41,068 nt of DNA from Candidatus Scalindua sp. (GTDB lineage: Bacteria; Planctomycetota; Brocadiia; Brocadiales; Scalinduaceae): contig JABHIW010000086.1 of NCBI GenBank assembly GCA_018670825.1, forward strand, positions 1-41,068, given 5' to 3'. The translations under genes and the position numbers were made by a program. How positions within the stretch are numbered: the stretch's first letter is position 1; each line of letters starts with the position of its first letter. Below are positions 1 to 41,068 of the stretch, in pieces. The notes below the pieces were generated by a model. That model saw only the letters and a list, made by a program, of their open reading frames with translations, was not told where the DNA came from and searched no databases.

Positions 1-119
1 ATTGACCCTGTGTCAGTAGGTCTCCAATCTGTCTCCCCAGCATAAGTTGCCTTACTTACACAGAAAAGTAATCCCACGACCATCAGCGATAAAGATGCAA
101 TCTTCAGTTTACTAAGCAT
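1..119 (-). CDS. N-terminus of a secreted protein (partial)
   Basis: This minus-strand reading frame starts with ATG at 119-117 and runs off the left edge of the window, so only 39 residues are visible. It opens with a typical Sec signal peptide: a lysine-containing n-region (MLSKLK), a hydrophobic core, and a likely cleavage site after ATYA. The mature protein would begin GETDWRPTDTGS. A strong ribosome binding site, AAAGGAG, lies seven bases before the ATG, which makes the start convincing. The gene is divergent from the sensor gene at 663, with 543 bases between them. Too little of the mature protein is visible to name a family; it is probably periplasmic or surface-exposed. Confidence 0.75.
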   Translation of the reverse strand, partial: MLSKLKIASLSLMVVGLLFCVSKATYAGETDWRPTDTGS

Positions 120-662
120 TCCACTTCTCCTTTCAAAATTAAAAATAAAAAACAATCTACTATTGCGGTAATTCCTTCATTTCACGCAAAAAAGTGGCTA
201 AAATCAACCTCTCTCAATTTGAGATATTCTGTCAGCCTGAAATACAAAATAGTTCAGAGATTATACCTCAAAACTTGTTTTCGTCAAGTGATTTTCTGTT
301 TTTTTGATGGGAAGTAGCTAACTCTTTTCTTGCAATTTAGTTATAAACATTCGATTACTATGATCGATTGATTATTTGATTGAAGCTCTCGTAAGAAAAA
401 GTCCTTTAGCATAGGGGTGATATTGTCTCAGACATATAGTTATATATTGATAGTATAAACGTTGGTATGCTAATGAACGTTATAGAGTGTGGTAATTTTA
501 TCCGTTTGTTATAAATAATTGTAAATATAACTGTTTTTTTCATAATTTAATAATGTAGTATAGAATCTACAAAATGAATATACTCTTAATCAATTAGCAC
601 AAAACAACTAATGATATATTCACAATTAAAGATCTTTTAGTTTTATTTATAAAAAAAACGAA
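120..662. other. Divergent intergenic region, AT-rich
   Basis: This 543-base stretch lies between two divergent genes and must hold both promoters. It is strongly AT-rich, especially over the last 250 bases. I see no convincing ORF. The only notable structure is a dyad around 454-484, listed separately. No clear -35/-10 pair or -24/-12 element could be picked by eye. Confidence 0.6.
454..484. promoter_or_regulatory. Candidate operator dyad with two AACGTT half-sites
   Basis: Two copies of the palindrome AACGTT lie at 458-463 and 476-481, 18 bases apart. The flanks extend the symmetry, with TATAAACGTT on the left and AACGTTATA on the right (one extra A on the left). The position, about 180-210 bases before the 663 sensor gene, suits a regulator site. 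In such AT-rich DNA chance occurrence is possible, so this is a weak call. Confidence 0.25.
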
Positions 663-3600
663 ATGACAGAAAAGAAGAGTTTTTTTAAACAAAAAAGAGA
701 CTTTCTTAAGAATTATGAACCTTTTTCCTTATTGTCAAACAATCTTTTAAAGAAGATTGTATCTAAGCTTCAAGTCCAATATTATGGGGTTGGTCAGACT
801 ATATGCGAAAGAGGACAGAAGGGAAATTGTCTGTTTATCATTCATTCCGGCTCCGTAGTAGAAACGTTAGTTGATAGCAGCGGTGAAGAGATTGCCGTGG
901 CAATGCTCAGTGAAGGGGATTGCTTTGGCGCTATTTCTCTCCTTACCGATGAACCATATCTTGCAACCAAAAAGGCAAAGGAAGATGTTGAACTCTTTGT
1001 AATTTACAATGATGATATCCAGGAACTGATCCAAAAAAATCCTGTTTTGAGTGTATATTTGACGAGAGTTGTTTCAATGAGAATAAAAGCCTTCTTTGAT
1101 TTTTTTAAAAAGGAAAAAATCAAGATAGTTGAAGTAATTGAAGATAAGTTTGAAAAAGAGAGGAAATTAGACGTAATAAATAGAGTAACCAAGCTTTTCC
1201 ACTCATCGGAAGACATTAATAAAACACTCTTGTCAGTCGTTAAGGTCGTTAACAAGGAAATGAAAGCGGATGCGTGTTCTATCTACCTAGTTGACCGGGT
1301 TACCCATGATCTGGTGTTGGAAGCAGCAGTTGGTTTTGATGATAAAGCAATGAAAAATGTAAGAATGCGATTAGATGAAGGTGAAGGGGTTACCGGGTGG
1401 GTAGTTAAGAATGGCGGACCGGTTGCTCTTGAAAATGCCCACACAGACCCGAGAGTGAAGTTTATAACGGAAATCCATGAAGAACGTTTATCCTCACTCT
1501 TGTCTTTACCATTAGGTGAAAAGAATGATGTTATCGGCGCAATTAACATTCAAACTGTTGATGAGAGAAAGTACACATATGACGATATCAGAGGATTGAC
1601 GATTATGGCAAATCACATTGCCCTTGCGATTTCCCATGCACGTCTTAAAAGAAGGATACAGATTGCAGAGGGAATAAGTGGCAGGCAAGTTCCGGATAAG
1701 CCGGGTTTTGTAGGTAAAGGTAAATATATTGACAAAATAAATGCTTTCGTTGAGTCCATGGCGTCAGTCAATGAACCGGTATTGATAGGCGGTGAAGATG
1801 GGACCGGAAAAGTGCCTATGTCAAAGATCATACACTACAAGAGCAAACGTCATAAAGGCCCTTTTGTAGAGTTTGATTGTAGAGACATTGACAGTGAATC
1901 ATGGGGTGAAGAGCTTTTTGGATATGAAAAAACTCCTTACGTAATAAACAGTGATGACTCAACAGGGAAAGATTTACAGGACAATTTATCTCCACAAAAA
2001 GGTATTGAAACAGAGGATATAGCAACACGTCTGGGATTTATAGAGCTGGCTGATTCGGGAATGATTTTTTTGAATCATGTTGATAAGTTGAATCAAGCAA
2101 ACCAAATCAAATTACTGAACTACCTACAGGAAAGAAAATTTAATCGTGTCAATGGGAATGACACCATCTTTTCGAATGCACGAATTATTACATCTGTGTC
2201 TAAAGACATTGCTTCGTCTATAGAGGAAGGTAAATTTGATAAGAGTCTATATAAGATATTAAGCAAGAATCACTATCAATTAAAAGCTCTTAGAGATCAG
2301 AAACGCAGTATTCCAATGCTCACAAAAGACTTCCTTAAGAAGATCAGTCGTGAATTGCACAAAGATGTGAAAAATGTATCTGACAATGCGATGGGAAGGT
2401 TGATGAGTTATGATTGGCCGGGAAATGTTAAAGAGCTTGAGAATGTGCTGAGACGCGCAGTTATCCTGGCAAAGGGTGACGTAATTACGTCAGAACAAAT
2501 CTTTTTTGGCATACCAATGGGAGAAAAAAAATGGTCCTTTAATATTCTTTCATTTGATGCAGTTAAGAGTTTTTTAAAGAGTAAGTTTTACCCATCTGGT
2601 CTTCAGGTTTTAGGTTCACTATTTCTTGTAATTACACTTCTAATGCTATTCACGGGACATAAAGAGGGGCAATTAAATTTTATAAATATATTATTCTGGT
2701 CGGCAGGCATATTTGGTATGTACTTAATAACTTTTGTTTCCGGAAGATTTTTATGTGGAATATGTCCTTTTGCTGCGGCTGGAGATCTGGTGAAACGATT
2801 TAAAAATTTTAATCTGCAAATACCAAAGGTACTGGTTTTACACGGAAAGTATATTACCATTGGACTAATAATATTAGTCTTCTGGTTTGAAGGCGTCACA
2901 TCAATTCCACACTCTTCGACATTAACGGCATACTTGATTATATTTATTCTTTCGGGAGCCGTTATTTCAGGCTTTATCTTCGAAAGAAGAGTATGGTGTA
3001 GATATGTTTGTCCATTGGGCGGTTTGTTTGGTGTTTATTCACTTGTATCAATAACTTCTTTGAAAGCAAACAGAAGTGTATGTCTTAATCAATGCGAAAC
3101 TCACGATTGTTATCTGGGAACACAATTAACAGAAGGTTGTCCAATGTATTTACATCCATATGGGTTGGAAAATGGTAGAGATTGTGTTTTATGTATGAAT
3201 TGTTATAAGAATTGCAGTCACAGTTCTATAGAGGTCAATCTTCATGTGCCGGGAAGTGACATAGGTAACATGTCCAGCAGATCATTGCCTGAGTCGTTAC
3301 TATGCTTATCACTATTGGGTATACTATTAGTAGAGTATGGGAGTCTCCTCAGCATAGATTCTCAGTGGTTTCAATCTTTATACCGCCTTATTGGAATCAA
3401 TCAAACCATACTTTACACCGTAATATTCATCTCTGTATCTTTTCTCCCATCTGGTTCTATCGTTATCCTTGATTATGTATGCAATAGATTTTCGTTTGAC
3501 AATGTGAAAACAAGAATTACTGACTTCGGATATGCCGCTATTCCGCTTGCGCTTATGGGACATCTTGCTTTTTATTGGAACAAACTTAAAGCAGATTTCT

Positions 3601-3845
3601 GGACGTTGATGGAGATAACAGGTCTTTATCAATCGGTAAGAGTTGAAAATGAAGTTTTGCTTGCCAACAAAATAGGGGATATGTCAGCAATTGAACTACT
3701 GTTTATACTCGCGGGGGTACTGGGAAGTGTTTACATTTTTTATCTTATATCAAAAAAGAGGAGAGATGTCTTAACAAAATCGACAATTGCCTGTTATTTT
3801 TCTGTTTTTGCTGCCTTTGCATTTGCATTCATATGCATATTGTAG
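663..3845 (+). CDS. Membrane sensor: cNMP-binding-like, GAF, degenerate sigma-54 AAA+, NapH/NosR-like Fe-S domain
   Basis: This 1060-residue protein has four parts. Residues 20-135 resemble a Crp-type cyclic-nucleotide-binding fold, and 170-330 a GAF domain. Residues 347-615 resemble the sigma-54 activator AAA+ domain, ending in WPGNVKELENVLRRAV (585-600). From 640 on come several membrane segments with NapH/NosR/CcoG-type cysteine motifs: CGICP (698-702), CRYVCP (779-784), a first cluster C807/C811/C816/C826 and a second C841/C844/C847/C851. The AAA+ part is degenerate. Walker A is retained as GGEDGTGK (376-383), but the Walker B acidic pair is replaced by NH (FLNHVDK, 469-475). The GAFTGA loop is absent after FGYEK (419-423), and there is no C-terminal DNA-binding helix-turn-helix. 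I infer a redox- or ligand-responsive membrane protein that does not activate sigma-54 polymerase. No Shine-Dalgarno is visible before ATG 663. The combination is unusual; the individual domain calls are fairly secure. Confidence 0.85.
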   Translation: MTEKKSFFKQKRDFLKNYEPFSLLSNNLLKKIVSKLQVQYYGVGQTICERGQKGNCLFIIHSGSVVETLVDSSGEEIAVAMLSEGDCFGAISLLTDEPYLATKKAKEDVELFVIYNDDIQELIQKNPVLSVYLTRVVSMRIKAFFDFFKKEKIKIVEVIEDKFEKERKLDVINRVTKLFHSSEDINKTLLSVVKVVNKEMKADACSIYLVDRVTHDLVLEAAVGFDDKAMKNVRMRLDEGEGVTGWVVKNGGPVALENAHTDPRVKFITEIHEERLSSLLSLPLGEKNDVIGAINIQTVDERKYTYDDIRGLTIMANHIALAISHARLKRRIQIAEGISGRQVPDKPGFVGKGKYIDKINAFVESMASVNEPVLIGGEDGTGKVPMSKIIHYKSKRHKGPFVEFDCRDIDSESWGEELFGYEKTPYVINSDDSTGKDLQDNLSPQKGIETEDIATRLGFIELADSGMIFLNHVDKLNQANQIKLLNYLQERKFNRVNGNDTIFSNARIITSVSKDIASSIEEGKFDKSLYKILSKNHYQLKALRDQKRSIPMLTKDFLKKISRELHKDVKNVSDNAMGRLMSYDWPGNVKELENVLRRAVILAKGDVITSEQIFFGIPMGEKKWSFNILSFDAVKSFLKSKFYPSGLQVLGSLFLVITLLMLFTGHKEGQLNFINILFWSAGIFGMYLITFVSGRFLCGICPFAAAGDLVKRFKNFNLQIPKVLVLHGKYITIGLIILVFWFEGVTSIPHSSTLTAYLIIFILSGAVISGFIFERRVWCRYVCPLGGLFGVYSLVSITSLKANRSVCLNQCETHDCYLGTQLTEGCPMYLHPYGLENGRDCVLCMNCYKNCSHSSIEVNLHVPGSDIGNMSSRSLPESLLCLSLLGILLVEYGSLLSIDSQWFQSLYRLIGINQTILYTVIFISVSFLPSGSIVILDYVCNRFSFDNVKTRITDFGYAAIPLALMGHLAFYWNKLKADFWTLMEITGLYQSVRVENEVLLANKIGDMSAIELLFILAGVLGSVYIFYLISKKRRDVLTKSTIACYFSVFAAFAFAFICIL

Positions 3846-4094
3846 AATATCGAGTTGTCTAAGATAGAGTGATATTAGGAGTGTTCTCATATCTGAAAAT
3901 AATACATTCTTTCATCTTATTGCTTTTCAAGCCACGGGAGTAGTTTTTATTTAATATTGACGATTGCCGGATTATTTTTTAGAACCGAATTATGAGCAAA
4001 TATTTCTGTTTTTAAGCTTCCTGGTGATATTAAATCTATATGGAGTCTAAACTTGTGTATTATTTGCAATGCAGTGTATGAGTTGCAAGTTACA

Positions 4095-5105
4095 TTATTT
4101 AGCTACAGACGTTGTAGTTGATAATATATCATCAATTCTACATTTGTTGCGTTGATCCTTAGGCCCAAGAAAGCAGATAAATTCTCTTAACAATTCCTCA
4201 TTAAAATAAAGCGGATTCTCTTTTTTTAATATTGACAGTGTAGCAAAAGGCTTCATTGCGGCCGCAAATGGTCTGTCGGAAGTCATTGCATCATATGCAT
4301 CAACTATCCGAGAAATATGTCCAAATAAATGGATGTCGCTACCTCCGATTCCATAAGGATATCCTGTACCATCATTGTTTTCGTGGTGTTGAATAACTAC
4401 TTTCAAAGAGAGTCCATCAATGTCACCCATGAGTTCTAATAGATCCAGTCCTGCTTTAGGGTGTTTTTTGATTATATTAAACTCTTTACTCGTGAGGTTA
4501 TTGTCTTTGTTTAGGATATCTTGAGGGAGTATTGACTTACCGATATCATGCAACAGCAGACCTGTACCCAGACATTCCAATTCATTTGGTGTTAAGGAAA
4601 GATATTTGCCAAAAAGCAATCCGATTACTGATACGTTAATAGAATGCGTATACGTTTGATAATCTTTGGAAGTAACTTCAAATAAACTGGAGAATGTGTT
4701 TTCATTTTGCATAATATGGGTAATCGTATTACCTACCCATGTAGAAGCTCGTCCGATATTCTGACCGGACTTTGGGTCATCCAAAACGTCCTGTGTTAAA
4801 TTTTTTGCAACCTGATAAAGCACTCCTGATTTTTGCAAAGAACTTTTACTACTATCTTCAACAATGCACTTAAGATTTTTTTCCTGATACCTTAGATATT
4901 TATCAATATCTTTTGTAGAAATATAAAGCCTTTCTGCATTCCTGTTTAACAATTCCTCGTTTCTTTCAGGGCTGAATTGTTGATTCCCACGGCAGAACAA
5001 GATATAGTTGGAGCGTCCATTAACGTCGCTTTTCAAAAATACATCAAACTCTATCTTTGCGTTTTCAACTAAAGCATTTATTGATATGGCAATATATTCG
5101 TCCAT
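4095..5105 (-). CDS. HD-GYP domain c-di-GMP phosphodiesterase
   Basis: The 336-residue cytoplasmic protein has an N-terminal region of about 95 residues with no firm assignment, resembling the adaptor domains that often precede HD-GYP. The HD-GYP domain covers about 145-320. Visible metal and substrate residues are H154, the HD pair H186/D187 in LLHDIGK, H215, HHENNDGTGYP (240-250) with the GYP signature, and D269 in RIVDAYDAMTSDRP. All of these are expected in enzymes that hydrolyse c-di-GMP through pGpG to GMP. The gene converges on the sensor gene at 663-3845 with about 250 bases between them. It probably opposes the GGDEF protein at 36565. There is no receiver domain, so the input signal is unknown. 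Confidence 0.93.
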   Translation of the reverse strand: MDEYIAISINALVENAKIEFDVFLKSDVNGRSNYILFCRGNQQFSPERNEELLNRNAERLYISTKDIDKYLRYQEKNLKCIVEDSSKSSLQKSGVLYQVAKNLTQDVLDDPKSGQNIGRASTWVGNTITHIMQNENTFSSLFEVTSKDYQTYTHSINVSVIGLLFGKYLSLTPNELECLGTGLLLHDIGKSILPQDILNKDNNLTSKEFNIIKKHPKAGLDLLELMGDIDGLSLKVVIQHHENNDGTGYPYGIGGSDIHLFGHISRIVDAYDAMTSDRPFAAAMKPFATLSILKKENPLYFNEELLREFICFLGPKDQRNKCRIDDILSTTTSVAK

Positions 5106-5516
5106 TTATGAAGGTGAGGTCAATTTTACAATATTAATTAATATTTAGAAAAGCACTAACTCCCTGCTGTTACATATTCCCTGAAAATGTTTTCAGCGTT
5201 TGCTTACACTCTGAGAGCTACACTTCGCTAAAATTGTGCCTAAATGATCAATATATAGTAAAACCAAATTACCCAAAGGAATAATTCATGCTAAGCGCTT
5301 ACACACTAACGCATTACAGGGAAGGAGCATATTGTGGCATTTACAATAAAATCGTTTTTATTATATATGCCGCTATTGCATTGTTTATTATATCAACGTT
5401 TTATGGGTAATTATTTCCGCTTTGAGTATTTTCAGGAAGGTAGAAAAGAATGTGGAGTTCAGGCTTCGTAAGATAAAACAATAGATATTATCTTACCTTT
5501 TTGATTGTGTCTCTAA
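5106..5516. other. Intergenic region with one possible small ORF
   Basis: These 411 bases lie between the HD-GYP start and the end of the thioredoxin-like gene. The only coding candidate is the 45-codon plus-strand frame at 5334-5471. No convincing terminator or promoter was found by eye. Confidence 0.5.
5334..5471 (+). CDS. Possible small membrane-associated protein (45 codons, GTG start)
   Basis: A GGAAGGAG sequence at 5320-5327 sits six bases before a GTG codon that opens a 45-codon frame ending in TAA at 5469-5471. The predicted peptide has a hydrophobic first half (positions 3-20, with FLLYMPLLHCLLY) followed by a charged, aromatic tail. It is the only plus-strand gene candidate in a stretch of minus-strand genes. 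The ribosome binding site is good, but frames of this length arise by chance in AT-rich DNA. No family is recognised. Confidence 0.25.
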   Translation: MAFTIKSFLLYMPLLHCLLYQRFMGNYFRFEYFQEGRKECGVQAS

Positions 5517-5777
5517 TCATACTTTTAGTAGGGTTATCTGATTTTCCCCCAAATAATGGAAACTTCTCAGACCATAACCTTTAATAGTTTTCATATTCGG
5601 TTCTATATCAATTCCATTGATTCTCACTGTGGGAGAACCAGTAAAATGCAATCGCTTCGCATCTTCCGATGTCTCAATTAAAAGTAAGCTAATGTCTGTG
5701 TCAATAGCCTCCTCAGCAATAATCTCTTTAATATAGTCTCTTATAGACGATAAGCCGGGACTGTTATCAATAAACAT
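5517..5777 (-). CDS. Thioredoxin/glutaredoxin-like small protein without the usual cysteines
   Basis: The 86-residue protein matches, by pattern, the small thioredoxin-fold proteins with the signature F-x-GSPT-(V/I)-R-(V/I)-x-G-x-(D/E)-IEP; here FTGSPTVRINGIDIEP lies at 45-60. In that family the first strand normally ends in a cysteine motif like (E/D)xCP. Here the same position reads IDNSPGL (3-9), with serine in place of cysteine, and the protein contains no cysteine at all. A thiol redox role is therefore unlikely. Its ATG overlaps the stop of the upstream gene by one base (TAATG), which indicates translational coupling with the secreted protein at 5777-6268. The upstream in-frame sequence has no alternative ATG. 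Confidence 0.6.
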   Translation of the reverse strand: MFIDNSPGLSSIRDYIKEIIAEEAIDTDISLLLIETSEDAKRLHFTGSPTVRINGIDIEPNMKTIKGYGLRSFHYLGENQITLLKV

Positions 5778-6268
5778 TACTCCAATATGACGACATTCCT
5801 TGGAGTTTGCGTTATCGTAACCATTATTGTATCGTCATTGTCCTTGAATCCTTCTCCAAACTTACCAATTAAGTCATCATTTATGGACAAATATAAATAA
5901 GTACCTTCCTCGCCATACAAAACATCTGAGGATCCTGACAAACCCATTGATATAATCCTATCTTCACCTGTTTTGCCAAGGAGCATGCCAATATTCTCTC
6001 CAGGTAACGTATAACTTTCTAAAGCTGGCACAGGTATTCCGTCAGCATTATGTCCATCAGGAAACATTGTTGTATTAAAGCTCCAGTAATCGTCCTCTTT
6101 TACTTTCCAGGTAATAATATGGTTTTTCTTAAGAATTATGTCTGTCAGTTGCCATGCCTCGTTAGCTTTAACAAAAGCAACTTCCGCAGAAGCACATTTT
6201 GGGTTATCTACTATAAATATCGAGGATATCAGGATAGCGAACGCAATGATCTGAAGTAATTTATTCAT
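5777..6268 (-). CDS. Small secreted beta-rich protein, PA-IL-like pattern
   Basis: The 163-residue protein starts with a clear signal peptide, with likely cleavage after KCASA (residue 28). The mature part contains W-rich strands, DGHNADGIPVPALE, then GENIGMLLGKTGEDRI, and finally GTYLYLSINDDLIG with a DNDDTIMVTI ending. The order, an aliphatic GxLxGKxG strand followed by a G-x-LYLxIND strand and a DN-acidic turn, resembles PA-IL/LecA-type galactose-binding beta sandwiches that bind calcium at the ND/DN loops. This is a pattern judgement only. The gene is translationally coupled to the downstream cysteine-less thioredoxin-like gene and lies downstream of the lipoprotein hydrolase, so all three may form one envelope operon. 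Confidence 0.55.
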   Translation of the reverse strand: MNKLLQIIAFAILISSIFIVDNPKCASAEVAFVKANEAWQLTDIILKKNHIITWKVKEDDYWSFNTTMFPDGHNADGIPVPALESYTLPGENIGMLLGKTGEDRIISMGLSGSSDVLYGEEGTYLYLSINDDLIGKFGEGFKDNDDTIMVTITQTPRNVVILE

Positions 6269-6441
6269 TATTGTTTATGATTGTGTATAGAATATTTTGA
6301 AGACATCATTATACTGTCCAAATAAATTATGTCAACTTTCATGGATAATCTCACTCTCAATTTCAGCAACAATCTATAGCTCGCACATGTTCCGGCTGAT
6401 CTTGTTTCCAGGATACAATTTGAGAATATTATTACAGAAAA

Positions 6442-7998
6442 CTATCTGAAGAAAAATGTAAAGTTTTCGCTTAAAAAACCGTCATACTTTAATCTTGTCT
6501 TTCCGTCAACAAATCCGGGTGTAATATGTTCATACAATATATCTTCTTTCTGTTTTTCTTTACGATCATCGTAATCCCATTTTATGTTTAATGTTAATAA
6601 ATTCAAAGTAATGTATTTAAGGAATCTTGATACTTCGGAAACCGGATCTTGCAGAAGTTTACCATTTAACACAATCTTTGTTTCACTGCATGGAGCATAT
6701 CCCAGGGCAGGACCTGCAATTCCATACATTTTTTTTACATTAATACCATCGTCATACAAAATCCTTGATGTCGAAATAATCCTTTGAACACCTCCACTAT
6801 GTCCGCCTAAGATAACAGAGTCTCCCTGATTCACATTACATTTTAAAACAATCTCTGCTGCCATGTCATAGGCATACCCATGAGATATATTAAACAATGC
6901 CCACAAAACATCAACATTACTACCGTACCTATAGGGTATCACCTTTACATAAGTGTTGTTCTTATTTCCTTTAACGGTTAGATTCGTTTCTTCAAAAGAG
7001 GAATTGTCAGACAGGTAAGAAGGTTTGTCTTGTCGGTATTCTTTGGATCGTCTCCTTAAATAATCTACCCACAATGACATATTCTGTGCAGAGTTGTCAC
7101 CGCCAAAAATACCCCTAGTCAAAAATAACTTATTTGCAGCAACACTATCTGTTCTGTTCCACTGGTCAAATATCGATCCTATAAGAGGAATTTCTCCTAA
7201 CAGGTTTTGTGTAGTTGCCACCATTCCCTGATTACCATCCACCCTATACCGGTATGTGAGTGCGGTAACTCCGTTCCGCCAGTCCTCAACAGCAGCTTTA
7301 ATACCATCAAATTTGTAAAATGGGACCTTTTTTTCAATAAAGATATTTTCATACAGTTCCTCTTCCAGAAAGGAGATCGGAGACTTGATGACCTCCCCGG
7401 CAAATTGTTTGAGCCCGATAATGGTATCTATCAGAAGTGTGTATGGCAGTCTGAAGCAGTCCGCGGGACTATCAATTTTATAATCAATAAAAGTTTTTCT
7501 TCCCCTTTCAAGGTCACCGCTATCTTTATTGTCATAGCCCACATAGTCCCATCCGAAAACATCTGGCGCCTTTCTCTCTGTATCTTCATCACCTCCTATA
7601 TAAAATGTTAGAGAAGTATCCTCTGAAGAGCCCATCCTGTCATAAACGTAGGAAAGCAATTTGATACCGCTCAATTTGTCTTCCTCGACAGCTGTTTTCA
7701 TCTCCTCGTATAGCTCAGCATGATCTGGTACTAATAAAACACCTGCATCATTTTCAAGTGCGCTCAGGAAAGACAAGTTGAGATTACGCTCATAAATAGG
7801 TTTTAAAAAACCTGGCTTACCGAGTTTTTCCTTAATTTTCTCTCCAGTCAATTTTTCATCATTTACCTCACACTCTTTTTTCAAATCATTTATGGATAAA
7901 AGAAGTTGATCAAGCCGACCCTCGCCGTATCTTGCAAGGCATCCCGGGAGTATGAGAAATAACAGAAAAATAGAAATGGCGGACTTAATAGTTATCAT
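6442..7998 (-). CDS. Lipoprotein with GHSGG serine-hydrolase motif
   Basis: The first in-frame codon is a TTG, but an ATG two codons later (7998-7996) is a better start and gives 518 residues. The N-terminus is a lipoprotein signal with lipobox LPGC, so Cys20 should be lipidated and the protein anchored in the envelope. Near the C-terminus the sequence VILGGHSGGVQR carries the G-x-S-x-G nucleophile elbow of alpha/beta hydrolases (Ser401). A histidine in YEHITPG (His491) is in a plausible place for the catalytic triad. The first 350 residues are unlike any family I recognise. It may be a lipase or esterase-like enzyme, but the substrate is unknown. It is the likely first gene of the set that continues with the 6268 and 5777 genes, with about 170 bases between. 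Confidence 0.7.
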   Translation of the reverse strand: MITIKSAISIFLLFLILPGCLARYGEGRLDQLLLSINDLKKECEVNDEKLTGEKIKEKLGKPGFLKPIYERNLNLSFLSALENDAGVLLVPDHAELYEEMKTAVEEDKLSGIKLLSYVYDRMGSSEDTSLTFYIGGDEDTERKAPDVFGWDYVGYDNKDSGDLERGRKTFIDYKIDSPADCFRLPYTLLIDTIIGLKQFAGEVIKSPISFLEEELYENIFIEKKVPFYKFDGIKAAVEDWRNGVTALTYRYRVDGNQGMVATTQNLLGEIPLIGSIFDQWNRTDSVAANKLFLTRGIFGGDNSAQNMSLWVDYLRRRSKEYRQDKPSYLSDNSSFEETNLTVKGNKNNTYVKVIPYRYGSNVDVLWALFNISHGYAYDMAAEIVLKCNVNQGDSVILGGHSGGVQRIISTSRILYDDGINVKKMYGIAGPALGYAPCSETKIVLNGKLLQDPVSEVSRFLKYITLNLLTLNIKWDYDDRKEKQKEDILYEHITPGFVDGKTRLKYDGFLSENFTFFFR

Positions 7999-8027
7999 GT
8001 ACAAATGCGGTGTATAGCTGAAAGCTT

Positions 8028-9356
8028 TTAAATGTCTTTTAAAAGCTTATTAGCAGAAGATTTTTCGATAGTGTCATTAAACATTTCCAAAGTATTTGAA
8101 AATATTTTTAATTCCCTATTTTGTGCGACAGGTATATCGTCAGTCCCACTTTTGTCTAGTGCATTAATTACGTGCTTTATGGTGAGTAAATTGATAGTAC
8201 ATGCAGGCTGGTACGCGAACTCCTGGTCCTCTTCAGTATTTGATTCGGCAGCAACTCCACACTCAACTAATTCGTAAAGAATTTGATGTACCAGCCGAAT
8301 AGGTATTTCCAGGGCATGGGAAATCTGGTTTGCCGTTAAAGGCTTAACTTCGCTAGAAAAATTCTTTGTTATTAAGTACATTATATGTAAAGCAAGTAAT
8401 CTCTTGTATGAGATACTTACACGCGAACAATCCGGCTCGAATTCATACGTATCTATATTCTGAAGAGCAAAAGAAATTTCTGCTCCAAAAAGAACGATTA
8501 ACCAGCTAATCTGTATCCATATCAGAAAAAGAGGTAATGCCGCGAAACTTCCATAAATAGCATTATACTGTGCTACACCAACCTGGGAGTGGATATAGCC
8601 CCATTGTGCAACTTGATAAGTAATGCCAGCAATCACACCTGCTATAAGGCCGTACAAAAATCGAACCTTCGTGTTCGGCATAAAAATATATATAAAAGTA
8701 AAAGCTCCACAGATTACGCAATAAGGTAATAGCTTGAATGTAAAGAATATCATGGGACTGAAAAAACCTAAAATTGCAAACTTTTCGGTGATGTGGGTTA
8801 CCTGAGTAATTATGAATACGGTAAGACCACTTGACACAATAATAAGAACGGGACAGATAAGCATTATAGAAATATAATCTGTTATTTTTCTTACCGTGCT
8901 TCGTGATTTCTTTATTCCCCAGATATCATTGAATGAATGCTCAATATTACTTAACAGCTTAATTACTATCCAGAAAAGCACAGCCAGGCCAATACCAGCC
9001 ACCACCCCTCCTTTGGTTTGATCGAGAAGCGAACGAGCAAATTCCATAACCTGCATGAGCACTTCTTCCTGACCGGGAAATTTTTTCAGAAGTTGCTTCT
9101 CCAGGGCCTTATCAGAACCAAACCCCTTTGCTATACCAAATATCAGAGCGACAACAGGAACAATTGAAAGTAAAGAGTAGAAAGTTAGAGCAGATGCCCT
9201 TAAACTACACTTATCTTCATAAAAACCGCGCAACGCTAGTATCACAACTCTAAGCTGTGTAATGAAGAATATTTTTTTACGAGGATGGTCTTTGAGACGG
9301 ATTCTCCATATGTCAGTTGTTACATAATTGATAATTTCTGATAACATAGTTTTCAT
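8028..9356 (-). CDS. YihY/BrkB family inner-membrane protein with C-terminal extension
   Basis: The core matches the YihY/virulence factor BrkB family (long misnamed RNase BN). Family hallmarks are the N-terminal ALTFYSLLSIVPVVAL segment, a glycine-rich GGVVAGIGLAVLFWIV helix, NDIWGIKKSRS, and the late LPLFLIWIQISWLIVLFGAEI helix. About six membrane segments are visible. After the membrane domain comes a soluble tail of about 130 residues that looks like a winged helix, with a LTANQISHALEIPIRLVHQILYEL stretch reading as a helix-turn-helix; such tails are common in the family. The longest frame starts with TTG at 9404, but ATG at 9356 is more plausible and gives 442 residues. The true biochemical role of the family is unsettled. 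It ends about 30 bases before the lipoprotein hydrolase start and may be cotranscribed. Confidence 0.88.
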   Translation of the reverse strand: MKTMLSEIINYVTTDIWRIRLKDHPRKKIFFITQLRVVILALRGFYEDKCSLRASALTFYSLLSIVPVVALIFGIAKGFGSDKALEKQLLKKFPGQEEVLMQVMEFARSLLDQTKGGVVAGIGLAVLFWIVIKLLSNIEHSFNDIWGIKKSRSTVRKITDYISIMLICPVLIIVSSGLTVFIITQVTHITEKFAILGFFSPMIFFTFKLLPYCVICGAFTFIYIFMPNTKVRFLYGLIAGVIAGITYQVAQWGYIHSQVGVAQYNAIYGSFAALPLFLIWIQISWLIVLFGAEISFALQNIDTYEFEPDCSRVSISYKRLLALHIMYLITKNFSSEVKPLTANQISHALEIPIRLVHQILYELVECGVAAESNTEEDQEFAYQPACTINLLTIKHVINALDKSGTDDIPVAQNRELKIFSNTLEMFNDTIEKSSANKLLKDI

Positions 9357-9408
9357 ATGATAAGAAACCTCATTAATAACGTAATGCGGCACAGCCGCAA
9401 TCAAGTTT

Positions 9409-9495
9409 GAAGTGACTAAAGTGAACTAGAATGCCTAAAGTTAAAAAGATATTTTCCCATAACTTTAGCTCACTTTAAGCTTTAGGCACTTTTGA
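9409..9495. repeat. Imperfect long inverted repeat of AAGTG/CTAAAG units
   Basis: The left arm (9409-9446) contains AAGTGACTAAAG, AGTGAACTA and CCTAAAGTTA. The right arm (9461-9495) contains the complements AACTTTAG, TAGCTCACT and CTTTAGGCACTT. Folding gives a hairpin of about 32-34 positions with roughly two thirds paired and a loop of about 14 bases. The arms are themselves built from short related units, so the element looks like a MITE- or REP-like repeat rather than a terminator, and its place between divergent genes argues the same way. Confidence 0.5.
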
Positions 9496-9602
9496 CTTTT
9501 TGTTGTTATTCTATAGTATGGTGAAATGAGTTGTCAACCGTTATAATTGATAGCCTGATCAGGTCGCTATCTCCAAAATCACCATCCTTTGAATCCGCTC
9601 TG

Positions 9603-9637
9603 GATAACATCACACTGAGCAGAGTCGAAGTGTTATC
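9603..9637. repeat. REP-like palindromic element
   Basis: The core CACTGAGCAGAGTCGAAGTG (9613-9632) belongs by appearance to the short palindromic sequences that pair CACT with AGTG around a GAGC...GTCGA centre and are dispersed in many bacterial genomes. Outer bases extend the pairing: GATAA at 9603-9607 pairs with TTATC at 9633-9637, leaving a five-base bulge CATCA. It lies about 55 bases before the YjbQ start. Confidence 0.4.
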
Positions 9638-9689
9638 AATATTGAAATCCCTATACATAATATTTACAATTACATCAAGGAGAAGTGAG

Positions 9690-10109
9690 ATGAAAAGTTA
9701 TCGAAAAGAGCTATGGTATAATGTAACGAAAAGAAGAGAGTTTATAAACATTACTCCTCAAGTCAATTCCTGTCTCAAAGAAAGTGGTGTACAGGAAGGC
9801 CTCGTCCTCGTTAATGCAATGCATATTACTGCTTCCGTCTTTATAAATGACGATGAGTCCGGCCTCCATCACGATTATGAGGAGTGGCTGGAAAAGCTGG
9901 CGCCTCATGAACCGTTATCACTATATCGTCATAACAATACGGGTGAGGACAATGGAGATGCGCACCTTAAGCGACAGGTAATGGGCCGTGAAGTCCTTGT
10001 CGCAATCACAGAAGGCAGATTGGATTTTGGACCATGGGAACAGATTTTCTACGGAGAGTTTGACGGCAAGCGAAAAAAGAGAGTCTTGGTGAAAATTATT
10101 GGTGAATAA
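9690..10109 (+). CDS. YjbQ/UPF0047 family protein
   Basis: A longer frame opens at 9531, but the start is placed at ATG 9690 because AAGGAG (9677-9682) lies seven bases upstream and the resulting 139 residues match the usual UPF0047 length. Family features seen are the HITAS strand (His45), the [11 protein letters not shown] helix, the [21 protein letters not shown] segment with its invariant AHLK, and the C-terminal [18 protein letters not shown] that precedes a basic strand. Members of this family in other bacteria can replace ThiE with weak thiamine-phosphate synthase activity, but the physiological role is uncertain. The gene converges on the SulP gene with only 42 bases between them. Confidence 0.92.
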
Positions 10110-10151
10110 AAAGGCATGTGATGTTAATTGATACTTTTTTCAGTTAACAGT

Positions 10152-11711
10152 TTAAGGCTCGGTTTCCGGCAGCGCCAACCCCAACCGTTCGTGACTTGGT
10201 ACCATACGGAATTGTGGTTTTTTGATAACATTTACACCGACAAATACTTCCATACTTTTCAGGAAGATACGGCATTCCTCGCTGAGGTGTTTCAGGTGTA
10301 GCCGTTTACCGACGTTAAAGTATCTGTCGGACAGCGATTTGATTGCTTCAAGACCTGACTGGTCGCATACCTTCGAATGTCTGAAGTCTATGACTACATT
10401 ATCAGGATCCTTATACGGGTCAAAAGAATCAAGGAACTTTCGCACTGACCCAAAAAACAATGGACCTGACAGGCCGTAGACACATAACCTTGGTGTGCTT
10501 ACGAGTGAGTCTAGCTGAATATTCTTACCGCTTTTCCAGGCAAAAACCAAAGCGGATACTAATACGCCTGCAGCCACCGCAATAGCGAGGTCGGTAAATA
10601 CCGTAACTCCTGAAACAAGAACTAAGACGAATGCATCAGCACGCGGCATTTTGTGAACGATACGGATGCATGACCATTCAAATGTACTTAATACAACCAT
10701 AAACATAACACCTACCAATGCGGCAAGCGGAATCATTTCAATATACTTCGATCCAAACAAAATACATAAAAGGAGAAATATTGCGGCTGAAATACCGGAC
10801 AGTCTACCACGTCCACCGGAATTTACATTTATCATGCTTTGCCCTATCATGGCACATCCTCCCATTGTACCGAAGAAGCCCGACACAACATTTGCAATAC
10901 CCTGTCCAAGACATTCCCTGTTGCTCTGACCACGGGTCTCCGTTATTTCATCCACCAGCGATAATGTCATCAGGGACTCTAGGAGACCGATGGCAGCAAG
11001 AATAAGAGAATACGGCCAGATGATGCTGAGTGTGTGCCAGTTCAGTGGGATCATGGGAATGTGAAATTGTGGTAATCCTCCGGCAACAGAGGCCATGTCT
11101 TTTACCTGTAGCGTATTTATATTGAATCCAATTACTACCGCGGAAATCACTAAAATAGCGATCAGTGGAGCAGGAACGGCGCGTGTCAGACGCGGCAGAA
11201 AATAGATGATAACCATTGTCGTCACAACCAACCCGATCATAATCCATAACGTTGGTCCCTGCATCCATGTCAATACATCCGCTTCACCAGATAACTTAAA
11301 ATGTCTCAACTGAGAGAGAAATATGACAATTGCAAGGCCGTTGACAAACCCCAGCATTACCGGATGAGGCACCAGGCTGATATACTTACCCAGACGCAAA
11401 AGCCCTGCAGTGATCTGAATAATACCCATCAATACAACTGCTGCAAACAGATACTCAACACCGTTCTTTGCAACAAGTTCAATCATTACTACAGCCAGGG
11501 CTCCTGTAGCACCCGATATCATCCCCGGCCTACCCCCTCCTACTGCCGTGATAAGCCCTACTATGAATGCCGCGTATAAACCGACCAGCGGTTCTACACC
11601 GGCAACAAAGGAAAACGCAACCGCCTCTGGAATTAATGCCAGCGCAACAGTCAGGCCGGACAGGACATCGTCCTTTATATTTACATGTCTTTGAATATAA
11701 AAGTTAAACAT
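10152..11711 (-). CDS. SulP family anion transporter with STAS domain
   Basis: The 519-residue protein shows the SulP/SLC26 architecture. A polytopic membrane domain of about 390 residues begins with LSGLTVALALIPEAVAFSFV and includes GGRPGMISGATGALAVV; both are typical SulP stretches around the substrate site in TM1 and TM3. A cytoplasmic STAS domain follows at about 415-505 (PLFFGSVRKF to LKHLSEECRIFLKS), with the DQSGLEAI loop that carries the regulatory serine. Members transport sulfate, bicarbonate or other anions, often with Na+ or H+. The substrate cannot be read from the sequence; bicarbonate uptake is an option because the short protein resembles BicA-like members. It stands alone with no carbonic anhydrase or sulfate-assimilation genes nearby. 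Confidence 0.93.
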   Translation of the reverse strand: MFNFYIQRHVNIKDDVLSGLTVALALIPEAVAFSFVAGVEPLVGLYAAFIVGLITAVGGGRPGMISGATGALAVVMIELVAKNGVEYLFAAVVLMGIIQITAGLLRLGKYISLVPHPVMLGFVNGLAIVIFLSQLRHFKLSGEADVLTWMQGPTLWIMIGLVVTTMVIIYFLPRLTRAVPAPLIAILVISAVVIGFNINTLQVKDMASVAGGLPQFHIPMIPLNWHTLSIIWPYSLILAAIGLLESLMTLSLVDEITETRGQSNRECLGQGIANVVSGFFGTMGGCAMIGQSMINVNSGGRGRLSGISAAIFLLLCILFGSKYIEMIPLAALVGVMFMVVLSTFEWSCIRIVHKMPRADAFVLVLVSGVTVFTDLAIAVAAGVLVSALVFAWKSGKNIQLDSLVSTPRLCVYGLSGPLFFGSVRKFLDSFDPYKDPDNVVIDFRHSKVCDQSGLEAIKSLSDRYFNVGKRLHLKHLSEECRIFLKSMEVFVGVNVIKKPQFRMVPSHERLGLALPETEP

Positions 11712-12260
11712 GGTATTACAAACGCAGCAATATTATTCCCAGTATTTACTAAAATTGATTACTTAATGGAGTACAGATGTTTTATGCATACAAAAAGCAG
11801 AGGAGTGTGATATGTTTTCTAAATAAATCACCTAATCTGATAGACAGAAAAAAATGTTCAAGTGCAGAAAACTCCCCGCACCCAAATGGAATTCAGGTGA
11901 AAAAAAGTTCTTACTAAATTTATGCACACAAAAATACAAAAAAAAGGATTCTATGGTATTTAATTTTTTGTGTCAATAGTAATGTTTCATTGCATCCTCC
12001 GCATATCTACGGTGAATCTCTTTTTCCGCTTGATTTTGGTATTTGACCTTACTATTAAAAGATATTTTGAACTTTATGGTTGTAAGTATAAGCGAAAAAA
12101 GGATCCACACTACATATTAACTCACCTAAAAGCCGAAAGAGTTGTCATTTATACCAGAGTATAGTTCAATAGATGTTGAAATAATAAAAACAACATGCGA
12201 TCAGTTAATATGAATAGGAATGAATATTTTGGCGAATGTCAGCATGGTAAGATTATATGA

Positions 12261-12282
12261 TTCACTTCAGGTTTGAAGTGGA
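12261..12282. repeat. Short perfect hairpin
   Basis: CACTTCA at 12263-12269 pairs with TGAAGTG at 12274-12280 around a four-base GGTT loop, with two further outer pairs, one of them a G-T wobble. No T-run follows on either side, so it is not a clear terminator. It could be a repeat remnant or an RNA hairpin. Confidence 0.3.
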
Positions 12283-12399
12283 AATGCAAAACTCGTACAG
12301 TATTACACGTAGCCATTTTTTATATTATTTTATAATCACATTGTGCAATAAGTAAGATCCACCTTCATTATAAAAGTTTCACCACTACTTATGGAGTAA

Positions 12400-12980
12400 T
12401 CCGCCTCTGTATTTTTTATCGGTACTCTAATCCTTTTAAAATCTTTACTTGAATTTCTCCATTAACACCAAAATGACAGATTACCAAATTCCATATAAAG
12501 ACCTGTTTTTAAGTTCATGCTATCTAAATGCCGGTTTCCATTTTGACAGTAATTAGGTCTCTTCCATACTTGTCCTGAATTTCCAGTTAAATTTCAGTTT
12601 TGACAACGTCTATGGGTCTTTCGACACTTCACCAATAGTTCACTTTTGTTAATCTCCTTAAAACACACTTGACATATCTTCTATGCCTTTTTCCCTGGAC
12701 GTTTACTACCATGACTCTTTATCACAGTAGTTCAGAGCGGCTTGAGACCTGCTCTTAAAATCGATATCGAAGGACCTTCTCTCATCTCTTGTATCGCATC
12801 AAACAACTTTCGTGCTTCTCACTCAATTGATTGTTCTTGGCACAAAATGTGGAGCCCATATTTATCAATTTGGGAAAATGTAATTCACAATTACTTTGAC
12901 ACCATCCACTTGCAGATTCACCCGACAATTCAATCTTTACAAATTTCATTCTTGAACGAATTAATTTTAGCATGGCAAAA
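12400..12980 (-). pseudogene. Possible decayed gene, family unknown
   Basis: On the minus strand, consecutive pieces read like protein but change frame and contain stops. At about 12973-12782 there is a 63-codon piece with KFVKIELSGESASGW. In a second frame around 12820-12740 comes EARKLFDAIQEMREG. Around 12720-12600 follow KSHGSKRPGKKA and then CQVCFKEI with VKCRKTHRRC, a zinc-ribbon-like cysteine spacing. The density of charged and patterned residues suggests an inactivated gene, perhaps a transposase or other mobile-element protein. I cannot name the family, and chance similarity is possible. Confidence 0.3.
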
Positions 12981-13186
12981 GGGATATGGTTGACTGCTTC
13001 GTTTGATTTGTACTCTTATCTGTTGTTAATTATTTTACTCACATAGTATTTTTAGATATGCAAGGGGGAGTATATCGCCGAAAAAATGGTAGCCTCAGGT
13101 AAAAAGCTTAGAATTGCATGTCAAAGACAGAGAGTTATTGATATGATTGAATTGGCTTACTGTAGGGAAACTTAATACTCTTAAGA

Positions 13187-14413
13187 ATGTCAATTAAAAT
13201 TAGAGAAACCATTTTAGTATTCACGGTACCGGTAATTTTTTTTGGACTAGTTGAAGGAGCGGCACGCTTATTCAATATCAAACATTTAAGCATTGATGGT
13301 TATAACTCGAACATTGATGATTATAAATTTAGAAACTCAGGTAGTGGGATAAAACCGGACATGGTTCTTAATCATAAATTTGTTTCTAATATGAGATTCG
13401 AGGGAAGAGACTTTGCAGGAAATCCATATCCTTTTTTTACAAACAAACAGGGATGGGTTGAAAGATATGATGTTTCTTTAAAAAAAGCACCTGAAGTTTT
13501 TCGGATTTTCTATGTAGGTGATTCCAATACTCAGGGCTTAGTTCCTTATGAAGACAAAATGGTTGAAATAGTTGAAAAAGGGTTGAATAATAAATATCCA
13601 GATAAAGAATGTGAAGTGATCAATACCGGGACATCAAGTTATTCCATCATTATTTATTATCTACTCATTAAGAATGTTCTTATCGAATACGACCCTGATC
13701 TGATAGTTATTAATGTTGATATGACGGATATTCCCAACGATTATGTTTATAAAAAATTTGCTGTATTTGGGCCGGACAAACTCCCTACGGCAGTTTTACC
13801 TGCCGACACTAACTACAGAAAGTCTTATTATCTCACTCCAGAGGGAGTTGTTAGGATTTCTCCTGCACAGAGAATGAGAGAGTTCCTGGCGTATCACTCA
13901 CGACTATTTAATCTACTGGAAAGGATTATAATAAAATTAATTCCCCGGCCTGATGAAAATGCTAAGTATGATAATTATCAGCCTGCAAATTGGAATGCAT
14001 TTAACTGGACCCCAGAAATTAAGAAAAATGTGGCATATTCTATGAATCTCCTTGGTGAAACTATTAAATTTTTAAAAAAGAGAAACATAAAAGTGTTGAT
14101 TACAGGAGTTCCTCACTACACACAATTCGTTAAGTACACTAAATTTCCCGTTACAAGAATGGCCACTAATCATCGTCCACATGATGTCCTGAAAGCTACT
14201 GTTAATCAGTTTGGGGGTAGTTATTTAGATTCATATCAAATTATAAAAGAGACCATAGTCAATTATCCACAAGGCACTTATTACCCCAGCAAAGATCCTA
14301 CACACTTTAATATAAAGGGCCAGCATATTTGGGCCAAAACGCAACTTCAATTTTTGACGGACAAACGTAATAATTTACTTTCTTTTGATGAACCGGGAAG
14401 TATAAAACAGTAG
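13187..14413 (+). CDS. SGNH/GDSL-family hydrolase, membrane-anchored
   Basis: The 408-residue protein has an N-terminal hydrophobic segment (residues 8-25) that should anchor or export it. The SGNH catalytic blocks are visible: GDSNTQG (111-117) with nucleophile Ser113, an INTG block around 145-148 supplying the oxyanion glycine and asparagine region, and DPTH (370-373) with catalytic Asp370 and His373. This fold includes carbohydrate esterases and O-acetyl modifying enzymes such as those acting on exopolysaccharide. Its place at the head of a glycan gene cluster suggests a role in removing or adding acyl groups on an envelope polysaccharide; that is inference. No strong ribosome binding site precedes ATG 13187. 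Confidence 0.82.
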   Translation: MSIKIRETILVFTVPVIFFGLVEGAARLFNIKHLSIDGYNSNIDDYKFRNSGSGIKPDMVLNHKFVSNMRFEGRDFAGNPYPFFTNKQGWVERYDVSLKKAPEVFRIFYVGDSNTQGLVPYEDKMVEIVEKGLNNKYPDKECEVINTGTSSYSIIIYYLLIKNVLIEYDPDLIVINVDMTDIPNDYVYKKFAVFGPDKLPTAVLPADTNYRKSYYLTPEGVVRISPAQRMREFLAYHSRLFNLLERIIIKLIPRPDENAKYDNYQPANWNAFNWTPEIKKNVAYSMNLLGETIKFLKKRNIKVLITGVPHYTQFVKYTKFPVTRMATNHRPHDVLKATVNQFGGSYLDSYQIIKETIVNYPQGTYYPSKDPTHFNIKGQHIWAKTQLQFLTDKRNNLLSFDEPGSIKQ

Positions 14414-14595
14414 AGAAGGTAAATTATCTTAATATTCTGAAATTGAAGAAGTATTCGTTTTCTAAGCATTTAGGTTGTCTTTTAATCTCGTGCTAAATGC
14501 TGGCGTTATTAGTAAAAATATTGCCCAATTCCTCATATTATATAACAAATTTGGTAAAGAATATTAAAGGTGAATTATTAGAGTTTATAATTTTT

Positions 14596-16131
14596 TTAGT
14601 TATCTTCCAAACGGCTGTCAGCCTTTTTCCATTTCTTTCTCACAACAAGTATTTCAGAAATAAAGCGCATATAGCGTGTATTCTCAACACCGGTTCTAAA
14701 GAAGTCGACAAGGTTCTTTAAAAATCTCCAAGGCCTTAACACAATAGATATAATGTAGAAATTAATAAAATACCAACGCATAAGACGAGAAAGCGACTTG
14801 TCTGAAATATTTTTACATACTGATCTACCGTGAAAATCAAAAAAATTAATCATGCTGTCTCGTTTACTAGAATTATTACTAATTATCTTTTTTTTCAAGA
14901 GGTTATCGTAATAATGTGTTCCCGGGTACGGGATAAATTTTGATACTGTTATGTCATGAATCCCCATAACAGCTAATTTCCTGATCAGTTTAAGTGTCTG
15001 CTTTAGACTCTGTTTTGTATCCTCAGGAAAACCAATAACGACAAAACATCCAACCGTAATCTTTGTCTGGAGTATAGTGCGAACTGCATTGTAAAATCCG
15101 GGTAAAGAAATTTGTTTTTTTATTGTTCTTAATATTTTGGGAGAGCCGGATTCTGGGGCAAGTGCAAAGTTCTTTAGCCCGGATCTCTCTAATGTTTTAC
15201 AAAGTTCAATATCAATTGCCTCACATCTAGTGCCTGCAGGCAACTGATAATTAATATTTAATTTTCTATTTATTAATTCATTAGCAAAACTCAGAACTTT
15301 AGACCGATTAATAATGAAAGTAAGGTCCATAAAAGTAAAACCGTTAACATTATATTTATTAATTAAATACTCCATCTCATCAACAATGGATTTACCGGAT
15401 CTCATAATGTAGCGACGCCCCCACATACCTTCATTTGAGCAAAAAGTGCATGCATATGGACATCCCCGGGAACCAAGAATGGGAATTGAACGTCCCAGTT
15501 TAATTCCTGTGACCTGGTTATGTTCTATGTAGTCTGTAATTGACCAATTATCCCAATCTGGGTATGGGAAGTTATCTATTGCTAAAATTCGCTTTCGCGA
15601 ACAATTGGTTACTAATTCACCATTATTATTTAAATAAATAATTCCATCTATGTTATGCCAATCCAAATCACTGTGTATTTTGGTAACCAATTCGTAAAGC
15701 GTTTCTTCGCCTTCGCCATAAACAACAACATCAAACAATCCATTACTAAATGCGCCTTCCGGAAGAGCGGTTGCATGTTCACCTCCTACAACGAAAATTG
15801 CATGAGGAAACCTGGATCTAGCCTTTATTGCCAAGTCCAAAACCAGGGGCCAGCAATGTGAAAAATTACAAGTAAATCCAATTATCGTTGAATTTTCTGG
15901 GATTTTGTCAATAATTTCATATTCGGAAAGGCCTTGTATCGCTATATCTTCATGGTATTTGTACTTGTTAATCTTCTCAAGGTTTTCACCGCATCCATCG
16001 ATTGCAAAGTAATCTATCCCTTTTGTTTTTAAGAAACCACCTATGTAAGCAAGTCCTAGTGGAGGTGACGGCGTTTGAATCTGGATTCCTCTTAGAACTT
16101 TTAAACCTTGATGATTAATCAGTGTAACCAT
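14596..16131 (-). CDS. B12-binding-domain radical SAM protein
   Basis: The 511-residue protein has an N-terminal cobalamin-binding-like Rossmann domain (about 22-145; PSPPLGLAYIGGFL at 22-35 and VVGGEHATALPEG at 114-126). A radical SAM domain follows from about 215, with the iron-sulfur motif GCPYACTFCS (Cys224, Cys228, Cys231). Family members (BchE, HpnJ/HpnP and many methyltransferases) carry out difficult C-methylations, ring formations or oxidations. The B12 domain lacks an obvious DxHxxG motif, which is usual for this class. The C-terminal 130 residues are basic and hydrophobic. It lies in the glycan island and is encoded opposite to the SGNH gene, with its neighbour at 16227 in the same direction 95 bases upstream. 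Substrate unknown; a lipid, hopanoid or sugar is possible. Confidence 0.88.
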   Translation of the reverse strand: MVTLINHQGLKVLRGIQIQTPSPPLGLAYIGGFLKTKGIDYFAIDGCGENLEKINKYKYHEDIAIQGLSEYEIIDKIPENSTIIGFTCNFSHCWPLVLDLAIKARSRFPHAIFVVGGEHATALPEGAFSNGLFDVVVYGEGEETLYELVTKIHSDLDWHNIDGIIYLNNNGELVTNCSRKRILAIDNFPYPDWDNWSITDYIEHNQVTGIKLGRSIPILGSRGCPYACTFCSNEGMWGRRYIMRSGKSIVDEMEYLINKYNVNGFTFMDLTFIINRSKVLSFANELINRKLNINYQLPAGTRCEAIDIELCKTLERSGLKNFALAPESGSPKILRTIKKQISLPGFYNAVRTILQTKITVGCFVVIGFPEDTKQSLKQTLKLIRKLAVMGIHDITVSKFIPYPGTHYYDNLLKKKIISNNSSKRDSMINFFDFHGRSVCKNISDKSLSRLMRWYFINFYIISIVLRPWRFLKNLVDFFRTGVENTRYMRFISEILVVRKKWKKADSRLEDN

Positions 16132-16226
16132 GTTCTATTAGTTCCTTCATATAAGGTCCCATTTTTTATTTAGAAAACCATATTTTGTTTTGCAAAATAT
16201 AATGTCTTGCTTATCAGAAAAAGGAT

Positions 16227-17675
16227 CTATGATTTAGAATGTTTTTGTTTATGCTGAAGTTTTAGACGATAAAATGCTATACCACACATGCGAAACAGTA
16301 GCATTGCATGTTTCCATCTTTCAATTTTAATATCCCCATAGGTACGGTTACGATAACGAATCGGCAAATCTACTATTTTACGGTCCAGTTTGGAAGCTCC
16401 AAATAGAAGATCAAAATCACCAAAAGGATCAAAATCACCAAAATAATCTCGACTCTGAGAGATCAATTCATAATCTATTCTCCAGAGTACCTTTGTACCG
16501 CATAGAGTGTCCTTTATATGTTGGTCAAGTAACCAGGAGAATATGGCGCTAAATGTCTTATTCCCAAAATAGTTGATCGACCGCATAGCCTTGCCCTCGA
16601 AAGGATAGACAAGTCTGCAACCATTTATAACTTCACCTCTTCCCGTCGATATTGCTTCATAATATTTAGGAAGGTCCTCGGGCGGCATAGTAAGGTCGGA
16701 ATCAAGAACCATTAAAATATCCCCCTTTGCCCTGGAAAATGCTTTTCTTACAGCATCTCCCTTACCAAACTTCCCTCCTTGTGAGATCAGAAGGATACGT
16801 TTCCAACGAGCCGAGTGTTTAGAAATACCGTCATTAATGGCCTCTATTGTTCCATCAGTAGATTCTGCATCAACAAAAATTAATTCAGTCCATTTGCCCA
16901 TCTTTGGCATTCTCTCAAAACAACCCGGAATATTACCTAGCTCATCACGTGTCGGTATTATAATAGAAACGGAATACTTATTTTTCCAATCAGCGGGCAA
17001 AGCCGGTTGTGGCCTAATCACAAGGTATTGCCACATACAAAGATTTCTGAAAATTGGAAGAATCGCTAAGACTCGATTTAAAAAATAAGAAAACAACGGA
17101 ACCTTACGAGGAAAAAGCATGCGATAACCACGAGAAATTGTCTCAAATCCACTCAGGTAAAAGAGGTTTTCCATATCATGGACGGACAACCAGTTGCTCT
17201 CAGGATTTGGTGTTTTCATACCTGCCCACTCACCAAACTTTAGAACAGGTTCCCATAGATAATTAAAAAAGTTACATATTATACGGGTTCCCGGGTGGCA
17301 ACACGATTGTAATTGTGTCAAGGTGTTTTGAATGTCATCAAGGCTTTCAAGCAGATCATACATAATAATATAATCGAATTTGCCTGAAACCGGCAAATCT
17401 TCAGCATCGCCTAAGATAAAATGACATTCGGGATGAAGCATCCTTGCCTTTTCAATATGGAATATAGAAAAATCCACCCCAACACCAAATGAAGGTCTTA
17501 AGAGTGCTAATAGATCTCCTTTACCACAGCCAAGCTCCAACACACGTTTTCCAATAGGAATATGGAATGTATAAAAATCCCTTAAATCCTCATGATAATA
17601 GTGATTGATTTTTGAAAATTTTTCACGTGTGGGAGCGATCTGATCAAATATTTTTCGTTTTTTCGAATTAGTCAT
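16227..17675 (-). CDS. Fusion of SAM methyltransferase and family 2 glycosyltransferase
   Basis: The frame could begin with TTG at 17693, but ATG at 17675 is preferred and gives 482 residues. Residues 10-190 form a class I methyltransferase: motif I is VLELGCGKGD (45-54), followed by VGVDFS and the post-I acidic GDAEDLP. From about 235 a GT-A family 2 transferase follows: SVSIIIPTRDELGNIPG, FVDAESTDGT, and the DSD metal-binding motif (325-327) in MVLDSDLTMPPEDL. The GT half resembles dolichyl-/polyprenyl-phosphate mannosyl- or glucosyltransferases (DPM1/ArnC type). A short repeat, DFDPFGDFD, lies near the acceptor region. Such enzymes load a sugar onto polyprenyl phosphate for GT-C transferases like the two downstream of 17897. 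The methyltransferase may modify the same glycan or lipid; that link is inference. Confidence 0.87.
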   Translation of the reverse strand: MTNSKKRKIFDQIAPTREKFSKINHYYHEDLRDFYTFHIPIGKRVLELGCGKGDLLALLRPSFGVGVDFSIFHIEKARMLHPECHFILGDAEDLPVSGKFDYIIMYDLLESLDDIQNTLTQLQSCCHPGTRIICNFFNYLWEPVLKFGEWAGMKTPNPESNWLSVHDMENLFYLSGFETISRGYRMLFPRKVPLFSYFLNRVLAILPIFRNLCMWQYLVIRPQPALPADWKNKYSVSIIIPTRDELGNIPGCFERMPKMGKWTELIFVDAESTDGTIEAINDGISKHSARWKRILLISQGGKFGKGDAVRKAFSRAKGDILMVLDSDLTMPPEDLPKYYEAISTGRGEVINGCRLVYPFEGKAMRSINYFGNKTFSAIFSWLLDQHIKDTLCGTKVLWRIDYELISQSRDYFGDFDPFGDFDLLFGASKLDRKIVDLPIRYRNRTYGDIKIERWKHAMLLFRMCGIAFYRLKLQHKQKHSKS

Positions 17676-17896
17676 ATTATGTCTTTTCTGCAAATTTATT
17701 TTTAGACGTAATATCTGAAAATTTTGATTACTACAACATGAAATGAGGACTTTATCAATAGTTTTTTGTGTTGTTCTTTTAAATTAGGGCATATGCCATA
17801 AACGGAAATTAATAAAGGTTTTCTTGTTTTTATGTGATTTATTGATATTATTTCTGATTCTACAGACTATCAAAATTAATCCCGGGAAGGTGCATA

Positions 17897-19597
17897 ATGG
17901 GTTTTGCCAATAATAAATTTTCTTTTAAGGGAAATTTGAAATTATTAATTCTTGTCATTCTACCTGTCGTCCTTTTTGTTTTATCTATTTATTTGACTTC
18001 AAGAAAAGGGCCATACTATCTTGGATTAAACCTTGATCCGGAATATGTATACCTTCTGAGTTCTCTCGAACTGTTGCAATACTCCCTGAACCCCTTAAAT
18101 TTTTCATCTCCATCTCATACCGATCACCCTGGAACGACCCTTCAAATTCTGGGAGCATTGGTAATGCATATAAAATACAGCCTTACCGGTATTTTTAACA
18201 CCGTTCATGATTTGACCTACGAAGTAATAACCAATGCCGAGGAGTACTTAAGGGTAATTAACCTGGCATTAAATGTCCTTATTGCAGCCTTACTTTTCGT
18301 TGCAGGATATATTACTTACCGGTTCCAAAAAAGCTTAACTCTATCTGTTTGTATGCAGTTAGTGCCTTTTTTATTCAAACCTCTTATCTTAAGTATTACC
18401 AGGATAAGTCCGGAACCCATGATGATCCTTGCCATTATAGGGATTGCAATAGTCCTAATTCCAGTGTTTTCACAAAAAGAGTTTGATGAATTTACACCTA
18501 AAAGAGGTGCTGTTTTTGGAGCAATTATCGGATTTGGTATAGTTACAAAGGTGACGTTTTTCCCATTGGTACTTCTTCTATTGATACCGAAAGGTTGGAG
18601 AGAAAAACTATACGGATTTGCAGGTTTTTTGGTCTCCATCGCAATTCTTACAATACCAATATGGAAGAAGTTCGGTGTAATCTGGAATTGGTTATTAAAT
18701 ATTGCTACCCACAAAGGACGTTATGGGGGAGGAGAAGCTGGTGTACCCAATCTTGAAATTCTGTGGAAAAGTCAAAAAATGCTGTTTTTCCAGGAACCAT
18801 ATTTTTTCGTTTTTACAGGGCTTATGGTTCTCTTTTTAATATATTTGTATATTAAAAGAAAATCTCTAAACGGTGTTTTGCCGTCTAAGAAGATTATAAA
18901 GATCGTATCCATTTATACCGCTATTCTAATTGTTCAAATCGTCATAACAGTAAAACATCCTTTAACCCGTTATATGCTTCCTTCGATGACGATGATCGGC
19001 GTCATCATTTTCACACTGGTTAGTATTTTGAAAGCATACTGGCCAGATGATAAAAACAATAAAGTCATTAAATATATCGTAATTGGGGTATTGCTCATTT
19101 TTATTACCTTTTCAGTTAAATCTGTTATTGATAGTATAAATGCCACCAAAAAACACCAGAGACATTATGCTGATGTGAAAAAGCTCCAGAAATTTCTCAA
19201 ATCATCTTATCCTGATTCTACCGTGATCTACTATTATCGTTCGTCTTCTCCAACCTATGCTCTGGCTTTTGGTAATGGCATAGTGCACAAACGATTTTCA
19301 GATATTTTGCATAGACTTTACCCCGAAGCATATTTTTACCACAAATGGGGACAATTTTTTTATAACTTTGGAAGTGGTAATAGTTACGATAAGTATGATT
19401 ACAAGAGTTGCTACGACAGGTTAAAAGCCGGACTTGATAACGGAAAGTCAATATTTTTGCAGGGAGTACCTGTAGGAGGTAATTTTACTGTTGATTATAC
19501 TCCAAAATACATGATTGAAACGGAAAAACTAATGGTGAATACCAGAGAGGCTATTTACAGAATTCGATCGTTTAAGAAGATTGATCGCAATAACTAA
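17897..19597 (+). CDS. Polytopic GT-C-type glycosyltransferase (ArnT/PMT-like)
   Basis: The 566-residue protein has an N-terminal membrane segment, an acidic first loop (LNLDPEYVYLL, Asp47 and Glu49, then HTDHPGTT at 74-81), about ten further membrane segments and a soluble C-terminal part from about 420. This layout is typical of GT39/GT83 transferases that use polyprenyl-phosphate sugars on the outer face of the inner membrane; the first-loop acidic residues are the expected catalytic site. GAAGG at 17886-17890 precedes ATG 17897 at normal spacing. It is divergent from the methyltransferase-GT2 fusion, which could supply its donor. The acceptor is unknown. Confidence 0.75.
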   Translation: MGFANNKFSFKGNLKLLILVILPVVLFVLSIYLTSRKGPYYLGLNLDPEYVYLLSSLELLQYSLNPLNFSSPSHTDHPGTTLQILGALVMHIKYSLTGIFNTVHDLTYEVITNAEEYLRVINLALNVLIAALLFVAGYITYRFQKSLTLSVCMQLVPFLFKPLILSITRISPEPMMILAIIGIAIVLIPVFSQKEFDEFTPKRGAVFGAIIGFGIVTKVTFFPLVLLLLIPKGWREKLYGFAGFLVSIAILTIPIWKKFGVIWNWLLNIATHKGRYGGGEAGVPNLEILWKSQKMLFFQEPYFFVFTGLMVLFLIYLYIKRKSLNGVLPSKKIIKIVSIYTAILIVQIVITVKHPLTRYMLPSMTMIGVIIFTLVSILKAYWPDDKNNKVIKYIVIGVLLIFITFSVKSVIDSINATKKHQRHYADVKKLQKFLKSSYPDSTVIYYYRSSSPTYALAFGNGIVHKRFSDILHRLYPEAYFYHKWGQFFYNFGSGNSYDKYDYKSCYDRLKAGLDNGKSIFLQGVPVGGNFTVDYTPKYMIETEKLMVNTREAIYRIRSFKKIDRNN

Positions 19598-19932
19598 TAA
19601 TAGCTCTAGTTTTTTCTTTACAATTACTCTTCCTGAACAGATCATACCCGTCCGCCCCGTCCCCGCCTAAAAACAATGTTGGGTTTACGAACGGACTTCC
19701 TCATTAAGGATGGCAGTCGGCCAAGCCTTCCATTTCTTCTCCGCTCTTTTACTATAGCAGATTAATTTAGATCATAATACTCAATAAAACACTTGAATTT
19801 TATTAACACTTTTACTAATCTTACAAAATCTATAAAATGCAATTTTCTGTTATCTGTTGGGAAAGTAGAAAATGCTCGAAGCTTTTCCAAAAGAGCTTAC
19901 AATATTCCCTCATTATAAAATAAATCCAGATT
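19598..19932. other. Intergenic region with a GC-rich patch
   Basis: Most of these 335 bases are AT-rich, but 19640-19740 is distinctly GC-rich (CCCGTCCGCCCCGTCCCCGCC and following). Inside it AAGGATGGC and GCCAAGCCTT can pair around AGTCG (about 19697-19721). The patch might be a hairpin ending the 17897 transcript or a remnant of imported DNA; neither is proved. Confidence 0.4.
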
Positions 19933-21957
19933 ATGTTCTTCTCGTTTGTCTCCTTGCTTGAGTTGACGTTGTTGATTACTGGCAGCATACTGTTGTTCCA
20001 TCGGTGGGGATACAGTATTGCCGAGACATTGTCAATGGCAATAGTCGTTACTTTGATGGTCCTTTCGTTGATTTTCCAGTTCTCATTTTTACTGGGAATT
20101 CCATGGTTGTCCTTCATCATTGAGGTGATTTTGGCGGCAGGTGCATTTTTGATGATTTCCAGGGAGCACCATCGATTGACTCATATCTTCAAATCTCTTC
20201 TTTTGTTCATGCGTTATAACATGGTGGCCAGTGGAGTGGCGGTTTTATGTATTGTGTATCTGGGGTTTCAGGCACTCTTGCTACCTGAGGGTAATTTTGA
20301 CTGCATGCGATATAATTTGACCCGTGTTCTATTATTTCAACAGGAACGCAGCCTGTTTCTGACTAATATCACGGAATTTCATCAGGCGGTTTTCCCGGTT
20401 GGCGGGGACATTCTTTCACACCTGTTTCTCCGTTACTATACGGACTATGGCCTTGCAACCATCAGTTTACTGGCCTACCTCAGCATCGGATTCGGCGGAT
20501 ATGCCCTGGCTCGAAAATATGCATCTTCGAACGTTGCCTGGACCGTTATGCTGATAGTCATCAGTTTTCCTTTGCTGGTTCGGCAGGCTACGGGAACAAA
20601 GCCTGATATTCTTGCTACCGCAGTAGTTGTCTTGTGTTTCTTGTCCGGGAGAGGGATGTTGCAGCGTCCAAATTTGAAGGACGGGCTTCTTGTAATACTC
20701 GGACTTGGTTTTGGATTGTCAATTAAGACTACATTCATAGCGTTCTTGGTCCCCTTCTCTATAGTATTTGCCTGTCTCTTTCTTAAACAATATGGATTGG
20801 GACCGATCCTTCGGTTTCTGAAACAAAGATGGGGGTTGTTCATTGTCATTGTTCCTGCCGTCCTGGTTTTTTCACAGTTCTGGCTCTTTATGCACAACTA
20901 TATTCATTGGGGACACTGGGCAGGGCCAATAGAATTTGTCAGTCATCATAAGAATCAGGACGGTTTGTGGGGTGCAATAGCTAACCTTCTCCGTTATGGT
21001 GTTCAGAGTGTGCATCTGATGACGCCGGTGGATGCTCTATCAGATTGGTTAAGCGGGCTAAAGATCAGTGATCTACTCGAAAGGGCCTACGAAACATTAT
21101 TGCATCCAGTGATAGGGGACTTAGGGGCAGCATATTCCAACAATATAGTGAAGTTTGAGTTGAGTGATACTTGGACTTGGGGTGATGGTCAGAATGGCGC
21201 CTGGTTTGGGCCTTTCGGTTTTCTGCTCGTGTTGCCTGTACTGGTTTATACCTTGGTGCGCGGATCGACTTATCTACGGATGGCCAGCATTGTATTGATA
21301 GTGTACGTTGCCGTTCTTTGCTGGCAGCTAGCGTGGATGCCGTGGAACTGCCGGTTTTTTGGGCCTGTATTTGCAGGTAGCGCTGGCTGCCTGGGTTATT
21401 GGTTGGAAAAAAGGCAGAAAATCTGGAAACCAAGAATACTGCAGATAGTGGCTTTGTCAATACTCGTTTACTGTTGTGCTATCAACCAGGACAAGCTTCT
21501 AGTAGGACCAGGGCATTTGATGCTAAGTATAAAACAATTTACACCCGCTCCGGGACTTTTTGAGCATGGAATATGGGCTCAGGCTGATTGGGGACGTGAC
21601 CGGTTTTTCTATGCAAGAAGATACTACGGAAACAATAGAGTCAAAGAGTTTATTGACATAGTTAAACCAAATGCGAAAGTTGCCGTCGTGGCGGCTGGAC
21701 AAAGCTGGCTTTTTCATTATATGCTATATCGTCCGGATGTTCATTTTGTTCCGCTGCCAGGAAAGGCAATTACCGGTAAAGAATTGGATGCGGATTCACT
21801 AGAAGGGTTTGATTACCTGCTGTGTATAAACCGCTCATATGAAGAATTCTTTCTTCCCGGGAAGCATGAATTACTTCAGGAATACAAACCTGAGAAAAGG
21901 ATGTGGGAGACACCGCTCGGGGAATACATCCTGCCGGGGGGGCTGATTCGGTTGTAA
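19933..21957 (+). CDS. Large polytopic membrane protein, GT-C/PMT-like
   Basis: The 674-residue protein has about 11-12 predicted membrane segments and a C-terminal soluble part. The first large loop holds EGNFDCMRYNLTR (119-131, Asp123) and HQAVFPVGGDIL (150-161), resembling the acidic loop and second motif of dolichyl-phosphate-mannose transferase-like GT-C enzymes. I infer a lipid-linked-sugar glycosyltransferase of the envelope; exact family not recognised. Its base composition is clearly richer in G and C (near 48-50% in sampled lines) than its neighbour at 17897 (about 37%), which suggests separate acquisition. No clear ribosome binding site is visible before ATG 19933, and an upstream start cannot be excluded. 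Confidence 0.65.
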   Translation: MFFSFVSLLELTLLITGSILLFHRWGYSIAETLSMAIVVTLMVLSLIFQFSFLLGIPWLSFIIEVILAAGAFLMISREHHRLTHIFKSLLLFMRYNMVASGVAVLCIVYLGFQALLLPEGNFDCMRYNLTRVLLFQQERSLFLTNITEFHQAVFPVGGDILSHLFLRYYTDYGLATISLLAYLSIGFGGYALARKYASSNVAWTVMLIVISFPLLVRQATGTKPDILATAVVVLCFLSGRGMLQRPNLKDGLLVILGLGFGLSIKTTFIAFLVPFSIVFACLFLKQYGLGPILRFLKQRWGLFIVIVPAVLVFSQFWLFMHNYIHWGHWAGPIEFVSHHKNQDGLWGAIANLLRYGVQSVHLMTPVDALSDWLSGLKISDLLERAYETLLHPVIGDLGAAYSNNIVKFELSDTWTWGDGQNGAWFGPFGFLLVLPVLVYTLVRGSTYLRMASIVLIVYVAVLCWQLAWMPWNCRFFGPVFAGSAGCLGYWLEKRQKIWKPRILQIVALSILVYCCAINQDKLLVGPGHLMLSIKQFTPAPGLFEHGIWAQADWGRDRFFYARRYYGNNRVKEFIDIVKPNAKVAVVAAGQSWLFHYMLYRPDVHFVPLPGKAITGKELDADSLEGFDYLLCINRSYEEFFLPGKHELLQEYKPEKRMWETPLGEYILPGGLIRL

Positions 21958-22278
21958 TCAGCTTAGAATTTCTAGTATTTATAATGCTCTTTCGTGTGCT
22001 TGTTTTGGTCGATAGCCTTTTTTGCCTGTATTGCGATTTAGTTCTCTACTAATAGTACTTATACGTCTATTGATTTTATTTAGCTGTTTCTGTCTTGAAA
22101 TTGCTTTTTTTGAAACTAGGGAATAGATAGAGGAATAATCAGTAAAACTCAAGTTATTTTAATAGTCTATTTACGTAAGAATATTTTGAAAGGTGAGACT
22201 ATAGCTACCATTTCCCCCTTTTTCTAACGGAGGGCATACTTAACCTGCTAATAAAAGTTTTATTTAATCCTAATTATT
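21958..22278. other. Convergent intergenic region, nothing recognised
   Basis: These 321 AT-rich bases separate the ends of the GT-C-like gene (plus) and the RND permease (minus). I found no convincing ORF and no clear terminator hairpin, although both transcripts must end near here. Confidence 0.5.
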
Positions 22279-25200
22279 CTATCCCAGAGGCTCCCCGTAT
22301 GATACTTTATGATCAGCCTCAGGCGGGCAGTATGGTCGTACATATTCCCTTTTCCAAACCGATTCCTTTATCTTTTCTACAATGTCGTACACTACTGGCA
22401 CCAGTATAAGGGTGAGAAGTGTGGAGAAAAGTAATCCACCTATTACGGTAATACCCATAGGCATCCTGAGTTCCGCACCTTCACCCAGGCCCAACGCCAA
22501 TGGGAGCAATCCAAGTATGGTAGTGGTAGTAGTCATCATTATTGGGCGCAGCCGTATCTTGCCTCCCTCGATAATAGCTTCCCGCCGTGGCATTCCTTCC
22601 TTTATGCGGGAGTTTATGCAATCAACGAGAATAATTGCATTATTTACGACAATACCAGCCAGCATGACAACACCTATCAACACGATAACACTTACCGGTT
22701 TTGACGTTACAAACAACGCTACCGCTACACCGACCAGGGCAAATGGTATGGTAAACATTATCACTAAAGGGTGAAGGAGTGATTCGAATTGTGACGCCAT
22801 TACGATATAAACCAGAAATACTGCCAAAAGTATAGCAAAGGACATACTGGAAAATGCCACAAGCATTTCACGGCTCTGGCCGCTGACAGATACCTCATAA
22901 CCATCAGGCATCCTGATGTCCGAAATTTTCTTCTCTATATCCGTTACTGAACTACGCAAATCTCTACCGATAAGATTAGCAGATATTATTGCAACACGTT
23001 CCTGATTCAAACGCCTTATTTCACCGGGGCTTTTCTTAACATTAATCTCTGCAACTGCAGCCAGAGGAATGGGCCTCTCCCCTCCAGGATTAACGATGAA
23101 ATTCTCCAAATCTTCGATGCTACCAACATCTTTTTTTCTTGCACGGACACGAATATCAATTTTCCTGTCTCTTTTGGAAAATTCCGTGCTGACATTACCA
23201 AGGACATTATCACGAACGATATTGGCAATTATATTTAAATCTAATCCAAGTTGTGATAGTTTTTGTCTATCAAAGATGATTTGAGCTTCCGGAATTCCCT
23301 CCTCTACTGTAGACTTAATATCTGTGAGACCGTCAACCTCCTCCATTTTAGCCATAACTACTTCTGATAATCTTTCGATCACATTAAGGTTATAACCATT
23401 TATCTCTATCTCAACAGGTGTCGCATAACTGAAATAGGCCGGTCGTGAAAATTTATACTCAACCGCCGGAAGCGGTTTGAGCCTTTCTCTCAAACTGGCC
23501 ATTACGTCTTCCTCCAACCCGTGATTAGATTTCTCTCTCAAACTTATGTTAATCTCTCCTATGTTTTCCCTCTCTTCTGCTATGGTCCCTCCTGCCTGAC
23601 TGGTTGATCCGGCTATAGAGTATATTGTATCTACCGCAGGATTATTTCTTACTATTTCCTCAATTTTCTTAACGGTCTCCAGTGTACCGGAAAGCGGTGT
23701 TCCCGTTGATTTTCTAACATTGATAGAAAACTCACCCTGACTCAGTTCCGGTATAAGCTCCTTACCCAGACTTATAAACAGACACCATGAACCGCAAAGT
23801 ATTGAAAACGCAACAATAAACACTAACAATTTATTTGATAATGCAAAACCAAGGACCCTTGGATAAATCTTTGTAATCGTTGAGAAAACCGTGTTAAACA
23901 CAAAGAACAATGGGAAGAGTAATATGTAAAGAATTTTCGACGGTAGCGAGTCATCACCTGCGGCACTTTGCTTCTCCTTTTGAACGTCCCTAGTCCTCCT
24001 CCTCATGACACTCACTGATGACAACATCGGAATCAAAGTAATAGCGACAAGAAGTGAGATCAGGAGTGAGTAGGTTACGGTAAGAGCCTGATCATTAAAT
24101 AATTGCCCGGCTATACCTTTAACAAAAATTATGGGTACAAAGACACATATGGTTGTAAGAGTAGAAGCAATTACTGCCCTGCCAACCTCACTTGCACCCT
24201 TCCTGGCAGAATCAATTGCACTATGTCCGCTTTTATGATACCTGTCGATACTTTCGAGCACAACGATCGCGTTATCTACAAGCATCCCGATACCCAGCGC
24301 CAGACCGCCTAATGACATTATATTCAGTGATACTCCTGATATGTACATGAAGAAGAACGTTGATATAATGGAAATTGGTATTGCAAGGCCAATAATCAGC
24401 GTACTCTTAATACTTCTAAGAAATAGGAAAAGGACTATTACCGCTAAAATACCACCCCAGAGAGCAGTAGATATTACCTCTTTTATTGAACTTTCAATAA
24501 ACCGGGATTGGTCAAACGTTATGTCTAGTCTGATTGTATCAGAAAACTTCCTCAGCTTTTTTTCTATTCCGCCTAACCGACCTTTTACTAATCTTGCTAC
24601 CGTTACCGTATTTGCATCGGCTTCCTTAAATATTGCAACTTCTACACTCTCATTTCCATTTACACGGGTAATTACATCACGTTCTTTGTGACTTTTACTT
24701 ACCCTCCCAATATCTTTTACCTTAATCGCAACACTGTTTTTATAATCTATGACTATGTCGTTTATCTCTTCTACCTGTCGAAACTCGTTAAAAGTTCTTA
24801 CGATATATTCAACTTCCCCCTCCTTAATATTGCCGGCTGTAAGATTGATATTCTCTTCGCTGAGGCGTTCGATTACCAGAGAAATGGGTATTCCCAAATT
24901 TGCCAGCCTGGATTCCTCCAGATCAACATGTATTTCCTCCTCCAACCCACCACTTACTCTTACGGCGGCAACACCACTAACCGTCTCTACGCCCGTTATC
25001 CCACTCTCTACCGATAAACCCTCAAGAACGGGCTTGAGTTCTTCTTCCGTCAGAATACGAAGTGTAATAAGGTCTTCATCCCCATAGAGAGACAACCTCA
25101 TAATAGGATCAAGAGAAGGATCAAAGCGCATTAAAACAGACCTTTCGGCATCATCAGGCAGGTCTACCAAGTCCAGCTTCTCACGTACATCCATCGAAGA

Positions 25201-25509
25201 AAAATCCATATTGGTTTTCCACGCAAACTCAATTACCACCTCAGAAACATCAGACCTTGATCTAGAACTCACGCGTACAACGTCCGAGATTACACTCACA
25301 GCATCTTCAATCGGCTTTGAAATAAGATTCTCTATTTCGCTGGGGGCCGCTCCGGGATATTCTGTCCGCACTGTCAGTGTCGGGTACGAAATATCCGGCA
25401 GCAGGTTTATAGGCAGTCGCTTATATGATATTAATCCGAAGATAACGAGAGTAAGCATCAACATTACGACAGTAACCCGCCTTCTTGTTGAGAATTCAAC
25501 TATCCTCAA
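22279..25509 (-). CDS. RND efflux permease (HAE1/AcrB-like)
   Basis: The 1076-residue inner-membrane protein shows the full RND duplication: TM1 at about 13-30, a large periplasmic porter region, a TM2-6 block at 340-500, TM7 near 560, a second porter region, and TM8-12 at 885-1040. The proton-relay positions read LVDNAIVVLE on TM4 (Asp412, Asn413) and IVVNNAIILVD on TM10 (Asn956, Asn957). AcrB has DD and a lysine at these positions; the D-N/NN pattern is seen in a large subgroup of HAE1 pumps. The start is TTG at 25509, supported by AGGAG eight bases upstream. It follows the adaptor gene by about 225 bases in the same direction. No TolC-type channel is encoded in the window, so it must borrow one. 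Substrates are unknown. Confidence 0.95.
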   Translation of the reverse strand: MRIVEFSTRRRVTVVMLMLTLVIFGLISYKRLPINLLPDISYPTLTVRTEYPGAAPSEIENLISKPIEDAVSVISDVVRVSSRSRSDVSEVVIEFAWKTNMDFSSMDVREKLDLVDLPDDAERSVLMRFDPSLDPIMRLSLYGDEDLITLRILTEEELKPVLEGLSVESGITGVETVSGVAAVRVSGGLEEEIHVDLEESRLANLGIPISLVIERLSEENINLTAGNIKEGEVEYIVRTFNEFRQVEEINDIVIDYKNSVAIKVKDIGRVSKSHKERDVITRVNGNESVEVAIFKEADANTVTVARLVKGRLGGIEKKLRKFSDTIRLDITFDQSRFIESSIKEVISTALWGGILAVIVLFLFLRSIKSTLIIGLAIPISIISTFFFMYISGVSLNIMSLGGLALGIGMLVDNAIVVLESIDRYHKSGHSAIDSARKGASEVGRAVIASTLTTICVFVPIIFVKGIAGQLFNDQALTVTYSLLISLLVAITLIPMLSSVSVMRRRTRDVQKEKQSAAGDDSLPSKILYILLFPLFFVFNTVFSTITKIYPRVLGFALSNKLLVFIVAFSILCGSWCLFISLGKELIPELSQGEFSINVRKSTGTPLSGTLETVKKIEEIVRNNPAVDTIYSIAGSTSQAGGTIAEERENIGEINISLREKSNHGLEEDVMASLRERLKPLPAVEYKFSRPAYFSYATPVEIEINGYNLNVIERLSEVVMAKMEEVDGLTDIKSTVEEGIPEAQIIFDRQKLSQLGLDLNIIANIVRDNVLGNVSTEFSKRDRKIDIRVRARKKDVGSIEDLENFIVNPGGERPIPLAAVAEINVKKSPGEIRRLNQERVAIISANLIGRDLRSSVTDIEKKISDIRMPDGYEVSVSGQSREMLVAFSSMSFAILLAVFLVYIVMASQFESLLHPLVIMFTIPFALVGVAVALFVTSKPVSVIVLIGVVMLAGIVVNNAIILVDCINSRIKEGMPRREAIIEGGKIRLRPIMMTTTTTILGLLPLALGLGEGAELRMPMGITVIGGLLFSTLLTLILVPVVYDIVEKIKESVWKREYVRPYCPPEADHKVSYGEPLG

Positions 25510-25734
25510 AATTTATACTCCTATATTTTTTAAGGGTAAAATAGTAATTGATGACAAGTATATAAAAGAATGATTTTAGATTTACGATATTGAGATCTGC
25601 CTTTTGCCTCAACCAAATCTTAGCTTTAAAAAATCCAGTTGTATCTGGTTAGTATATTTTTCTAAATCGCAATTCTAAATCTCTGGATCATAGTTTATCA
25701 TGAGGAATGATTGATATGAAAATTTACCTATTTT

Positions 25735-27189
25735 CTATGGTGGTCCCAAAACCGTTGTTCCGCCAATCACTTGTTCTTCGTTAATAATTGCAACATCTGC
25801 ACCGTGACCAACGTCATCTTGTCCAACAGTAATAACTCTGTCACTCTCTTCGAGACCGGTTAATACTTCTACATAATTACCTTCCTTAAAGCCCAGTGTA
25901 ATTTTTGTCTTAAACGCCTTGGTCTCCACATAAAAACCAATATCTTTTATCTGTAATACTAGCGCATCATGATTATAGAAAGAGACCTTTTCGAACTCTT
26001 TACCTATATTTCCATTAAGAGTTTCTATTGCTTCAATGGTAATATTGTATATTGATTCATCTTCATGATTTCTGGAAATATCAACAATTTTCCCACTCAG
26101 TGATGAACTACCTCTATTTCCTTCGCTTATTGTGCTTTTTTGTCCACATACAGCACTGTCACCCACAGTCAATCCTTTAATCCCGTCAGAGTCCACACTC
26201 ATTACAACAAAGTCTTTCACAACAAATACCTCATCGGCTTCTGCCTCCATGATCAGCGCTTTCTTTGGTATTAACAGAGCATCCTGGTGTTGATCAACTA
26301 TCGTAAAAACAGAGACAAACATCCCCGGCCTCAAAGCTCCACCTAACAAGTCTTCCATTTCTATTGTTACCTTTACCGTACCACTTTCAGGGTCAACAAC
26401 AGGACTTACCATCGTTACTTTTCCCGTGAATTCTATGTCGGACATAAATTCTGAAATAACTCTGGCCATTTGTGCTTCTACTACCTTGTTAATATCCTTC
26501 TCCGGTATGTAAATCCTTGCCAGTATAGGATCAAAATCTGCAATTTCAAATACCATCTGGTCCTTCTCTACATTGTAGCCTTCTTCAATATTCCTTTCAA
26601 CAATGACACCATCAATGGGAGAGTCAATTGTAGTATATTCGTATTCCAACTGTTTTCTTTCAAGTTCTACCGTCGCAATCTCAAGTTGAAATTTTTTGTC
26701 TTCAAACTCTTCCTTGCTGATAATATTTTCTTTGAAATTATCCAAAGAATTCCTGTAAACCCTTTCAGCATTCTCTTTTTTCAATTTTCCTTCTCTGAGT
26801 GCTAACAAGGCTTCTTCATCATCAAGCTTCGCAAGTGGCATACCGGATTCTACGTGATCACCTTCTTCCACCAGGATGTTTAATACAATACCGGAAGTCT
26901 TAGCCTCTACATCAATCTGTTTCTCTGGTTCAAGAGTACAATTATTAACTAAGAAAATCTCAATATTACTCCTTTTAACCCGTATTGCTTCAACGGGGAC
27001 AGCCTCATAATCTTTCCTGTCACTTCCAGGATATGCATTATGTTCATTTTCAATTTTTGTATATTTCTTCGAATCATTAAGATGGGTATCAGGTACATCC
27101 TTCCAGACAGTTAGCTTCAACACCAGAAAAGTTACTGCCACGATACCTAAACAGATAAAGCCTATTCTGATGACGAATTTTGATTTCAT
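25735..27189 (-). CDS. RND periplasmic adaptor (HlyD/AcrA family) with an inserted segment
   Basis: The 484-residue protein has an N-terminal membrane anchor (9-27), a lipoyl half (about 93-122, IDVEAKTSGIVLNILVEEGD), a short alpha hairpin (about 125-182), the second lipoyl half (TTIDSPIDGVIVERNIEEG, 186-204), and a beta-barrel with LRPGMFVSVFTIV (286-298). It is the membrane-fusion partner of the downstream RND permease. Compared with usual adaptors, the membrane-proximal part is longer: after EVFVVKDF (320-327) about 95 residues intervene before FKTKITLGFKEGNYVEVLTG. The short hairpin suits RND partners. No outer-membrane factor gene follows. Confidence 0.93.
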   Translation of the reverse strand: MKSKFVIRIGFICLGIVAVTFLVLKLTVWKDVPDTHLNDSKKYTKIENEHNAYPGSDRKDYEAVPVEAIRVKRSNIEIFLVNNCTLEPEKQIDVEAKTSGIVLNILVEEGDHVESGMPLAKLDDEEALLALREGKLKKENAERVYRNSLDNFKENIISKEEFEDKKFQLEIATVELERKQLEYEYTTIDSPIDGVIVERNIEEGYNVEKDQMVFEIADFDPILARIYIPEKDINKVVEAQMARVISEFMSDIEFTGKVTMVSPVVDPESGTVKVTIEMEDLLGGALRPGMFVSVFTIVDQHQDALLIPKKALIMEAEADEVFVVKDFVVMSVDSDGIKGLTVGDSAVCGQKSTISEGNRGSSSLSGKIVDISRNHEDESIYNITIEAIETLNGNIGKEFEKVSFYNHDALVLQIKDIGFYVETKAFKTKITLGFKEGNYVEVLTGLEESDRVITVGQDDVGHGADVAIINEEQVIGGTTVLGPP

Positions 27190-27525
27190 AGTCCACTACC
27201 GTTGAAAAGAATTTAAGGATTTATAAGATAAAAGGCTAAGGCCTTAATTCCAGTAATGATTATACTTTTGGAGTTAACCCTTTAGGAATTTATTCAAATG
27301 TCAAAATGCTGATTTTAACATACCGTCTTAGCAATTCAATATCAAATAAGAGTGGAAACGTAAGTGAGTTGGTTTGGGACGAAATGGATATACGGAGAAT
27401 CATTATGAAAGCGAGTCAGTCAGGTACGCGATCACCTACCCACCCGGATGAATCCGTTCGCCAGCGGCAAGGCTGTTCTCACGGAGACATCCGACTTTAT
27501 CATTCAGGCTGGTAGCTAAGCCGCA
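27190..27525. other. Intergenic region with a GC-rich structured block
   Basis: The region lies between the end of clpX and the start of the adaptor gene. The half next to clpX (27410-27520) is markedly GC-richer than its surroundings and contains two dodecamers of like form, CGGATGAATCCG (27445-27456) and CGGAGACATCCG (27482-27493), each self-complementary. A 69-codon plus-strand frame crosses it, but its composition is not convincing as protein. It could be a dispersed repeat, a structured RNA or the 3' region of clpX mRNA. Confidence 0.4.
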
Positions 27526-28776
27526 TTATGCGCTTTTGCGGAGTTTTTTTGGTAGAAGAGGAGCTTCTCCTGCTACAACTTCTGGTGTCACTACATAAAC
27601 CGATCCTTCCCCTTCTGTAGGCAAATCAAACATGGCATCCAGCATAAAACTCTCAAAAATAGAACGCAATGCCCTGGCCCCCGTCTTTCGTTCCAGAGCC
27701 ATTTTGCTTATTTCCGCCAAAGCATCTTTTGGAAATTCTAAGACTGCATTTTCCATCTCAAAGATCTTTTTATACTGCTTGACGATCGCATTTTTAGGTT
27801 CCATCATAATCCTGATCAAATCATCCTGACAATGCGGCATCAGTGTCGTTAGTACATGAAGCCTGCCAACAAACTCCCGGATCATGCCATATTTGATTAT
27901 GTCATCCATTTTGATTTCAGAAAGAATTTCTCCGATAGATTTATTCTCTGCCAGATCCATCGTAGCACCAAACCCTATCGCCTTTTTGCCTATTCTTTTT
28001 CTTATTATTTCCTCTACACCACTAAAGGTCCCACCACAAATAAACAGAATATCCTTAGTATCCATTTGTATGTATTGCTGCTCGGGATGTTTCCTTCCGC
28101 CCTGTGGAGGCACATTGATAATAGACTGCTCAAACATTTTAAGCAGTGATTGCTGTACACCTTCACCGGAAACATCTCGCGTGATAGACGCACTTTGGTC
28201 CTTTCTGGCAATCTTGTCTATCTCATCTATATAGACAATCCCCTGCTGCGCTCGGTCCACATTAAAATCAGCATCCCTCAACAATCTTAAGAGTACGTTT
28301 TCAACATCCTCACCAACATAACCTGCTTCGGTAAAAGTAGTCGCGTCAGTAATAGCAAATGGTACATCAAGAATTCCCGCCAGTATTTTAACCAACAAGG
28401 TTTTTCCTGAACCTGTAGGCCCAACAAGAAGAACATTGCTTTTTTCCAGTTCCACACCATCGTCAGTAACTTCAGAAGCTAATCTTTTATAGTGATTATG
28501 AACCGCTACCGCTAATACTCTTTTTGCTCTTTCCTGCCCGATAATATATTCATCTAAACTTTCCTTGATATATACCGGAGTTGGTATTTCCCTCTTTATG
28601 TTAGTAGCGCTTTTTTCTTTATCTTTTTGTATTAGGGTGAAGCAAGCCTCAATGCATTCATTACAAATGTATACATTACGGTCACCCTGTATTAATCTTT
28701 TGACAACATTATAATTTCTGCCACAAAAGGAGCATGACATAGCCTTACCCTTCTTATCCTTGGCTTTTTTATCCAT
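27526..28776 (-). CDS. clpX: ATP-dependent Clp protease ATP-binding subunit ClpX
   Basis: The 416-residue protein is a complete ClpX. The N-terminal zinc-binding domain has Cys15, Cys18, Cys38 and Cys41. The AAA+ core has Walker A GPTGSGKT (119-126), the pore-1 loop GYVG (152-155), Walker B VYIDEIDK (181-188), the ClpP-binding IGF loop (267-269) and a sensor-2 GARALRS near the C-terminus. It unfolds tagged substrates and feeds them to ClpP. An AAAGGAG site lies eight bases before ATG 28776. No clpP or tig is next to it; the upstream gene in the same direction is the 710-residue protein, 140 bases away, which is unusual since clpX often follows clpP. Confidence 0.98.
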
Positions 28777-28916
28777 TTCTCTTTCTCCTTTTATATGGCA
28801 TTTGTATTAAATGTATAAAATAAACGACATGCATGGTATCAAAAATCTATATCTAAATCCAGCATTTTTGGATTTCTTGAATCGACACTGTCCACTATTA
28901 TTCACCTGCATTCATA

Positions 28917-31049
28917 CTATGGATTTTCACCTGTAATAACGCTGGCGTTGCTAACTAACCGGTTAGCCCTCTCCTGTAGCTCTATAGCAAATGGATCTCC
29001 TTTTCGCAGAGCACTCTCAATCTTGTCAAGAATGTCATAATAAAGGGCCCAAGCTTTCTTCTCTCTTTCATACCTTTCCTTAAGTCCATTTCCGTCACCC
29101 ATGGATACTTCCCGGATGCTGGCGAGCAACCTTCGAGGCCCCGTCTCCAAAAGCGCGAAGCCTTTATATTCACTCTCTTCTTCCTTTGTGTCAAAGAATT
29201 CAGCCGCCTTAAGTGAAAGACGAAGGTAAGCAAGGTTTTGAGGAAGTGGGCTTACAAAGCTTCCCGTAAAAGGTCCGATTATACTTTTGATATCATCTAT
29301 ATCCGATGAAAGTATCCTGGCATAATTGGAGAAGAATAATATCCTCTCGTAATCACCGACAATCTTTCCTATGGCAGCAGCCTTGATAGCTTCTTCGGCA
29401 AAAGCATGTTTATCGTGTCTCATAATTAAACCATCTTTATGTAAATATCTCAGCGCCGGCCCTCCATCTCCGGGAAGTAAGGCAGACAGAAGGTAAGCCT
29501 GGTCTTCTGCCCTTCCTATAAAGACAGGAGTAAAAGGACGGTACTTCCTCAAGGCCTCGATTAAAATCCCATTAGTCCCACCCGTTACATGTATCCTTGA
29601 TATACACGAATTATTGCCATCAATATCTCCCTTATCATACCTTGTCATCATCTCAGAAACAGTGGATAAGGCCTGTGGTATCCTACTACAGAACACACTA
29701 TCTTCTCCCCTGAAAGGTGGAGATGGATATGTTACGTCCGGGGTAAAAAGTGAAATATCTATATCCTTTTCATTTACCAAAGCACCCGCTAACATCCCCA
29801 GATAAACAGGATGTCCTTCTGAATCAATACCTTCCGCACCCCAGAGAGGAGACATCAGGTGCTGAAATGCTGTCTTTCCCGTTTCCTCAAGCAGCTTCTC
29901 CTGTGGAAATACCTGGTCAAGATCAATCTTAAATGTAGCTTTCTTATCAGGATCTACAAAGACTTGCCAGAAGGCGGTTATAGCCTTGAGAAAGCTGTAG
30001 TGTCTTCCATATTTCCCATTAACACCCACAACTTCTCTTAAAAGAGCTGATGCATCCTTTATATTACTAAAATACCTGTTTGCTGCAGGAACGAGAACCT
30101 CATGTATTAATCCGGCTGTTTCCGCCTCCGTAAAAAGGTATACCTTGAGTCCCGGTAAGCCATGGGCCTTTTCCAACTCGTACTCAGTATACTCCTTCAC
30201 AATTCCCTGCAACCCCTCGTGTGTAACAGAGGCTGACAGTATGACCGTTAACTCATCTTCTTCAGATACATTCTTCAATTTTTTCTCATAGAGAAATGAC
30301 TCTGACAGATGATGAAGGCCATAGAGAATTTCATTCCTATCCGGTTCGACACCTATCTGAACGGGGTGATCATACCAGAAGGCCTGATCCTCATGTACTA
30401 CTTCTTCAAGGGCATTCCACAAACTTGGTTTTATGCCAAGTTCGTCAAATCTTTTTCCGGCTGGCGGAATAGTTAAAAGAGCATTTGCTGTAAAAACAAC
30501 CTCTTGCGGAACATTTTTTACCGGTTTGGAATTAAGATTGGTTATCTCTACTTTACGCGTACTTCTCAGAATCTTTGTCTGAGATTCTTTATTACTTAGG
30601 ACATTCGATGCTTCGGGATGGAATAGTTTCCAAACGCCCTCCTGAATTGTTTGAGAAAATGAAAGAGATTCTTCTTGTTGCGCTAATTCTCCTCTTAATT
30701 CATCTACCCTCTCTACGCTGTTATTACTATTAGAATAGAAATCCTGGAACTCTTTTAACAAGAAATCAAGCCCTTCTCTATAAAATATAACAAGATTTGT
30801 CCAGAGGGGATCATTCTCCATCTCTTCCAGATACTCCACGGCCGCAGTATATCTGGAATGTTTATCTCCCGAAAGAGAGATCAAAAATGCGGCATTAATG
30901 TTTCTGGGAACTGCAACCCGGCAATTATCCTCCGGCTGAAATTGCTCTACAATATTTATTCCACAAATTCCATCTTTTGATCCATTACCTATAAGACAAC
31001 TCAGAATATCATGATAGGCCGTTTTTATATTGTCTGAAGAAAGCACCAT
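28917..31049 (-). CDS. 710-residue protein with glycosyltransferase-like motifs
   Basis: No family name is certain. The C-terminal half resembles a GT-A glycosyltransferase. KATFKIDLDQVF (370-381) carries a DxD motif (Asp376, Asp378) after a hydrophobic strand. It is followed by SPLWGAEGIDSEGHPVYLGMLAGAL, then by FIGRAEDQAYLLS (510-522) with an acidic ED pair (515-516) like the catalytic region of several GT-A families, and by MRHDKH with His545 and His548 as possible metal ligands. A conserved-looking GGTNG precedes the ED motif. Residues 1-200 are helical and charged. There is no signal peptide or membrane segment, so it should be cytoplasmic. It precedes clpX by 140 bases and is divergent from the Yip1-like gene. 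The sugar donor and acceptor are unknown, and the assignment rests on motif reading only. Confidence 0.6.
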   Translation of the reverse strand: MVLSSDNIKTAYHDILSCLIGNGSKDGICGINIVEQFQPEDNCRVAVPRNINAAFLISLSGDKHSRYTAAVEYLEEMENDPLWTNLVIFYREGLDFLLKEFQDFYSNSNNSVERVDELRGELAQQEESLSFSQTIQEGVWKLFHPEASNVLSNKESQTKILRSTRKVEITNLNSKPVKNVPQEVVFTANALLTIPPAGKRFDELGIKPSLWNALEEVVHEDQAFWYDHPVQIGVEPDRNEILYGLHHLSESFLYEKKLKNVSEEDELTVILSASVTHEGLQGIVKEYTEYELEKAHGLPGLKVYLFTEAETAGLIHEVLVPAANRYFSNIKDASALLREVVGVNGKYGRHYSFLKAITAFWQVFVDPDKKATFKIDLDQVFPQEKLLEETGKTAFQHLMSPLWGAEGIDSEGHPVYLGMLAGALVNEKDIDISLFTPDVTYPSPPFRGEDSVFCSRIPQALSTVSEMMTRYDKGDIDGNNSCISRIHVTGGTNGILIEALRKYRPFTPVFIGRAEDQAYLLSALLPGDGGPALRYLHKDGLIMRHDKHAFAEEAIKAAAIGKIVGDYERILFFSNYARILSSDIDDIKSIIGPFTGSFVSPLPQNLAYLRLSLKAAEFFDTKEEESEYKGFALLETGPRRLLASIREVSMGDGNGLKERYEREKKAWALYYDILDKIESALRKGDPFAIELQERANRLVSNASVITGENP

Positions 31050-31443
31050 TTATTTAACTCTTTTTTATTAAAAACCAAGCAAGCTCTTCCAACAACTTTT
31101 GGTCGCTGCATAATTTGTATAATTAGAATAACGTTATAATATGGCATTTAATTATAACTCACAACAAAAAAGATTAAGCAGGAAAACGATAACAACTTGA
31201 ATAAAGCACGTATGGCATATTATTCATTGGCAATAACACTAATGATTTGATATAAGTTATGTCTTTTATTATGTAATTAGTTTTTGGTTGAGGTAAGCTA
31301 CTTACTTAATAGAATACGGAGGCTGTTTGCCCGTCTGCCATTTGATAGGCAAGGGAAACGATCCTACACACAAAACTTAAATTTTATTCTCTGCAACGAA
31401 GTTATTCTCAGGCAGCACATCTTTTGTCCAGATAAGGGAAAAA
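31050..31443. other. Divergent intergenic region with a hairpin
   Basis: These 394 bases separate the 710-residue protein (minus) and the Yip1-like gene (plus) and should contain both promoters. The left part is AT-rich. The right part holds a two-tier hairpin (31325-31359), listed separately. No ORF of note. Confidence 0.5.
31325..31359 (+). promoter_or_regulatory. Two-tier hairpin in the leader of the Yip1-like gene
   Basis: GTTTGCCC (31325-31332) pairs with GGGAAAC (31353-31359), leaving one unpaired G, and inside it TGCC (31336-31339) pairs with GGCA (31348-31351) around an eight-base loop. It lies about 85 bases before ATG 31444, so it may be part of the 5' leader. It does not match a riboswitch class I know. 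Confidence 0.3.
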
Positions 31444-31980
31444 ATGAGTGGTAGTTTCATAAATCGAATTATTCGGGCTGCAAAGCTTGATATCCACCTT
31501 TATGAAGAAGTTGAGGCGGATGCAAGTGCAATGCGTCAGGCTATGCTGGTCGTAATTCTTTCTGGCATTGCTGCTGGTGTTGGAAGCATATCAAGAGGAG
31601 GAGCGCTAGGGGTTGCAATGGGTACCATCATGGGATTGGTAGGATGGTACATTTGGGCATTTATAATATTTTTTATAGGCACTAAACTCTTACCGGAACC
31701 TCAAACCAAATCTAATATTGGAGAATTATTGAGAACAATCGGATTTGCAAGTGCACCAGGATTGATTCGTGTATTTGGCGTTTTCCCAGGAGTAGAAAAA
31801 CTTGTTTTCCCGGTTGCTACTGTCTGGATGTTAGTTGCAATGATTATTGCCGTGAGACAGGCGCTTGATTACAAAGGAACTGTACGTGCTGTCATCGTTT
31901 GTATAATGGGCTTATTTGTCCAGATTGCAATCCTTTTGACAATTTTCTCCTTCTTCAAAGTTTTACCAAAACCTGTTTAA
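31444..31980 (+). CDS. Yip1-family membrane protein
   Basis: The 178-residue protein begins with a short amphipathic stretch (FINRIIRAAKLDIHLYEEVEAD) and then has about five membrane segments at roughly 31-48, 52-80, 100-115, 120-140 and 148-170. The RTIGFASAPGLIRVFGVFPGVE loop and the ALDYKGTVRAV segment near the end are typical of bacterial Yip1-domain proteins. Their function is not known; they are integral inner-membrane proteins. A purine-rich AAGGGAAAAA precedes the ATG. It ends 31 bases before the OmpH/Skp-like gene in the same direction, so the two are probably one transcript. Confidence 0.8.
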   Translation: MSGSFINRIIRAAKLDIHLYEEVEADASAMRQAMLVVILSGIAAGVGSISRGGALGVAMGTIMGLVGWYIWAFIIFFIGTKLLPEPQTKSNIGELLRTIGFASAPGLIRVFGVFPGVEKLVFPVATVWMLVAMIIAVRQALDYKGTVRAVIVCIMGLFVQIAILLTIFSFFKVLPKPV

Positions 31981-32011
31981 ATTTTATTCTTATGAAAGGT
32001 GATTAAAAATC

Positions 32012-32635
32012 ATGAACAAAAAATCTATTAAATATCGAATTTTAACAATTTTCCTCTGCTCTATTGCATGCGTTGTCGCCTTTAAAAGCATGCCGCAGGA
32101 TGTTGTTGCGGAAGAACTCAAGATCGGCATTGTTGACATAAACGAAATATTTGACAAATATGACAAGAGGACTGATCTTGATCAGGAACTAAAGGAGACT
32201 GAAGCAGAATTTAAAAAGGAAATAGAGAGCAAAAAGAAAATAATGATTGACCTAAACGAAGAGACACAGTTACTGGATCTGGGAAGTGAAACCAGAAATG
32301 AAAATATGGAAATACTGGAAAGAAAAAACGTAGAACTTGAAGGGTATGCTAAATTTGCGGAACAGCAACTCACGAAGAAATACAAAGATGCCTTTGAAAA
32401 AATCTATGAAGAGATAGTTAAAGAAGTTGATTCTTTTGGCAAGGAAAAAAATTACAGTGTTATCATAAAGAAAGAAAAGCCAAACTTACAAAGTAACCAG
32501 CTTTCTGATCTTCAGTTTAAGATTGGAATCAGGACTGTCTTGTATAATTCAAGCGAAATTGATGTTACACCAAACATAACAGAACGTATAAACGCGCGTT
32601 ACCAAAAGGAAAAAAACGCAAGCGCTGGAAAATAA
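32012..32635 (+). CDS. OmpH/Skp-like periplasmic chaperone
   Basis: The 207-residue protein has a signal sequence (about 1-34) and then the family's start strand KIGIVDINEIFDKYDK. A long charged coiled coil follows (about 50-150), and a C-terminal strand region includes EKNYSVIIKKEK. Skp-type trimers hold unfolded outer-membrane proteins in the periplasm. It is slightly longer than E. coli Skp. An AAAGGTGAT site precedes ATG 32012 at reasonable spacing. It is the last gene of the pair with the Yip1-like protein; bamA is not nearby as it often is. Confidence 0.85.
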   Translation: MNKKSIKYRILTIFLCSIACVVAFKSMPQDVVAEELKIGIVDINEIFDKYDKRTDLDQELKETEAEFKKEIESKKKIMIDLNEETQLLDLGSETRNENMEILERKNVELEGYAKFAEQQLTKKYKDAFEKIYEEIVKEVDSFGKEKNYSVIIKKEKPNLQSNQLSDLQFKIGIRTVLYNSSEIDVTPNITERINARYQKEKNASAGK

Positions 32636-32884
32636 GACGAGGATGAAACAAAATAAAGTTCCCCCCCGTAACAATAAAAGTTATGGGGGGAGGACACCCC
32701 TCTAAAACCTTCAGCATACAGCACGCATACCCAGAACATATTTTTACATGATAATCCCCCCCACACCACCTTTAGATTGATATTGAGGTTTTTCGATCTA
32801 TAACATGATGTCCGGTAGACACTCGCAAGTTCGCGCCACTGAGTCTGGAAGTAATACGATAAAACATCTATTTTTACCAAACAA
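32636..32884. other. Convergent intergenic region
   Basis: Short region between the OmpH-like gene and the acyl-activating enzyme, which converge. It holds a strong hairpin just after the OmpH-like gene, listed as a terminator; the rest is a GC-mixed stretch with no ORF. Confidence 0.5.
32662..32690. terminator. Strong stem-loop between convergent genes
   Basis: CCCCCCGTAAC (32662-32672) pairs with GTTATGGGGGG (32680-32690), an eleven-pair stem with one G-T wobble and a seven-base AATAAAA loop. In the plus direction no T-run follows. In the minus direction the hairpin is followed by GAACTTTATTTTG, moderately T-rich. It could stop transcripts from either side. Confidence 0.5.
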
Positions 32885-34423
32885 TCAGACTGCCTGTGCA
32901 AATCTCTCTACCGCTATCGTTTTAATACTTTTGTAATCAACTTTACCTGATGGAAGCATGGGAATGGAGTCGATTGACAGGTAATGATCAGGTTGAGATA
33001 ACTTTGGCAAACCGGCTTGATCAAGCCCTCTATTAAGTAAAATTTTATCCGGAGTTTCATCAACAACAAAAGCAACCAGTTGTTCACCTTTTTGTGCGTG
33101 AGGGATGTTCGTGACGGCACAGCTTCTTTTTTCATTCTCAGTATGCTGGTCCAATACATGTGACAATTTATCTTCAATAGGTGTCAAGGGGATCATCTCA
33201 CCCCCTATCTTCGCAAATCTTTTAAGACGATCAGTGATATATAAAAATCCATTTTCGAATTTTCCTATATCACCGGTAATATAAAAACCGTCAGTAAATG
33301 CCTGATTGGTTAATTCAGGTTCTTTATAATATCCACTCATAACATTTGGACCTTTGATGAGTATTAAACCCTCTTCACCCGGTTGAAGCTCTTCATAAGT
33401 TCCAGTATTCACTATTTTACATTGAATATTCGGCATGAGTCTTCCCACGCTTCCATGACAAAAATCATTCGGATAATTCACCGTAATACAAGAACAGCTT
33501 TCAGTAACCCCATAGGCTTCAAAAATGGTTATTCCCAGTTTCTCATTGAATTTTTTTCTGACGCTTTCATTTAACTTTTCCGCTCCCGCGAATGCCAGAC
33601 GAACACTCGAAACCTGTTCCCTCTTCCACCTTTTCATAAACCCTCTATAAAGTGTACTAGTTCCTAAAAGCATGGTAACACGATATTTGTGAACAATTTT
33701 TCCAAGTCTTTCATAATCAGTTGGATTTGGATGAAAAACGGCCCCCATCCCCATTATTAAAGGCAACCAGAGACATACAACAAAACCAAAAACATGAAAA
33801 AACGGTAAGGTGCCTAACACCTTGTCTTCCGGATTTGGTTGAAAAACAGTACTGAAAGCCTGGATACTCATGTAAATATTCTTGTTTGTTAGAGGAACAC
33901 CTTTTGGATGGGATTCTGAACCAGAAGTAAATAGTATTATGGCGGTCTTATCAGGTGCATTAATCTCTTTATATTTTTGAATTAGAGACTGGCTCGACTT
34001 AATCTTACAGGAGAAATAAGTAAACAGTTTTTCCAGCTTTGATGTTTTTTCCTTTATATCTTCAATAAACACCATCCTCGGGTCTTCGACAATCTCCGCC
34101 TTTTGAATAAACACTCTTGAGGTAAAAATTGTTTTTATATCACAGGTGTTCATAACACAATCCTGCTCTTCTTTGCCTGCTATGAAATTCAGACCAACGG
34201 GGGTTTTCCCTGACAATGTTGTGGCAATAAATGCCAAAGCCCCTCCTACAGATGCAGGAAAAACAAGGGCTATGTTTTCACCTTCAAAGTTGCGAACATG
34301 TTTGGACAGTAGAATACCGGCAGTAAGTGTCTGGCCGAATGTAAGGGACAACCCGGTAGAGTCTTCCTGGACGATTTTATTAAAATTCTTTTTTGCAGTC
34401 TTAATGAAGCTTTCTATAATCAT
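32885..34423 (-). CDS. AMP-binding acyl-ACP/acyl-CoA synthetase, Aas-like
   Basis: The 512-residue enzyme has the adenylate-forming family motifs in order: the P-loop ILFTSGSESHPKGVPLTNKN (163-182), the adenine-binding region FEAYGVTESCS, YITGDIG with the ribose-binding Asp, and RLKRFAKIGGEMIPLTPIE in the hinge. A lysine near the C-terminus (LPSGKVDYK) is the catalytic lysine. The RFAKIGGEMIPL segment closely resembles the acyl-ACP synthetase half of Aas, so fatty-acid activation for phospholipid recycling is the best guess. The acyltransferase half is absent. It lies 31 bases downstream of the rhodanese gene in the same direction. Confidence 0.88.
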   Translation of the reverse strand: MIIESFIKTAKKNFNKIVQEDSTGLSLTFGQTLTAGILLSKHVRNFEGENIALVFPASVGGALAFIATTLSGKTPVGLNFIAGKEEQDCVMNTCDIKTIFTSRVFIQKAEIVEDPRMVFIEDIKEKTSKLEKLFTYFSCKIKSSQSLIQKYKEINAPDKTAIILFTSGSESHPKGVPLTNKNIYMSIQAFSTVFQPNPEDKVLGTLPFFHVFGFVVCLWLPLIMGMGAVFHPNPTDYERLGKIVHKYRVTMLLGTSTLYRGFMKRWKREQVSSVRLAFAGAEKLNESVRKKFNEKLGITIFEAYGVTESCSCITVNYPNDFCHGSVGRLMPNIQCKIVNTGTYEELQPGEEGLILIKGPNVMSGYYKEPELTNQAFTDGFYITGDIGKFENGFLYITDRLKRFAKIGGEMIPLTPIEDKLSHVLDQHTENEKRSCAVTNIPHAQKGEQLVAFVVDETPDKILLNRGLDQAGLPKLSQPDHYLSIDSIPMLPSGKVDYKSIKTIAVERFAQAV

Positions 34424-34454
34424 ATATTTTAACGTTCTCTAATTCAATAAGTGT

Positions 34455-34856
34455 TCATTCTACAACATCAAAACCTTTTTCTATCCATGATTCAATTCCA
34501 CCTATCATATTATAGACATGCTTATGTCCCTTCGATGAAAACAATTCGCAAGCCGTCTTGCTTCTATTACCGTTATGACAATATACTAAAATAGTTTGCT
34601 CCCTTTCGATCTCATTCATTTTTTCTGTCAGGATCATGATCGGGATAAGAACGGCATCCTTAATATGAGACCTAGCATATTCTCCACCTGTTCTTACGTC
34701 AAGGACAAGATCCACCTTGTTGTTATTCTGTTCACTCATCATATACTGCGCTTCAGATACGGAAACATTATTAAAGATTTCCCGCGCAAATGATTCGGAT
34801 ATAAAAATCCCGTAAGACAAAACAACCAGACATACAACCATTTGAAATATTCTCAT
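34455..34856 (-). CDS. Periplasmic single-domain rhodanese
   Basis: The 133-residue protein has a signal peptide (about 1-24, cleavage near SFA/RE) and one rhodanese domain. The start strand VDLVLDVRTGGEYARSHIKDAV is followed by the active-site loop YCHNGNRSK with catalytic Cys93 in a C-x-x-G-x-R-S form. Such proteins carry a cysteine persulfide and move sulfane sulfur to thiols or cyanide. A GAGGA site precedes ATG 34856. It lies between the acyl-activating enzyme and cysS in the same direction, about 150 bases from cysS. Its in vivo partner is unknown. Confidence 0.9.
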   Translation of the reverse strand: MRIFQMVVCLVVLSYGIFISESFAREIFNNVSVSEAQYMMSEQNNNKVDLVLDVRTGGEYARSHIKDAVLIPIMILTEKMNEIEREQTILVYCHNGNRSKTACELFSSKGHKHVYNMIGGIESWIEKGFDVVE

Positions 34857-35008
34857 TTTTTCCTCATATAACTTTGTAGTCCACTATAAAATACTCAAGA
34901 AAAATTAAAACAAAATATAGCCTAATTCTCATTCAAATCAAAAACAGATTTGACCTCCATTCTTTCAGTAAAATAAAGCCTATGTTTAACAATAGGGCAA
35001 ATTATTGT

Positions 35009-36475
35009 TTATTTCTTTCTCCAAGCGACCTTCTCTTTTTTATCTTCGATAATAATGCCCAACTCACTTAACCTGTCTCTTACTTTATCTGCCAGTTCCC
35101 ATTGTTTGGAAGCCCGTAACTCATTCCTCGTCTCAATCAATGCCTTTATTAAATCGTCCTCTATTTTATAAGTATCTGCCCCCTCTGGATCATATTGACC
35201 GGTATTTTCTGTAATTATGCCCAGAACATTTCCGCCATAAGCCCTGTAGAAAGAATCGATTTCAGTCAATACACCCTTACTAACCACATCTTCCTTGTTA
35301 AGGAGGCTATTAACTTCCTTAGATAGATTAAAGAGAACAGCCAACGCTTCTGCCGTATTAAAATCCTCATTCATGGCTCCTTCAAAGTCATTCTTGTAAC
35401 TCTCTAGTTTTGCCTTCCACGTTTCAAGCCCTTCAGTTCCGCTGGATGATTCCATTCGTTCTCTTAAGCTACGTATTGTATTGAATAATCTCTCCAACCC
35501 CGTATCCGCCGCTTCTAAAGCACCATCACTATAGTTTATTGGGCTGCTGTAATGCGTGTTGAGGACGAAGAAACGTATTGTCAAAGGTGAGAATTTTTTA
35601 AATGCATCCTTAAGGGTAACGAAATTACCCAAAGATTTCCCCATCTTCTGTCCATCAACGGTTACCATGTTGTTATGCATCCAATAACGCGCGAAAGGTC
35701 GTTCATTAGCAGTCTCACTTTGCGCAATTTCACACTCGTGATGGGGAAATACATTTTCAATCCCTCCACCATGAATATCAAACGTCTCTCCCAGATATTT
35801 CATAGACATGACTGAGCACTCAAGATGCCATCCGGGAAACCCTACACCCCAGGGGCTGTTCCATTTCATAATATGTTCGGGTCCTGCCTTCTTCCATAGT
35901 GCGAAATCTGCCGGATGTTTTTTCTCCGGGTTTATCTCGATACGCGCACCCGACTCCTGCTCTTCCAGTTTTCTCCCTGAAAGTTTACCGTAGTCCTTCA
36001 ATTTCGACACATTAAAATAAACAGACTGGTTTGATTCATAAGCAAATCCCTTATCGATTAGCGCGCTCACAAGATCTATCTGTTCCGGAATATGACCGGT
36101 CGCACGAGGTGAAATATCTGCCCGCAGGTTATTTAACGCGTCCATATCTTCATAATAGCTTCGCATATACATTTCAACTAATTCCATCGGTTCAACTTTC
36201 TCCAGCTTAGCCCTTTTTTCAATCTTATCTTCCCCAGCATCCGCATTATCCGTTAAGTGCCCAACATCAGTAATATTTTGCACATATCTCACTTTGTAAC
36301 CAAGATGTCTTAGATAGCGCACGACAATATCAAAGCTGACGTAACTCTTGGCATGTCCAATGTGAGGATGATCATAAACGGTCGGACCGCACACGTAGAT
36401 CCCTACCCTGCCATCTTCGATAGGGACAAATATCTCTTTCTGCCTTGTCAATGTATTATAAATTTTTAGTGTCAT
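35009..36475 (-). CDS. cysS: Cysteinyl-tRNA synthetase
   Basis: The protein is a full-length class I aminoacyl-tRNA synthetase of 488 residues. The HIGH signature is PHIGHAKSY (HIGH at 38-41). Zinc ligands are Cys29, Cys220 in WHLECSVM, and His245 with the HHECE motif. The KMSKS signature reads KMGKS (277-281), followed by LGN. It charges tRNA-Cys with cysteine. A TTG codon precedes the chosen ATG in frame, and an AAAGAGAA ribosome binding site precedes it. It is preceded by the GGDEF protein 90 bases upstream in the same direction. The glycine in KMGKS is a mild variant; the enzyme should be active. Confidence 0.98.
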   Translation of the reverse strand: MTLKIYNTLTRQKEIFVPIEDGRVGIYVCGPTVYDHPHIGHAKSYVSFDIVVRYLRHLGYKVRYVQNITDVGHLTDNADAGEDKIEKRAKLEKVEPMELVEMYMRSYYEDMDALNNLRADISPRATGHIPEQIDLVSALIDKGFAYESNQSVYFNVSKLKDYGKLSGRKLEEQESGARIEINPEKKHPADFALWKKAGPEHIMKWNSPWGVGFPGWHLECSVMSMKYLGETFDIHGGGIENVFPHHECEIAQSETANERPFARYWMHNNMVTVDGQKMGKSLGNFVTLKDAFKKFSPLTIRFFVLNTHYSSPINYSDGALEAADTGLERLFNTIRSLRERMESSSGTEGLETWKAKLESYKNDFEGAMNEDFNTAEALAVLFNLSKEVNSLLNKEDVVSKGVLTEIDSFYRAYGGNVLGIITENTGQYDPEGADTYKIEDDLIKALIETRNELRASKQWELADKVRDRLSELGIIIEDKKEKVAWRKK

Positions 36476-36564
36476 CAATTCTCTTTGTCAGTAAGTGTTT
36501 ATATAAAATAAAAAAGTACTCAACGTATATATTCAAGGCTAAGTACTATCCATGCAAAATCCTC

Positions 36565-38202
36565 TTAATTATCCTGCGCTTCTTTGACTTTAAAAATCAC
36601 TACCCTGTTTCTACCCGATTCTTTAGCCTGGTAAAGAGCCTGATCAGCGTGTGCCAATAAATCATTTGCCGATTCTGCATCATTACTGAATGCAATACCA
36701 ACACTGACCGTTATGTGAAACAGTTTTGATTCAGATTTAAATGTCTGTTTTGATACCATCTCCCTAAACCTTTCGTAGGCAGAATAAATACTCTCCTTAC
36801 TCACATTCGGTAGAATTACGGCAAACTCTTCTCCACCATAACGACACGCAAGGTCACTCCTCCTAATATGTTTCTTGAGTATTCCTCCGACATCTGACAA
36901 CACCATATCTCCTGCGGGATGGCCGTATGTATCATTTACTTTTTTGAAGTAATCCAGATCCAACATGATAAGGGCCATATCCATCTCATAACGATTCGCT
37001 CTTTCAAACTCTCCATCCAATGCATCTATGAAATAGCGGCGATTATATAATTTTGTTAATTCGTCTACAGTAGACATTTCTGCCATTTTTGCGTGGGCCT
37101 TTTCTACATCTTTTCTGAGGCTAGCCCTTTCCAGTGTATTATTTAAAACTCTGAGTAGTGATTCTGAGTTTATTCTACTCCTCGGTAAATATTCATAGGC
37201 CCCCATCTGTATCACATGTGACGCAAGCATCTCATCGCCATGCTCTGTAACGACTATTACCGGAGTTCCTATATCTTCTTTGTCAATATCTCTAAGATAT
37301 TCAATACTTGTTCCTTCTGATAAAATATGGTTTAGGAAAACCATATCAAACGGTTCCTGTTTTAACATGGCAAATGAAGCTTTAAAATTTCCTGCCCATG
37401 ATAATTTGATAAGATCCTGGTCTGCGAAAAAAGCCTTAAGCACTTCAAGGACATCCTTTGTATCATCCACAACAAGTATATTTATTTCTCTATCCAAGCT
37501 ACTAGCGACAGCAGTGCTGTCCTTATTCGACTGTGTGGGTTTAGAATAATGTAAGGTATTAATATTTGTTATTATATCGGATAATTTTTGTCCGGATACT
37601 TTCATTCGATTTATACATTCAACCGTTTTCTTAGGATTTCCTTTAATTTCCCCCATCAACTCTATATCTTCCACAAGAAACGCCAATGGTTGATTCAGCT
37701 CATAAGCTTTTGCTCCGGCCATCTGAAGCAATACCTTGACACGCTCTTCTTCAATAAGTGTTTCCTGTTGTTCCAGGATTCTTTTGTTTGCCATCTTTAA
37801 CTTAGTATTTATTTTCTTGAGGGCCTCTTTCTGTCCGTGCAACTCAAGGAATACATTAACTTTACCCTGTAAAATATCAGGATCCAATGGTTTAAACAAA
37901 TAATCCACCGCACCTTTTTCATATCCTTCAAATATATATTTTTGTTCTTTGCTGATTGCGGTTACAAAAATAATAGGAATACTCTTTGTTTCCTCGTTTC
38001 CACGTATTATTTCTGCAGTCTCAAATCCATCCATATCCGGCATTTGAACATCAAGGAGAATAAGTGCAAAATCATACTTCAGGAGCAATGCCAGAGCGTC
38101 ATTACCACTTGTGGCCTCTATAATATCCAATCCTGGTTTTACCAGAATTTTTCGAAGCGCCAGAAGATTTGCCGGTTTGTCATCTACAATAAGAATGTTC
38201 AT
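36565..38202 (-). CDS. REC - pseudo-HisKA - pseudo-REC - GGDEF diguanylate cyclase
   Basis: The 545-residue cytoplasmic protein begins with a complete receiver domain (DD at 7-8, phosphoacceptor Asp51 in DVQMPDMDG, Thr81, Lys104). After a coiled coil, residues 155-220 resemble a HisKA dimerisation domain, but the HELNQPL motif reads YELNQPL: Tyr167 replaces the phosphorylated His. A second receiver (about 240-360) keeps DD at 246-247 but has Asn291 in place of the phosphoacceptor Asp. The C-terminal GGDEF domain (375-535) carries the active site GGEEF (456-460) and an I-site RRSD (447-450) five residues before it, so it should make c-di-GMP with product inhibition. It follows CheB by 86 bases and may take its signal from the CheR/CheB genes upstream. 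Confidence 0.93.
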   Translation of the reverse strand: MNILIVDDKPANLLALRKILVKPGLDIIEATSGNDALALLLKYDFALILLDVQMPDMDGFETAEIIRGNEETKSIPIIFVTAISKEQKYIFEGYEKGAVDYLFKPLDPDILQGKVNVFLELHGQKEALKKINTKLKMANKRILEQQETLIEEERVKVLLQMAGAKAYELNQPLAFLVEDIELMGEIKGNPKKTVECINRMKVSGQKLSDIITNINTLHYSKPTQSNKDSTAVASSLDREINILVVDDTKDVLEVLKAFFADQDLIKLSWAGNFKASFAMLKQEPFDMVFLNHILSEGTSIEYLRDIDKEDIGTPVIVVTEHGDEMLASHVIQMGAYEYLPRSRINSESLLRVLNNTLERASLRKDVEKAHAKMAEMSTVDELTKLYNRRYFIDALDGEFERANRYEMDMALIMLDLDYFKKVNDTYGHPAGDMVLSDVGGILKKHIRRSDLACRYGGEEFAVILPNVSKESIYSAYERFREMVSKQTFKSESKLFHITVSVGIAFSNDAESANDLLAHADQALYQAKESGRNRVVIFKVKEAQDN

Positions 38203-38288
38203 ACTATCGGTCTCGTCTAATTCATCTTATATAAATAGTTATATACTCCAATGTATAATGCAACGATAAGCGCCTCATTATACTAACC

Positions 38289-38915
38289 TTATCCATTGCT
38301 TTCAAGCTTTCTCAGTAAAGGTCCTATCTTTTCGAGAGGCAACACGTAATCAGGTTTAACAGCTGCGATAGCCGCTCTAGGCATATCAGAAACTTCAGAT
38401 GTTTCTGGTTTCTGGACAATAGCAAGACCACCTGCTTCCTTTATTATTTTTAACCCCTGGCTACCATCTTTATTTGCGCCAGTCAAAACAACTCCGATAA
38501 GCCCTTTTCCATAAACTTCTGCAGCTGACTCAAAAACCACATCAACGGATGGGCGTGCGTAATTAACAGCCCCCTCTACTGACATAGAAAATACGCCATC
38601 ATCTTCTATTAATAAATGGTAATTTGGTGGAGCCACGTAGACCACTCCTGCCGTAATCTCTTCTTTTTCATCAGCCTGCTTTACACGCATTTTACACTCA
38701 TTATCCAGTAACTGTTCTAAATAACCATCTGCATCTTTGTGTCTGTGCATAACGATAATAACAGAGAGCTCAAATTTTGACGGTAAAACTGAAAGAATTG
38801 TTTTGAGGGCCTTTATGCCTCCGGTAGAAACACCGATAACAATTACCTTATATTTGTGATTATTTGTTATGTAATCATTATTTGACTTTTGCGTCATTTC
38901 AGTATTATTCATCAC
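38289..38915 (-). CDS. CheB-type methylesterase without a receiver domain
   Basis: The 208-residue protein is the CheB methylesterase domain alone. The catalytic residues are visible: Ser30 in GVSTGG, His57 in MHRH, and Asp150 in TGANKDGSQG. It hydrolyses glutamyl methyl esters on chemoreceptors. The usual N-terminal receiver domain is missing, so phosphorylation would have to come through a partner. The frame begins GTG-ATG, and the true start may be either or the ATG at codon 7. It is 29 bases downstream of CheR in the same direction. Confidence 0.93.
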   Translation of the reverse strand: MMNNTEMTQKSNNDYITNNHKYKVIVIGVSTGGIKALKTILSVLPSKFELSVIIVMHRHKDADGYLEQLLDNECKMRVKQADEKEEITAGVVYVAPPNYHLLIEDDGVFSMSVEGAVNYARPSVDVVFESAAEVYGKGLIGVVLTGANKDGSQGLKIIKEAGGLAIVQKPETSEVSDMPRAAIAAVKPDYVLPLEKIGPLLRKLESNG

Positions 38916-38944
38916 CTTGTAACCGGGTTAATATTCAAAAGTTT

Positions 38945-39781
38945 TCATAAACACTCCCCGTTTTTTCTGTATATTTTTTCATTCTCAGCAACATTTTCAA
39001 AATTATCCGAATAAGATGAAAATCTTACGGTTTCTTTAGAACCCAGGCAAAGGAATGCTCCCAGGCGCAGACTGTCCCTGAAAAGTTTGAACACACGGTC
39101 TTGTAACTCTCTGTTAAAATAAATGAGCACATTCCTGCACATTACTATATCCATCTCCCCGAAAACGCTATCTGTTACCAGATTATGATTGGAAAAGACA
39201 ATATTTTTTTTTAAGGAATTATCCATGATTGCATGATCATATCTGGCAGTATAATAATCAGAAAAAGATGCAAGTCCACCGGCCTTCCTGTAATTTATAG
39301 TATAATCTTTCATTTTATCAATGGAGAAAATCCCCGATTTTGCTTTATCGAGAACAACATCGTTAGCATCTGTAGCATAAATCAGGGACGATTCGTACAG
39401 TCCCTCCTCTTTCAGTAAAATAGCAGTAGAGTAAACTTCCTCACCGCTGGCACATCCGGCATGCCAAACCTTTATGAATGGCTGTTTTTTCAGTTCAGGT
39501 ATTACCGCTTTCCTGAGTGTCTTAAAAAAAGAAGGGTCCCGGAACATCTCGGTAACATTGATAGTAAGGTCTAAGAGTAGCGATCCAAAAAATTGCCTAT
39601 CGTAAAGCAGCTTGTGCTGCATCTCGGAAATTGTTTTGAGATTGGACTGATTCAGACGGTAACGTATGCGGCGCCTTATAGATGCTTTAGAATAATTCCT
39701 GAAATCAAAACCATACTTCTGGTAGATTGCCTGCAAGATCAGGTCGAATTCAATTTTTTCATTTTCGTTTGTTTTATCCAT
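38945..39781 (-). CDS. CheR-type glutamate methyltransferase
   Basis: The frame can be extended to a TTG at 39814, but ATG at 39781 gives a normal 278-residue CheR. An N-terminal helical domain (about 10-65) is followed by the SAM-dependent methyltransferase domain. Family marks are NVTEMFRDP (about 75-83), the SAM-binding HAGCASGEE (107-115), and MDIVMCRNVLIYF near the active site. It methylates receptor glutamates. It is followed by CheB and then the GGDEF protein. No chemoreceptor or CheA lies in the window. Confidence 0.93.
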   Translation of the reverse strand: MDKTNENEKIEFDLILQAIYQKYGFDFRNYSKASIRRRIRYRLNQSNLKTISEMQHKLLYDRQFFGSLLLDLTINVTEMFRDPSFFKTLRKAVIPELKKQPFIKVWHAGCASGEEVYSTAILLKEEGLYESSLIYATDANDVVLDKAKSGIFSIDKMKDYTINYRKAGGLASFSDYYTARYDHAIMDNSLKKNIVFSNHNLVTDSVFGEMDIVMCRNVLIYFNRELQDRVFKLFRDSLRLGAFLCLGSKETVRFSSYSDNFENVAENEKIYRKNGECL

Positions 39782-40467
39782 AACAATTTGAAAACCGGTA
39801 AACCGTTTTCTCAAATTTACATAAGCGTCATGAAATTATACACCTGACGATAACCATGTCAATATTAAGATGTCTTTAAACCCTTATCACTTACCTGCCT
39901 CACCGCCCACACATACCAACAAGCGAGATACTCTCATTCTAAAACTATATTCGCAGAACTTATTCCCGGTAACGAAGCAAACATTAAGAAAAACCCGGTG
40001 GTCTACGAACATGTTAACACCTTAAGGTGGGAAATAGCCGGACCAACCCACTCCAAGACCTTCGGGTTTACACCCGTCAAAAAGAATTGGAATTGATTCC
40101 CATGAGAGGTTGAGATTCTCAAAAGCTCGCTGCCGTTTAAATAAAAGTATCCACATCCAGAAAAACCTTTTGACAGATATACGAGAATGCCTCCTCACTC
40201 ATTTCACATAAAGGAAATACGTAGCAGTGAAAATACATTACGAATTTAACCAACCGGTGTCCACGCTATAAGAACTAATATGAAAAAGACTTAAGGTTCA
40301 TATTTTTATTGACAACCTTGTACTACTGTATTAGATTAACTGTGAAGGCAGAAAATGGTAAGGTAAACAATTACAGGCTTCCTGAGTTAAGAAATGTTCA
40401 AGGCTGTAATTAGATTTCTCATCGCCGTCAGGATTAAGACGGACAAGCAAAGTGTAGGTAAAGAATA
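39782..40467. other. Intergenic region of mixed composition
   Basis: Nearly 690 bases between the CheR start and the truncated sigma-54 activator; both promoters must lie here. I see no convincing gene. Around 39990-40130 the DNA is richer in G and C than the flanks and includes the self-complementary CACCTTAAGGTG at 40018-40029. This may be a remnant of another element. A possible promoter for the downstream gene is listed separately. Confidence 0.5.
40309..40336 (+). promoter_or_regulatory. Candidate sigma-70-type promoter
   Basis: TTGACA at 40309-40314 is followed after 16 bases by TTAGAT at 40331-40336, a perfect -35 and a poor -10. It lies about 130 bases before ATG 40468. The long leader and weak -10 keep the confidence low. 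Confidence 0.3.
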
Positions 40468-40944
40468 ATGGAACAACAGGATATAAGAAATTATGGACTC
40501 AGAGAGGAGCCTGAGCTATGGAAAATTATTGGCAGTAGTAAAGAAATCAAGAAAGTCCTTGAAAGCATACAGACTGTTCTGGAGAGCGATGTACCGGTAG
40601 TTATTAATGGAGAAACCGGTACAGGAAAAGAGCTTGTAGCAAAAGCTATCCATTACAAGGGTCCAAGACGCAAACAAACCTTTTGTACCATTAACTGTGC
40701 AGCAATTCCTGATAATTTGCTGGAGAGTGAATTGATGGGACATGAAAAAGGCGCATTTACTGGAGCGGTTCAGCAAAAGCTAGGAAAACTTGAACATGCA
40801 AGTAGGGGTACACTGTTTTTGGATGAAATAACAGAGATGCCTCTTGCCATGCAAGCAAAAATCCTGCGCGTAATCGAAGAACAGGTATTCGAAAGAGTGG
40901 GTGGCAACAAACCGATTAAAACAGATGGTATCTACTCACAGTAA
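40468..40944 (+). pseudogene. Truncated sigma-54-dependent activator AAA+ domain
   Basis: The first 153 residues are a well-preserved NtrC-family central domain: Walker A GETGTGKE (48-55), the sigma-54 contact loop GAFTGA (95-100) and Walker B LFLDE (116-120). There is no receiver domain in front of it. The match ends at NKPIKTD, after which the family expects the sensor-1 region (VRIIAATN-like). Here it reads GIYSQ and stops. The C-terminal half and the helix-turn-helix are missing. The stop codon falls inside a GTAAGC sequence that looks like the terminus of an IS66-type element, so insertion is the likely cause. As a fragment it should be inactive. Confidence 0.8.
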
Positions 40945-41068
40945 GCACAACAACACATAATGTTAATTTATAAAGTCAGGTAATTCTCCACGAAATAGTA
41001 TATCCATTGCATTGCTTGAGTTAATTCCCTGCTTGCGGCATGTTGACAAGTAGCTACGAACACGGCAG
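40941..41068 (-). mobile_element. IS66-like element, right end (continues beyond window)
   Basis: The element appears to begin at GTAAGC (40941-40946), the kind of terminal sequence I recall for IS66-family repeats, and contains the end of a transposase gene on the minus strand. The other end, and so the insertion-site duplication, is outside the window. The eight bases next to the end, at 40933-40940 (TACTCACA), would be the predicted target duplication. Confidence 0.5.
40963..41068 (-). CDS. IS66-family transposase, C-terminus (partial)
   Basis: The minus-strand frame enters from the right edge and ends with TAA at 40965-40963. The 34 visible residues contain SYLSTCRKQGIN, followed by a short helical tail and LFRGELPDF. 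This closely follows the C-terminal signature of IS66 transposases (SYLST-x-RKQG-x-N followed by a leucine/alanine helix and a G-x-P-like end). The remainder, with the DDE catalytic residues, lies outside the window. It supports reading the neighbouring truncated activator as an IS insertion. Confidence 0.7.
   Translation of the reverse strand, partial: CRVRSYLSTCRKQGINSSNAMDILFRGELPDFIN

Follow-up and report, generated by a model that had tools for sequence, protein, structure and literature searches.

The window, by which we mean the whole 41,068-nucleotide stretch of DNA that was analyzed from the marine anammox bacterium Candidatus Scalindua, carries a gene (663..3845, + strand) for a 1060-residue protein that joins a cyclic nucleotide-binding (CNB) domain, a GAF domain, a degenerate sigma-54-type AAA+ domain (pseudo-AAA+), and a NapH-like membrane Fe-S module in one chain. 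We tentatively read this protein as a ligand-gated membrane redox protein, in which ligands in the cytoplasm gate the Fe-S module via a pseudo-ATPase, and assign this reading a probability of roughly 0.4. The CNB and GAF domains would read small molecules in the cytoplasm; the AAA+ domain, with a P-loop but without ATP hydrolysis or sigma-54 contact, would act as a pseudo-ATPase scaffold or clamp and hand the ligand state to the nine-helix NapH-like module, which would exchange electrons between [4Fe-4S] clusters on the inner side and the quinol pool of the membrane. We infer cluster binding, the quinol partner, nucleotide or ligand binding, the oligomer, and the direction of control. Because the activator engine is broken and the same design is found in very different bacteria, the protein probably controls or senses electron flow, and does not itself switch genes.

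The open reading frame starts with ATG and runs without internal stops as a single chain. The CNB domain (residues 39-126; 777..1040, +) matched Pfam cNMP_binding at 6.6e-20 and belongs to PF00027 (71.3 bits vs. a cut-off of 27.5), and the GAF domain (residues 183-323; 1209..1631, +), which resembles the GAFs of NifA and PtsP, matched GAF_2 over the same residues at 3.4e-15 and falls within PF13185/PF01590. The catalytically degenerate AAA+ alpha/beta domain (residues 350-541; 1710..2285, +) was recognized by Sigma54_activat (9.9e-32) and Sigma54_activ_2 (350-541, 1.1e-17), and is followed by an AAA+ lid (residues 544-614; 2292..2504, +; AAA_lid_14, 2.1e-21) and by the membrane Fe-S module (residues 622-1060; 2526..3842, +), where Fer4_5 matched in two stretches (1.5e-06). 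The original prediction of a cNMP-binding-like domain, GAF, AAA+, and a polyferredoxin membrane domain in one chain is thus borne out by the reading frame and by Pfam. So is the predicted lack of a DNA-binding helix-turn-helix (HTH), as no such family was among the 11 Pfam families listed at E<=1 for the window protein or among those listed for 27 members. Taken by itself, the missing HTH does not set the protein apart, because group 5 sigma-54 activators (bEBPs) also lack one, according to the available part of PMC7175178.

Decay of the AAA+ part is, judging by its motifs, a trait of the whole family. For most of this domain the AF2 model had a pLDDT of about 77-91, and the fold matched NtrC1 (1ny6) with a TM-score of 0.90 by target length (Foldseek). 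Walker A is kept (GEDGTGKV, residues 377-384; 1791..1814, +; G377-E-D-G-T-G-K383-V), with the acidic residue after the lysine missing, and the P-loop is mostly retained across 36 aligned members (G380 in 36/36, G382 in 30/36, Lys in 24, Arg in 10). At the Walker B position (GMIFLNH, residues 466-472; 2058..2078, +), which ends F-L-N471-H472, the acidic pair is gone. Asn or His replaces the glutamate in 32/36 aligned members, and a single member (L057) has Glu. The predicted loss of the Walker B pair as N-H therefore stands family-wide as regards the loss, but N-H itself is the version of the window copy, with D-H, D-N, K-N, E-N, Y-N, and so on among relatives. An insert of low model confidence (residues 424-454; 1932..2024, +) takes the place of the GAFTGA loop, as defined in the available part of PMC7175178. 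We scanned 55 sequences, namely 21 near relatives, 32 far relatives (including two stand-alone modules and partial copies), and two cyanobacterial members. The predicted absence of GAFTGA was confirmed (0/55), and a Walker-B D-E was likewise found in 0/55; in the control, both motifs were found in six of seven AAA+ loci of the same genome, the seventh (L008) being missed by the scan. The arginine-finger motif R-x-D-L-Y-x-R, by motif test alone, was found in 0/55 vs. 5/6 controls picked up. The AAA+ losses thus recur in the orthologs, and they support the view that this part has lost what sigma-54 activation requires. On the motif losses, together with the cyanobacterial members, we reject the reading that the protein is itself a sigma-54 activator.

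A search of 59 genomes (own included) yielded the full-length gene in 10, a copy cut by a contig end in one, and a copy broken into pieces in one (G014). The nearest named records, among the matches listed (best 80 of 500), were Candidatus Scalindua, and the same domain order was also found in a Nitrospinota member (L062). CNB, sigma-54-type AAA+, lid, and Fer4_5 occur together in 27/27 aligned members, and a GAF domain was found in 6/27. The 36-row alignment comprised 10/21 near and 26/32 far relatives from at least seven phyla; a near-duplicate (L034) and sequences shorter than 650 aa (L035, L039, L063, L064, L065) were dropped, and L050 and L053-L055 were left out as lying on the same contigs as near relatives. 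All domains are under purifying selection, with dN/dS of about 0.09-0.19 per domain among nine orthologs (AAA+, 0.144; lid, 0.088). In the tree, the label "fused" needed two changes, long branches meet, two stand-alone modules lie inside, and 13 fused members were omitted by the motif filter; the tree has too little depth to establish that the fusion arose only once. Culturable relatives include Desulfosediminicola flagellatus (L049). Two further members come from cyanobacteria (Pseudanabaena/Aulosira); each is plasmid-borne, on two plasmids in all, and petC is about 3-7 kb away or less. In the available parts of papers on sulfide and cyanobacteria, the terms cyclic nucleotide, cysteine synthase, NtrX, "nitrogen assimilation," and "operon" did not occur.

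The membrane module has nine predicted transmembrane (TM) helices, and its predicted topology places 12 cysteines on the inner side (698, 701, 779, 783, 807, 811, 816, 826, 841, 844, 847, and 851). They form a CxxC motif where TM2 ends (C698, C701; 2754..2765, +), a CRYVC motif after TM4 (C779, C783; 2997..3011, +), and a ferredoxin-like stretch, C807-x3-C811-x4-C816-x9-C826P ... C841-x2-C844-x2-C847-x3-C851 (3081..3215, +). The full set of cysteines that had been expected is thus present, and all 12 are invariant where present (36/36 or 35/35). Lys and Arg in the loops number 22 inside vs. 4 outside, which suggests, within this topology, that the AAA+ and Fe-S parts lie on the same side. With NapH/MauN (TIGR02163) the protein shares the CxxCP/CRxxCP membrane motifs and the inner-side 4Fe-4S cysteines, but it has five additional TM helices and a large soluble sensor part, and it does not belong to that subfamily by score (35.4 bits vs. 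a cut-off of 213.05); a C-terminal extension with TM5-TM9 (residues 875-1059; 3285..3839, +) lies outside the 255-position NapH model. NosR (NF046105), whose NCBIfam name is likewise "transcriptional regulator," shares the polyferredoxin-like C-terminal part; compared with NosR, FMN_bind is not in the Pfam list of the window protein, the sensor part is on the inner side, and the score falls outside the family (17.1 bits vs. 1000). The predicted NapH/NosR likeness is therefore real but weak. Profile matches of the module were limited to its ferredoxin stretches, and stand-alone 9-TM NapH-like proteins of Mesobacillus (L064, 27% identity) and Ktedonobacter (L065, 25%) align over nearly the whole module; they have no CNB, GAF, or AAA+, and L064 lacks the second CRxxCP form. 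Each part of the chain found a Pfam match and the AAA+ a structural relative in NtrC1, but the membrane module had no PDB fold match at E<=0.001.

The GAF-AAA+ core is nearest to NifA by sequence and to NtrC1 by fold. With the bEBPs NtrC1, NifA, NtrX, and FleQ it shares the AAA+ fold with lid and the P-loop (Walker A); unlike them, the window protein lacks the GAFTGA loop, the Walker B D-E, the arginine-finger motif, and the C-terminal HTH (also lacking in group 5), and has a membrane Fe-S module. VpsR, TyrR, DhaR, HupR, and YplP bind DNA. The available part of PMC3162934 describes them as sharing a sigma-54-type AAA+ without a working GAFTGA; unlike these regulators, the window protein has a 9-TM Fe-S domain and no HTH. 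None of the NCBIfam families shown for the protein reached its curated cut-off, and no literature title, judged mostly from titles and the starts of abstracts, described a CNB-(GAF)-AAA+-membrane Fe-S architecture. Within these sources, the original remark that the class is not known as described is supported.

Evidence on the ligand is mixed. The CNB cassette of the window protein, FGAISLLTDEPYLAT, has A90 and no Arg where a phosphate-binding Glu and Arg stand in the canonical cassette. The Glu is kept in 29/36 and the Arg in 13/36 aligned members; both are missing in the window copy and in the other Scalindua copies of its type, and on this sequence basis the window-copy CNB may not bind cyclic nucleotide. 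One paralog has, in 6/6 loci, a CHASE2 nucleotide cyclase as a neighbor transcribed in the same direction, and in these cyclase-linked copies Cys replaces the CNB Arg; no cyclase neighbor was found at 28 far loci. Another paralog is divergent from an anammox-type Rieske/cytochrome b operon in 3/5 loci. At the 10 window-type loci we found no redox neighbor, so that the conserved nitrogen-oxide or quinol enzyme suggested as a neighbor to look for did not appear there; such partners stand beside paralogs only. The conserved divergent genes of the window type encode a small secreted protein, a 190-aa protein, an FHA-trypsin-like membrane protein, and HAD-like and HolA-like proteins (the last two named by eye). 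The start of the small secreted-protein gene (1..119, -) is cut by the contig end, and its first 39 residues were matched to the cluster by eye; relatives adjoin the ortholog in 8/8 loci with enough upstream sequence. A convergent HD-domain (HD-GYP-like) neighbor (4095..5105, -), present at 6/10 window-type loci, may be unrelated to the gene, and a c-di-GMP role through it is possible; the post-Walker-A residues known from FleQ had no match in the window protein by eye. A more specific form of the gated reading, which we consider speculative and unlikely, is a second-messenger-gated electron valve spread over at least eight phyla, in which the signal of a cyclic nucleotide or similar ligand read by CNB/GAF would be passed on by a non-hydrolyzing AAA+ to open or close quinol-Fe-S transfer, with a dedicated CHASE2 cyclase for one Scalindua paralog.

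For the ligand-gated redox protein we counted the four shared parts, the motif losses, the invariant cysteines, the same-side topology, the cyanobacterial members, and the paralog neighbors; against it we counted the lost CNB Glu and Arg, the far loci free of cyclases, the window-type loci free of redox genes, and the missing PDB fold. The membrane redox sensor with a putative nucleotide-sensing AAA+ linker that was originally predicted is supported in part, as one of two live readings, gating vs. sensing. As a sensor with cytoplasmic output, which is possible though on the unlikely side, the Fe-S module would report the quinone pool and the pseudo-AAA+ would signal by contact, e.g., by entering intact bEBP rings and poisoning them, or through another partner. 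The closeness of the AAA+ fold to NtrC1 and the presence of intact bEBPs and sigma-54 (PF04552, 198.9 bits) in the same genome agree with such signaling, and degenerate-GAFTGA proteins such as VpsR remain regulators (available part of PMC3162934), but the family-wide lack of the arginine-finger motif and of an HTH does not. Moreover, a survey reported no sigma-54 or EBPs in 29 cyanobacterial genomes (same source, same part); since this family has cyanobacterial members, mixed rings cannot, on that account, be its general role.

The remaining readings are weaker. A NosR/CcoG-like maintenance factor, which would deliver electrons to, or mature, one membrane or periplasmic metalloenzyme with the soluble part as a mere holder, is improbable: the weak similarity to the NapH and NosR models, the paralog beside the Rieske/cytochrome b operon, and the proximity of the plasmid-borne members to petC speak for it, but a family-wide constant enzyme neighbor is absent (Desulfobulbaceae members are flanked by housekeeping genes), an FMN-binding domain is not listed, and three or four conserved soluble domains exceed the need of an anchor. 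That the chain is a one-time transcription factor, now in decay and joined to a membrane protein, its soluble part having little function, would fit the losses of Walker B, GAFTGA, and arginine fingers and the broken G014 copy; it is nevertheless very improbable in view of the dN/dS values of AAA+ and lid and the non-random Asn/His at the Walker-B position across phyla. A chimera produced by frameshift or assembly error, with orthologs occurring only as separate proteins, was a concern attached to the original prediction. We found no evidence supporting it, and the relatives that keep full length in 10/59 genomes, together with the same order in Nitrospinota, rule it out for practical purposes.

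The family is at present named after its AAA+ part: a cyanobacterial member is annotated "nitrogen assimilation regulatory protein," and other members best match NtrC/NifA models. If the ligand-gated reading is true, those labels are wrong. This reading can be put to the test through the cyclase pair and through the cyanobacterial members. If it is true, the family would clearly show how the ATPase of an activator can take on a new role as a pseudo-enzyme, and it would give bacteria a recurrent, direct route from small-molecule signals to electron transfer in the membrane that bypasses transcription.

The open reading frame at 663-3845 on the forward strand encodes 1060 amino acids and lies on contig G000:C117, which makes up the entire window in a 4.45-Mb genome of 178 contigs. 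Pfam detected a cNMP-binding (CNB) domain, GAF, a sigma-54 AAA+ domain with its lid and Fer4_5, the last marking a NapH-like membrane module; helix-turn-helix was not among the families listed. The original prediction, a single chain joining CNB, GAF, AAA+ and a membrane Fe-S module and having no DNA-binding domain, is therefore borne out. Every NCBIfam family shown for the protein fell below its cut-off (best, NifA, 234.7 of 528.85 bits), and the protein likewise stayed below the curated cut-offs of both NapH and NosR. The nearest named records among the matches listed were Candidatus Scalindua MAGs (identity 72-89%). We found matches at E<=1e-60 in 16 of 59 genomes searched, the own genome included. 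Orthologues of the window gene (window type) were full-length in 10 of the 59; in G006 a contig end truncates the gene, and in G014 it is broken. All 12 genomes fall within the 17 same-family genomes (G000-G016); G011, G012, G019 and G021 have paralogues but no window-type copy. In L062, from Nitrospinota, the domain order is identical, GAF included, at 36% identity across residues 13-1057; the check for same-order orthologues as against separate proteins favored the former. Nei-Gojobori dN/dS among nine Scalindua orthologues was 0.109 for CNB, 0.093 for GAF, 0.144 for AAA+, 0.088 for the lid, 0.140 for TM1-4 plus Fe-S and 0.186 for the C-terminal TM5-9. The reading frame is one real gene.

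The AAA+ losses seen in the window copy proved common to the family, as was demonstrated by aligning 36 members (10 near and 26 far relatives). The Walker-B Glu position carries Asn in 21, His in 11, Glu in 1 and other residues in 3, and GAFTGA-like, D-E and R-finger motifs were found by motif scan in 0 of 55 sequences, including partial ones and two stand-alone modules. By the same scan, 6 of 7 AAA+ control loci of the own genome showed the P-loop, GAFTGA, D-E and PGN-x-x-EL motifs, and 5 of those 6 the R-fingers; the seventh, L008, was not detected. The roles of these motifs are as given in PMC7175178. In the P-loop, G380 is kept in 36 and G382 in 30 members, with Lys in 24 and Arg in 10. 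Cysteines 698, 701, 779, 783, 807, 811 and 816 are present in 36/36 members, and 826, 841, 844, 847 and 851 in 35/35, one copy being cut. The window protein is not a sigma-54 activator (bEBP), three of whose defining features it lacks. An ordinary sigma-54 activator AAA+ domain, with P-loop, GAFTGA and LDE intact, lies at 40468-40944 (+), cut near the contig end.

A scan of named genomes (500 stretches confirmed) listed at least 80 loci, of which at least 34 match in both the AAA+ and membrane halves; among the matches listed, the latter come from Scalindua, Anammoxibacter, Desulfobulbaceae and other Desulfobacterota, Nitrospinota, Nitrospirota, Tectomicrobia, Armatimonadota and Acidobacteriota. 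A draw of 392 Planctomycetota genomes, own order included, contained the family in three others (L117-L119), and the N-terminus of L119 appeared by eye to be receiver-like instead of CNB. CNB, Sigma54_activat, lid and Fer4_5 were found in 27/27 members scanned singly, and GAF in 6/27. Stand-alone 9-TM NapH-like proteins related to the membrane module occur in Mesobacillus (L064) and Ktedonobacter (L065) MAG records. Only 2 of 72,556 plasmid records matched at E<=1e-60, from Pseudanabaena galeata and Aulosira laxa, and their family members are 897 and 904 aa long. In both, the 12 cysteines are conserved, Asn occupies the Walker-B Glu position or the one next to it (N-N and E-N), and GAFTGA is lacking. 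A survey (PMC3162934) found neither sigma-54 nor its activators in 29 cyanobacteria. Judged from its motifs and from these cyanobacterial members, the family is probably not a sigma-54 switch in general. On both plasmids a cysteine synthase gene follows 5-17 bp after the family member, and petC (Rieske domain confirmed in Aulosira) and psbA are no more than about 9 kb away; one of the two plasmids also has DsrE and rhodanese genes nearby. The arrangement resembles an island of redox or sulfur adaptation.

The suggested check for a conserved neighbour such as a nitrogen-oxide or quinol enzyme found no constant redox-enzyme neighbour in the 10 window-type loci; only G013 has an octaheme-like gene, at a distance of about 6 kb. 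A divergent gene for a small secreted protein adjoins the window type in all 8 loci with upstream sequence, followed by a 190-aa protein (8/8) and an FHA-trypsin-like protein (7/8), and an HD-domain gene occurs in 6/10. Elsewhere in the window are a group-II-D1D4-2 intron match (Rfam, 12667-12783 (-), 64.1 bits vs gathering 36), with no large reverse-transcriptase frame noticed alongside; an 86-aa protein (5517-5777 (-)) scoring 63.9 bits against the DF family (seleno)protein model, slightly below the cut-off of 70; and, at 38289-39814 (-) and 36565-38202 (-), what by eye are CheB-like and CheR-like genes, beside one that combines two receiver-like parts with a GGDEF-like part.

Paralogue 3 (CNB-AAA+-membrane) shares its direction with a neighbouring CHASE2-class III cyclase gene at 5/5 loci plus the own-genome copy (6/6; L151-L155, L162; Pfam confirmation at two); at one extreme the two genes overlap by about 34 bases, and at the other they stand about 100 apart. 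Because the loci are close relatives, they count as a single conserved pair rather than as six independent cases. A SLAC1-like channel gene lies near it in 4/5 loci. No cyclase was found beside far members (0/28 loci); a PRPP-synthetase-like gene precedes several Desulfobulbaceae copies, and L052, another family locus, adjoins a multihaem cytochrome. Paralogue 2 is divergent, across about 1.1 kb, from an operon in G011 and G013 encoding Rieske protein, NAD(P)-type oxidoreductase, cytochrome b, subunit-IV-like, multihaem and HAO-like octahaem proteins, a set similar to Kuste4569-4574 as described in PMC12954380; G003 has the first three genes, and the operon is not beside paralogue 2 in G019 or G021.

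AF2 gave the whole chain a mean pLDDT of 69 and pTM of 0.48, with AAA+ mostly at 77-91, GAF below 40 and the insert 424-454 below 50. Foldseek listed the AAA+ of NtrC1 (1ny6), with a TM-score of 0.90 when scaled to target length, as well as VpsR and FleQ. Modelled alone, the membrane module reached pLDDT 79.5 and pTM 0.83, and a PDB fold search with it returned no match at E<=0.001. Under the nine-helix reading, inner loops hold 22 K+R and outer loops 4, and the AAA+ and Fe-S parts are therefore predicted to lie on the same side.

The protein combines recognizable modules; titles of open-licence papers contained none on this architecture, and an earlier description is possible in subscription journals, most of which were outside that scope. 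The analysis shows the anatomy and conservation of the protein, and its topology by prediction; a ligand-gated membrane Fe-S protein is the likeliest of the readings considered, with all of its chemistry and the direction of control inferred. The strongest points against gating are that the window copy lacks the canonical CNB Glu and Arg (kept across the family in 29/36 and 13/36, respectively) and that a common redox neighbour is absent; a redox sensor with output through protein contact is nearly as likely. For the gated protein, ligand binding at CNB/GAF would change the pseudo-AAA+, perhaps ATP-bound and perhaps oligomeric, which would in turn alter the state of the membrane Fe-S module and its putative electron exchange with quinol. 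In anammox cells, the anammoxosome membrane may be the site at which this protein resides.
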